Positions 1-64,000 of a DNA stretch of 64,000 nt are shown piece by piece (positions within the stretch are counted from its first letter, which is position 1; every line of letters starts with the position of its first letter). This DNA comes from Burkholderiales bacterium (GTDB lineage Bacteria; Pseudomonadota; Gammaproteobacteria; Burkholderiales; SG8-41). The stretch covers positions 1 to 64,000 of the forward strand of contig JAIETP010000023.1 in NCBI GenBank assembly GCA_019744975.1, read 5' to 3'. The notes beneath the pieces are model-generated. The model had not been told where the DNA came from, did no database searches, and was given only the letters and a program-made list of their open reading frames with translations. Made by a program: the position numbers and the translations under genes.

Positions 1-13
1 ACCATGATTACAT

Positions 14-373
14 TCAGGACATCGTTTCATTGCCAGACCAGTTTAAATCTGGTCCGGTTAGGCTAGGAATTACCAAAACTTTTACATGGTCTATCTCGTG
101 AGAAATCGATTCTTTTTCTTTTCCATCAACGATTTTTTTGATTTCAAAATTATGCTTCTTCCAGCCGTGGGTTTTGGAAAGTGAATTCCTGAGTCTTTGG
201 GTAAGTTCGCCCTCGCCACCGCCGCCGTACACAAGCTCCTGCGCCGGAATTGAAATGCTAAGCAATACTTCTTCAAGCTCGTCAACAGCTGACTCCATGT
301 CATGCTTGAGAATTGCCTCCGCATGATGAAGCGCTAAGACTTGAAATCGCTTTTTCTTGATTTTTTCGAACAT
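14..373 (-). pseudogene. N-terminal fragment of a BglII/BstYI-family type II restriction endonuclease (truncated)
   Basis: 119 aa ORF; the stretch FQVLALHHAEAILKHD...ELEEVLLSISIPAQELVYGGGGEGELTQRLRNSL...GWKKHNFEIKKIVDGKEKESISHEIDHV resembles the N-terminal half of this family as recalled; the ORF ends without the expected EIEWNNKD-type catalytic segment. Confidence 0.55.
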
Positions 374-579
374 TGCCGCCCCTGATCCGAAAATCTTAAT
401 AAAGAAATTTTTCTAATACGGCTTTATACAACACCTTAACGACCTTTTCCTGCCGATTTCAATCGACCTTGATATGTAGTCTCCGTCAATCACACCCAGC
501 GCTCGACATCTGCCGTTTTTCAGGGCCGCGCACCTCAGCCACGTACGCGCCCTTCCCGCCGTGGTGGACCTGCCCACCG

Positions 580-648
580 CTATTTCAGCATCGCCAGACA
601 CTCCTGTGCCGCCGGTGACAAGGTGACGCCGCATCGGCACCAGCCCTC
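580..648 (-). pseudogene. 3'-terminal remnant of a LysR-family regulator gene
   Basis: Minus-strand frame reads GVTLSPAAQECLAMLK*, nearly the same as GVTLSPAAQEFLAML in the intact LysR at 1060-1980; about 40 of 45 nt match by eye (588-632 vs 1110-1154). Confidence 0.75.
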
Positions 649-943
649 AATCAACCGGCGTAATCTCATGCTCAATGCGCTTGCCTATCGCCTGCTCGGC
701 AACCCGCAGGTCGTAGGCCGCCTGCAGAGTGAGCCAGGATCGCGCATCGCCGCCAAAGTAGCGAGCCAACCGCATCGCCATTTCCGCCGTCACACCGCGA
801 CGCTCGCGCACCACATCGTTTATCCGGGGCGCCGGCATGTTGAGGACCTTGGCCAGCGCATTCGCACTCATGTTCAGTGGCACGAGATAGTCCTCGCGCA
901 ATACTTCTCCCGGGTGCACCGGGCGCATGCCTTTCCTGGCCAT
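647..943 (-). CDS. higA: HigA-family addiction module antitoxin (HTH), no HigB toxin adjacent
   Basis: 98 aa; MARKGMRPVHPGEVLREDYLVPLNMSANALAKVLNMPAPRINDVVRERRGVTAEMAMRLARYFGGDARSWLTLQAAYDL is a classic HigA/VapI-type HTH. Confidence 0.88.
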   Translation of the reverse strand: MARKGMRPVHPGEVLREDYLVPLNMSANALAKVLNMPAPRINDVVRERRGVTAEMAMRLARYFGGDARSWLTLQAAYDLRVAEQAIGKRIEHEITPVD

Positions 944-1059
944 GATTTCACCTCATTGAAATCACACTGACTTTTGAAAAAAAACGCGGTTTCTTGCTTT
1001 TCGAGAAGCATAACCCGCCGTATGCGGCAAATATTCCATTTTTCCGGTCGCCCCTCACC

Positions 1060-1980
1060 TCAAGTTCGGTTACGTACCTCTTTTTTCCCCTGCCCCCACC
1101 GCTTCCTAAGCATCGCCAAAAACTCCTGCGCCGCCGGTGACAAGGTCACCCCGCGACGGCGGATCACCGCCAGCGTACGCGTCAATTTCGGTTCGACCAG
1201 CGGCCGGCTGACCAGGTTTGAATTTTTCCGCCCCGCCAGCGCCAGCATCGGCACCGCGATCACACCGATGCCGGCCTCGACCAGACCGAGCCCGGTGGAG
1301 AAGGAATGCTGCACTTCATAGGTCCAGCGCTGCTGCGGCAGGTTGCCGGGCAGGCCGAAATCGAGCAGCGCGCGGTTGCCGCTCATGCGCCCGACGGTGA
1401 TCACGCGGTGGGCTGCGAGTTCGGCCCATTTCACGGTTTTCCTTTTCGCCAGCGGGTGATCCTTGTGGCAGGCCAGCACAAAGGGATCGTCGAACAGTGC
1501 TTCGGTTTCGATCTCGGGTTCATCGGGACCGGACAGCGTCAGTCCGAATTCGGCCTCACCGCGCAACACCGCCTGCAGCACTTCATTGGCATGGACGTCG
1601 AGGATACGGATGCGGTTGTCAGGATGTTTGGCGCTGTAATCGCGGATCACCGGCGGCAGGATGTGCATCGCCGCCGTCGGCACACAGGCCAGCACCACCT
1701 GGCCCGAGCCGTGTTTTGCCATGTCGCGCAGGCCGGTGATCGAGGTTTCCAGTTCCTCGATCAAGCGCCGTGCCTGCGGCAGGAAGTCGCGGCCGACCGC
1801 AGTCAGGCGCACCCGGCGCGTGGTGCGGTCGAGCAGGCGCACGCCGAGATCGGCCTCGAGTTTGCTGATGCGCCGCGACAGCGCGGACTGTGACAGGTGC
1901 AGGGCCTGCGCTGCTTTCTGAAAGGTGCCGAGTTCTGCAATGCGGGCAAATGCCTGAAGGCCGTGGACGTCGAGGTTCAT
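1060..1980 (-). CDS. LysR-family transcriptional regulator
   Basis: 306 aa; N-terminal HTH LQAFARIAELGTFQKAAQALHLSQSALSRRISKLEADLGVRLLDRTTRRVRLT; divergent from the downstream catabolic genes. Confidence 0.95.
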   Translation of the reverse strand: MNLDVHGLQAFARIAELGTFQKAAQALHLSQSALSRRISKLEADLGVRLLDRTTRRVRLTAVGRDFLPQARRLIEELETSITGLRDMAKHGSGQVVLACVPTAAMHILPPVIRDYSAKHPDNRIRILDVHANEVLQAVLRGEAEFGLTLSGPDEPEIETEALFDDPFVLACHKDHPLAKRKTVKWAELAAHRVITVGRMSGNRALLDFGLPGNLPQQRWTYEVQHSFSTGLGLVEAGIGVIAVPMLALAGRKNSNLVSRPLVEPKLTRTLAVIRRRGVTLSPAAQEFLAMLRKRWGQGKKEVRNRT

Positions 1981-2006
1981 AAATTTGCAGCCGCGACCGG
2001 GACACC

Positions 2007-2036
2007 CGCCCTTCGATGAACTCAGGGCGAACGGGC
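2007..2036. repeat. Short dispersed intergenic repeat (partial copy)
   Basis: cgcccttcgatgaactcagggcgaacgg is close to the reverse complement of the repeat at 8093-8174 (ccgttcgccctgagcttgtcgaaggg). Confidence 0.55.
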
Positions 2037-2162
2037 GGCGGGGCTTATCCTTGATTGATGCGCAATGACGAACAATTATTGCAACAATCTCATTTTACTC
2101 AAGAGTGCCGGAGACGGATAATCCGGCCTCTCCCGAAATTCGCCAGTGAAAGGTTCCACAAT

Positions 2163-3647
2163 ATGCAACAGGAATTCGACGTCATTGTCGTCGGCAAGGG
2201 CAATGCCGCCATGTGTGCCGCCCTGTCCGCCCACGACCAGGGCGCCAAAGTCGCCATCCTCGAAGCCGCCCATGAAGACGAAGGCGGCGGCAACAGCCGT
2301 TTCGCCGGCGGCGTGATGCGTTTTGCCTACGACACCGTGGAAGACCTGACCAAGATCACCGACATCACGCCGCAGGAAATCGCCGAGACCGATTTCGGCA
2401 CCAACACCCGCGAGGAATTCCTCGACAAGATCCACCAGCTCACAGCCTACCGCACCGACCCCGACCTGTCGGAGTACCTGGTCAACGAAAGCCTGCCGAC
2501 CATGATCTGGCTGCGCTCCAAGGGTGTGAAGTTCGTGCCCAACTGGGGCCGCCAGTCGGCGGTGGTCGACGGCAAACGCAAATTCTTCGGCAACATGCCG
2601 ATCGAGGCCCACGGCGGCGGCGCCGGCCTGGTGCAGTATCTCGACAAGGCGGTCAAAAAAGCCGGCATCCCGGTGTTTTTCGAAACCCGCGCGATCAAGC
2701 TGATTTACGACGGCGCCACCGTCGGCGGCGTGCAGGTGCGGCAGAAGGGCAAGTCCTTCGAAATCAAAGCAAAAGCCGTAGTACTGGCATGCGGCGGTTT
2801 TGAAGCCAATCCCGAGATGCGCGCGCGTTACCTCGGCCCCGGCTGGGAACTGGCAAAGGTGCGCGGCTCGCGTTTCAATGTCGGTGACGGCCTGAAGATG
2901 GCGCTGGACATCGGCGCAGCACCCTACGGCAACTGGTCGGGCTGTCATGCCACCGGCTGGGATCGTTACGCGCCGGAATTCGGCGACGTCAATGTCGGCG
3001 ACCAGTTCCAGAAACACAGCTACATCTTCGGTCTGCTGATCAATGCTGAAGGCAAACGGTTTGTCGACGAGGGTTACGACTTCCACTCCTTCACCTATGC
3101 CAAATATGGCGGTGAAGTGCTCAAACAACCCGGCCAGTTCGCCTGGCAGGTGTTCGATTCGAAAGTGACCAAACTGCTGCGCTCGGAATACCGCATCAAG
3201 TTCGTGACCAAGGTCAGCGCCAATACCCTGGAAGAACTCGCGACCAAACTGGAAGGCGTCAACCCGGAGCAATTCCTCAAAACCGTCAACGAGTACAACG
3301 CCGCGGTGAAAAAGGACGTGCCCTTCAACCACGTGATCAAGGACGGCAAGGGCACGGTCGGCATTGAGCCGCCGAAATCCAACTGGGCGCAGGTGCTGGA
3401 CACTCCGCCCTATGACGCCTACGCCACGACCTGCGGCATCACCTTCACCTTCGGCGGACTGCGCATCGACAAGGAGAGCGGCCAGGTGCTCGATTCCAAC
3501 CAGTTGCCCATCCCCGGCCTCTACTGCGCCGGTGAAATGGTCGGCGGCCTGTTCTATTTCAACTACCCCAGCGGCACCGGGCTGGTGTCGGGTGCCGTGT
3601 TCGGCAAACTGGCCGGCACGGCAGCCGGGCAGAGCGCCAAAGCCTGA
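2163..3647 (+). CDS. tcuA: FAD-dependent tricarballylate dehydrogenase-like flavoprotein (TcuA family)
   Basis: ~494 aa from ATG 2163 (ORF track start 2055); MQQEFDVIVVGKGNAAMCAALSAHDQGAKVAILEAAHEDEGGGNSRFAGG (Rossmann GXGXXA) and C-terminal GLYCAGEMVGGLFYFNYPSGTGLVSGAVFG. Confidence 0.82.
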   Translation: MQQEFDVIVVGKGNAAMCAALSAHDQGAKVAILEAAHEDEGGGNSRFAGGVMRFAYDTVEDLTKITDITPQEIAETDFGTNTREEFLDKIHQLTAYRTDPDLSEYLVNESLPTMIWLRSKGVKFVPNWGRQSAVVDGKRKFFGNMPIEAHGGGAGLVQYLDKAVKKAGIPVFFETRAIKLIYDGATVGGVQVRQKGKSFEIKAKAVVLACGGFEANPEMRARYLGPGWELAKVRGSRFNVGDGLKMALDIGAAPYGNWSGCHATGWDRYAPEFGDVNVGDQFQKHSYIFGLLINAEGKRFVDEGYDFHSFTYAKYGGEVLKQPGQFAWQVFDSKVTKLLRSEYRIKFVTKVSANTLEELATKLEGVNPEQFLKTVNEYNAAVKKDVPFNHVIKDGKGTVGIEPPKSNWAQVLDTPPYDAYATTCGITFTFGGLRIDKESGQVLDSNQLPIPGLYCAGEMVGGLFYFNYPSGTGLVSGAVFGKLAGTAAGQSAKA

Positions 3648-3677
3648 TTACCCATTGATGGAATCGCAAACACAAAA

Positions 3678-3770
3678 TCGTCATTCCGGCCAAGCGAAGC
3701 GCGAGCCGGAATCCAGGGGGCACTGGCAACCAACTGATCTGGATGCCGGCTTTCGCCGGCATGACGGTTG
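3678..3770. repeat. REP-like palindromic intergenic repeat
   Basis: cgtcattccggc...gccggaatccaggg...ctggatgccggctttcgccggcatgacgg, the common proteobacterial dispersed repeat form. Confidence 0.75.
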
Positions 3771-3798
3771 AAGTTAATTTTTACGCCAAAGGATTGCA

Positions 3799-5208
3799 TT
3801 GCCTTCCAATAAACCACCCCCGCTCGCTGACGCCACGCGCGACCTCGCGCGTTTCGGCGCCGCACTCCGTTACGACGACATCCCCGCGGAGGTCATCACC
3901 CGCATCAAGCTGAGCCTGCTCGACAGCCTCGGCTGCTGCCTGTTCGGCGCGACGCTGCCGTGGACGCAGAAGGTCGCGGCACTCGCCGAACAGGAAGGCG
4001 CAAAACCCGTGGCCACGCTGATCGGCCTCGGCCGCAAAACCTCGGCGTCGCTGGCGGCATTGGTCAACGGTACTTCGGGACATGCCTTTGAACTCGATGA
4101 CATCCACAAGGAATCGATCATCCACGCCGGTTCCATCGCGACACCGGTGGCACTGGGATTGGCTGAAGTCCGTGGAAAAGTATCAGGGCGTGATGTGCTG
4201 ACCGCGATGGTCGCCGGTTATGAAATCGGCCACCGTGTCGGCAATGCCGCGACCATGAGCCTGTTTTTCCGCGGTTTCCATCCGCAGGGAACCTCCGGCG
4301 CGTTTGTCGCCGCAGCCACCGCGGCGCGCATGCTGAATCTGGATGCCGCGCAGTTCCAGTACGCGCTGGGCATGGCCGGCTCGCAGGCCGGCGGCCTGAT
4401 GGCGGCGCAGGAAGGCGCGATGGTGAAACGTTTTCACAGCGGTCGCGCCGCGCAGAGCGGTGTTTATGCGGCGCAACTCGCGGCGGATGGTTTCACCGGC
4501 ATTCTCGATGCGCTGGAAGCGCCGTACGGCGGTTACCTGTCGACCTATTCCGACAAACCCAATCCCTCACGTTTGACTGATGGGCTTGGCAAAACCTGGG
4601 AAACACTCAATGTCGGTTACAAGCCGCATGCCAGCGTGACCAGCATCCACAGCGCGCTGGATGCATTGTCGGAACTGATGAAAGAACACGGCCTCAAGGC
4701 CGCCGACATCGGCCGCGTCGAAACCGGACTGTCGCCGATGACTCATGTGCATTGCGCCTGGGAATACAGGGCGCAGGGCGTCACCGCGGCGCAGATGAAT
4801 CTGTATTACGGCATGGCAGTGATTGCGATTGACGGCGCGGCCTTCACCGAACAGTTTCGCGAAGCGCGGCTCAGTGACCCGCAGATTCTCGATTTCATTT
4901 CGCGTATCAGCGCGCATGTCGATCCCGAGATCGAAACAATGGGCGCGCCGTTCCGCCATGCCTCGCGGGTCAAAATCACCGCGCACAACGGCAAGGTTTA
5001 CGAAAAACTGTCGCTGCACCGCCGCGGCAGCCCGGAAAATCCGCTGTCACCGGAAGAAGTGGTGCACAAATTCCGCAACGTTGTCGCGCCGTGTATGGAC
5101 AAAACCGCGGCGGAAAAAATCATCGCAACAGTGAACCAGTTTGAAACGCTGGCCGACATCAGCACTGTGATGCCGCTGTTGGGCACTACAGTGCGCACGC
5201 CAAGGTAG
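3799..5208 (+). CDS. MmgE/PrpD family protein (paralog 1)
   Basis: 469 aa; LLDSLGCCLFGATLPWTQKVA, LVNGTSGHAFELDDIHKESIIHAGS, MAGSQAGGLMAAQEGAMVKRFHSGRAAQSGVYAAQLA. Confidence 0.93.
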   Translation: MPSNKPPPLADATRDLARFGAALRYDDIPAEVITRIKLSLLDSLGCCLFGATLPWTQKVAALAEQEGAKPVATLIGLGRKTSASLAALVNGTSGHAFELDDIHKESIIHAGSIATPVALGLAEVRGKVSGRDVLTAMVAGYEIGHRVGNAATMSLFFRGFHPQGTSGAFVAAATAARMLNLDAAQFQYALGMAGSQAGGLMAAQEGAMVKRFHSGRAAQSGVYAAQLAADGFTGILDALEAPYGGYLSTYSDKPNPSRLTDGLGKTWETLNVGYKPHASVTSIHSALDALSELMKEHGLKAADIGRVETGLSPMTHVHCAWEYRAQGVTAAQMNLYYGMAVIAIDGAAFTEQFREARLSDPQILDFISRISAHVDPEIETMGAPFRHASRVKITAHNGKVYEKLSLHRRGSPENPLSPEEVVHKFRNVVAPCMDKTAAEKIIATVNQFETLADISTVMPLLGTTVRTPR

Positions 5209-5290
5209 CACATGGTAAAAATGAATTAAGTATTTGATTATATTGATAATTTTATAGACTCATTTACAGACTCCTGAGGAAATCCGCACC

Positions 5291-6688
5291 ATGGCCAAAC
5301 AATCCACCAGCGACAATCCCTACACCCGCGGCATGGCCGCCTTCGTCTCCGGGCTGACCTACGACAGGATTCCGGAAGAAGTCCGCCATCGCAACAAGCT
5401 GCTGATGCTGGATTCGCTGGGTTGTGCGCTGTATGGCGCGGATCTCGAATGGAGCCGCATCCTGCAGGACAAACTGAGCGCGATCGACAGCACCCGCCAG
5501 TGCAGCGTGTGGGGCACCAGCAAAAAACTCTCCGCGCCGCATGCCGCGCTGGTCAACGGCACGCAGGTGCAGGGCTTTGAACTCGATGACGTGCACCGCG
5601 CCGGTGTGCTGCATGTCGGCGCCGTGGTGCTGCCGTCGCTGATTTCCATCACCGAAATGAAACCGGGCATGAGCGGCAAGGAGTTCCTGACCTCAGCCGT
5701 CGCCGGTTATGAAATCGGCCCGCGCGTCGGGCTATGCATGGGCCCCTCGCATATCGCCTCGGGCTGGCACTCGGGCGCAACACTGGGCGTGTTTTCATCC
5801 GCCGCAGGTGCCGCACGCGGATTAAAACTCGACACCGACAAAACCGTGCACGCGCTGGGCATCGCCGGCACCCAGGCCGCGGGCCTGATGGCGGCGCAGT
5901 TCGGCGCGATGGTCAAACGCATGCATGCCGGTCGCTCGTCGCAATCCGGGCTCTATGGCGCCTTGTTCGCCGAAGCCGGATTCACAGGGATCCTCAATGT
6001 ACTGGAAAGCGAATACGGCGGCTTCTGCACGACCATGTCGCAGTCGACCGACAAGTTCAACCTGGCCGAACTCACCGCGGGTTTGGGCGAAGTCTGGCAG
6101 ACCATGGGCATTGCACTGAAGTTCTATGCCTGTGTCGGCACCAACCACACCACGCTCGATGCCTTGCGCGACATGCGCCGCGAACGCCCCTTCACCCACA
6201 ACGATGTGAAGAAGGTTGTCGTGCACGGCTCCGAAGTCACGGTGCACCATGTCGGCTGGCCGTACGAGCCGCAGGGCCTGACCTCGGCGCAACTGAACAT
6301 GCCGTACTGCATCGCGGCCTGGCTGATCGAAAACGACTGTTTTGTCGACCAGTTCACGGAAGCCATGGTCGCCGACCCACAACGCATTGCGCTGTCGAAA
6401 AAAATCGAAGTGCTGCACGACCCGGCAATCACCGCGCTCGGCGCCAAGCTGCGGCACAAGGTGCATGTTGAACTGCACCTCAACGACGGCACGATCATGA
6501 AACGCACTGTCGAAGCCGCGCGCGGCAGCGAAAAACATTTCGCCAGCGATGCCGAGATCATCGAAAAATTCGAAAAACTCGCGGTCAAGGCACTGCCCAA
6601 AGCACGCGTTGAAGAACTGCGTGATGCGGTGATGGGCATCGAAAAGCTGCCCGATGCCACCGTGCTGTCGAAACTGCTGACGGCGTAA
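5291..6688 (+). CDS. MmgE/PrpD family protein (paralog 2)
   Basis: 465 aa; LMLDSLGCALYGADLEWSRILQ, LVNGTQVQGFELDDVHRAGVLHVGAVVLPS, GIAGTQAAGLMAAQFGAMVKRMHAGRSSQSG. Confidence 0.93.
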   Translation: MAKQSTSDNPYTRGMAAFVSGLTYDRIPEEVRHRNKLLMLDSLGCALYGADLEWSRILQDKLSAIDSTRQCSVWGTSKKLSAPHAALVNGTQVQGFELDDVHRAGVLHVGAVVLPSLISITEMKPGMSGKEFLTSAVAGYEIGPRVGLCMGPSHIASGWHSGATLGVFSSAAGAARGLKLDTDKTVHALGIAGTQAAGLMAAQFGAMVKRMHAGRSSQSGLYGALFAEAGFTGILNVLESEYGGFCTTMSQSTDKFNLAELTAGLGEVWQTMGIALKFYACVGTNHTTLDALRDMRRERPFTHNDVKKVVVHGSEVTVHHVGWPYEPQGLTSAQLNMPYCIAAWLIENDCFVDQFTEAMVADPQRIALSKKIEVLHDPAITALGAKLRHKVHVELHLNDGTIMKRTVEAARGSEKHFASDAEIIEKFEKLAVKALPKARVEELRDAVMGIEKLPDATVLSKLLTA

Positions 6689-6695
6689 TCCGGAA

Positions 6696-8057
6696 ATGGC
6701 GAAGGCCGCAACGGCAGCCCGCACGCTCGCGGAGTTCGCGAGCGGGCTGGGCTACGGGCAGATTCCCGTTGCAGCGCGTGAACGCGCCCGGCAATGCATC
6801 ATTGACACCACCGGTGCCGCACTGTTCGGCTCGCGCCTGCCGTGGAGCAAAATCGTCGCGGGTCACGCACAACATTGCGGTGGCAACGGGAACAGCCGTG
6901 TCATCGGCACCGCGCTGAAAGTGTCAGCACCGTCCGCCGCACTGGCCAACGGTGTGTGCAGCCACGCTTTTGAACTCGACGGCCTGCGCAAACCCAGCGC
7001 CGGCGTACATCCCGGCGCGATCCTGCTGCCCGCGGCACTGGCTGTGGCCGAAGAACGACAGGCCGGCGGCCGCGAGCTGCTGACCGCTTTTGTCGCCGGT
7101 GCCGAAGTGATGTTCCGCATCGGCCTCGCGGCAAAACAAACCACGGAATCGCTGGGTTTCCATGCGCCGGGCGTCAACGGCCCTTATGGTTCCGCCATCG
7201 TCGCCGGCAAACTGCTGGGCCTCAGTACTGATCAACTGACCCAGGCGCTGGGCATCGCCGGCTCGCTCGGCGGCGGCCTGCTCGCTTTTGCCAAGGCCGG
7301 CAATGGCGCGATGGTGAAACGCCTGCACATGGGACGCGCGGCGGAAGCCGGTGTGGTCGCCGCACTGCTCGCCCGTGACGGTTATGAAGGCCCGGATACC
7401 GTGCTCGAAGGTCAATACGGCTATCTTGAGTCGTACGCGCGCGACGGTGACGCCACGCAGTTCACCAAGAATCTCGGTTCGCATTTCGACATTGTCCATG
7501 CCTGCCTGAAACGCTACGCCTGCCACATCACCGCCCACACCCCCGTGCAGTCGCTGCAGGAATTGCGCGCCGAGCACGGCTTTAATGGTGACGATGTCCA
7601 ATCACTGACCATTCATGCGCGGCACAAGGTGCTGTCGCACCACGACATCCGCGAACCACGCGACGTCGCCGGCGCGCAGTACAGCGTGCCCTTCTGCGCC
7701 GCCATCGCGCTGTATTACGACGTCAACGATCCGCTGGCGTTTTCCGAAACCGCATTGAACGATGCAAAAGTCCGCGCACTGGCGATAAAACTGAAGGTCG
7801 TGGAAATGAGCGACGCCGAAAAAGGCGGCGCCTGGGCGACGCGGGTCGCGATCGAACTGAAGGACGGCCGCAAGTTCGAACGGTTTGCTGAGGAGTTCAA
7901 GGGCACCCCCGCCTCGCCGCTGTCGGCGGAAGAACTGCAGACCAAGTTCATGCGCATGGCCGGTGCGCATCCGCGGGCCGCGGAATTACATGCGCAGCTG
8001 GCGGCACTGGAAACCATCGCTGACTGCCGCACGCTGGCGATCAGCGCCACAAGCTGA
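6696..8057 (+). CDS. MmgE/PrpD family protein (paralog 3)
   Basis: 453 aa; CIIDTTGAALFGSRLPWSKIV, LANGVCSHAFELDGLRKPSAGVHPGAILLPAALA, GIAGSLGGGLLAFAKAGNGAMVKRLHMGRAAEAG. Confidence 0.93.
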   Translation: MAKAATAARTLAEFASGLGYGQIPVAARERARQCIIDTTGAALFGSRLPWSKIVAGHAQHCGGNGNSRVIGTALKVSAPSAALANGVCSHAFELDGLRKPSAGVHPGAILLPAALAVAEERQAGGRELLTAFVAGAEVMFRIGLAAKQTTESLGFHAPGVNGPYGSAIVAGKLLGLSTDQLTQALGIAGSLGGGLLAFAKAGNGAMVKRLHMGRAAEAGVVAALLARDGYEGPDTVLEGQYGYLESYARDGDATQFTKNLGSHFDIVHACLKRYACHITAHTPVQSLQELRAEHGFNGDDVQSLTIHARHKVLSHHDIREPRDVAGAQYSVPFCAAIALYYDVNDPLAFSETALNDAKVRALAIKLKVVEMSDAEKGGAWATRVAIELKDGRKFERFAEEFKGTPASPLSAEELQTKFMRMAGAHPRAAELHAQLAALETIADCRTLAISATS

Positions 8058-8092
8058 ACCCTTTTTATTTTTACAATGCTTGCAAACCAATT

Positions 8093-8174
8093 CCGTTCGC
8101 CCTGAGCTTGTCGAAGGGCAGCAGGGCTTCGACAGAGCCTGTCCTGAGCTTGTCGAAGGGATCAGCCCGAACGG
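8093..8174. repeat. Dispersed intergenic repeat (CCTGAGCTTGTCGAAGGG type)
   Basis: cctgagcttgtcgaaggg occurs at 8101-8118 and 8144-8161, with cttcgacag inverted between and ccgttcg / cgaacgg at the ends. Confidence 0.75.
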
Positions 8175-8225
8175 TGTGATGTAATTTTGGATATACGACG
8201 CGACAATAACAGCGAGGAGATTCAG

Positions 8226-9185
8226 ATGACCCGATTGCTGATCAGCACTTTTTACGCCGCGTTTTTCACATTCTCGCTGTCCGCGCAGGCCGCCTACCCC
8301 GACAAACCGGTACGCCTGATCGTGCCGCTGTCCGCGGGCGGCGGCATGGATACCGTGACCCGTGCGGTGGCGACGCCGCTCGCGGAAAAATTCGGCCAGA
8401 CCGTGGTCGTCGACAACCGCGCCGGCGGCGGTGGCGCGATCGGCGCCGAACTGACCAGGGAAGCGCCGAAGGATGGCCACACGCTGCTGATGGCCAGCGC
8501 GACCTTTGTGATTCATCCCCTGCTCTACCCGGCGCGTTATGTGCCGACGCGGGATTACGCGACCATCACCCAGGTCACGCGCCAGCCCTATGTGCTGATG
8601 GTCCACCCGGGCATTCCGGCAAAAAACGTCAAGGAACTGGTGGTCTACACCAGGGCCAATCCGAACAAGGTCAATTACGCGTCATCCGGCCAGGGCAGCC
8701 TGATCCACCTGACCACGGAGCTGTTCAAGGTGCGCACCGGCGCCGACATGAACCATATTCCGTACAAAGGCATGGGCGGCGCCTACGTCGACATGCTGGC
8801 CGGTCGTATCCAGGCCGCGTTCCCGAGCATCATTTCGGTGTTGCCGCACCTGAAGACCGGCAAGCTGCGCGCGCTGGCGGTGACCAGCGCGCAGCGCGCG
8901 GCCACGCTGCCCGACATCCCCAGCCTGCAGGAAGCCGGCGTACCCAACATCGATGTTTCAAACTGGTACGGGCTGTTCGCGCCGGCCGGCACGCCGCGCC
9001 AGGTGATCGACCGCGTGCATCGTGAAGTCGTCGAAATCCTCAAAACCGCGGAAATGCAAAAACGCATGGCCGGCGACGGTGCCGAGGGCGTCGGCAGCAC
9101 GCCGGCCGAATTCGCCGCCTATGTCAAAGCCGAATCGGTGCGCTGGGCGGAAGTCATCAAAAAATCCAGCATCAAGGCAGACTAG
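8226..9185 (+). CDS. Bug/TctC-family tripartite tricarboxylate transporter substrate-binding protein
   Basis: ~319 aa from ATG 8226; signal peptide then AYPDKPVRLIVPLSAGGGMDTVTRAVATPLAEKFGQTVVVDNRAGGGGAIGAELTREAPKDGHTLLMAS. Confidence 0.95.
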   Translation: MTRLLISTFYAAFFTFSLSAQAAYPDKPVRLIVPLSAGGGMDTVTRAVATPLAEKFGQTVVVDNRAGGGGAIGAELTREAPKDGHTLLMASATFVIHPLLYPARYVPTRDYATITQVTRQPYVLMVHPGIPAKNVKELVVYTRANPNKVNYASSGQGSLIHLTTELFKVRTGADMNHIPYKGMGGAYVDMLAGRIQAAFPSIISVLPHLKTGKLRALAVTSAQRAATLPDIPSLQEAGVPNIDVSNWYGLFAPAGTPRQVIDRVHREVVEILKTAEMQKRMAGDGAEGVGSTPAEFAAYVKAESVRWAEVIKKSSIKAD

Positions 9186-9353
9186 CGGAGGCTGTTAACG
9201 CCGTTGTAGCGCGCATGCCGGCGCCCGCAACATGCCGGCTGCGGTTACAATCCCGGCGGCCCGTAAACGCCACCACGGCACGCCGCGTTACCAGTGGCGC
9301 AGCCTGATATCGCCACACCAAAAATAATTCAATAAAATCAATAGGTTATATAA

Positions 9354-11384
9354 ATGCTCATTTACGCGCTGACTATTTTTGCGAGCGCGTTCCTGCTGTT
9401 CCTGGTGCAACCGATCATGGCGAAACAGATCCTGCCGTGGTTTGGCGGTTCAGCGGCGGTATGGACGACCTGCCTGATGTTTTTCCAACTGGTATTGCTC
9501 GCCGGTTACGCCTACGCCGACTGGACTGTGCGTTTCCTGAAACCACGGCCGCAGGTCATTCTGCATGTGGTCTTGATCATCATCAGCCTGGTATCGCTGC
9601 CGATCATCGCCGGCAGCGGCTGGAAACCGGGCGGCGAAGAAGATCCGACCTGGCTGATCCTCGGCCTCCTGGCCGCCACCATCGGCCTGCCCTACTTCCT
9701 GCTGTCGACCACCGGACCGCTGCTGCAGGCCTGGTTCGCGCGCAGTTATCCGCAGGCAAAAAATGTCTATCGTCTGTTCGCGCTGTCGAACGGCGCATCG
9801 CTGATTGCGCTGGTGGCCTACCCGTTTGTGGTCGAGCCTTACGTCACCACCCACCAGCAGTCGATCGGCTGGAGTTTCGGCTACGGACTGTTCGCCCTGC
9901 TCTGCGGCAGTTCGGCATTGTTCAGCCTGCGCGCATCAACCCAGGCCGCCATGCAACAGGCGGGCGCACCGGCCGCCGCCGAAGGCCCTCCCCCGCGTTT
10001 TGCCGACTACCTGCTGTGGCTGACGCTGGCCGCACTCGGCTCGTTCATGCTGATCGCGGTGACCAACCACATCACCCACGATGTCGCCTCGGTGCCCTTC
10101 CTGTGGATCCTGCCGCTGACGCTGTACCTGCTGTCCTTCGTGCTGTGTTTCGAAGGCCGCAACTGGTACCAGCGGCAGATTTTTTTCGGCCCGCTGCTGG
10201 TGATCGTCGGCGCGATGTCCTGGGCGCTGCACACCAACGGCGGCGTGATGGACATCAAGCAGGCCATCCCGCTGTTTGCCGCCGGCCTGTTCGTGATGTG
10301 CATGTTTTTCCACGGCGAACTCGCCGCACTTAAACCGGCGCCGCGCCACCTGACCGGTTATTACCTGATGATTTCGCTGGGCGGCGCGGTCGGCGGCCTG
10401 CTGGTGGGTTTTGTCGCGCCCAAGCTGTTCAACACCTACTATGAATTCGGCCTCGGCCTGTTTTTCACCGTGCTGATCGCCGCGTACCTTGCGCGCCGCG
10501 CCATGCTCATCGTGCCGGTGCTGGCGCTGGTCGCCGCGGGTTTCACCGCATACCAGATCCACACCTACATCAACATGCTGTCCAAGGACGCCCGGGTGAT
10601 GACGCGCAATTTCTACGGTACGCTGCGGGTCAAGGATTTCGGCGACGAGTCGAACCTCGAGAGCACGCGTCGGCTGATGCACGGCGTGATCATGCACGGC
10701 GAACAGTTCCTGGCACCTGCGCGACGCCTGGAACCGACGACCTACTACGGCCCGACGGCGGGCGTCGGCCGCATCATCAACATCAAGCGCGAAGCTGCGA
10801 AAGAAATCCGTGTCGGCGTGGTCGGTCTCGGCGCCGGCACGCTGGCCGTCTATGGTCGGCCGGGTGACGTTTACCGCTTTTATGAAATCAACCCGCAGGT
10901 TATTGACCTGGCCAAAACCGAATTCAGCTTCCTCGGTTCCAGCGCGGCAAAAATTGAAACCCTGCTCGGCGACGCCCGGCTGACCCTGGAGCGCGAACCG
11001 GCGCAGGCTTACGACGTGCTGGCGATCGACGCCTTTTCCAGCGATTCGATCCCCACCCATCTGATGACCTATGAGGCCATGGGCGTCTACCTGAAAAACA
11101 TGAAACCCGACGGCGTGATCGCCTTTCACGTCACCAACCGCTTCCTGCACCTGGCGCCGGTGGTGAAACGCATCGCCGACGAACACGGCCTGCACACGGT
11201 GCTGGTCGCCGACAATCCCGACAGCAGGTCGGATCTGGCCAATACCGACTGGGTGCTGGTGTCGCGCAGCAAGGTGGTCCTCGAAAACCCGCGCATCACC
11301 GAATCCACGGAAAAAATCGGTGAAATCCCCGGCCTGCGACTGTGGACCGACAGTTTCAACAACCTGTTCAAAATTCTGAAATAA
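9354..11384 (+). CDS. Fused multi-TM / spermidine synthase-like protein
   Basis: 676 aa; many TM helices then IRVGVVGLGAGTLAVYGRPGDVYRFYEINPQVIDLAK...DVLAIDAFSSDSIPTHLMTYEA (spermidine synthase-like Rossmann methyltransferase fold). Confidence 0.88.
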   Translation: MLIYALTIFASAFLLFLVQPIMAKQILPWFGGSAAVWTTCLMFFQLVLLAGYAYADWTVRFLKPRPQVILHVVLIIISLVSLPIIAGSGWKPGGEEDPTWLILGLLAATIGLPYFLLSTTGPLLQAWFARSYPQAKNVYRLFALSNGASLIALVAYPFVVEPYVTTHQQSIGWSFGYGLFALLCGSSALFSLRASTQAAMQQAGAPAAAEGPPPRFADYLLWLTLAALGSFMLIAVTNHITHDVASVPFLWILPLTLYLLSFVLCFEGRNWYQRQIFFGPLLVIVGAMSWALHTNGGVMDIKQAIPLFAAGLFVMCMFFHGELAALKPAPRHLTGYYLMISLGGAVGGLLVGFVAPKLFNTYYEFGLGLFFTVLIAAYLARRAMLIVPVLALVAAGFTAYQIHTYINMLSKDARVMTRNFYGTLRVKDFGDESNLESTRRLMHGVIMHGEQFLAPARRLEPTTYYGPTAGVGRIINIKREAAKEIRVGVVGLGAGTLAVYGRPGDVYRFYEINPQVIDLAKTEFSFLGSSAAKIETLLGDARLTLEREPAQAYDVLAIDAFSSDSIPTHLMTYEAMGVYLKNMKPDGVIAFHVTNRFLHLAPVVKRIADEHGLHTVLVADNPDSRSDLANTDWVLVSRSKVVLENPRITESTEKIGEIPGLRLWTDSFNNLFKILK

Positions 11385-11467
11385 GTTGCACGGGGCGGGA
11401 AGCTTGCCAACCGATTGCAGGGAAGTTGCCGCTTGAAAAACGGCGGCACTGCACCCATCTGGAGGCA

Positions 11468-12871
11468 ATGTCCATGAACGTTTCAATGCCCATGTTTTTC
11501 AAGGATTTTCTGAACATGTTACGGACGCCCATGCTGCTCCTGCTGGGCGCATTGCTGCCGCTGGCAGCACCGGCACAACCGGCGACTGACGCACGCGGCC
11601 TGCCGACCCTGGCGCCGCTGGTCAACCAGGTCACGCCGGCGGTGGTCAACATCTCGGTGGTCACCCGCGCCCCGGTGGAAGACAACCCGCTGTTCCGCGA
11701 CCCGTTTTTCCGGCGTTTTTTCAACCTGCCGGACAAACAGCAGCGCCAGGAGCAGTCCGCCGGCTCCGGTGTCATCGTTGACGCCGCCCGCGGCTATGTC
11801 CTGACCAACAACCATGTCATCAAGGACGCCGAGCAGGTCATCGTCACGCTGAAAGACCGCCGCCAGTTTCCGGCCAAGCTGGTCGGCACCGATCCCGGCA
11901 CCGACATCGCCGTATTGCAGATCAACGCACCCAATCTTGCTTCGCTGCGTTTTGGCGACTCGGACAACCTGCAGGTTGGCGACTACGTGCTCGCCATCGG
12001 CAATCCCTTCGGCATCGGCCAGACCGTGACCTCGGGCATCGTCAGCGCGCTGGGGCGCAGCGGGCTGTCGGTGGAGGGTTACGAGGATTTCATCCAGACC
12101 GACGCCTCGATCAATCCCGGCAACTCGGGCGGCGCGCTGGTCAATCTGCGCGGCGAACTGATCGGCATCAACACCGCGATCATCGGCCCGGCCGGCGGCA
12201 ACGTCGGCATCGGTTTTGCCGTGCCCTCGATGATGGCACGTGCGGTGATGGAACAGATCGTGCGTCATGGCGAAGTACGACGCGGCCGCCTCGGCCTCGA
12301 AATGGCGGACGTGCCGGCGGATGTCCAGCGCAAACTGCGCCTTCCGTCACTGGATGGCGCGATCATCAACAACGTGCAATCGGGCTCGCCGGCGGATCGT
12401 GCCGGCCTGCGCGAGGGTGATGTCGTCACCACGCTCAACGGCCGGCCGATCCGCAGTTCCGCCGAACTGCGCGCGCGATTGGGACTCACCCCGGTCGGTG
12501 AAGAAGTCGAATTCGGCATCGTCCGCGAGAGCGGCGCGCAACGCATCCGCGCGCGCATCGCAGCACCCCAGGCCTCCGACAGCGGAGACACCCAAACGGT
12601 GGCGCAACTGCCGGGCCTGAAGGTCGTGGAAATCGAACGCGGCAGTCCGCTGTTCCAGCGCCTGCGCGGCGGTGGTCTGGTGGTGGCCGCGGTGGATGCC
12701 GACAGCCGCGCACTGCAGGCGGGTTTCCGCCCCGGCGACATCATTTATGCGGTCAACCGCCGCCGCATACAGACGCTGGCCGAATTCCAGAAATTGCTTC
12801 GTGCTGCGGAACGCGGTTACGCGGTCAGTCTGCTGCGCGGCGACTTCAGCCTTACAATAATTATTCGTTAA
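11468..12871 (+). CDS. degQ: Do-family serine endopeptidase (DegQ/HtrA-like) with PDZ domains
   Basis: His/Asp/Ser motifs TNNHVIKDAEQ, GTDIAVLQI, NPGNSGGALVNLRGELIGINTAI; PDZ-like C-terminal repeats; GGAGG upstream of ATG 11468. Confidence 0.92.
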   Translation: MSMNVSMPMFFKDFLNMLRTPMLLLLGALLPLAAPAQPATDARGLPTLAPLVNQVTPAVVNISVVTRAPVEDNPLFRDPFFRRFFNLPDKQQRQEQSAGSGVIVDAARGYVLTNNHVIKDAEQVIVTLKDRRQFPAKLVGTDPGTDIAVLQINAPNLASLRFGDSDNLQVGDYVLAIGNPFGIGQTVTSGIVSALGRSGLSVEGYEDFIQTDASINPGNSGGALVNLRGELIGINTAIIGPAGGNVGIGFAVPSMMARAVMEQIVRHGEVRRGRLGLEMADVPADVQRKLRLPSLDGAIINNVQSGSPADRAGLREGDVVTTLNGRPIRSSAELRARLGLTPVGEEVEFGIVRESGAQRIRARIAAPQASDSGDTQTVAQLPGLKVVEIERGSPLFQRLRGGGLVVAAVDADSRALQAGFRPGDIIYAVNRRRIQTLAEFQKLLRAAERGYAVSLLRGDFSLTIIIR

Positions 12872-12888
12872 TTCGTTAAGACCCGCGC

Positions 12889-14052
12889 TCAGGCGCGGCC
12901 GCGGCGCCCCCCAAGGGGACTTGCTGCGCGGCGCACCAGCCAGCCGCCAATACCGAGCAGCACCGAATTGGCGTACCACACCGGCGCATAACCGAATGCG
13001 GTGCCCATGGTGCCGAACAGCAGCGGGATCACCAGATGGGTGACGTTGTTGACGGTGACGCGCAGGCCGGCGGCCTCCGACGCGCGCCCCTCGGGCGCCA
13101 GCGAATAAATCAGCGACATCGACATCGGCTGGCCGCAGCCCACCCCCAGGCCGAGCAGGAACGACACCGCGCACAGGGCGTACGGGTTTTCGAAAAAGGG
13201 AAACAGGATGAAGGCAAAGGCCGCGACAAAAATCGCATAGACGAGGATCTGCGCCTCGCTCGAGTGTTTGAGCAGCCAGGGCAGTGCGGCACGGATCACG
13301 AAGGTCGCCAGCGCAAAAACGCCGAGGATGATGCCGATGGCGGAGGCCGACAGCCCGATGCCGTGCCCATACACCGGCAGGTAAAAATTGAACAGGTCCC
13401 AGGCCGCGGAAATGAAGCCGCTGGCGATGAAGGTATTGCGCAGCCGCGGCGCGCGCCACAACTCCATCACCCCGCCGCTGGCCGCTGCCCCGGGCAGTTT
13501 GGCTGCCCCCGGCAGGAAGCCCGGACGCAGCCACAACATCAACACCGGAATGATGGTGAACGACGCCAGGATCATGAAGGCCTCGACGTGGCCGAGATAG
13601 TCGATCGCAAAACCGCCGATCAGCGGCCCGATGAACCCCGCCCCGGAAAAAGCCAGGCTGACCAGCGCGTAATTGCGCGAACGGTGCTGGGGACCGCCGA
13701 TGCCGCCGGCAATGCCGGTGACGGTGACAAAAAAGAAATGGAAGGACGAGCCCATCAGGAAGGCGGCAATGTAGAGCGTCGTCAACGCCGGCCAGATCGC
13801 CGTCAGCAACAGCGCGACCAGCAAACCGGCGCTGCCCAGCAGCATCGGCAGCCGCGGCCCGACACGATCGGCAAGCCGCCCGATGGCAATCGCAAACAAC
13901 ATCGGACATACCGCATAGAGCGCCATCAGGATGCCAACCTGCATCTGCGTCGCGCCGGATTCCAGCGCAAACAGCGACACCACCACGCGGCTGCCGCCGA
14001 AGGCAATGTGGTTGAGTACGATCAGTACCAGCGTGAGATAGATGGCCATCAA
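12889..14052 (-). CDS. MFS transporter
   Basis: 387 aa, about 12 TM segments, GRLADRVGPRLPMLLGSAG motif. Confidence 0.88.
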   Translation of the reverse strand: MMAIYLTLVLIVLNHIAFGGSRVVVSLFALESGATQMQVGILMALYAVCPMLFAIAIGRLADRVGPRLPMLLGSAGLLVALLLTAIWPALTTLYIAAFLMGSSFHFFFVTVTGIAGGIGGPQHRSRNYALVSLAFSGAGFIGPLIGGFAIDYLGHVEAFMILASFTIIPVLMLWLRPGFLPGAAKLPGAAASGGVMELWRAPRLRNTFIASGFISAAWDLFNFYLPVYGHGIGLSASAIGIILGVFALATFVIRAALPWLLKHSSEAQILVYAIFVAAFAFILFPFFENPYALCAVSFLLGLGVGCGQPMSMSLIYSLAPEGRASEAAGLRVTVNNVTHLVIPLLFGTMGTAFGYAPVWYANSVLLGIGGWLVRRAASPLGGRRGRA

Positions 14053-14240
14053 TGGACAATGCGGTTTTGCGCCACGATTTTATCAGCGCAGCCCTCACTG
14101 ACCGGCGGTGATTCCATACTGTAGAGCACAATTCCGCGGATTTACACCGCAGGGAATTTTACCGGCAAGCGGCGACCACCATTAACTTCCGTATCGTGGC
14201 ACCGTATCAGGGGCTGTTTTTGCCCCCCCCAGAGCAATAC

Positions 14241-15233
14241 TCAGACTTCCAGCAGATGCACCGCAAACAGCCGCCCGGCATCAACCCAGACCTGCACCGG
14301 CCGGAAACCGGCCGCCTGCGCCAGACGCTGGAATTCCTGGACCGAATATTTGCAGGAATTTTCGGTGTGCATGCGTTCGCCGGCAGCGAAGACAAAGCTG
14401 TATCCGCTGACGGTGACAGTTTGTTCGCGCAGGCTCTCGAGATGCATTTCGATGCGCCCGGCCGTGGTGTTGTAAAACGCGACATGCCGAAACTGGTCGA
14501 GGTCAAAGTCCGCGGCCAGTTCGCTGTTGATCCGCCGCAGCAGGTTCAGATTGAACTCGGCGGTCACGCCCTCTGCATCGTTATAGGCGGCATGCAGCAC
14601 ATCGGGATCTTTTTTCAGGTCGACGCCGATCAACATCGCTCCTTCTGCGCCGGCCAGGTCGCGCGCACGCAGCAGAAACTCCTGCGCCTCTGCCGGCGTC
14701 AGGTTGCCGATGGTCGAGCCGGGGAAATAAATCACCCGGCGCGACGCCTTGATACGCTCAAGTTCAGGCACCCGCAGCGGCTGCATGTAATCGGCGCAGA
14801 CGGCGATGATCGGCAACTGCGGAAAACCTGCCGCCAGGCGCGCCGTCGAGGCCTGCAGTGCATCGGCGGCAATATCGACCGGCACATAGGCCGCGGGCCG
14901 CAACGTGCGCAGCAGCACCTCCGTCTTGACACTGGCGCCGCTGCCGAACTCGATCAGCAGGCCACCCCCGCCCAGCTGTGCGGCCATGTCCGCCGCGTGA
15001 TCACGCATCAAGGCCAGTTCGGTGCGGGTCGGATAATATTCGGGCAATTCACAGATCGCCTCGAACAGTTCGCAGCCGCGGGCATCATAAAAATATTTGG
15101 GTGACAGCGCCTTGGGCGAAGCGCCGAGCCCCGCAATCACGTCGTCAAGGAAACGCCCGACGACAGGCTGCAGATCAATAAAAGAAATATGGGGCGAAAT
15201 CGGGGGCAAAGATGGGGTCACAGGTGGGGACAA
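14241..15233 (-). CDS. egtD: L-histidine N(alpha)-methyltransferase, EgtD family
   Basis: SPKYFYDARGCELFEAICELPEYYPTRTELALMRDHAADMAAQLGGGGLLIEFGSGASVKTEVLLRTL; YFPGSTIGNLTPAEAQEFL; apparent TTG start at 15233. Confidence 0.9.
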   Translation of the reverse strand: MSPPVTPSLPPISPHISFIDLQPVVGRFLDDVIAGLGASPKALSPKYFYDARGCELFEAICELPEYYPTRTELALMRDHAADMAAQLGGGGLLIEFGSGASVKTEVLLRTLRPAAYVPVDIAADALQASTARLAAGFPQLPIIAVCADYMQPLRVPELERIKASRRVIYFPGSTIGNLTPAEAQEFLLRARDLAGAEGAMLIGVDLKKDPDVLHAAYNDAEGVTAEFNLNLLRRINSELAADFDLDQFRHVAFYNTTAGRIEMHLESLREQTVTVSGYSFVFAAGERMHTENSCKYSVQEFQRLAQAAGFRPVQVWVDAGRLFAVHLLEV

Positions 15234-15250
15234 AACGGGAACGAAAGGGG
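15191..15250 (+). other. G-run tract (potential G-quadruplex) across the egtD start region
   Basis: ggggcgaaatcgggggcaaagatggggtcacaggtggggacaaaacgggaacgaaagggg: six G3-5 runs spaced by 7-8 nt. Confidence 0.55.
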
Positions 15251-15320
15251 TGGTGCTGCGGATTTCATGCGCGATCCTGCGTCGTCATTGCCGACGCGAC
15301 CCGGGCTGTTGGCCCGGAAT

Positions 15321-16187
15321 TCAGCCCGGTTTATCCGCGGAGTTGCGGGTTTCCATCCAGCGCTTGATGCGATTGGCATCACCGATGCGGGTTAATTTCC
15401 CCCAGGAATCCAGCAACACGATGATCACCGGTTTGCCGGCGATTTTGGCCTGCATCACCAGGCAACGCCCGGCCTCGGCGATATAACCGGTCTTGGACAG
15501 GCCGATCTGCCACTCATGGCTTTTCACCAGCCGGTTTGAATTGCTGTACTTCATCGGCCGCCCATTGGCCTGTATGGTCAGGCCGCTGTCGGTGGTGAAC
15601 TCGCGGATCAGCGGGTATTGATAGGCCGCGGCGACCATCTTGGTCAGATCCTGCGCGGTGGATACGTTGTCGCTCGACAGTCCGGTGCCGTCAACGAACC
15701 GCGTACGCCACATGCCGAGCTCCACGGCTTTCTGGTTCATCGCCGCGACAAAAGCGCTGGTGCCGCCGGGGAAAACCCGGGTCAGGGCTTCAGCGGCGCG
15801 GTTCTCGGAGGCCATCAGCGCCAGCTGCAGCAATTCCCCGCGGGCCAGCACGGTGCCGATACGCAGCCGTGAACGCGTGCCCTTGATCAGATCCCTGTCG
15901 TCGTTGCTGATGGCGATTTTCTCGGTCAGCGGCAGCCCGGCGTCGATTACCACCATGGCCGTCATCAGCTTGGTGATGGAGGCAATCGGCACGACCTGGT
16001 CGACGTTTTTGGCAAACAGGGTGCGCCCGGACTGGTCGACAACCAGCGCCGCGGAGGACTTCAGTTCCGGGAAGCCGGCGCGCCCGGCGACGGCGGATTT
16101 AACCTTGCGGGCGGTCCGTTCCTGCGACTCGGCGAGTGCGGGGGACGCCGCCAGAATGGCGATCAGGATCACGATCAACCGGCGCAT
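15321..16187 (-). CDS. pbpG: D-alanyl-D-alanine endopeptidase (PBP7/8-like)
   Basis: 288 aa; signal peptide, SITKLMTAMVVIDAG (SxxK), SNN-like SSDNVSTAQD, KTGYIAEAGRCLV (KTG). Confidence 0.92.
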   Translation of the reverse strand: MRRLIVILIAILAASPALAESQERTARKVKSAVAGRAGFPELKSSAALVVDQSGRTLFAKNVDQVVPIASITKLMTAMVVIDAGLPLTEKIAISNDDRDLIKGTRSRLRIGTVLARGELLQLALMASENRAAEALTRVFPGGTSAFVAAMNQKAVELGMWRTRFVDGTGLSSDNVSTAQDLTKMVAAAYQYPLIREFTTDSGLTIQANGRPMKYSNSNRLVKSHEWQIGLSKTGYIAEAGRCLVMQAKIAGKPVIIVLLDSWGKLTRIGDANRIKRWMETRNSADKPG

Positions 16188-16325
16188 CAGTTTGATTTCC
16201 TTCTGAAAATTTCCTGAATTCCCTTGTAAAATACAGCCTTAGCGCGTTTATTTCAACAAGTTTGATTGCTGCGTGCAGCGCCCGGAATCCAGCGGAACAG
16301 CAGGCAAGAATCAGCTCTCGGAGGC

Positions 16326-16363
16326 AAAAAAAACTCCGCTCTGGACAATGTGTCTAGGCGGAG
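16326..16363 (-). terminator. Intrinsic terminator on the minus strand
   Basis: CTCCGC (16334-16339) / GCGGAG (16358-16363) stem with an inner GACA/TGTC stem, followed on the minus strand by eight T (16333-16326). Confidence 0.8.
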
Positions 16364-16439
16364 CTTAAAGAGGCCCTACAGATCACCCGCTCAGCACAGG
16401 TCACTGCAATAGCCAGGCCTCCGAGGAGGAAAAACCAGA

Positions 16440-16507
16440 GTTACCAATCAGCGTTACCAGGGACCAAAGTACCAAGTACCAAGTAACCAACCACAGGATC
16501 CGTAACC
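16440..16507. repeat. Imperfect short tandem repeats GT(A/T)ACCAA
   Basis: gttacca, gttacca, ggaccaaa, gtaccaa, gtaccaa, gtaaccaa, gtaacc. Confidence 0.75.
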
Positions 16508-16686
16508 TGGGGCAGCGGCCGCGATCAGGCACCTACAGCGCCCTGCACCACCCTGCCCCGACGAATTCATGATAGACATACAGGCTTACGCCAAACTTAC
16601 TAACCCGAAGCTTCTGTGACATTACGCATGGCCCAGTATGATTAATCCCCGACAATCCCCACTCCCGACCCGGCTACAACCCCGCC

Positions 16687-17361
16687 ATGCGCCTGCTGAT
16701 CGTTGAAGACCATCCCATACTGGCCGACGGACTGATCATTGCGCTGAAAAGCGCCGATTACGCCGTTGACCATGCCACCACCGGTGAACAGGCCGACCAC
16801 ATGCTGGCCACGCAGCATTACGACGCGGTGATCCTCGACATCGGCCTGCCCAAACTGGACGGTTACGAAGTGCTGCGACGGATGCGGCGCAAAGGCTCGA
16901 AAACACCGGTGCTGATGCTCACTGCGCGCGATGCGCTGGAGGACCGGGTCAAGGGACTCGACCTCGGTGCCGACGATTACCTGACCAAACCCTACGACCT
17001 GCCGGAACTGGAAGCACGGGTGCGGTCGCTGATCCGCCGCGGCCAGTCCGGCGGCGGCGCCAACCTGGTCCACGGTGACTTGACGCTGGACACCGCGGGA
17101 CGGCGCGCCACCATCAAGGGCGCGGCGCTGGACCTGTCGGCGCGCGAACTGGGCGTGCTGGAAGTGCTGATGCTGCGCTCGGGACGGGTGGTCAGCAAGG
17201 AACAACTCGCCGAACAGCTCTACGGCTGGGGTGAGGAAGTCGGTGCCAACGCCATCGAAGTTTATGTGCACCGGTTGCGCAAAAAACTCGAGACGGCGGG
17301 CGTCAATGTGCGCACCATCCGCGGACTCGGCTACATGCTGGAAAAAGCGGCGCATGAGTAA
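16687..17361 (+). CDS. OmpR/PhoB-family response regulator (TctD/QseB-like)
   Basis: 224 aa; MRLLIVEDHPILADGLIIALKSADYAVD...DAVILDIGLPKLDGYEVLRRMRRKG...RLRKKLETAGVNVRTIRGLGYML. Confidence 0.95.
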   Translation: MRLLIVEDHPILADGLIIALKSADYAVDHATTGEQADHMLATQHYDAVILDIGLPKLDGYEVLRRMRRKGSKTPVLMLTARDALEDRVKGLDLGADDYLTKPYDLPELEARVRSLIRRGQSGGGANLVHGDLTLDTAGRRATIKGAALDLSARELGVLEVLMLRSGRVVSKEQLAEQLYGWGEEVGANAIEVYVHRLRKKLETAGVNVRTIRGLGYMLEKAAHE

Positions 17362-17375
17362 GGGCGTCTGACGGA

Positions 17376-18761
17376 ATGAGCAAAGCGCGCACCCTGCGCA
17401 CCCGACTGCTGTTATGGATCAGCGGTCCGCTGCTCGCCTTGTGGGTGATCAGCACACTGGTCGACCACGATGTTGCCAGGGGTTTCGTCAACCTCAATTA
17501 CGACCGCGCGCTGCTCGATACCGCAATGGATCTGGGGCGCAATGTGCGCGAGTCAAACAACCAGCTCTATCTTGATCTGCCGCAGCCGGTGATCGAAATG
17601 CTGATTTCCGGTGAACAAGGCCGTTTTTATTACCGTGCCAACGGCCCCGGCGGCGAATACATCACCGGTGACCCGGATCTCCCCGATCCGCCACCCGAGG
17701 CGGCGGAAGACCGCGTCACCTATTACAACGCCCTTTTCCGCAAAGAACCGATCCGTGCCGTCGCGCTGCGAGTGCCGGTGCGGCCGGGCTCCGGCAAAGG
17801 CGCGATCCTGATCCAGGTCGCGGAACGCTCTGCGCTGCGTGATGATTTTGCCCGCCAGATCATGCTGCGCATGATGATGCCGCAGGGCATCCTGGTGCTG
17901 CTGTCGACGCTGACGATCTGGTTCGGCCTCGGTCTCGGCCTGCGCGCGCTGACTTCCATGCGCCGGGAAATCGAAAGCCGCTCGCACATTGATCTCAGTC
18001 CGATCGACGAAGCCGGGGCGCCGGCCGAAGTGCAGCCCCTGGTGCGCGCAATGAACGACCTGCTGTCACGCCTGAGCGCCGCGCTCGCAGCCCAGCAACG
18101 CTTCATCGCCGATGCCGCGCACCAGCTGCGTACACCGGTGGCCGCGCTGAAGATGCAGGCTGAACTCGCCACGCGGCAGGTGCGCGACGGTGAAGCCGCC
18201 GTCACCCTGCAGCAGCTGCAGACGGCCGCGGATCACGCAGCGCGTCTGGTCGGCCAGTTGCTTACCCTGGCGCGCGCGGAACCCGGCTCGCACCGCAGCG
18301 TGATGCGCCAGCCGGTCGCGCTGATGTCGCTGGCGCGCGACGTCAGCGTGGAATGGGTGCCGCGGGCGCTGGCCCGCCAGATCGATCTGGGTTTCGACGA
18401 CGCTTCCGCGCCCGCGGAAATCAGCGCCGATCCATTCCTGATCCATGAAATGCTCAACAACCTGATCGACAACGCCATTCAGTACACCCCCGCGGGCGGG
18501 CGCGTCACCGTGCGCGTCCGGCTGCAGGAGGATCAGGCCATGCTGGAAGTGGAAGACGACGGCCCTGGCATCCCGGTTGAAGAGCGGGAAAAAATATTCG
18601 AGCGTTTTTACCGCATGCCCGGCGGCGCGCCGGGGGGGTGTGGCCTGGGGCTGGCCATCGTCCGGGAAATCGCGCAGGGCCACCAGGCGACAGTAGCCGT
18701 GCAGGCCGGTGCAGGCGGTCGCGGCACCTGCGTCACCATCACCTTTCCGGCGCCGCAATGA
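17376..18761 (+). CDS. Sensor histidine kinase (TctE/QseC-like)
   Basis: 461 aa; N-terminal 2CSK-type sensor region, RFIADAAHQLRTPVAALKMQAELA H-box, DDGPGIPVEEREKIFERFYR. Confidence 0.95.
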   Translation: MSKARTLRTRLLLWISGPLLALWVISTLVDHDVARGFVNLNYDRALLDTAMDLGRNVRESNNQLYLDLPQPVIEMLISGEQGRFYYRANGPGGEYITGDPDLPDPPPEAAEDRVTYYNALFRKEPIRAVALRVPVRPGSGKGAILIQVAERSALRDDFARQIMLRMMMPQGILVLLSTLTIWFGLGLGLRALTSMRREIESRSHIDLSPIDEAGAPAEVQPLVRAMNDLLSRLSAALAAQQRFIADAAHQLRTPVAALKMQAELATRQVRDGEAAVTLQQLQTAADHAARLVGQLLTLARAEPGSHRSVMRQPVALMSLARDVSVEWVPRALARQIDLGFDDASAPAEISADPFLIHEMLNNLIDNAIQYTPAGGRVTVRVRLQEDQAMLEVEDDGPGIPVEEREKIFERFYRMPGGAPGGCGLGLAIVREIAQGHQATVAVQAGAGGRGTCVTITFPAPQ

Positions 18762-20604
18762 TTTCCGTTTTTTCCTGATCCATCTCCGCTTTTTCCCGTT
18801 CCGCGCGACGCTGGGCATCTTCCTGCTGCTGCAGCGCCCACATCTGGGCATAGGCCCCGCCGCTCGCCAGCAAGGCAGCGTGGCGGCCGCGCTCGATGAC
18901 GCGCCCCTGTTCCAGCACCAGGATTTCATCGGCATCCATCACCGTCGACAGCCGGTGCGCAATGACCAGCGTGGTGCGGCCCTGCGCGATGGCATTCAAT
19001 TCCTTCTGGATCGCCTGCTCGGTGCGTGAGTCCAGCGCCGACGTCGCCTCGTCGAAAATCATGATGCGCGGATTTTTCAGTATCGCGCGGGCAATCGCCA
19101 CCCGCTGTTTTTCACCGCCCGAGAGTTTCAGCCCGCGTTCACCGACCATCGCTTCGTAGCCGTCCGGCAGGCTTTCAATGAACGCATGGATGTGCGCCGC
19201 CTTCGCCGCCGCAATGACTTCGTCGCGTGTTGCCGCCGGCCGGCCGTACTGGATGTTGTAATAGATCGTGTCGTTGAACAGCACGGTGTCCTGCGGCACG
19301 ATGGCGATGGCGCCGCGCAGGCTGGTCTGGCGCAGTTGGCGGATATCAACACCGCTGATGAGAATCGCACCGCCGGTGACATCATAAAAACGGTAGAGCA
19401 GCCGCGCCAGCGTCGACTTGCCGGCACCGCTGGCCCCCACCACCGCGACTTTTGCCGCCGGCGGGATTTCAAAACTCATGCCGTGCAGGATCTGCCGCCG
19501 CGGGTCGTAACCGAAATCGACCGCTTCGAAGCGCACGGTCGCCGGGCCCGCCGGCACATCCTGCGCACCCGGGGCATCGTCCACCTCGCGGTTCACTTCA
19601 AGCAGACTGAACATGCGCTCCATGTCGATCAGCGCCTGTTTGATTTCGCGATAAGCCATGCCGAGGAAATTGAGCGGGATGTAGAGCTGTATCAGCAGCC
19701 CGTTGACCAGCACCAGGTCGCCCAGCGACAACTCGCGCGCCACCACGCCCTGGGCGCAGAGGATCATCAGCAGCGTTGCCGCCACGGCAATGATCGCCGC
19801 CTGGCCGACGTTGAGCAGGCCGAGTGAGGCCTCGTTCCTGACCGCCATCACCTCGTAACGCTGCAGGCTTTCATCGTAACGCCGCGCCTCGTAATCCTCG
19901 TTGTTGAAATATTTGACGGTCTCGTAATTGAGCAGGCTGTCGACGGCGCGGGTGTTGGCCTTGGAGTCGAGTTCATTGGCATTGCGGCGGATCGCGGTGC
20001 GCCACTCGGTGATGCCGATGGTGAAGGCAATGTAGAGCACCACCGCGGCAAAAGTCACCGCGACAAAACGCCAGTCGAATTTGGCAAACAACACCGCCGC
20101 GACCAGCGTGAACTCCAGCACCACCGGAATGATCGAAAACAGCATGAACGACAGCAGCGTGGAAATGCCGCGGGTGCCGCGCTCGATGTCGCGGGACATG
20201 CCGCCAGTCTGGCGGTCGAGGTGAAAGCGCAGCGACAGCGCATGCAGGTGGCGGAACACGGCCAGCGCGATGCGCCGTGTCGCGCGTTGTGTCACCGGCA
20301 CAAACACCACATCGCGCAATTCGGCGAACAGCACCGTCGACAGACGCAGCACGCCGTAGGCCACCAGCAGCGCCAGCGGCAGCACCAGCACCGCCTGTTT
20401 CGAATCGAGGCCGTCGACGATGTCCTTCATCACCAGCGGTACGCCGACATTGGCGAACTTGGCCGCCACCAGGAGTACCAGCGCCACCACCACGCGCCAT
20501 TTGTATTCCCACAGGTAGGGCAGCAGCATCGGCACCACACGCCAGTCGCGGCCGCGTGCCGTAGCAGCAACCGTCGGAGGTGCTGACGCGCGGTCAGCAG
20601 TCAT
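18739..20604 (-). CDS. ABC transporter, ATM1-type heavy-metal/thiol exporter (TM + ATPase)
   Basis: 621 aa; GASGAGKSTLARLLYRFYD Walker A, LSGGEKQRVAIARAILKNPRIMIFDEATSALD; TM domain with NYETVKYFNNEDYEARRYD. Confidence 0.93.
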   Translation of the reverse strand: MTADRASAPPTVAATARGRDWRVVPMLLPYLWEYKWRVVVALVLLVAAKFANVGVPLVMKDIVDGLDSKQAVLVLPLALLVAYGVLRLSTVLFAELRDVVFVPVTQRATRRIALAVFRHLHALSLRFHLDRQTGGMSRDIERGTRGISTLLSFMLFSIIPVVLEFTLVAAVLFAKFDWRFVAVTFAAVVLYIAFTIGITEWRTAIRRNANELDSKANTRAVDSLLNYETVKYFNNEDYEARRYDESLQRYEVMAVRNEASLGLLNVGQAAIIAVAATLLMILCAQGVVARELSLGDLVLVNGLLIQLYIPLNFLGMAYREIKQALIDMERMFSLLEVNREVDDAPGAQDVPAGPATVRFEAVDFGYDPRRQILHGMSFEIPPAAKVAVVGASGAGKSTLARLLYRFYDVTGGAILISGVDIRQLRQTSLRGAIAIVPQDTVLFNDTIYYNIQYGRPAATRDEVIAAAKAAHIHAFIESLPDGYEAMVGERGLKLSGGEKQRVAIARAILKNPRIMIFDEATSALDSRTEQAIQKELNAIAQGRTTLVIAHRLSTVMDADEILVLEQGRVIERGRHAALLASGGAYAQMWALQQQEDAQRRAEREKAEMDQEKTEIIAAPER

Positions 20605-20713
20605 GATTTGCCCAGAAAGAGTTTGACCAAAAACCGGGGGTTTTCATTTTTATCAATTAAAACAATTAGTTATAATGATTTCCGGCTTGCAAGCACCTGC
20701 CGGTACAAGCCCA

Positions 20714-21514
20714 TTATCCCGGCAGTCGCTCCAGTTGCGCCGTCAGCGGCGCATGGTCGGAAATCCGGCCCCAGCGCCGGCCATGATGAACACGAACCTC
20801 CCGGACCGAAAAACCGCGCACGTATATCCGGTCCAGCCGCAGCACCGGCAGCAGCGCCGGATAACTGCGCGCGGGTGCACCGCCCGCCAGCTCGAACACT
20901 TCGTGCATGTTCAGCGGATGCGCCAGTAAATGGGTTGCGCGGTGACGCCAGTACCAGTCGTTGAAATCCCCGGCGACGATCAGCGGTGCGTCCGGCGGCA
21001 CCAGGCGCTCGATGCGCTGGCGCAGGCGCTCCAGTTGCAGCCCGCGACCGCGCGCAGTGAGCGCCAGGTGCACACAGACACAATGCAGCGCTTGCGGCCA
21101 GCCGGACACCGCGATTTCGCAGTGCAGAAGGCCACGGCGTTCGAAGCGATGCGATGAGACGTCTTCGTTGTCCCAGCGCGTGATCGGGTAACGCGACAGC
21201 ACCGCGTTGCCATGATGACCCGCGTCGTACACCGCATTTTTGCCGTAGGCGTGGCTCTGCCACAGGCTGTCGGCGAGAAACTCATATTGGGACTGCACCG
21301 GCCAGTCAAGATGGCGCGCCGCATGCACCGTGTGTTCGCCGACGACTTCCTGCAGGAACACCAGGTCGGTATTCAACAGGCGCAATTGCTCGCGCAGCGC
21401 GTGCAGCGTCGGCCGCCGCGCGAACAGCGGCGTGACCGAAAAACCCTTGTGGATGTTGTAGGTCGCGACGCTCAGCTGCGGCGGCGCGCCGGCGACATGA
21501 TCAGGAAATGGCAA
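20714..21514 (-). CDS. Endonuclease/exonuclease/phosphatase family protein
   Basis: 266 aa; LSVATYNIHKGFS, LQEVVGEH, LIVAGDFNDW, RISDHAPL. Confidence 0.92.
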   Translation of the reverse strand: MPFPDHVAGAPPQLSVATYNIHKGFSVTPLFARRPTLHALREQLRLLNTDLVFLQEVVGEHTVHAARHLDWPVQSQYEFLADSLWQSHAYGKNAVYDAGHHGNAVLSRYPITRWDNEDVSSHRFERRGLLHCEIAVSGWPQALHCVCVHLALTARGRGLQLERLRQRIERLVPPDAPLIVAGDFNDWYWRHRATHLLAHPLNMHEVFELAGGAPARSYPALLPVLRLDRIYVRGFSVREVRVHHGRRWGRISDHAPLTAQLERLPG

Positions 21515-22598
21515 GCATGCGGTCCAGCGCGATGCGCGCCAGTTCTGCCTCGTACGCCGGCACCTTGATCTGGTTCACCACCCTGCCGTCGACCAGGTTC
21601 TCCAGCGCCCAGGCCAGGTGCTGGGGGTCGATGCGCTGCATGGTCGAACACATGCACACGGTAGGCGCCATGAACTGCACCGATTTGCCCTGCGGGCCGA
21701 ATTCTTCCGCGATGCGGTTGACCAGGTTGAGCTCGGTGCCCACCAGCCAGCGCGATCCCGGCGGACTCGCCGCGATGGTCTTGATGATGTAGTCGGTCGA
21801 ACCGACGTAATCGGAAAGTTTGCATACTTCGAAATTGCACTCCGGATGGCTGATCACAGCGCCGCCCGGATGCTGCTGGCGCCAGCGCAGGATGTGCTGG
21901 GCCTGGAACATCTGATGCACCGAGCAATGGCCCTTCCACAGCAGCACCTTCGCCATCTTGATCTGCTGCGGCGTCAGGCCGCCCATCGGCTCATCCGGAT
22001 CCCAGACCAGCATTTCCGACAGCGGGATGTCCATCAGATAACCGGTCCAGCGGCCGAGATGCTGGTCAGGGAAAAACAGCACTTTCTCGCGGCGACCAAA
22101 GGCCCAGCCGAGGATATTGCGCGCGTTGGAAGACGTGCAGACGATGCCGCCGTGTTCGCCGCAAAAGGCTTTGAGGTCGGCGGCGGAATTGATGTAGGTG
22201 ATCGGCGTAACATGTTCGTCGGGATCCAGCACTTCCGCGATTTCACGCCAGGCGCGCTCGACCTTGGGCAGGCTCGCCATGTCCGCCATCGAACAACCGG
22301 CGTTGAGGTCGGGCAGGATCACTTTCTGCGAGGCGCGCGACAGGATGTCCGCGACCTCGGCCATGAAATGCACGCCGCAGAACACGATGTATTCGGAGTC
22401 CGTGCCGGAGGCCAGCTTCGACAGCTGCAGCGAGTCACCGGTCAGGTCGGCGTGTTTGTAGACGTCAGCGCGCTGATAGTGGTGACCGAGCAATACGACG
22501 CGATCGCCGAGCTTCTTCCGCGCGGCGACAATGCGTGCTTCACACGCCTCATCGGCCAGCGGTTTAAAACCCTCAAAGGCTATCGTTTTCACTTCCAT
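21501..22598 (-). CDS. nadA: Quinolinate synthase
   Basis: 365 aa; VVLLGHHYQRADVYKHADLTGDSLQLS, VICGVHFMAE-type motif, conserved Cys; HPECNFEVCKLSDYVGSTDYIIK. Confidence 0.96.
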   Translation of the reverse strand: MEVKTIAFEGFKPLADEACEARIVAARKKLGDRVVLLGHHYQRADVYKHADLTGDSLQLSKLASGTDSEYIVFCGVHFMAEVADILSRASQKVILPDLNAGCSMADMASLPKVERAWREIAEVLDPDEHVTPITYINSAADLKAFCGEHGGIVCTSSNARNILGWAFGRREKVLFFPDQHLGRWTGYLMDIPLSEMLVWDPDEPMGGLTPQQIKMAKVLLWKGHCSVHQMFQAQHILRWRQQHPGGAVISHPECNFEVCKLSDYVGSTDYIIKTIAASPPGSRWLVGTELNLVNRIAEEFGPQGKSVQFMAPTVCMCSTMQRIDPQHLAWALENLVDGRVVNQIKVPAYEAELARIALDRMLAIS

Positions 22599-22734
22599 CG
22601 TCTGATCCTTCTCCAGTGTCCCGAACTACGTTACGGTTTTGGGGAACCTCATACATTACAGGATTTTGACAGAAAAACCACCCGGAGATTCCCGCAAAAT
22701 TCGCACTCGGAATCGTCCCGGCGAAACGTGTGGT

Positions 22735-23187
22735 TTATGTGCACTGCCGCATCCGTTGCGGCAATTCGCGGATGACTTCGGCGTTGCTCCACGAAAATGC
22801 GCGGTCAGCCGCCTCGCGCCAGGGCAACCATTGGTAGTCCAGATGTTCGCGCGGCGCGAGTACGATGTCCTGGACGGCCGGCAATTTCAGGCTGAAGACG
22901 TGTTCCGTATTGTGGGTCACACCCGGTGCGTAACGGCCGCGCCAGTGTGTGTAAATTTCATAACGGTTCTCGCGCTGCCAGTCGCTCAGCGCCGCAGCGT
23001 CAGCGACGATGCCGGTTTCTTCGGCCAGTTCGCGCTGTGCGGTCTGCAGCAGCGTTTCGCCGGCATCCTGGCTGCCGGTGACGGATTGCCAGAACCCCGG
23101 ACGATCAGCGCGCTCCAGCAGCAGCACCTGCAGATCGGCGGTGTGCACCAGCACCAGCACCGAAACCGGAATTTTGTAATTCATCAT
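22735..23187 (-). CDS. nudB: Dihydroneopterin triphosphate diphosphatase (Nudix)
   Basis: 150 aa; VLVLVHTADLQVLLLERADRPGFWQSVTGSQDAGETLLQTAQRELAEETGI (Nudix box). Confidence 0.92.
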   Translation of the reverse strand: MMNYKIPVSVLVLVHTADLQVLLLERADRPGFWQSVTGSQDAGETLLQTAQRELAEETGIVADAAALSDWQRENRYEIYTHWRGRYAPGVTHNTEHVFSLKLPAVQDIVLAPREHLDYQWLPWREAADRAFSWSNAEVIRELPQRMRQCT

Positions 23188-23621
23188 CCGGCTTGAGTGA
23201 CCAGGGCCGGCAATCCGGCGGCACCCTCGCCGAGCGCGATGAACACGCGACCGCGCGGCCGCCAGTATTCCGCGCTGGCAGCGAGAATTTCCAGCAGCGT
23301 CGCGTGTTCACCGGGCGCCGCCACGGCAAAATCCGCGGCTCCGCGCAGCAGCGCCACCGTGCCCGGTTCCGCCAGCCATGACAGATCCTGCAGACAGTCG
23401 GCCAGCGCATCCCAGTTGCCGCCAAAGCTCGCTGGAAACTGAAAGCCGCGGGCACAGGCACTGAGCATTGCGTGTTTGCCGCGCGCCCGCCGCAGATCGA
23501 CCACGACCCAGCGCAGGCCCGCACGCCGCACGATAGTCTGCAATAACGCCACCTCCGCCGGCGCGCGGTACACGCCGTTGGCTTTTACGTTAAGCGCTGC
23601 TGAAAATCCGGTGGCCTTCAT
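23184..23621 (-). CDS. Barstar-family ribonuclease inhibitor
   Basis: ~145 aa from ATG 23621 (ATGA overlap with the RNase stop); LRWVVVDLRRARGKHAMLSACARGFQFPASFGGNWDALADCLQDLSWL. Confidence 0.9.
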   Translation of the reverse strand: MKATGFSAALNVKANGVYRAPAEVALLQTIVRRAGLRWVVVDLRRARGKHAMLSACARGFQFPASFGGNWDALADCLQDLSWLAEPGTVALLRGAADFAVAAPGEHATLLEILAASAEYWRPRGRVFIALGEGAAGLPALVTQAG

Positions 23622-24115
23622 TCGACAATACGCCTGAATGAGCGGTAATGATCCGCAGTGTAATAAAACTCCCCGCCATCGCGACATTGCGCGAGCCGCA
23701 GCGCGCCGGGAGAAAGTGGAGGTGGGGGTGAAGCCGCACGCTGGCGCTCGCAACCGACGACGATGCGCCGCGCACCGCGATGCCGGACTCCCGGCGTCAT
23801 CACCGTGTACTCGCGGTAATGGCCACGGGGCGCCGCGGGCAGCAGCTTTTCGTAATTGCCGAAGGTGACGCCGTCGCGATCATGGGGATAGGGCCCGCCG
23901 CGCCGGATCAGTTGCAGGGTCTCGCGGGCTTCCTGCGGCAGCTCGGCAACGCGAATTTCCTGCTTGTTTTCCTGAACCTGCGTTTGCGCTGTTTTTTTCG
24001 ACTGCGTTTGCGACTGCGGGATCTCTCCGCGCGCCACGGCCAGCGCGGAAAACGCAAGCGCCGCGATGAACCACAAGAGTTGCCGCAGCGGCATCATGCG
24101 CCACACCGTCCGCAT
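23618..24115 (-). CDS. Secreted guanyl-specific ribonuclease (RNase N1/T1/barnase-like)
   Basis: 165 aa; signal peptide; VAELPQEARETLQLIRRGGPYPHDRDGVTFGNYEKLLPAAPRGHYREYTVMTPGVRHRGARRIVVG...GGEFYYTADHYRSFRRI. Confidence 0.88.
   Translation of the reverse strand: MRTVWRMMPLRQLLWFIAALAFSALAVARGEIPQSQTQSKKTAQTQVQENKQEIRVAELPQEARETLQLIRRGGPYPHDRDGVTFGNYEKLLPAAPRGHYREYTVMTPGVRHRGARRIVVGCERQRAASPPPPLSPGALRLAQCRDGGEFYYTADHYRSFRRIVE
23687..23753. repeat. Imperfect inverted repeat inserted in-frame in the RNase gene
   Basis: Arms ttgcgcgagccgcagcgcgc and gcacgctggcgctcgcaa flank gggagaaagtggaggtgggggtgaag; encodes the extra CERQRAASPPPPLSPGALRLAQCRD segment. Confidence 0.6.
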
Positions 24116-24144
24116 CCGGAACCCGTCCCGTCAGGCCGCAGCCG

Positions 24145-25929
24145 TTACGCGGCCGGGTCGACGTTGCGCAAACGGATGTGCAGCTCGCGCAACTGCTTCT
24201 CGGTGACCGCGCTCGGCGCGTCGACCATAAGGTCCTGGCCGCGCTGCGTTTTCGGGAAGGCGATCACTTCGCGGATCGATTCAGCGCCGGTCATCAGCGT
24301 GACGATACGATCCAGGCCGAAGGCAATGCCGCCGTGCGGCGGCGCGCCGTAGCCCAGCGCGTCGAGCAGGAAACCGAATTTGGCGCGTGCGTCTTCGGGC
24401 GAGATGCCCAGCGCCGCGAACACCTGCGACTGTACTTCGGCGCGATGGATACGCACCGAGCCGCCGCCGATTTCCCAGCCGTTCAGCGCCACGTCGTAGG
24501 CCTTGGCCAGCACCTTGCCCGGATCGTTGGCCAGCAGGCCGACATGTTCGTCCTTGGGCGCCGTGAAGGGATGGTGGGCCGCGTTCCAGCGCTGCGCTTC
24601 CTCGTCGTAATCGAAGGCCGGGAAATCAACAATCCAGCACGGCCGCCAGCCGGATTCGGCATGGCCTTTTTCGTGCCCCACTTTCACCCGCAGCGCGCCC
24701 AGTGCGTCGTACACCACCTTCTTGCGGTCGGCGCCGAAAAAAATCAGGTCGCCGTTGGCGGCCTTGCTGCGCTTGAGGATTTCGGCCAGCACCGGCGGCG
24801 GCAGAAATTTGACGATCGGCGACTGCAGGCCCTGCTCGTTCAACTGGGCCACGTCGTTGACCTTGATGTAAGCCAGCCCCTTGGCGCCGTAAATCGCGAC
24901 GAAGGCGGTGTAGTCGTCTATTTCCTTGCGCGTCAGCGTCGCACCACCGGGTATGCGCAGCGCCACGACCTTGCCGTCCTTCAACGCAATCGCCTGCTTG
25001 AACACCTTGAAATCGACCTGTGACATCAGATCACTCAGGTCGGTCAACTCAAGCTTGACCCGTAAATCGGGTTTGTCCGAACCGTAACGCGCCATCGCAT
25101 CGGCATAAGTCAGCCGCGGGAATTCACCCAGATCGACATTGAGCACGTTCTTGAACAGTTCGCGGATCAGCCCTTCCATCAGCTCCTGGATTTCGCGCTC
25201 GCCGAGGAAGGAAGTTTCGATATCGATCTGCGTGAATTCGGGCTGGCGGTCGGCGCGCAGGTCTTCGTCGCGGAAACATTTGACGATCTGGTAGTAACGA
25301 TCGTAACCGGCCACCATTAGCAGTTGCTTGAACAGCTGCGGCGACTGCGGCAGCGCGTAGAACTGGCCGTCGTGCATGCGCGCCGGCACCAGGAATTCGC
25401 GCGCACCTTCGGGCGTCGACTTGTAGAGCATCGGCGTCTCAATATCGATGAAACCGTTGTTGTCGAGGTAATTGCGCACCGAGCGGGCAGCGCGATGGCG
25501 CAGCCGCAGGTTGTTTTGCATCTGCGGCCGGCGCAGGTCAAGGAAGCGGTATTGCAGGCGCACGTTTTCCGACAACTGCTCGTCATCCATCATGAACGGC
25601 GGGGTTTGCGAGGCGTTCAATATTTCCAGCGCGGTCGCCAGCACTTCGATTTCACCGCTGACCAGGTTGGCATTGGTGGTGCCTGACGGACGCTCACGCA
25701 CGCGGCCTTCAACACGCACCACGAATTCATTGCGCAGGCCGTTGGCGGTGGTGAATGTTTCCGCGCGATCCGGATCACAGACAATCTGCACCAGGCCTTC
25801 GCGGTCGCGCAGGTCGATGAAAATGACGCCGCCATGGTCGCGACGGCGATGCACCCAGCCGCACAAGCTCACGGTCTGGCCGAGGAGTTTGCGGTCGACC
25901 AACCCGCAGTAATGGCTACGCAAAGTCAT
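24145..25929 (-). CDS. aspS: Aspartate--tRNA ligase
   Basis: 594 aa; [73 protein letters not shown]. Confidence 0.98.
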
Positions 25930-25949
25930 AAGTAATTGATTTTAAACTA

Positions 25950-26591
25950 TTATTTGTTATCGCTTGGTGTGGGCATCACGATGCCGCTGCTTTTCGGGGC
26001 CGCCACGCCCATGGACACAATGTATTTGAACGCGGCATCCACCGACATGTCGATTTCAATGACATCCACACGCCGTACATAAAAATAAAACCCGTTGACC
26101 GGGCTCGGCGTCGTCGGAATGAATACCGCGACAAGGTCCTCCGGCAAACGCGCCGCGACTTCCACCGGTACGTTGGTCTGAAACGCCAGCGACCAAGCCT
26201 CGGGATGTGGATAACGCACCAGCAGCACTTTGCGGAACGCGTGTCCGGTGCCGGAGAACAGCGTATCGCTGACCTGTTTGACGCTGTGATAAATGGTGTT
26301 GACGATGGGAATGCGCGCCAGCAGGCCTTCCCAGAACTGCACCATCCGCTGGCCCAGGATATTGGCGACCAGCACACCGGTGAAAAACACGATCAACACC
26401 GTCAGGATCACCCCCTGCCCCGGCACATGCATCCCCAGCCAGTTTTCGGTGAGCAATGCCTGCGGCAGCAGTTGCAGCGACTGATCCATGGTGCTCACCA
26501 GCAGGTTGAGCACCCACAGCGTGATCACCAGCGGCACCCAGATCAGCAGGCCGGCGATGATGTAGCTCTTGATGGCGGTTTTCTTGAACAT
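25950..26591 (-). CDS. DUF502 family membrane protein
   Basis: 213 aa; IAGLLIWVPLVITLWVLNLLVSTMDQ, RIPIVNTIYHSVKQVSDTLFS. Confidence 0.9.
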   Translation of the reverse strand: MFKKTAIKSYIIAGLLIWVPLVITLWVLNLLVSTMDQSLQLLPQALLTENWLGMHVPGQGVILTVLIVFFTGVLVANILGQRMVQFWEGLLARIPIVNTIYHSVKQVSDTLFSGTGHAFRKVLLVRYPHPEAWSLAFQTNVPVEVAARLPEDLVAVFIPTTPSPVNGFYFYVRRVDVIEIDMSVDAAFKYIVSMGVAAPKSSGIVMPTPSDNK

Positions 26592-26688
26592 GGGTTTCGT
26601 TGTGGGTTGCGCGCGGCGGGAACAGCAAACGGCATCAGCGCAACTCAGTCAGCCGGCGGGAATGCTTCCGGCGGACCGCAGGACTCAC

Positions 26689-26988
26689 TCAGGCAGGACT
26701 GACCCCGGCCTTGGGTTCGGATGATTCGGATTTGGCTTCGGTTTTGCTTTCATCTTTCTTCGGCGCGTCCGCGGATTTGGCGGCATCCGCCTTCGGCTTG
26801 CTGCCTTTGTCCTTGAAATCGGTCGCGTACCAGCCGCTGCCTTTCAACTGGAAACCGGCCGCGGTCACCATTTTGCTTAATGTTTTTTTGCCGCACTCCG
26901 GACAGTCGGTCAGCGGCTGGTCGCTGATGCGTTGCAGGAATTCCCTCTGGAGACCGCACGCCCCGCATTTGTACTCATAAATTGGCAT
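26689..26988 (-). CDS. FmdB-family zinc ribbon protein
   Basis: MPIYEYKCGACGLQREFLQRISDQPLTDCPECGKKTLSKMVTAAGFQLKGSGWYATDF. Confidence 0.93.
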   Translation of the reverse strand: MPIYEYKCGACGLQREFLQRISDQPLTDCPECGKKTLSKMVTAAGFQLKGSGWYATDFKDKGSKPKADAAKSADAPKKDESKTEAKSESSEPKAGVSPA

Positions 26989-27014
26989 GGCGCACCTCAA
27001 AAATCGAAAAAAGC

Positions 27015-27020
27015 ATTATA
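27015..27020 (-). promoter_or_regulatory. -10-like TATAAT upstream of the fmdB-aspS gene string
   Basis: Minus strand GGTATAATGC, 27 nt upstream of the fmdB ATG; -35 not obvious. Confidence 0.4.
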
Positions 27021-27202
27021 CCTTAGAAGGTTAGAGTGACTTCCCGGGTAGATTGGGACATTGCCCGGGGCATTTCAAGCGGCCACTTCGGCGGGCTTGG
27101 CGCAGCGCATCAGCCGCGGCACAATCAGGCAATCTAGTCCATTGAAAAAAAAGCTTTTTTTGAAATTGCTTGGTTAAAATCGCTCATTTAAAACCCCTGA
27201 AC

Positions 27203-28378
27203 ATGGCCCACCACATCCTCGTCCTCAACGCCGGCTCATCCAGCATTAAATTCGCCGTTTTTGCCGCCACTCAACCGTTACGGCGCACCGTGCAGGGCAT
27301 GATTTCGGGCGTCGGCATGACCGCCGGTTTCCACGCCAGCAACGCACAGGACCCCCTGCCCGGCGCGCTACCGCCCGGCCCTTTGACCCACGAGACAGCG
27401 CTGGCCTGGTTGTTCGACTGGCTGGAGGCAGGCAAACACGCACAACAACTGCTGGGCGCAGGCCACCGCGTCGTACACGGCGGCGAACAGTACGATGCGC
27501 CGCTGGTGATCGACGCGCAGAACCTTGCCAGTCTCGATGCACTTTCACCATTGGCCCCCCTGCACCAGCCGCACAACCTCGCCGCGATCAAGGCCCTGCG
27601 CAAACTGCGCCCTGCACTCCCGCAGATTGCCTGCTTCGATACCGCCTTCCACCGCAGCCAACCCGCGGTCGCGCAAACATTCGCTCTGCCACGCAGCGTG
27701 ACCGCCGGCGGTTTGCGTCGTTATGGTTTTCACGGACTGTCGTATGAGTTCATCGCAGGCGCGCTGCCGGATGTACTCGGTGCGGCCGCCGACGACCGCG
27801 TGATCGTCGCTCATCTCGGCAACGGCGCCAGCCTTTGCGCGATGCATGGTCGAAAAAGTATCGCCACCACCATGGGTTTCAGCACGCTGGATGGCCTGGT
27901 CATGGGCACGCGCTGCGGCAGCATTGATCCGGGCGTACTGCTCTACCTGATGCGCGAAAAAAACATGTCACCGACGGAAGTCGAGGACATGCTGTACCGC
28001 AAATCCGGATTGCTCGGCATTTCGGAAATCAGCAACGACATGCGCAGCCTCCTCGGCAGCGATGATCCGCGCGCGCACGATGCGATCGGGCAGTTTGTTT
28101 ACCGTGCCGCACTGGAAACCGGTGCACTTGCCGCGGCACTCGAAGGCATCGATGCGCTGGTGTTTACCGGCGGCATCGGCGAACATGCCGCATCGGTGCG
28201 CGCCATGATCTGCGAAAAACTCGCCTGGCTCGGCATCGCACTGGATCCCGCCGCCAACGCTGGCCATGCGCCGCGTATCTCCAACAGCACCAGCCGGGTC
28301 AGCGTCTGCATCATCCCCACCGATGAAGAAGCGGTGATCGCACAGCATACTCACCGTTTGCTGCAAAGCTCGCCATGA
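27203..28378 (+). CDS. ackA: Acetate kinase
   Basis: ~391 aa; LVLNAGSSSIKFAVF, RRYGFHGLSYEFI, VIVAHLGNGASLCAMHGRKSIATTMGFSTLDGLVMGTRCGSIDPG. Confidence 0.96.
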   Translation: MAHHILVLNAGSSSIKFAVFAATQPLRRTVQGMISGVGMTAGFHASNAQDPLPGALPPGPLTHETALAWLFDWLEAGKHAQQLLGAGHRVVHGGEQYDAPLVIDAQNLASLDALSPLAPLHQPHNLAAIKALRKLRPALPQIACFDTAFHRSQPAVAQTFALPRSVTAGGLRRYGFHGLSYEFIAGALPDVLGAAADDRVIVAHLGNGASLCAMHGRKSIATTMGFSTLDGLVMGTRCGSIDPGVLLYLMREKNMSPTEVEDMLYRKSGLLGISEISNDMRSLLGSDDPRAHDAIGQFVYRAALETGALAAALEGIDALVFTGGIGEHAASVRAMICEKLAWLGIALDPAANAGHAPRISNSTSRVSVCIIPTDEEAVIAQHTHRLLQSSP

Positions 28379-28382
28379 AAAA

Positions 28383-28405
28383 AAGCCGGGCATCGCCCGG
28401 CTTTT
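28383..28405. terminator. Bidirectional intrinsic terminator between ackA and ssb
   Basis: aaaGCCGGGCatcGCCCGGCttttt directly after the ackA stop codon. Confidence 0.92.
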
Positions 28406-28453
28406 TGACCACAGACAGCCGCTGTTGCGTTCGCTTTTGCGTTAATGCTTCCG

Positions 28454-28915
28454 TTAAAACGGAATATCGTCGTCCATGTCGTCAAAGCTGCCGCCGCTTT
28501 TCTTCGCCGGCGCCTTGCCGCCACCACCCGCAGCAGCAGCCGCAGGTTCGCGCATGCTGCCGCCGCCTTCGCCACCGCCGCCACGTCCACCGAGCAACTG
28601 CATGCGGTCAGCAACGACCTCGGTCGTATAACGATCCTGGCCTTCCTTGTCCTGCCATTTGCGGGTGCGGATCCGGCCTTCGACGTAACACGGCGAACCC
28701 TTTTTCAGGTACTCGCCGGCCACTTCGGCCAGGCGCCCGAAAAAAGAAATCCGGTGCCACTCGGTATGCTCCTGCTTGTCGCCGCTTTTTTTGTCTTTCC
28801 ATGTCTCGGTTGTGGCCAGAGTGATGTTGGTCACCGCTTCACCGCTGGGCAGATACCGTGTTTCCGGATCCTTGCCGAGATTGCCGATCAGAATTACCTT
28901 GTTAACTGATGCCAT
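28454..28915 (-). CDS. ssb: Single-stranded DNA-binding protein
   Basis: 153 aa; [41 protein letters not shown]; acidic C-terminus DDMDDDIPF. Confidence 0.98.
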
Positions 28916-29060
28916 GTCAGTTTTTCCTTTTGATATTCAGTGCTGGATCACGCCGGACGTTGAGTTTTAACAAAAACATGACAGCCTCGCCAGAGGCATG
29001 TTTTTGTCATGCTTTAGGCAACTCTCAATAAACCTATCAACGTGCCCGGCGCCGAAGGGT

Positions 29061-30254
29061 TTACGTGCGGGCCACAACCGGCGGCACACGCATGCCGAAA
29101 GCGAGTATAAGCCAGATCGCCAGCAGCACAGCATCGAGCATCACGATACCGGCGGACCCCCAGTACTTGTAGAGAATCCCGCCCGCCGCCGCGCCGATAA
29201 AGGTGCCAAAAAACTGGATGGTGCTGTAGAGGCCGATGGCCGTGCCCTTGGCATGCGCCGGCGCAAGGCGGGTGGTCAGCGTCGGCAGCATCGCTTCCAG
29301 CACATTGAACGGCACAAAAAACGCCAGCAAAAACAAGGACAACAACCACAGGTTTCCGCTGAGCCACGGAAGCGCGAGATGTCCCGCCAGCAACAGCGCC
29401 ACCGCGATGATGAACCAGCGCCGCAGCAATTCCGGTTTGCCGGCCTGCATGATCGGCGGCAGCATCAGCACGAAGGAGCCGAGCATCACCGGCAGGTAAA
29501 CCTTCCAGTGCTCCCCCACCGGCAAGCCGGCATCACGCAGGCTGAACGGCACCACGATGAACAGCGCCATCAGCACCGCGTGCAAGGCAAATATGCCCCA
29601 GTTCAACCGCGCCAGTTGCGGATCGAGCAGCACGTTCCAGAAATCCTTCAGCCCGCGACCCGGCGCCGGCGGCGTCAGCGGCGGGTCCGGAATAAAACGC
29701 CACATGACGACCATGCCCGCCAGCGCCAGTACGCCGGTCAGCGCAAAAATACCCGGCACACCAATCACACGATCCAGCCAGGGGCTCGCGATCAGTGACA
29801 GTGCGAAAGACGCACCGATGGTGGAGCCGATCATCGCCATGGCCTTGGCGCGTTGACTCTCCCGGGTCAGGTCGGCAGTCATCGCGATCACCGCCGCTGA
29901 AATCGCCCCGGCGCCCTGCAGCACACGGCCGAGGATGACGATATAAATGTTCGGCGCCAGCGCCGCGATAAAACTGCCGATGGCAAAAATCACCAGCCCG
30001 ATATAAACCACGGGTTTGCGGCCGATGCGGTCCGACCACCAGCCGAAGGGAATCTGCAGAATGGCCTGGGTCAGACCGTAGGCGCCGATGGCGATGCCGA
30101 CCAGCGTCAGGTCGCTGCCGCCGGGCAGGCGTTCAGCGTAAATGGCGAATACCGGCAGGATCACGAACATGCCGAGCAGGCGCAGCCCGAAAATTCCGGA
30201 CAATCCGATGCTCGCCCGCAGCTCAAGCGGGGTCATTTTGTTGCTGGACGGCAT
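29061..30254 (-). CDS. MFS transporter
   Basis: ~397 aa from ATG 30254; [35 protein letters not shown] motif. Confidence 0.92.
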
Positions 30255-30375
30255 GAAATGGGGGCCGGCGGGGAAACCTGAGCGTCTGGGCTGACTGTTA
30301 TACAGACGGGAGTTGGGCGGAACAGCGTATGGGCGTATATTAGCAGGTTCACTTTTGTACTCTTCAGGCTCCCTG

Positions 30376-33282
30376 ATGACTGTGCGTTCCTCACCACCAA
30401 AACTGGTCTCGGTCGCCGCGAAAACGTCGCCCCAGACCTCCGATATGCCGGCGCCCCCCGCCGGCACCGCGCAGATCCGCGTGCGCGGCGCCCGCACGCA
30501 CAACCTGAAAAACATCAGCCTCGACCTGCCGCGTAACAGCCTGGTGGTGATTACCGGACTGTCCGGCTCCGGCAAATCATCGCTGGCCTTCGACACGCTG
30601 TACGCGGAAGGCCAGCGCCGGTATGTCGAATCGCTGTCGGCTTATGCGCGGCAATTCCTGCAGTTGATGGAAAAGCCCGACGTCGATCTGATTGAAGGCC
30701 TGTCGCCGGCGATCGCCATCGAACAGAAGGCGTCCAGCCACAACCCGCGCTCGACGGTCGGCACCGTCACCGAGATTCACGATTATCTGCGCCTGCTCTA
30801 CGCACGCATCGGCGAGCCGCATTGCCCGGAGCATGGCACGCTGCTCGCCGCGCAGTCGGTCGCGCAGATGGTCGATCATGTGCTGCAGCTGCCGGAAGAC
30901 ACCAGGCTGATGATCCTCGCGCCGGTCGTCAACGACCGCAAGGGCGAACAGAGCAGCCTGATCGACGAACTGCGCGCACAGGGTTTCGTCCGTGTGCGCA
31001 TCGACGGCAAGATTCACGACATCGATGCGTTGCCCGCTCTGAAAAAAAATGCCAAGCACAGCATCGACGTGGTGGTGGACCGCATCAAGGTGCGCGACGA
31101 CCTCCGGCAGCGCCTGGCAGAATCGTTCGAAACAGCGCTGCGTCAGGGCAACGGCCGTGCCATTGCCGCGGACATGGACAGCGGACAGGAACTGGTGTTT
31201 TCAGCGCGCCTCGCCTGCCCGACCTGCGGCCAGGCCTCGCCCGAAATGGAACCGCGGCTGTTTTCGTTCAACAACCCCGCCGGCGCCTGCCCGCGCTGCG
31301 ACGGACTGGGCGCCATCACCTTTTTTGATCCGAAACGCATCGCGGCGTTTCCCGAGATGTCGCTGGCCTCCGGCGCCATCAAGGGCTGGGACCGCCGCAA
31401 CCAGTTTTATTTCCAGATGCTGCAGGACCTCGCCGCGCACTACGGTTTCGACGTCGAGGCGCCCTTCGGCGAACTTTCGGACGCCGCACGCGATGCGGTG
31501 CTCAACGGCTCCGGCAAAACGCAGATCAAGTTCACCTATACCGGTGAACGCGGCAAGTCCTATGTCAAGGAACACGCCTTCGAAGGCGTGATTCCCAATC
31601 TCGAGCGCCGTCACCGCGAAACCGACTCCCCGGTGGTGAAGGAAGAGCTGTCGAAGTACCTGAATACGCAGACCTGTCCCGACTGCGAAGGCACGCGGCT
31701 GCGGCCCGAAGCACGGCACGTGCTGGTCGCCGGCCAGCCGATCTATGCCCTCTCCGCGCTGCAGCTCGGCAACGCGATGCGGTTTTTCGAGGAACTGGCG
31801 CTGACCGGTGCAAAACAGGCTATTGCCGACAAAATCGCCGGCGAGATCCGCAACCGCCTGCGCTTCCTGGTCGATGTTGGCCTCGATTACCTGTCACTCG
31901 ACCGTCCTGCCGACACACTCTCCGGCGGCGAGTCCCAGCGCATCCGCCTTGCCAGCCAGATCGGCTCCGGCCTGACCGGCGTGATGTATGTGCTCGACGA
32001 ACCCTCGATCGGCCTCCATCAGCGTGACAACACCCGGCTGCTCGGCATGCTGAAACGCCTGCGCGACATCGGCAATTCGGTGATCGTCGTCGAACACGAT
32101 CAGGACGCGATCATGAGCGCCGACCATGTGATCGACATGGGCCTCGGCGCAGGGGAACACGGCGGCAGCGTCATCGCGCAAGGGACGCCGACCGAGATTG
32201 TTGCGCACGCCGACTCACTGACCGGCCAATACCTGTCGGGACGTCGCCGCATTGATGTGCCGGCGCTGCGCCACAAGGTCAATCCGAAACGGCGACTCCT
32301 GATCAGCGGCGCCACCGGCAACAACCTGAAAGACGTCTCTGTCGGCATCCCCGTCGGACTGTTCACCTGTGTCACCGGGGTTTCGGGTTCGGGCAAATCA
32401 ACGCTGGTCAATGACACGCTGTACCAGTCTGCCGCACGTGACCTCTATGGCAGCAATGTCGAACCGGCGCCCTGCACCGACATCGAAGGCATGGAGTTTT
32501 TCGACAAGGTGGTCAATGTCGACCAAAGCCCCATCGGCCGCACGCCACGCTCCAATCCGGCGACCTACACCGGACTCTTCACACCCATCCGCGAGCTGTT
32601 TGCCGGTGTGCCGGAAGCGCGTGCCCGCGGTTATGGCGCCGGGCGTTTTTCCTTCAACGTCAAAGGCGGTCGTTGCGAATCCTGCCAGGGCGACGGTGTG
32701 CTGAAGGTCGAGATGCATTTCCTGCCGGATATTTATGTGCCCTGTGATGTCTGTCATGGCAAACGTTACAACCGGGAAACCCTGGACATCCGCTACAAGG
32801 GCCGCACGGTCAATGAAGTGCTGGCGATGACGGTGGAACAAGCGGTTGAATTTTTCAGCCCGGTGCCGGCCATCGCCCGCAAGCTGCAGACCATGATGGA
32901 CGTCGGCTTGGGTTACATCACGCTGGGCCAGAGCGCGACCACGCTGTCGGGTGGCGAGGCGCAGCGCGTCAAACTCGCGCTGGAACTGTCCAAACGTGAC
33001 ACCGGACGCACGCTGTACATTCTCGACGAACCGACGACCGGCCTGCACTTCCATGACATCGACCTGCTGCTGCACGTCTTGCATCGATTGCGCGACCACG
33101 GCAACACCATCGTTGTCATCGAACACAATCTCGACGTCATCAAAACCGCGGACTGGGTCATCGACCTCGGTCCCGAAGGCGGAGACGGCGGTGGCCGCAT
33201 ACTCGCCGAAGGTCCGCCGGAAACCATCGCGGCGCACCCGTCCAGCCACACCGGCGCCCACCTGAAGACCGTGCTGGCATGA
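30376..33282 (+). CDS. uvrA: Excinuclease ABC subunit A
   Basis: ~968 aa; [62 protein letters not shown]; two ABC signatures and zinc-binding Cys pairs. Confidence 0.98.
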
Positions 33283-34559
33283 CACCGGAGCGCGCCAGGG
33301 CAATGCTGGATGGCAGCTTTGCCGCGGCACTGGCTGCGGCCGATCCCCTGCGCATCGTGTCCGGCCACCTGCCCGTGCCGCCCAAGGGCCGCACACTGGT
33401 CGTGGGCGCAGGCAAAGCCGCAGCGGCAATGGCCCTGGCGGTGGAACAGCAATGGCCTGCTGCGGCGCCGCTGGACGGCCTGGTGATCACGCGTTACCAG
33501 CACGGTCTGCTGACCAACCGCATCACCGTGATTGAAGCGGGACACCCGGTGCCCGACGCCGCCGGTGAGCAGGCCGCGGCGGAAATCCTGAGGAAAGTCA
33601 AAACACTGACGCCGCAGGATCTGCTGCTGGTGCTGGTTTCCGGCGGCGGATCGAGCCTGCTGTCATTGCCGGTCGAGGGCATCACCATGACCGACCTGAA
33701 GCAGGTCACGAAGCAGTTATTGATGTCCGGCGCGCCGATCCAGGCCATGAACACGGTGCGCAAACACCTGTCGCTGATCCAGGGCGGACGGCTGGCCGCG
33801 GCGTCACGCGCGCCGGTGCTGGCGCTGGTGATATCCGACGTCACCGGTGATGATCCGACACACATCGCCTCCGGCCCCTGCGCCCCGGATCCGACTACGT
33901 ACCAGGATGCCATCGACATCCTTGAGCGTCACCAGGTGCAGCCGCCACCCGCCATCGCTGCGCACCTTGCGCGCGGTGCACGCGGCGAAATCGCGGAAAC
34001 CCCCAAACCCGGCGACCGCGTTTTTGCCAAAACGGAAAACCGGGTGATCGCCACCGCGCAGCAATCGCTGCAGGCCGCTGCGGATTATTTCCGCAGCCAG
34101 GGCATCACACCGGCGATACTCGGTGATTCGGTGACCGGGGAAGCGCGCGAGGTCGCCAAGGTCTACGGCGCACTCGCCCGCGAAATCGCACAACACAGCG
34201 CGCCGTGGCCGGCACCGGTGGCGCTGATTTCCGGCGGCGAATGTACGGTTACCGTTCGCGGCGAGGGCCGTGGCGGGCGCTGCGCCGAGTTCCTGCTGTC
34301 GCTGGCCATCGATCTTGGTGGGGCTGCCGGCATTTACGCCATGGCCTGCGACACCGACGGCATTGACGGTTCTGAAGACAATGCCGGCGCCGTATTGACG
34401 CCGGATACGCTGCAACGCGCGACACGCAAACATCTCCATGCAACTGCATTACTCGACCAGAACGACGCCTACCGCTTTTTCGCAGCCACCGGCGACCTCG
34501 TGATCACCGGCCCCACCCGCACCAACGTCAATGATTACCGGGTGATACTGGTCAGTTGA
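33279..34559 (+). CDS. Glycerate 2-kinase / TtuD-family (DUF4147/MOFRL)
   Basis: 426 aa; [82 protein letters not shown] overlap with uvrA. Confidence 0.9.
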
Positions 34560-34645
34560 GTGGGGAATTGGGTCAGTCGGCGATAACTATATAACTTATT
34601 GATTTTAAACGATATTTAAAGGATTCGTCTGCGGACGACAGCAAC

Positions 34646-34675
34646 AAAAAAGCCGGGCAAAGCCCGGCTTTTTTT
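34646..34675. terminator. Bidirectional intrinsic terminator (end of the ribosomal operon and of the glycerate kinase gene)
   Basis: aaaaaAGCCGGGCaaaGCCCGGCTttttttt. Confidence 0.93.
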
Positions 34676-34694
34676 GGTCACGCGATACCGCAGA

Positions 34695-35090
34695 TCAAGC
34701 TGCTTCCGGCTTGGTTTCGGTCTCCGCCACTTCCGGACGGTCCAGCAGTTCGACATAGGCCATCGGCGCATTGTCGCCTTTGCGGAAACCGAACTTCAGG
34801 ATGCGCAGGTAGCCGCCATTACGCTTGGCAAAGCGCGGACCCAGCAGATCAAACAGCTTGACCACATTTTCGCGGTCGCGCAGGCGATCAAACGCGAGGC
34901 GGCGATTCGCCAGCGTGGGCTTCTTGCCGAGGGTGATGATCGGCTCCACGACCCGCCGCAATTCCTTGGCTTTGGGCAGCGTGGTTTTGATCGCTTCATG
35001 GCGCAGCAGCGAGTTCGCCATGTTGCGCAGCATCGCGAGGCGATGGCTGCTGGTGCGATTGAGTTTTCGTAAACCGTGACGATGACGCAT
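34695..35090 (-). CDS. rplQ: 50S ribosomal protein L17
   Basis: [56 protein letters not shown]. Confidence 0.99.
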
Positions 35091-35099
35091 GATGCCCTC

Positions 35100-36077
35100 T
35101 TAGATCTTTTCCAGGCCGGCAGGCGGCCAGTTTTCCAGCTTCATACCCAGCGTCAGGCCGCGGGATGCCAGCACTTCCTTGATCTCGTTCAGCGATTTGC
35201 GGCCCAGGTTCGGGGTCTTCAGCAACTCGGTTTCGGTACGCTGGATCAGGTCGCCGATATAGTAGATGTTTTCCGCTTTCAGGCAGTTGGCCGAACGGAC
35301 GGTCAGCTCCAGATCGTCCACCGGACGCAACAGCACGGGGTCGATCTGCGTAGCTTTTTTCTCTTCGATCAGCGCCGGGGTGCCCTTCAAATCAGCAAAC
35401 ACGGACAGCTGTTCGACCAGCACGCGAGCGGCGTAACGAACGGCCTCCTCAGGATCGATCGCGCCGTTGGTCTCGATGTCGATCACCAGCTTGTCGAGGT
35501 CGGTACGCTGTTCAACGCGTGCCGATTCCACCGCATAGCTGACGCGGCGCACCGGACCGTAGGAGGCGTCGAGCATCAGGCCGCCGACGCTGCGCGTGTC
35601 GTCCACTCCGCGACGCGTCACTGCGGCGACGTAGCCGCGGCCTTTTTCGACCTTGATCTGGACGTCGAGCTTGCCACCGGCGGTCAGGTGGGCAATCACG
35701 TGATCCGGATTGACGATTTCAACGTCGTGCATCGGTTCGATATCCGCGGCGGTGACCACGCCTTCGCCTGATTTTTTCAGGGTCAGGATGGCTTCGTCAC
35801 GGTTATGCAAACGGAGCACGATACCTTTCAGGTTTAGCAGGATGTCGACGACATCTTCCTGCACACCGTCGATCGTGGAGTATTCGTGCAACACGCCGGC
35901 GATCTTGACTTCAGTCGCGGCGTAGCCGGGCATCGAGGACAGCAGGGTACGGCGCAGCGCATTGCCGAGCGTATGGCCGTAACCGCGCTCGAACGGCTCC
36001 ATCGTGACCTTCGCATGGAACGGGGACACACCCTGCACGTCGATGATCCGAGGCTTGAGGAAGGCGCTGCTGGACAT
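35100..36077 (-). CDS. rpoA: RNA polymerase subunit alpha
   Basis: 325 aa; [32 protein letters not shown]-terminal [40 protein letters not shown]. Confidence 0.99.
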
Positions 36078-36098
36078 GGCTTGACTACCTCTCGGGGA

Positions 36099-36725
36099 TT
36101 ATTTCGAGTACAGCTCGACGATGAGCGACTCGTTGATGGTGGAAGGCAATTCGGAGCGCTGCGGCCGTGCCTTGAAGGTGCCCTTCAGCGCCTTCGAGTC
36201 GACCTCAATCCACTCCGGGAACCCGCGTGCTTCGGCTGCTTCAGCGGCGCCCTTGATGCGCAGTTGCGCCTTGGCGGCCTGCGCCACTTCGACGACATCG
36301 CCGGGACGACACTGGTAGGACGGAATATTCACGCGTTTACCGTTGACCAGGATGCCGTTGTGGCGCACCACCTGGCGGGCTTCCGTACGCGACGCACCGA
36401 AACCCATCCGGTATGCCACGCCGTCCAGTCGGCTTTCGAGGTTCTGCAACAATGCCTCACCGGTCACGCCCTTGCTCGCCGCCGCTTCCTTGTAGGTCTT
36501 GCGGAACTGGCGCTCGAGGATGCCGTAAATGCGGCGCACCTTCTGCTTTTCGCGGAGCTGCACGCCATAACCCGACAGGCGGGTACTTTTCTGGCCGTGC
36601 TGGCCCGGCGGATAATTGCGGCGCTCGATCGCGCACTTGTCAGTGAAACACTTCTCCCCCTTGAGGAAGAGTTTTTCGCCTTCGCGTCGGCATTGCCGGC
36701 ATTTTGCATCGAGATTCCTGGCCAC
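36099..36725 (-). CDS. rpsD: 30S ribosomal protein S4
   Basis: 208 aa; S4 domain [42 protein letters not shown]. Confidence 0.99.
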
Positions 36726-36737
36726 TGTGGGATCTCC

Positions 36738-37127
36738 TTAGATTCGGCGCTTCTTGGGAGGACGGCAGCCGTTATGCGGCACGGGCGTCACATCCGAGAT
36801 GCTGGTGATTTTGAAACCGACGGCGTTCAGCGCGCGGACCGCGGACTCGCGACCGGGCCCCGGACCCTTGATCAGGACTTCGATGTTCTTCACGCCGCAT
36901 TCCTGTGCGAGACGCCCGGCTTTTTCCGCAGCAATCTGTGCTGCAAACGGGGTCGATTTGCGCGAACCCTTGAAGCCGTTGCTGCCCGAAGTTGCCCATG
37001 CCAGTGCGTTGCCTTGACGGTCAGTAATGGTCACGATGGTGTTGTTGAAGGACGCGTGCACGTGCGCCACGCCCTCCGCCACGTTTTTCTTGACCTTCTT
37101 GCGAACCCTGGTGCTTGCCTTAGCCAT
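36738..37127 (-). CDS. rpsK: 30S ribosomal protein S11
   Basis: [43 protein letters not shown]. Confidence 0.99.
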
Positions 37128-37143
37128 ATATGGTTACTCTCAG

Positions 37144-37521
37144 TTACGCAGCGGTAGGCCGCTGGATTTTTACTGCCGCCTTGCGCGGACCCTTGCGCGT
37201 GCGCGCATTGGTACGCGTACGCTGGCCGCGCATCGGCAGTCCGGCGCGATGACGCTTGCCGCGCCAGGTGCCGAGATCCATCAGCCGCTTGATGTTCATG
37301 GAAATCTCGCGGCGCAGGTCGCCCTCCGTCGTGACTTTCGCCACCTGCTCGCGCAATTTATCCATGTCCGAATCGGACAGGTCCTTCATCTTGGTCGCGG
37401 TGTTGATCCCGGCCGCCGCGCAAATCGCACGGGCACGGCTGCGGCCAACGCCGAAGATTGCCGTCAGCGCGACTTCAGCGTGCTGATGATTTGGTATGTT
37501 GACGCCACCTATGCGGGCCAT
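37144..37521 (-). CDS. rpsM: 30S ribosomal protein S13
   Basis: [34 protein letters not shown]. Confidence 0.99.
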
Positions 37522-37586
37522 CTGTTACCCCACCAATGAAAAACTGGAAATTATAACTTTTGACAGGTTCATATTCAACGAACCGG

Positions 37587-37703
37587 TCAACCCTGGCGCT
37601 GCTTGTGCCGCGGATCTTTCTTGCAGATCACGCGAACCACGCCGTTACGCTTCACGACCTTGCAGTCGCGGCACATGCGTTTTACTGATGCCTGTACTTT
37701 CAT
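37587..37703 (-). CDS. rpmJ: 50S ribosomal protein L36 (not in the supplied ORF track)
   Basis: 38 aa translated by hand: [38 protein letters not shown]. Confidence 0.97.
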
Positions 37704-37726
37704 GTCATACCTCTTTCGCTTGCCGC

Positions 37727-37945
37727 CTATTTCGCCCGGAAAGTGATCCGCCCCTTGGTCAGATCATAGGGCGTCAATTCCACCGTCACCTTGTCCCCGG
37801 GCAGAATGCGAATGTAATGCATGCGCATTTTCCCCGAGATATGGCCCAAAACAACATGGCCATTCTCCAACTTCACCCGAAACGTTGCATTCGGGAGGTT
37901 TTCAACAACCTCCCCCTGCATCTCTATGGTGTCTTCTTTAGCCAT
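37727..37945 (-). CDS. infA: Translation initiation factor IF-1
   Basis: 72 aa; [53 protein letters not shown]. Confidence 0.99.
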
Positions 37946-39264
37946 TACCGCGCCGGGAACACACCGCCTTTGAAGTTTGCCTTCTTCAACAGACTTTCAT
38001 ACTGATGAGACATCACGTAAGCCTGCACCTGAGCCATAAAATCCAGGGTTACCACCACAATGATCAGCAGTGATGTACCGCCAAAATAAAACGGTACATT
38101 CTTCCAGACAATCAGCAGCTCAGGCACCAGGCAGACCAGCGTGACATACAGCGCTCCCGCCAGGGTCAGGCGCATGGTGACCTTTTCAACATAACGCGCA
38201 GTCTGGTCGCCAGGCCGTATCCCGGGAACAAACGCACCGCTTTTCTTCAGGTTCTCTGCCGTCTCCTTCGGGTTGAACACCAACGCCGTGTAGAAGAAGC
38301 AGAAAAATATGATCGCAGCAGCATAAAACAGTGTGTAAACCGGTTGCCCCGGGTGCAGCACCGCAGCAACATTTTTCAGCCAGATCATGCCCTCGTTTTC
38401 ACCCAGCCAGCCGGCCACAGTGCCCGGAAACAGGATGATGCTTGACGCAAAAATCGGCGGAATCACGCCCGACATGTTCAGCTTCAGCGGCAGATGCGAC
38501 GACTGCCCGCCATAAACTTTCCGCCCGACCTGCCGCTTTGCGTAATTCACCAGGATCTTGCGCTGGCCTTTTTCGACAAAACACACAAACGCCGTTACCG
38601 CGACCACCAGCACGAAGATGAACAATACGAACGGGATCGAAAACGCCCCGGTCCTTGCCAGCTCCAGCGTGCCGGCGACAGCCTGCGGGAACCCGGCTGC
38701 AATTCCGGCAAAAATCAGCAGCGAGATACCGTTGCCGATGCCGCGCTCGGTAATCTGTTCACCCAGCCACATCAGGAACATCGTGCCGCTCACCAGGGTG
38801 ATCATTGCCGTCATCCGGAACATCAGACCGGGATCTACCGCCACCTTCTGCTGCTCAAATGCAATCGCGATCGCCAGGCCCTGCACGATGGCCAGTGCCG
38901 CGGTGCCATACCGTGTGTACTGCGTAATCTTGCGCCGTCCCGATTCACCCTCTTTTTTCAGGGCTTCCAGGGTCGGGGATACCACGGTCATCAGCTGCAT
39001 GATGATCGACGCCGAGATATACGGCATGATACCCAGCGTAAAAATCGAGAACCTCGACAGCGCGCCACCCGAGAACATGTTGAACATGTCCAGAATACCG
39101 CCACGCTGCGACTTGAACAGTTCCGCCAGCTGCATCTGGTCGATACCGGGCACGGGAATATAGGACCCGATGCGAAATACGATCAGCGCACCTACGAGGA
39201 ACAGCAGGCGACGCTTCAGATCACCGAACTTGCTCGAACCCGACAGTGCGGCACCAACGGCCAA
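37945..39264 (-). CDS. secY: Preprotein translocase subunit SecY
   Basis: 439 aa; [31 protein letters not shown]. Confidence 0.99.
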
Positions 39265-39267
39265 CGC

Positions 39268-39729
39268 TTAGCTCCCGGCCTTTTCGGCGACAACAGGCTG
39301 CTCGACACTGCCACCGGCTTTTTCAATGGCTGCGCGCGCACCCTTGGTGGCCAGCACGCCCTTCAACGCAATCTTGCGCTTCAATTCTCCGGCCAGTATC
39401 ACCTTGGCGCGAACCGCCATCAGGGGGACGGCGCCTGCCAGTTTCAACACCGCGAGATCAATGGTATCGACCTTCAATTTCTGCAGCGTGTCCAGCCGCA
39501 CCTCGGCGGTGTCGCTCGCCGACAGCGAATGGAAGCCGCGTTTCGGCAGGCGCCGATGCAAGGGCATCTGCCCGCCTTCAAAACCCACCTTGTGAAAGCC
39601 GCCAGCGCGCGCTTTTTGGCCCTTGTGGCCACGTCCGGCAGTTTTGCCCCAGCCGCAACCGATACCGCGGCCAACGCGCTTCTTGTTGCGCTTGGATCCG
39701 GCTGCCGGCTTGATCTTGTTCAGTTCCAT
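39268..39729 (-). CDS. rplO: 50S ribosomal protein L15
   Basis: [52 protein letters not shown]. Confidence 0.99.
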
Positions 39730-39933
39730 TTAACCCTCGCAGCGAACGAGATAAGACACTTTATTGATCATTCCACGAATCGCCGGGCTATCAGCCAGTT
39801 CGACCGTGTGGTTGATGCGCCGCAATCCGAGGCCGCGCACCGATGCCCGGTGTTCAGGCCGGGTGCCGATCAGGCTGCGCAGCAGCGTAACCTTGATGGT
39901 TTTGCCCTGTGTTTTGGCTTTCGTCTTGACCAT
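39730..39933 (-). CDS. rpmD: 50S ribosomal protein L30
   Basis: [51 protein letters not shown]. Confidence 0.98.
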
Positions 39934-39936
39934 GAC

Positions 39937-40461
39937 TTACCCCTGAATTTCTTCGATCGATTTGCCGCGTTTGGCGGCGATTTCGGCGGGGGTATTCATC
40001 GCGGTCAGGCCATTGATGGTCGCACGCACGATATTGTAGGGATTGGTTGAGCCGATACATTTGGCCAGAATATTGGCCACACCCATCACCTCCAGTACTG
40101 CCCGCACCGGGCCGCCAGCAATGATTCCCGTGCCTTCCGAGGCCGGTTGCATGTAAACCCTGGAGGCTCCGTGCCGTCCCATGACCGCATGTTGCAGCGT
40201 TCCATTCCTCAGCTGCACTTTGACCATTTTATGCCGTGCTTCTTCCATGGCTTTTTGCACGGCGACCGGAACCTCACGCGCCTTGCCTTTGCCCATGCCG
40301 ATGCTGCCATCGCCATCACCAACGACCGTCAGCGCCGCAAAACCCATCACGCGGCCGCCTTTGACAACCTTGGTAACGCGGTTGATGGCCACCATCTTTT
40401 CGCGAAGACCGTCACCACGGTCTTCACCGGTTTGCATCTTTCCTGCCTGCATTTTCGCCAT
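39937..40461 (-). CDS. rpsE: 30S ribosomal protein S5
   Basis: [49 protein letters not shown]. Confidence 0.99.
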
Positions 40462-40472
40462 GGACCGCTCCG

Positions 40473-40829
40473 TCAGAACTTCAGTCCGGCTTCACGCGCG
40501 GCTTCCGCCAGCGCCTTCACCCGACCATGATATTTATAACCGGCGCGGTCAAATGCAACTTTCTCCACGCCAGCCTGTTTTGCCCGTTCCGCAATGCGTT
40601 TGCCGATCGCCGCGGCGGCAGCCGAGTTTCCGCCCTTTGGAACTGCTGCGCGCATTTCCTTTTCGGAAGACGATGCACTCGCAAGAACTTTGGTTCCGCT
40701 GGCGTCAAAGACCTGCGCATAGATGTGCCCGTTGGAACGGTACACAGTAAGCCGCACGGCCTTGAGTTCGGCAATTTTGGCCCGTGTGCTGCGTGCACGC
40801 CGGAGACGTTCGGTTTTTTTGTCAAACAT
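40473..40829 (-). CDS. rplR: 50S ribosomal protein L18
   Basis: [29 protein letters not shown]...[25 protein letters not shown]. Confidence 0.99.
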
Positions 40830-40840
40830 GTTCTGTCCGC

Positions 40841-41374
40841 CTACTTCTTCTTCGTTTCTTTGAGCACAATGCGCTCATCGGCATACCGTACGCCCTTGCC
40901 CTTGTAAGGCTCGGGGGGCCGGTAATTCCGGACGTCTGCAGCAACCTGGCCAACCAGTTGCTTGTCTGCGCCCTTGAGCACGATTTCGGTCTGCGTCGGG
41001 GTTTCCGCCTTCACGCCTTGCGGCAGTTGGTGGATCACCGGATGCGAGAAACCCAGCGTCAAGTTGAGCTTGTCGCCCTGGGCCTGCGCGCGGTAACCCA
41101 CGCCGACCAGCGTCAGCTTTCGCTCGAAACCCTTGCTGACGCCATGAACCATATTGGCAATCAGCGCACGCGTCGTGCCACTGATGGCATTGGCCTGGCG
41201 CGAATTGTCGTTGACCTTGATTTCAAGGCGGTTTTCGATCTTCTCCACTTTCACGTTGGGCGTGAGCTGCCGCGCCAGCGTGCCAAGGGGGCCCTTGACC
41301 GAAATCCGGTCAACGCCAATCGTTACTTCCACTTTTTCCGGCAACGCGACCGGGCTGTTTCCGACTCTGGACAT
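40841..41374 (-). CDS. rplF: 50S ribosomal protein L6
   Basis: [33 protein letters not shown]; start at 41374. Confidence 0.99.
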
Positions 41375-41387
41375 GGCTCGCTCTCCG

Positions 41388-41783
41388 TTACGCCACGATG
41401 CAGAGAACTTCCCCGCCAATGCCCATGCCTCGTGCCTTGCGGTCAGTCATCACACCCTTGGAGGTGGAGACGATGGCAACGCCGAGGCCGTTCATCACGC
41501 GTGGAATGTCACGGCTGGGTTTGTAAATGCGCAGGCCGGGACGGCTCACGCGTTCGATTTTTTCGATTACCGGAGAGCCCGCGTAGTACTTGAGGCTGAC
41601 CTGAAGTTCGGGCTTCGACGATTCGCCACGAACGGCAAAATCATCAATGTAGCCTTCATCCTTCAGCACCATGGCAATCGCCACCTTGAGCTTGCTCGAA
41701 GGCATAGACACCGACTCCTTTTCCGCCTGCTGTGCATTGCGGATGCGGGTCAGCATGTCGGAAACTGGATCATTCATGCTCAT
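41388..41783 (-). CDS. rpsH: 30S ribosomal protein S8
   Basis: [46 protein letters not shown]. Confidence 0.99.
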
Positions 41784-41806
41784 GCAAAATTCTCCTGCGG
41801 CCTGTC

Positions 41807-42112
41807 TTACCAGCTAGCCTTGATTACGCCCGGGATTTCTCCGCGCATTGCAATCTCGCGCAGTTTTCCCCGAGCCAGTCCAAACTTGCGATATACGCCA
41901 CGCGGGCGACCGGTCAGTGCGCAACGATTACGCAACCGAACGGGACTCGCGTTCCGCGGCAACTTCTGCAGCTTCAGGCGCGCCTCATAACGATCTTCCG
42001 GAGCCAATTTCTGATCGTCGATGAGCGCCTGCAGCTCCGCCCGCTTGGCCGCAAATTTCTTTACGGTTTTGCGGCGCTTCTGGTCGCGGTTTATCACTGA
42101 AAGCTTGGACAT
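41807..42112 (-). CDS. rpsN: 30S ribosomal protein S14
   Basis: 101 aa; [31 protein letters not shown]...[35 protein letters not shown]. Confidence 0.99.
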
Positions 42113-42122
42113 ACGGTTTTCC

Positions 42123-42806
42123 TCAGTTCCGGAAAGGAAATTTGAAAGCTGAAAGCAACGCCCGCGCTTCTTCATCGGACTTTGCTGTCGTCGAAATGGT
42201 GATATTCATCCCGCGCAGGGCATCAATCTTGTCATACTCGATCTCGGGGAAAATGATCTGTTCCTTGATACCCATGTTGTAGTTGCCACGCCCGTCAAAG
42301 CTGCGTCCGGAGATGCCGCGAAAATCACGAATCCGGGGCATTGCAATGTTGACCAGGCGGTCCAGGAATTCATACATGCGTGCGCCGCGAAGGGTAACCT
42401 TGCAGCCCACCGGGTAACCTTCGCGAATCTTGAAGTTCGCGATGGCCTTGCGCGACTTGGTGACGAGGGGTTTCTGGCCCGCGATCTTGGTCATATCACC
42501 AACGGCGTTGTCCATGATCTTCTTGTCGGCAACCGCCTCGCCCACGCCCATGTTCAGAACGATTTTCTCGATGCGCGGCACTTGCATCGGGCTCTTGTAG
42601 GCGAATTTCTGCGTCAATTCCTTGGCGATGGTGCTCTTGTAATACAAACTCAACCGGGCCGGTGCGGCAGGGCGTGCGGGCTTGCCCTGCTTGGGCGCAG
42701 CAGCTGCAGCAGCCCTGGGCTCCTTGGCAGCCTTTTTGGCCGGCGCAGGTGCAGCCTTGGCATCCTTCGCCGGCTTTGCTTTTTTGGTGTCTTTATCAGC
42801 GCTCAT
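42123..42806 (-). CDS. rplE: 50S ribosomal protein L5 with Lys/Ala/Pro-rich N-terminal extension
   Basis: 227 aa; ~48 aa extension [51 protein letters not shown] before the L5 core [40 protein letters not shown]. Confidence 0.97.
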
Positions 42807-43120
42807 ACATCAACCACTTCGCCATTGGACTTGAAATACCGAACACGGCGCCCGTCTTCCAGTTGCCTGATGCCGATACGATCGGCCTTCTTGGTCACAG
42901 GATTGAACAAAGCCACGTTCGAAACATGAATGGGCATTTCCTTGTCGATGATGCCACCCGTCTCACCTTTGGCAGGATTCGGCCGCTGGTGTTTTTTGAC
43001 GCGGTTGATGCCCTCGACGAGCAAATGATCCTCGTCAACAATCCGCACTACCGTACCCCGCTTGCTGCGGTCACGGCCGGTAACAACGATTACGTCGTCG
43101 CCTTTTTTGATCTTGCGCAT
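42803..43120 (-). CDS. rplX: 50S ribosomal protein L24
   Basis: [31 protein letters not shown] overlap with rplE. Confidence 0.99.
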
Positions 43121-43135
43121 ATGCGTATCCGTCCT

Positions 43136-43504
43136 CTACAACACTTCCGGGGCCAGGGACACAATCTTCATGAAGCGTTCGGTCCGCAGTTCACGGGTTA
43201 CCGGTCCAAAAATCCGGGTGCCGATCGGCTCCAGTTTCTGGTTAAGCAACACTGCTGCGTTACCGTCAAACTTCAGCAACGAACCGTCATTGCGGCGCAC
43301 GCCTTTGGCGGTGCGCACAACCACGGCGTTGTAAACCTCGCCTTTTTTCACGCGACCACGGGGTGCAGCATCCTTGATGCTGACCTTGATAACGTCGCCA
43401 ATGCCGGCATAACGGCGTTTCGAGCCACCAAGCACCTTGATACACATGACTGCGCGTGCACCGGTGTTGTCAGCAACGTCCAGTATGGATTGCATCTGAA
43501 TCAT
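43136..43504 (-). CDS. rplN: 50S ribosomal protein L14
   Basis: [37 protein letters not shown]. Confidence 0.99.
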
Positions 43505-43622
43505 GATTTTTCCTGCTTAATTTCCCCAACTTGGCCACCCTTGCGGCATGGAAGGCCAGTCTTGGAGCCCGTTCGGGCAATGTCACCGCCAACCGGGGGT
43601 TGACGGGAAAATACAGCCAAAA

Positions 43623-43652
43623 ATTATAACGCGCCAATAACCCGCTGTGCAA
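43623..43652 (-). promoter_or_regulatory. Sigma70-type promoter for the spc section (upstream of rplN)
   Basis: Minus strand TTGCAC - 18 nt - TATAAT in the only long gap (~155 bp) between rpsQ and rplN. Confidence 0.7.
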
Positions 43653-43659
43653 GCAAAAT

Positions 43660-43926
43660 TCAGATATTCCGCGATTTTTCGATGAGTTTAATCACCCGCC
43701 AGGCCTTGGTTTTGGCCAAGGGACGGCACTCCTCGATCAGCACGGTGTCGCCTTCCTTGTACTCGTCGTTGGCATCGTGCGCGTGATATTTCTTGGAACG
43801 CGTCACAATCTTGCCCAGCAGGGGGTGCTTGACCCGCCGCTCGACCAGAACCGTAACGGTCTTGTCCATCTTGTCGCTGACTACCTTGCCTGTCAGCGTC
43901 CGCTTGTTTGCTTCAGTCATAGTCAA
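43660..43926 (-). CDS. rpsQ: 30S ribosomal protein S17
   Basis: [43 protein letters not shown]. Confidence 0.99.
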
Positions 43927-43935
43927 CTCTGCCCG

Positions 43936-44121
43936 TTATGCCTTGGTTCCCAGCACCGTGCGCACGCGCGCGATATCGCGTCGCACTTTACGCAGCTGGC
44001 TGGTGTTCGATAACTGCTGTGTTGCCTTCTGCATGCGCAGGGAAAACTGCGCCTTGAGCAAGGACTCGAGTTCCTTGCGCAATTCTTCAGGGCCCTTTGC
44101 CTTCAGTTCGCTCGACTTCAT
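43936..44121 (-). CDS. rpmC: 50S ribosomal protein L29
   Basis: [57 protein letters not shown]. Confidence 0.99.
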
Positions 44122-44124
44122 GTT

Positions 44125-44518
44125 CTAGCCCCCTACCAGGCGGTGGACAAAAGTCGTCGCGATCGGCAGCTTCGCCGCCGCGAGGCGGAAAGCTTCCTTG
44201 GCAATGACTTCATTCACGCCATCCATTTCATACAAAACCTTGCCCGGCTGAATCTCGGCAACCCAGTACTCAGGATTACCCTTGCCGTTGCCCATGCGAA
44301 CCTCTGCCGGTTTCCGCGAAATCGGCTTGTCCGGGAAAATACGGATCCATATCCGGCCGCCGCGTTTGATATGACGAGTCATCGCGCGGCGTGCAGCCTC
44401 GATCTGGCGTGCGGTAAGCCGGCCGCGGCCGATGGCCTTAAGACCATACTCACCGAAACTGACCTTATTGCCGCGCGTCGCAACGCCGGTGTTCCGGCCC
44501 TTTTGCTCCTTGCGGTAT

Positions 44519-44541
<23 letters not shown>
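44125..44541 (-). CDS. rplP: 50S ribosomal protein L16
   Basis: [62 protein letters not shown]. Confidence 0.99.
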
Positions 44542-45277
<736 letters not shown>

Positions 45278-45279
45278 AC

Positions 45280-45618
45280 CTACTTCCTTCCGTCGCCGAC
45301 GGTGACAAAAACATGGCACGTCGGCTTCACGATGCGTACACCACGGCCCTTGGCGGCGGATGAAAAACGCTTCATCACCGGCCCCTTTTCCACATAAATG
45401 CTCGTGATCTTGAGTTCGTCAATATCCGCGCCGTCATTGTGCTCGGCATTGGCTATTGCAGACTCGAGAACCTTGCGGATGATCACTGCGCCCTTTTTCG
45501 GCGAAAAACTCAGGATGTTCAGCGCGTGTTCCACAGTCTTGCCGCGGATCAGATCCGCAACGAGACGCCCTTTTTGCGCCGACAGCCTGACGCCCTGCAG
45601 TTTGGCTTTGGTATTCAT
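45280..45618 (-). CDS. rplV: 50S ribosomal protein L22
   Basis: [52 protein letters not shown]. Confidence 0.99.
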
Positions 45619-45629
45619 TTCGGTTTACC

Positions 45630-45941
45630 TCACTTGGCCGACGGAGTCGGAGCGGCCTTCTTGTCAGCCGGCGATGAACCGCCGGCTTTCGAGTGCCCCT
45701 TGAAAACTCGCGTATGCGCGAACTCGCCCAACTTGTGTCCGACCATGTTTTCCGTCACATAGACGGGAACATGTTGTTTGCCGTTGTGCACCGCAATCGT
45801 CAGCCCGACAAAATCCGGCAGTATCGTTGAACGCCGTGACCAGGTCTTGATCGGCCGCTTGTCCGAACCAGCCCGGGCCGTCTCCACCTTTTGCATCAGG
45901 TGATGATCGACAAATGGGCCTTTTTTAATGGAACGTGACAT
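45630..45941 (-). CDS. rpsS: 30S ribosomal protein S19
   Basis: [78 protein letters not shown]. Confidence 0.99.
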
Positions 45942-45950
45942 CTCTACCCC

Positions 45951-46784
45951 TTACGCCGTTGCTTTCGCATTGCGGCGACGAATGATCATCCCGCTCGTGC
46001 GTTTGTTCTTGCGCGTCTTGTAACCCTTACACATGACGCCCCATGGACTCACCGGTGCCTGAGCAGCCGCAGTCCGGCCCTCACCACCGCCGTGCGGATG
46101 GTCGATCGGATTCATCGCCACGCCGCGCACCGTCGGACGGATGCCGCGCCAGCGCACACGACCAGCCTTGCCGATAGACTCCAGCGAATGCTCTTCATTG
46201 CCGACTTCACCAATCGTGGCGCGGCAATTGACATGCACTTTGCGAATCTCGCCGGAGCGCAACCGCAACTGGGCGTATTCGCCTTCGCGCGCCAGGAGTT
46301 GCGCCGAGGTGCCGGCTGCGCGCGCAAGTTGCGCACCCTTGCCAGGCAGCATCTCGATGCAACAGATGGTGGTGCCGACCGGGACGTTTCTGAGCGGCAG
46401 CGCATTGCCTGATTTGATCGGCGCCTCGGCACCGGAAATCAGTTGCGTGCCTGCAATGACGCCACGGGTCGCGATGATGTATCGCCGTTCGCCGTCGGCA
46501 TAACAGAGGAGCGCGAGGTGGGCGCTGCGGTTCGGATCGTATTCAATCCGCTCCACTTTGGCCTGAATACCATCCTTGTCGCGCTTGAAATCGACCATGC
46601 GGTAGTGCTGCTTGTGCCCACCACCCTGATGACGCATGGTGACGCGGCCGTGCACATTACGCCCGGACTTCTTGGACTGACTCTCGACCAGATTGGCAAC
46701 CGGTTTGCCTTTATGCAGACCCGGGGTGACTACCTTGACCAGGCCGCGACGGCCCGGAGAAGTCGGTTTGACTTTGATCAACAT
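45951..46784 (-). CDS. rplB: 50S ribosomal protein L2
   Basis: 277 aa; [13 protein letters not shown]...[17 protein letters not shown]...[18 protein letters not shown]. Confidence 0.99.
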
Positions 46785-47110
46785 TACTTCACCCCCCCTT
46801 CAGCAAAGGTGATTTCCTGGCCTGCCTTGAGGCAGACGTAGGCCTTTTTCCATGAGCTGCGACGGCCGGTAAATTTACCGAAGCGCTTTTCCTTGCCGCG
46901 AACGTTGACGATGCGGACAGTCTGCACCTCGAGCTTCTCGTCCTTCTTGCTCAACATCGCCTCCACCGCAGCCTTGATTTCCGGCTTGGTGGCATCGCGC
47001 ACAACACGGAAAACCACCTGGTTATGTTTTTCGCCAACGAACGTGCTCTTCTCCGATATCACCGGAGCAAGCAGAATCTGGGCCAAACGTTCAGTATTGA
47101 ATGCGCTCAT
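46784..47110 (-). CDS. rplW: 50S ribosomal protein L23
   Basis: [45 protein letters not shown]. Confidence 0.99.
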
Positions 47111-47727
47111 GCCAGCAGCTCCTCTATCTTGCTTACTGCGCCCTTGGTCATCAGCACCTTGCCGTGACGAATCAGGCTGACCGGATCGGCGTGGCTGACA
47201 TCCACAACCATGACGTTCATCAGGTTGCGCGACGACAACCGCAGGTTCTCGTCAAGGCTGTCAGTGATGATCAGCACGTCGTCCATGCCCATGCCTTGCA
47301 GCTTCTGGGCCAGTAATTTGGTTTTCGGCGCATCGATGGTGAATGTGTCGATCACTACCAGACGTTCCTCGCGCGCCAATTGCGACAGGATCGACAGCAT
47401 TCCTGCACGGTACATCTTGCGATTGAGCTTGTGCGAGTAGTTCTCGTCCGGCGAATTCGGAAAAGTCCGGCCGCCGCCACGCCAGAGCGGGCTGGAGGTC
47501 ATACCGGCACGAGCGCGTCCGGTGCCCTTCTGCCGCCACGGTTTCTTGGTGGAATGTTTGACCGTGCCGCGATCTTTCTGCGCTCGGGTCGCCAGCCGTG
47601 CATTGGCCATATAGGCCGTAACCACCTGATGCACCAGCGCTTCGTTGTATTCGCGACCGAACGCAGCATCCGAGGCCGCCAGTTTGGCGGTGGGTTTGCC
47701 CTGCTCGTTGATGATATTGAGTTCCAT
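47107..47727 (-). CDS. rplD: 50S ribosomal protein L4
   Basis: [62 protein letters not shown]. Confidence 0.99.
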
Positions 47728-47735
47728 GCGCGCCT

Positions 47736-48425
47736 CTACTTCTTGGCCGGGGCGGCTTTGCCGCCCTGTTTGACAGCTGGCGGGCGACGCGTACGGATCG
47801 CAGGACGCACCATCACATCGCCACCACGTGAACCCGGGACTGCGCCGCGGATCAACAGCAGGTTGCGTTCTGCGTCAATGCGCACGATGACCAGCGATTG
47901 CTGGGTCCGCCGCACTGCGCCCATGTGTCCAGGCATTCTCTTGCCGGGAAACACGCGGCCAGGATCCTGCGCCATACCGATCGAGCCGGGCTTGTTGTGA
48001 GATACCGAGTTACCGTGACTGGCGCGGTTCGACGAGAAATGATGACGCTTGATGACGCCGGCAAAACCCTTGCCCTGCGACACACCGGTCACGTCGACAT
48101 ACTGCCCAACCTCGAAAATGGTTGCGGCCACCGTGGCGCCGACCTTCATCTCAGCCAGTTTATCGGCAGCGACGGGAAATTCCCGCATCACCCGACTACC
48201 CTCGACACCCGCCTTGGCAAAGTGTCCGGCGGCGGGTTTGATCACGCGCGAAGGGCGCCGTTTGCCGAACGCCAGCTGCACGGCGGCATAACCGTCGATC
48301 TCGGGGGTTTTGATTTGCGAAACGCGATTGTTCGACACGTCGACGACCGTCACCGGTATGGTGTCACCGTCGTCGGTGAATATCCGCGTCATGCCGACTT
48401 TGCGGCCGACTAATCCTAAACTCAT
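47736..48425 (-). CDS. rplC: 50S ribosomal protein L3
   Basis: [40 protein letters not shown]. Confidence 0.99.
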
Positions 48426-48524
48426 GTTTATGTACCTTTTTTAAAAAGGCGCCGACTTCAATTGGCCGGCACTTCTGTTTGCAAAACCAGGCACTTCAGT
48501 GCCCGTTCGAACTTTACTTACAGC

Positions 48525-48842
48525 TTACAACTTGATTTCCACATCCACGCCGGCAGGCAGGTCGAGCTTCATCAGCGCATCAACGGTTTTGTCCGTCGGG
48601 TCGATGATGTCCATCAACCGCAGATGGCTGCGGATTTCCAGCTGCTCACGCGAAGTCTTGTTGACGTGCGGTGAACGCAGCAAGTCGAAGCGCTGCTTGC
48701 GCGTCGGCAGCGGAATCGGGCCCTTGACCACGGCTCCGGTGCGTTTTGCAGTATCAACTATCTCCAGCGCCGACTGATCGATCAAACGATAGTCGAACGC
48801 CTTGAGGCGAATACGGATTTTCTGACTTTTCAGGGCGGCCAT
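48525..48842 (-). CDS. rpsJ: 30S ribosomal protein S10
   Basis: [42 protein letters not shown]. Confidence 0.99.
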
Positions 48843-48845
48843 TTT

Positions 48846-50036
48846 TTACTCGATCACTTTGGCAACGACGCCGGCGCCGACGGTCTTGCCGCCCTCGCGG
48901 ATGGCAAACCGCAGCCCCTCTTCCATCGCGATGGGCTGAATCAGCGCCACCGTGATCGAAATGTTGTCCCCCGGCATCACCATCTCCGTGCCCTTCGGCA
49001 GCTCGATCGAGCCCGTCACGTCGGTGGTCCGGAAGTAGAACTGCGGACGGTAGCCGTTGAAGAACGGCGTATGACGACCGCCCTCGTCCTTCGACAGCAC
49101 ATAAATCTCCGCCGTGAACTTGGTGTGCGGGGTGATCGAGCCCGGCTTCGCCAGCACCTGACCACGCTCCACCTCTTCACGCTTGGTGCCGCGCAGCAGG
49201 ATACCCACGTTGTCGCCCGCCTGGCCCTGGTCCAGCAGCTTCCTGAACATCTCAACGCCCGTGCACACCGTCTTCAGCGTCGGCTTCAGACCCACGATTT
49301 CGATCTCTTCACCGACCTTGATGATTCCGCGCTCCACCCGGCCCGTCACCACGGTGCCGCGGCCGGAGATCGAGAACACGTCTTCCACCGGCATCAGGAA
49401 CGCGCCGTCCAGCGCACGCTTCGGCTGCGGAATGTAGGTGTCCAGTGCCGCCGCCAGCTTCATGATGGCCACTTCGCCCAGGTCCCCCTTGTCGCCTTCC
49501 AGCGCCTTCAGCGCGGAACCGATGACGATCGGGGTGTCGTCACCCGGGAATTCATATTTGGACAAGAGCTCGCGCACTTCCATCTCCACCAGCTCCAGCA
49601 GCTCCTTGTCATCCACCATGTCCGCCTTGTTCATGAACACGATGATGTAGGGCACGCCCACCTGGCGCGCCAGGAGAATGTGTTCCCGCGTCTGCGGCAT
49701 CGGGCCGTCGGCCGCCGACACCACCAGGATCGCGCCGTCCATCTGCGCAGCACCCGTGATCATGTTCTTCACGTAGTCGGCATGGCCCGGGCAGTCCACG
49801 TGCGCGTAGTGACGGTTCTCCGTCTCGTATTCCACGTGTGCCGTGTTGATGGTGATGCCGCGCGCCTTCTCCTCCGGTGCCGCGTCAATCTGGTCGTAGG
49901 CCTTCGCCTCACCACCAAACTTCTTCGACAGCACCGTCGTGATCGCCGCCGTCAGCGTCGTCTTCCCGTGATCAACGTGTCCTATCGTCCCCACGTTCAC
50001 GTGCGGCTTCGTCCGCTCAAATTTACCCTTGGCCAT
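48846..50036 (-). CDS. tuf: Elongation factor Tu
   Basis: 396 aa; [36 protein letters not shown]. Confidence 0.99.
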
Positions 50037-50048
50037 GATGATGTTCCT

Positions 50049-52166
50049 TTATTTCTTTTCGTCTTTACCGGATTGCTTGTTGATGATTTCGTCAGCGATA
50101 TTCCGGGGCGCTTCCGAATAGTGTTTGAATTCCATCGTGTACGTCGCGCGGCCTTGTGACAGTGAACGCAGCGTGGTGGAATAACCGAACATTTCCTTCA
50201 GCGGCACTTCTGCTTTCACAGTCTTGCCGCCACCGGGGATGTCATCCATGCCCTGAATGACGCCGCGGCGCGAGTTAAGATCGCCGACAACGTTGCCCAT
50301 GAAGTCTTCCGGGGTCTCAACCTCAACCGCCATGATCGGTTCCAGCAGCGACGGACTGGCGCGACGCAGACCTTCCTTGAAAGCCATCAGGCCGGCCATT
50401 TTGAACGCATTCTCGTTCGAATCCACCTCGTGGTACGAACCGTCGAACAGGGTTACCTTGACGTCAACCACCGGGAATCCCGCCAGTACACCGGACGGCA
50501 GGGCCTCAAGAATCCCTTTTTGCACCGCCGGGATGTATTCACGGGGCACCGAACCGCCCTTGATCGCGTCAACGAATTCGTAGCCCTTGCCGGTTTCATT
50601 CGGCTCGACCTTCAGCCAGACGTGGCCATACTGGCCGCGACCACCCGACTGCTTGACGAATTTGCCTTCGACCTTGTCGCAGGACTTGCGGATTGTTTCG
50701 CGATAGGCAACCTGCGGCGCACCGACGTTAGCCTCAACGCTGAACTCGCGCCGCATGCGATCGACAATGATCTCGAGATGCAACTCGCCCATCCCTGAAA
50801 TGATGGTCTGGCCGGTCTCTTCGTCAGTGCGCACGCGGAACGACGGATCCTCCTGCGCGAGACGGTTAAGAGCGAGGCCCATTTTTTCCTGGTCTGCCTT
50901 GGTCTTCGGTTCGACGGCAACGTGAATCACCGGCTCAGGGAATATCATCCGTTCCAGCGTAATGATTTTCGACGGATCGCAAAGCGTGTCACCGGTCACC
51001 ACATCTTTAAGGCCGACGGCCGCGGCGATATCACCCGCGAAAATTTCCTTGATTTCTTCGCGCTGGTTGGCATGCATCAGCAAAATGCGACCGATACGCT
51101 CCTTACGCTGCTTGATGGCGTTATAAATCGTGTCGCCCGAATTCAACGACCCGGAATAGACGCGGATAAAGGTCAATTGGCCGACAAACGGATCGGTCAT
51201 GATCTTGAATGCGAGAGCAGCGAATGCCTCGTTGTCTTCCGGTTTACGCGAACCTTCCTGCTCGTTCTCAAGAATGCCCTTGACTGGCGGAATGTCGACC
51301 GGGGACGGCAGGTAGTCGATGACTGCGTCGAGCATCGCCTGCACACCCTTGTTCTTGAACGCGGAACCACACAGCATCGGGACAATTTCACCTGCAATCG
51401 TGCGCCGGCGCAGACCGTCCTTGAGTTCCTGCTCGGTGAGTTCGCCGGCTTCGAGGTACTTGTTCATCAGTTCCTCGTTGGCTTCGGCAGCGACTTCAAC
51501 CATCTTTTCCCGCCACTCGTCAGCAACGTCCTGGAGTTCCGCAGGAATGTCTTTGTATTCGAATTTGATGCCCTGGGACGCCTCGTCCCAGATCACGGCC
51601 TTCATCTTCACCAGATCAATCACGCCAACGAAGTTCTCTTCATTGCCGATCGGCACCTGAATCGGCACCGGATTGGCCTTAAGGCGCGACTTCATTTGTT
51701 CATAAACGCGGAAGAAGTTGGCGCCGGTGCGGTCCATCTTGTTGACAAACGCCAGACGCGGAACGCCATACTTGTTGGCTTGCCGCCATACGGTCTCGGA
51801 TTGGGGCTGTACACCACCCACCGCGCAATACACCATGCAGGCGCCGTCGAGCACCCGCATTGAGCGTTCGACTTCAATCGTGAAGTCAACGTGCCCGGGG
51901 GTGTCAATAATGTTGACGCGATGCTCGGGATAGTTCGCGCCCATGCCGCGCCAGTAACAGGTGGTCGCAGCAGAGGTGATGGTGATACCACGTTCCTGCT
52001 CCTGCTCCATCCAGTCCATCGTTGCGGCGCCGTCGTGCACTTCGCCGATTTTGTGGTTAACGCCGGTGTAGAACAGGACGCGTTCCGTCGTCGTGGTCTT
52101 GCCCGCGTCGATGTGGGCGGAGATCCCGATGTTGCGGTAACGTTCGATTGGAGTCTTGCGTGGCAC
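50049..52166 (-). CDS. fusA: Elongation factor G
   Basis: 705 aa; [35 protein letters not shown]. Confidence 0.99.
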
Positions 52167-52188
52167 GTTCTTTTACCTTTAAGACCGG

Positions 52189-52659
52189 TTAGAACCGGTA
52201 ATGCGAGAAGGCTTTGTTGGCTTCCGCCATACGGTGCACTTCTTCACGTTTCTTCATTGCGCCGCCCCGGCCTTCCGCCGCTTCCGCCAGCTCACCAGCC
52301 AGGCGCGCGCCCATTGATTTTTCTCCACGGCCGCGGGCTGCGTCACGCAACCAGCGCATGGCCAGCGCCATCCGGCGCACCGAGCGCACTTCCACCGGCA
52401 CCTGATAGTTCGCACCACCAACGCGACGGCTCTTGACCTCGACCATCGGCTTGACGTTGTTTACAGCCAGATTGAACACCTCAATGGCGTCCTTGCCGCT
52501 CTTCTTGCTGATCTGCTCCATCGCGCCGTACATGATCCGCTCTGCAACCGATTTCTTGCCGCCGGTCATCAGCACATTGATGAACTTGGAAACGTCCTGG
52601 CTGCCGAATTTCGGATCCGGAAGAACTTCGCGTTTGGGCACTTCTCTACGACGTGGCAT
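52189..52659 (-). CDS. rpsG: 30S ribosomal protein S7
   Basis: [46 protein letters not shown]. Confidence 0.99.
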
Positions 52660-52674
52660 GTCCCTGTTCCCCTA

Positions 52675-53052
52675 TCAAGCGGCTTTGGCGCGTTTGGCGC
52701 CGTACTTGGAGCGCGACTGCTTGCGATCCTTGACGCCGGCAGTATCCAGACTGCCGCGAACTATGTGGTAACGCACACCCGGCAGGTCCTTGACCCGGCC
52801 GCCGCGAATCAGCACCACCGAGTGTTCCTGCAGGTTGTGGCCTTCACCGCCGATATAACCAATCACCTCAAAACCGTTGGTCAGCCGGACTTTGGCGACC
52901 TTCCGCAGCGCCGAATTCGGCTTTTTGGGGGTCGTCGTGTAGACGCGGGTGCAAACACCGCGTTTTTGCGGACTGCCCGCCAGCGCCGGCACTTTGCTCT
53001 TCGTGCGGGGCGCCCGCCGGGGTTTACGCACCAATTGGTTTACGGTCGGCAT
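52675..53052 (-). CDS. rpsL: 30S ribosomal protein S12
   Basis: [57 protein letters not shown]. Confidence 0.99.
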
Positions 53053-53142
53053 TTTTCCTTGTTTCTCAATAAGTTACGACGATTACTTGGTTATTCCGGG
53101 GCTCTCGCCCTGACTACTGAAACAGCTCTTGGCCACCACCCC

Positions 53143-53174
53143 AAAAAACGCGGGGACGGCGTTTCCACCGTCCC
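53143..53174 (-). terminator. Terminator-like/attenuator hairpin in the rpsL leader
   Basis: Minus strand GGGACGG tggaaacg CCGTCCC cgcg TTTTTT. Confidence 0.6.
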
Positions 53175-53239
53175 GGGTTTTTTACCGCTGGAGCACTGTG
53201 CGAAACGTTAGGACGCACGAGGCCCAAAAAAGACTATCG

Positions 53240-53268
53240 ATTTTATGGGGTCAGCCCACCACTGTCAA
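53240..53268 (-). promoter_or_regulatory. Strong sigma70-type promoter for the str operon (rpsL-rpsG-fusA-tuf)
   Basis: Minus strand TTGACA - 17 nt - TAAAAT; the rpoC stop TGA lies inside the -35 hexamer. Confidence 0.8.
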
Positions 53269-56200
53269 GCTACCTGCTCCTCCCCTTCGGCGCTGGCGGC
53301 GACCGCTTCGGCAGCAATTGCGGCCTGTTCAAGCTCCGCCTGGGCTGCCTGCTTGCGACGCACCCGGTGGTAGGCCAAGCCGGTACCCGCCGGAATCAGG
53401 CGGCCGACAATGACGTTTTCCTTGAGGCCACGCAATTCATCGCGTTTGCCCATGATCGCAGCCTCGGTCAGCACGCGGGTGGTTTCCTGGAAGGATGCGG
53501 CCGAGATGAACGAATCGGTCGACAGCGAAGCCTTGGTAATGCCGAGCAATACATGTTCGTACTGTGCCGGCCTTTTGCCTTCGGCTTCAACTTTCTCGTT
53601 TTCCTGCAACAACTCGGCACGTTCGACCTGCTCGCCGGTGATGAAACGGGTATCGCCGGCATCCACGATGAGCAAACGACGCAGCATCTGGCGCACGATG
53701 ACTTCGATGTGCTTGTCGTTGATTTTCACGCCCTGCAGGCGGTAGACGTCCTGGACTTCATTACAGATGTAACGCGCCAGCGCCTCCACCCCCAACAATC
53801 GCAAAATGTCGTGCGGATCAGCGGGTCCGTCGACGATGCTCTCGCCGCGATTCACCACTTGCCCGTCGTGCGCCATGACATGTTTGTCCTTGGCGATCAG
53901 GAACTCGTGGGCCGCGCCTTCGAGGTCGGTGATGACCAGTCGCTGCTTACCCTTGGTGTCCTTGCCGAACGACACGGTGCCGGTGACTTCAGCCAGCATG
54001 CCGGCGTCTTTCGGCGAACGCGCCTCGAACAGCTCGGCAACCCGCGGCAGACCGCCGGTAATATCACGCGTCTTGGAAGTCTCCTGCGGAATCCGCGCCA
54101 GCACCTCGCCGACGCCGACATCCTGCCCGTCGCGCACGGTGATGATGCAACCGATCTGAAAAGTAATGTTGACCAGCTGATCGGAACCCGCCAGCTTGAT
54201 TTCCTGGCTGTTGGCATCCAGCAGCTTGACCTGCGGGCGCAAACCCTTGGCCTGCGCACTGCCGCGCCGTTTGGGATCAACCACGACCAGTGTCGAGAGG
54301 CCGGTAACATCATCGATCTGCTTCGCGACCGTGACACCTTCCTCGACGTTCTCGAATTTGATCCGCCCGGCGTACTCGGTAATGATCGGCCGGGTATGCG
54401 GATCCCAGGTCGCAAGCACATGACCCGGCTTGACCGTTTGACCGTCGCGAACCGTAAGCAGCGCGCCGTACGGAACCTTGTGACGCTCACGCTCGCGGTT
54501 GGCTTCGTCATGGATCATGACTTCGCCGTTGCGCGAGATCGCGACCAGCTCACCGCGGGTGTTCGAGACATAACGCATGCCGGCCGAATAACGCACCACG
54601 CCGGCTGATTTGCCCTCAACCTGGCTGACCACCGCAGTACGCGAAGCAGCGCCACCGATGTGGAACGTGCGCATCGTCAGCTGGGTGCCGGGTTCGCCGA
54701 TGGACTGCGCTGCGATCACACCCACCGCCTCACCGATGTTGACCACGGCACCGCGGCCAAGGTCACGGCCGTAGCAACGCGTGCACAGGCCATAACGGGT
54801 CGCACAGGTCAGGGGAGTGCGCACTTTCACTTCATCAATACCTGCCGCCTCGATGGCATCGACCACTTCTTCGTCGAGCAGCGTGTTGGCCGGATACAGC
54901 GTAGCGCCGGTTTCCGCGTTGACGACGTCAGCCACGGCAACCCGCCCGAGGATGCGTTCGCGCAGGCTTTCCACCACCTCGCCACCCTCGACCAGCGCCT
55001 TCATGACCACGCCGTTATCCGTGCCGCAATCGTCCTCGGTCACCACCAGATCCTGGGTAACGTCGACCAGACGACGCGTCAGATAACCGGAGTTCGCGGT
55101 TTTCAGGGCAGTATCCGCCAGACCCTTGCGCGCGCCGTGCGTCGAAATGAAGTACTGCAGCACGTTCAGGCCTTCGCGGAAATTCGCGGTAATCGGCGTC
55201 TCGATGATCGAGCCGTCAGGCTTGGCCATCAGGCCGCGCATGCCCGCCAGCTGGCGGATCTGCGCAGCAGAACCGCGCGCGCCGGAATCAGCCATCATGT
55301 AAATCGAGTTGAAGGATTCCTGCATCACCGGATTGCCCTTCTTGTCGAGGCGCGGGCGCCATTCACGCGACTTCGGCTCCCACTCGACAACCGGCTCAAC
55401 GCCGAGCTGGTCCATCATCGCCTTGGCGACGAGGTCACCGGCGCGGCCCCAGATATCGACCACCTTGTTGTAACGCTCGCCCTGCGTAACCAGGCCCGAG
55501 GTGTACTGCTTCTCGATTTCCTGAACCTCTTTTTCCGCCTCACCGATGATGTGATCCTTCTGTACCGGCACCAGCATGTCGTTCACGGCGATCGACAGGC
55601 CCGCGCGAGTCGCCATGGAGAAGCCGTTGTACATCAGCTTGTCGGCAAAAATCACCGTCTCGCGCAAACCGCAGCGCCGGAAACTGGCGTTGATGATTTT
55701 CGAGATTTCCTTCTTTTTCAACGCCTTGTTGATGACCTCGAAGGGCAATCCGTGCGGCAGTATTTCCGACAGCAAGGCACGGCCGACCGTAGTCTGGTAA
55801 CGCGTCAGTTTTTCGCGTTTGCTGCCGTCTTCGGCAACATCCGTTTCCTTGATCCGCACCTGAATGCGCGCGCTGATCTCGACCTGCCCGGTTTCGTAGG
55901 CACGGGAAACCTCGGAGACGTTGATGAAATTCGAATCTTCGCCGCGGGCCCCCAGCTTTTCGCGGGTCGTGTAATACAGACCCAGCACGATGTCCTGCGA
56001 GGGCACGATGATGGGATCGCCATTCGCCGGCGACAGCACGTTGTTCGAGGACAGCATCAACGTGCGCGCTTCCATCTGCGCTTCCAGTGACAGCGGCACG
56101 TGAACAGCCATCTGGTCACCGTCGAAGTCGGCGTTGAATGCCGCGCAGACCAGCGGATGCAGCTGGATCGCCTTGCCTTCGATCAATACCGGCTCGAACG

Positions 56201-57506
56201 CCTGGATACCCAGGCGATGCAAAGTCGGCGCCCGGTTCAACATCACCGGGTGCTCGCGAATCACCTCTTCAAGGATGTCCCAGACGATCGGCTCTTCACT
56301 CTCCACCATGCGCTTGGCGGCCTTGATGGTCGTCGCCAGGCCCATGACTTCGAGTTTGTTGAAGATGTAGGGTTTGAACAGCTCCAGCGCCATTTTCTTC
56401 GGCAGACCGCACTGGTGCAGTTTCAGCTGCGGGCCGACCACGATGACCGAACGGCCCGAATAGTCGACGCGTTTGCCCAGCAGGTTCTGACGGAAACGAC
56501 CGCCCTTGCCCTTGATCATGTCGGCCAGGGATTTCAGCGGACGCTTGTTGGCGCCGGTCATCGCTTTGCCGCGACGGCCGTTGTCGAGCAGCGAATCCAC
56601 CGCTTCCTGCAGCATGCGCTTCTCGTTGCGCACGATGATTTCCGGCGCCTTCAGCTCGAGCAGGCGCTTCAACCGGTTGTTGCGGTTGATCACGCGGCGA
56701 TACAGGTCATTCAGGTCGGAAGTCGCAAAACGGCCGCCGTCCAGCGGCACCAGCGGACGCAGTTCCGGCGGCAGTACCGGCAGCACTTCCAGCACCATCC
56801 AGTCCGGTTTGATGCCGGATTTCTGGAACGCTTCGAGCACCTTCAGGCGCTTGGCGATTTTCTTGATCTTGGTCTCGGAACTGGTGGCCTCGAGGTCGGC
56901 GCGCCACGTTTCGATCTCCCGGCTCAGATCCAGGCTGCGCAGCAGCGAACGCACACCCTCGGCACCCATCGCCGCGCTGAAATCGTCACCGAATTCCTCG
57001 ACTTTGGCCAGGTAATCCTCTTCCGTCATCAGCTGGCAGCGCTTCAGCGGAGTCATGCCGGGATCGGTGACCACATAGGCTTCGAAATAAAGCACGCGTT
57101 CGATGTCGCGCAGCGTCATGTCGAGCACCATGCCCAGGCGCGACGGCAGTGATTTCAGGAACCAGATGTGTGCGACAGGGCTGGCCAGTTCAATGTGGCC
57201 CATCCGCTCGCGACGCACTTTCGACAACGTCACTTCGACGCCGCATTTTTCGCAGATTACGCCGCGGTGTTTCAGCCGCTTGTACTTGCCGCACAGACAC
57301 TCGTAGTCTTTGGTCGGTCCAAAAATCTTGGCGCAGAAGAGGCCGTCACGTTCCGGTTTGAACGTGCGGTAGTTGATGGTCTCGGGCTTCTTGACCTCCC
57401 CGTAAGACCACGAACGGATCTTCTCGGGCGAGGCTAACCCGATCTTGATCGCGTCAAATTCCTCTTCCTGCGTAACCTGTTTGAACAAATCAAGCAGTGC
57501 TTTCAT
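53265..57506 (-). CDS. rpoC: RNA polymerase subunit beta'
   Basis: 1413 aa; [16 protein letters not shown] catalytic motif; [22 protein letters not shown] zinc finger. Confidence 0.99.
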
Positions 57507-57591
57507 CGCAAACTCCTACGGTAATCTGTCTGTACTGCACTTTCGGCGGAAAATCTGCTGCGCCCGCCGGACTCTCTTCAGTTTCGGTAGA

Positions 57592-61707
<4,116 letters not shown>

Positions 61708-61814
61708 GTCCACTCCGGGGCAGCGTCAGAAAGTCAAATGTTGCAGATCACAAGCATTCACAAACAGCGACGTGAATTTATGACCTGCCACTTTCAACCT
61801 TCAGCAAAACAGTC

Positions 61815-61852
61815 AAAAGGCGCCGGCTGGCGGGGTCACCGCCGGCCGGCGC
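61815..61852 (-). terminator. Attenuator/terminator hairpin between rplL and rpoB
   Basis: Minus strand GCGCCGGC c GGCGG tgacc CCGCC a GCCGGCGC c TTTT. Confidence 0.75.
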
Positions 61853-61864
61853 AAGTTCCAGCAA

Positions 61865-62242
61865 TTACTTGATTTCAGCGGTGCCGCCGGCCTCAACGAT
61901 CTGCTTGAGGATGGCATCGGCATCAGCCTTCGAAACACCTTCCTTGACGGCCTTCGGCGCGCCGTCCACCAGATCCTTGGCTTCTTTCAAGCCGAGGCCG
62001 GTAACCGCACGCACCACCTTGATGACGTTGACCTTGTTGGCACCCGAGCTGGTCAGATTGACCGTGAACTCGGTTTTTTCTTCGGCAGCAGCAGCGCCAC
62101 CGGCGGCAGGGGCCGCAACGGCAACAGCGGCGGCGGCAGCCGATACGCCGAACTTCTCTTCCATGTCCTTGATCAGCTGGGACAGCTCGAGCACGGTCAG
62201 ATTTGCAACTGCGTCGAGGATTTCTGCTTTGGCAACAGCCAT
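61865..62242 (-). CDS. rplL: 50S ribosomal protein L7/L12
   Basis: 125 aa; [71 protein letters not shown]. Confidence 0.99.
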
Positions 62243-62319
62243 GTCTATCTCCTGAATACTTAAAAGTTTAATAAAAACAATAAGTTACCGTATCGCGGCA
62301 ATCGCGCCCGAAAGCGTGA

Positions 62320-62850
62320 TTACGCCGCCTGCTTTTCTTTCTGATCCCGCACGGCGGCAAGCCCGCGCACGAATTTGGTCGGCACCTCGTTGAGGGTACG
62401 AACAAATTTCGCGACAGGGGCCTGCATGGTTCCCAGCAGGGTGGCGAGCAATTCCTGGCGACTGGGCATCTTGGCGAGCACCGCAATTTCCTTGGCACTC
62501 ATCATGACGTTCGGCATCGCGCCGCCCTTGATCACCAGCTTCTCGTTCCCCTTGGAGAACTCGTGCAGCAACTTGGCGGCAGCCACCGGGTCGCTCGAAA
62601 TACCGTAGGCCAGCGGTCCGACCATCTGGTCGGCCAAAGCTTTAAACGGCGTCTCGGCAACGGCGCGGCGCGCCAAGGTATTCTTCAGAACGCGGAAATA
62701 CACGCCCGATTCGCGCGCTTTTTTGCGCAAATCGGTCATGGCTTCCACGGGCAGGCTGCGGTACTCGGCGAGTACGATAGCCTGGGCTTGCGCAACCTTC
62801 GCGCTCACTTCGGCCACCACCGCTTGCTTCTGCTCCAGATTAAGACTCAA
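62320..62850 (-). CDS. rplJ: 50S ribosomal protein L10
   Basis: [47 protein letters not shown]. Confidence 0.99.
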
Positions 62851-63125
62851 AGTCGTTCTCCGTTAAACGTTAAACGATAACCAGCGGACACTGAACGGGA
62901 AGCTTGAACCAATCACCGCACAAATCACCAAAATACGGCGCTCCATTCACGCTTCTTTGTTCCGTACCCACCGCTTGTTACACGGCGACTGATCCAGGAG
63001 CCAGACATGAACATGTTTGACCTGTTTCGGGCACACCGTCTGCGTAGACTTCAGCGTCCGGCCACCGGCAGTCGCCTGCGGCCTTCTTCCAAAAATTAAA
63101 CCTCTCGGTGCCTACGGTCTTTGAC
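62851..63125 (-). promoter_or_regulatory. Candidate rplJ (L10) autoregulatory leader
   Basis: Long non-coding gap rplA-rplJ; minus strand CTACGCAGACGGTGTGCCCG (63049-63030) and CCGTAGGCACCG (63117-63106) can pair in alternative ways. Confidence 0.45.
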
Positions 63126-63128
63126 AAC

Positions 63129-63152
63129 CCGCCGGCAATGCACCGCCGGCGG
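63129..63152. other. Perfect 8-bp GC stem-loop in the rplA-rplJ gap
   Basis: CCGCCGGC aatgcacc GCCGGCGG; no T-run follows. Confidence 0.7.
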
Positions 63153-63165
63153 CCCAAAGTTACTG

Positions 63166-63185
63166 CCCTGCGCTCTCGCGCAGGG
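63166..63185. other. Perfect 8-bp stem with GAGA (GNRA) tetraloop just after rplA
   Basis: Minus strand CCCTGCGC GAGA GCGCAGGG, immediately downstream of the rplA stop. Confidence 0.8.
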
Positions 63186-63193
63186 GCTTGAAA

Positions 63194-63898
63194 TTATTGC
63201 TGCTGTTGCGCGAAGCTCGACTGATCGACGCGCACGCCGGGACCCATGGTGCTCGAGACCGCCACCTTGCGCAGGTAGATGCCCTTGGTCCCCGCCGGAC
63301 GCGATTTGTTCACCGCTTCGACCAGAGCGCGGAGATTCTCTTCCAGCGCATCGACGGTGAATGAAGCGCGCCCGATCGTGCATTGCACGATGCCGGCTTT
63401 GTCGGCACGGTATTGCACCTGACCGGCCTTGGCGTTTTTTACCGCCAGCGTCACGTCCTGGGTCACCGTACCCACTTTCGGGTTCGGCATCAGGCCGCGC
63501 GGGCCGAGGATCTGGCCCAGTTGGCCAACCACGCGCATGGCGTCCGGGGTGGCGATTACCACGTCAAAATCCATCTTGCCGCCCTTGATCTCGGCAGCCA
63601 GGTCATCAAAACCAACCAGGTCGGCGCCGGCGTCTTTCGCCTGCTGGGCCTTTTCGCCCTGCGCGAACACGGCGACCCGCACGGTCTTGCCGGTGCCTTG
63701 CGGCAGCACCACGGAACCGCGCACGTTCTGGTCGGATTTCTTGGCGTCAATGCCGAGATTGATCGCGACATCGACCGCCTCGTTGAATTTGGCGGTGGCG
63801 CTTTCCTTGACCAGTTGCAGCGCATCTTTCAGCGCATACAGCTTGTCGCGGTTGACCTTGCTGCGCACCGCTTTGTAGCGTTTGGAAACGTTGGCCAT
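63194..63898 (-). CDS. rplA: 50S ribosomal protein L1
   Basis: ~234 aa; [81 protein letters not shown]. Confidence 0.99.
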
Positions 63899-63899
63899 G

Positions 63900-64000
63900 T
63901 CAGACACCCTCCACTTCGACGCCCATGCTGCGGGCGCTGCCGGCGATGGTACGCACTGCTGCAGCCAGGTCGGCTGCGGTCAAGTCGGGCATTTTCGCCT
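63900..64000 (-). CDS. rplK: 50S ribosomal protein L11, C-terminal part (runs off window)
   Basis: Translated by hand: [32 protein letters not shown]. Confidence 0.95.

Follow-up and report, generated by a model that had tools for sequence, protein, structure and literature searches.

A conserved small RNA gene beside tctD in a family of Burkholderiales, and its probable descent from the 5′ end of czcC

The window analysed here, a 64,000-nt stretch of a Burkholderiales contig, carries between a pbpG-like gene and a tctD-like regulator gene what is almost certainly a real small RNA (sRNA) gene. A preliminary description of the same DNA had proposed a stand-alone sRNA outside Rfam at this place, and this proposal is supported by the conservation of the element, by compensatory base pairs, by promoter elements and a terminator of its own and by the lack of a conserved open reading frame (ORF); the parts that had been named as the working ones did not stand up to the comparison with relatives. 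Our account as a whole, which we put forward with reasonable confidence, is that a TctD-activated, base-pairing sRNA with an anti-Shine–Dalgarno (anti-SD) sequence arose from the 5′ end of czcC.

The sRNA gene lies on the minus strand. Downstream of it, and outside it, is the gene for a pbpG-like D-alanyl-D-alanine endopeptidase (15321–16187, minus strand). On its other side stands the gene for an OmpR-family response regulator (16687–17361, plus strand; nearest models PmrA and TctD), the presumed activator of the sRNA, followed by the gene for the cognate histidine kinase (17376–18761, plus strand), a TctE/QseC/PmrB-like protein with a 2CSK_N sensor domain. The order pbpG, element, tctD was kept in 30 loci, and the kinase gene was kept too where the locus extended far enough. 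The gap between pbpG and tctD had been described as free of any convincing ORF, and a reading of its ORFs bore this out. We also considered an ORF hidden in the stand-alone RNA and rejected it: an in-frame ATG was present in only 4 of 45 loci, with frames that ended at different places. A minus-strand terminator with no minus-strand gene upstream of it had been left as a puzzle; the transcript that ends there is the sRNA itself.

Read from its 5′ side, the gene opens with a putative response-regulator box, GTAAGTTTGGCGTAAG (16585–16600), a direct repeat with an 11-bp period located 10 nt upstream of a −10-like TATCAT (16569–16574). This hexamer had been recognised before; its TA is conserved in the alignment, and the GTAAG-N6-GTAAG half-sites of the box are invariant in 30 relatives. 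Transcription would start at about 16562. The 5′ leader that follows (16436–16562, with a 5′ hairpin and TTGGTAC units) varied between species in both length and sequence in an alignment of 30 loci. It is succeeded by a conserved core of 110 nt (16326–16435, a covariance-model match of 111 bits) that contains, in this order, UUUUCCUCCUCGGAGGCC, a hairpin with GUGCUGAGC, GGCCUCUUUAA, CUCCGC...GCGGAG and U8. The strongest conserved element is UUUUCCUCCUCGGAGGCC (16434–16416), with a closing stem to GGCCUC, whose arms in the consensus structure are GGAGGCCU (16415–16422) and GGGCCUCU (16369–16376). At 16423–16432 lies UUUCCUCCUC, a single-stranded anti-SD stretch and the proposed seed, which from UUCCUCCUC onward showed no variation among the 30 loci and was unpaired both in the fold and in the consensus. 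The inner hairpin (16378–16407) has compensatory changes in its stem, and its GUGCUGAGC loop (16397–16389) was invariant in the first 30 loci. The predicted single-stranded elements that are conserved are the anti-SD stretch and this loop. An intrinsic terminator hairpin with a U8 tail, preceded by UCUUUAA, ends the gene (16326–16365); the sequence CTCCGC...GCGGAG followed by T8 (16326–16333) had been pointed out earlier, and hairpin and U-run were kept in 30/30 aligned relatives. With a predicted promoter of its own, an intrinsic terminator and a conserved single-stranded candidate seed, the gene has these features of the trans-acting base-pairing sRNA class.

The other parts to which attention had been drawn fared less well in the alignment. 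The GGGGCAG/CTGCCCC stem is in the sequence but has counterparts in the nearest relatives only and is not meaningful. The TTGGTAC/TTGGTTAC units and the 9-bp CTCGGAGGC/GCCTCCGAG pairing are likewise in the sequence but specific to this genome, and not even the closest relatives have the UUGGUAC repeats, which had been offered as binding sites. Conversely, UUUUCCUCCUCGGAGGCC with its closing stem, the response-regulator box and a separate pbpG promoter had been missed. In an alignment of the whole gap, the box with the −10, the core and this pbpG promoter stood out as conserved islands amid unalignable sequence.

The pbpG promoter, TTGAAA-17-TATTTT (16228–16256, minus strand), is invariant and lies downstream of the sRNA terminator. 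It bears on a different reading of the locus, in which the structure would be a cis-acting leader or attenuator of pbpG, a far promoter reading into pbpG and the terminator controlling read-through. Although the element and pbpG share a strand and are syntenic in the first 30 loci examined, pbpG has its own predicted promoter below the terminator, so the core is probably unneeded for pbpG transcription. Moreover, the sequence from the terminator to the pbpG promoter is unconserved, no anti-terminator pairing is conserved (the 9-bp pairing being confined to this genome), and in G035, a genome of genus g2, czcCBA separates the structure from pbpG. We therefore regard a pbpG leader as very unlikely and treat the element as an independent sRNA gene.

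In a DNA search, 33 of 61 relatives carried the element at this locus, and every one of the 33 belongs to the same family. With a covariance model built from 30 stand-alone copies, the 3′ domain (16435–16326) was detected in 66 of 74 family genomes and in 9/9 genera; the remaining eight had no model match, and three among them (G017, G021 and G403) keep tctD beside pbpG. Outside the family, a survey of 398 genomes of the order gave no convincing match. The sole other match, L042 (27.6 bits, the best outside the family), was without the hairpin and without synteny and was dismissed as chance. An exact-pattern search of GTDB genomes returned 50 records, 48 of which were confirmed by the covariance model; all 48 are uncultured and nearly all are titled Betaproteobacteria or Burkholderiales, ‘Betaproteobacteria bacterium SG8_41’ included. 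The other two, L055 (Bryobacterales) and L058 (Phycisphaeraceae), failed the covariance model and were likewise attributed to chance. Some records that carry the RNA of the SG8_41-type family are titled Bordetella parapertussis (L061, L064, L069, L085, L090, L091 and L094); judging from the family membership of these MAGs, the titles are probably wrong. Two weak matches (25–31 bits), L236 (G432:C611:6521-6621) and L237 (G449:C247:1629-1729), both have TTCCTCCTCGGAG and a different hairpin, and the one in G449 is preceded by a response-regulator box and followed by a pbpG-like gene. They are possibly a diverged paralogue of the sRNA.

The search of Rfam (release 15) that the preliminary description had suggested gave zero matches at the gathering cut-off in the whole window, and at relaxed thresholds the locus gave chance-level matches only (best E about 1). 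No description of this RNA was found in the openly accessible literature. The 237-nt RNA folds better than 200/200 shuffled sequences (z −3.3). RNAalifold on a structure-blind MAFFT alignment predicted 31 pairs, 9 with compensatory changes. When 59 distinct sequences were aligned by fitting them to the model, 19 of the 31 pairs had compensatory changes compared to a shuffled mean of 11.0, and double changes occurred in 124 cells compared to 35.9 after shuffling; a control with slid partners gave 4–8 pairs. Compensatory changes, which had been named beforehand as a check to be made in relatives, are thus present in the stems.

As to the source of the gene, we consider it very likely that the 5′ end of czcC gave rise to the sRNA once the operon had been lost. 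In genus g2 the model of the stand-alone copies matches inside an ORF (39–71 bits), at codons ~11–50 of czcC, which encodes the outer membrane efflux protein of a CzcCBA-type metal efflux system and is divergent from the same regulator gene. In G035 czcC is followed by the genes for CzcB and CzcA (two ORFs) and then by pbpG; the two ORFs of this czcA (L167 5379-8476) overlap, which reflects a frameshift or an assembly error. In g2 the anti-SD stretch corresponds to the signal-peptide residues FLLGG and the terminator to the residues LSSDL...QAEIFFA, and pairing in the terminator stem is kept via double changes at two positions. The sRNA and the coding gene czcC have the predicted promoter and the 5′ sequence in common, as in the class of sRNAs derived from mRNA 5′ ends. 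In families f24, f30, f31 and f50, too, the tctD orthologue and czcC are divergently transcribed and the same box is present, so the coding sequence appears to be older and the RNA structure to have arisen in it; CzcC of these families can be aligned with its g2 counterpart through the codons of the terminator, and the terminator itself is absent there.

The reverse order, in which an older sRNA was joined in g2 by a czcC that took over sRNA sequence as signal-peptide codons, would agree with the stand-alone form in most of the family, and the tree of the regulator (TctD), in which g2 is one clade, is compatible with both an early and a later branching of g2. We nevertheless find a late arrival of czcC unlikely, given the divergent tctD and czcC with the same box in other families, the outgroup CzcC that aligns across the terminator codons, and the position of czcCBA between the sRNA and pbpG in the single g2 genome whose sequence was followed as far as pbpG. 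Descent from czcC is also the reading that the remnants suggest. G024 (genus g5; L227, G024:C80:4665-4981) has two tandem sRNA copies about 200 nt apart, the first with a frameshifted czcC remnant alongside; the copies would be at different stages of decay from czcC. G433 (g2), with a frameshifted czcC at a contig end, is possibly a decay intermediate as well. Separately, two czcC 5′ ends with the sRNA structure were seen on one 6.9-kb contig (G436:C120, L225/L228).

Homology to czcC and intermediates of decay would also be expected of a non-functional relic of the deleted operon, that is, of a leftover promoter and first codons with an accidental terminator. However, UUCCUCCUC and the GUGCUGAGC loop are invariant in 30 loci from several genera, although the sequences flanking them cannot be aligned. 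The stems covary as well, and almost every genome of the family has retained the element; a relic therefore seems to us extremely improbable. We instead propose that the ancestor was the czcC promoter together with the opening codons of this gene, which headed a CzcCBA operon once located between tctD and pbpG; that the terminator and the anti-SD stretch would have arisen inside czcC codons; and that most of the family would have lost the operon and kept its 5′ end as an sRNA. Whether the g2 stretch has a dual role, serving both as the coding sequence of the signal peptide and N-terminus of CzcC and as an anti-SD sRNA with a terminator within the coding sequence, the sister genera having kept the RNA role only, we judge to be an even question. 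Conservation at four-fold sites in the g2 terminator codons was 0.76 versus 0.43–0.67 per window elsewhere in czcC, a synonymous constraint that is only suggestive of RNA function, other czcC windows being as constrained.

The regulator next to the gene is the candidate for its control. The box with TA ten bases on was present in three copies in the own genome (G000) and in 1–3 copies per genus member, and the reversed pattern was almost missing from the genus members. The other two boxes of G000 lie upstream of tctB, of a tripartite tricarboxylate transporter (L043, G000:C6:152177-152204), and upstream of the gene for an HTH (DNA-binding) protein that begins MGRGRIKAEP... (L044, G000:C16:30663-30690). 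Both recur across the genus, and both have the same orientation and spacing to a downstream −10 as the box at the sRNA; these two genes probably complete a very small regulon. A box fixed in orientation and spacing relative to the −10 fits an activator that overlaps the −35 region. From the position of the box and its co-conservation we infer that it is bound by TctD, and activation of the sRNA by TctD appears likely. The TctD-like regulator would bind GTAAG-N6-GTAAG over the −35 region and thereby turn on minus-strand transcription, giving an RNA of about 235 nt that stops at its own terminator.

The ~110-nt 3′ domain of this transcript would expose UUUCCUCCUC, which could pair with purine-rich ribosome-binding sites and block translation; we lean towards such repression by anti-SD pairing as the mode of action. 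Alternatively, the RNA might mainly bind an RNA-binding protein (e.g. as its titrator) by means of the GUGCUGAGC hairpin, the CCUCC stretch then being of secondary importance. That the loop varies no more than the anti-SD stretch and sits on a covarying stem speaks for protein binding. However, CsrA/RsmA sponges carry repeated GGA loops, whereas the motif here is single-copy and without them. Base-pairing sRNAs that use Hfq have a U-rich stretch next to a long-U terminator, and this layout seems to be the better fit for an RNA with an invariant anti-SD stretch and a U-rich stretch by its long-U terminator. A mainly protein-binding role thus receives only a small share of our confidence, and base pairing remains the mode that we prefer.

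For a base-pairing sRNA of this kind, the best candidate targets would be the TctC/Bug solute-binding proteins of tripartite tricarboxylate transporters. Sites of the form GAGGAGGAA-N2-8-ATG start TctC/Bug genes in 4 of 9 cases in the own genome and in 16 of 28 cases in a sample of the genus, and a complement to the sRNA of at least 9 nt was found at 5 of 44 Bug versus 0 of 159 other gene starts (p = 4e-4). Bug genes also have a stronger SD overall (16S pairing energy, p = 2e-9), and other anti-SD seeds were enriched too; the evidence for Bug targets is confounded because their SDs are strong in general. A target search by SD complement only was abandoned as unspecific, since it enriches for strong SDs. 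G017, the sole genus member without the sRNA, has no GAGGAGGAA-N2-8-ATG site, which may be a matter of composition. That Bug mRNAs are the main targets is, in our estimate, a tentative and rather doubtful proposal. The 3.7-Mb genome G000 has at least 150 TctC/Bug genes, a very large expansion, and their SD sequences are unusually strong; one Bug gene lies in the window (8355–9167).

To our knowledge, the origin of new bacterial sRNA genes is mostly obscure, because traceable sRNA ancestors are rare. Here living genomes would show, at one syntenic locus, the czcC ancestor, the dual state of g2, stages of decay (in G024 and possibly G433) and the completed sRNA gene, which would make the locus a rare traceable case of the origin of an sRNA gene. 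If the dual-role reading is true, the locus holds a stepwise record of an sRNA gene emerging from the start of a protein gene, and a metal-efflux regulator has been re-wired to the post-transcriptional control of tricarboxylate transport. The two-component system would gain a small predicted regulon, consisting of the sRNA, the HTH protein and tctB, and with it a connection, open to experiment, to the TctC/Bug proteins of the genome, which number at least 150.

Finally, we compared the locus with known systems. In Pseudomonas, TctD has a small regulon and controls the tct operon and its own gene (PMC4513871). The regulon predicted here is likewise that of a TctD regulator, small and with a tct gene in it; in the Pseudomonas study no sRNA was described, whereas here the box precedes an sRNA and, in other families, czcC. 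Regulatory RNAs from mRNA 5′ ends are exemplified by the sRNA derived from the rhlI 5′ UTR (PMC6786874) and by RZ from the metZ riboswitch (PMC9373788), in which transcription from an mRNA promoter ends early and the 5′ region becomes a regulatory RNA, as the g2 layout implies. Unlike in these two, the structure and terminator considered here are embedded in coding sequence, and most relatives lack the remainder of the operon and are left with an independent sRNA gene.

The Bordetella sRNA S17 combines a long, variable 5′ part with a conserved 3′ part, and mRNAs of transporter solute-binding proteins are among those that it represses (PMC11722255). S17 and the family RF02278 (‘Betaproteobacteria toxic sRNA’) are likewise betaproteobacterial and possess C/U-rich anti-SD sites as well as an intrinsic terminator, but they have another sequence and fold, with TCCTCCA...CCTCCTCCTTTGGTGGA and then the terminator. 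On sequence comparison, our sRNA does not have these two anti-SD sites before its terminator, and the RF02278 covariance model had no match at the locus up to E=5. RF02278-like RNAs do occur at other loci in most genus members, and in G000 one is found at C2:101773-101835 (L161; 32 bits, below the family cut-off); RNAs of the L161 type are probably an unlisted divergent branch of RF02278. Since the locus itself has no match and the RF02278-like RNAs lie elsewhere, the sRNA is not a member of that family. Nor is S17 described as derived from an efflux gene, the origin that we propose for the present sRNA. In Neisseria, the NmsR sibling sRNAs repress central-metabolism mRNAs with single-stranded anti-SD sequences (PMC5362039). 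They are like our sRNA in the single-stranded anti-SD, which here is a predicted feature, and they differ in being a sibling pair tied to the stringent response. By its layout, then, the sRNA would resemble the anti-SD sRNAs S17 and NmsR in function, an exposed CCUCC pairing with ribosome-binding sites.
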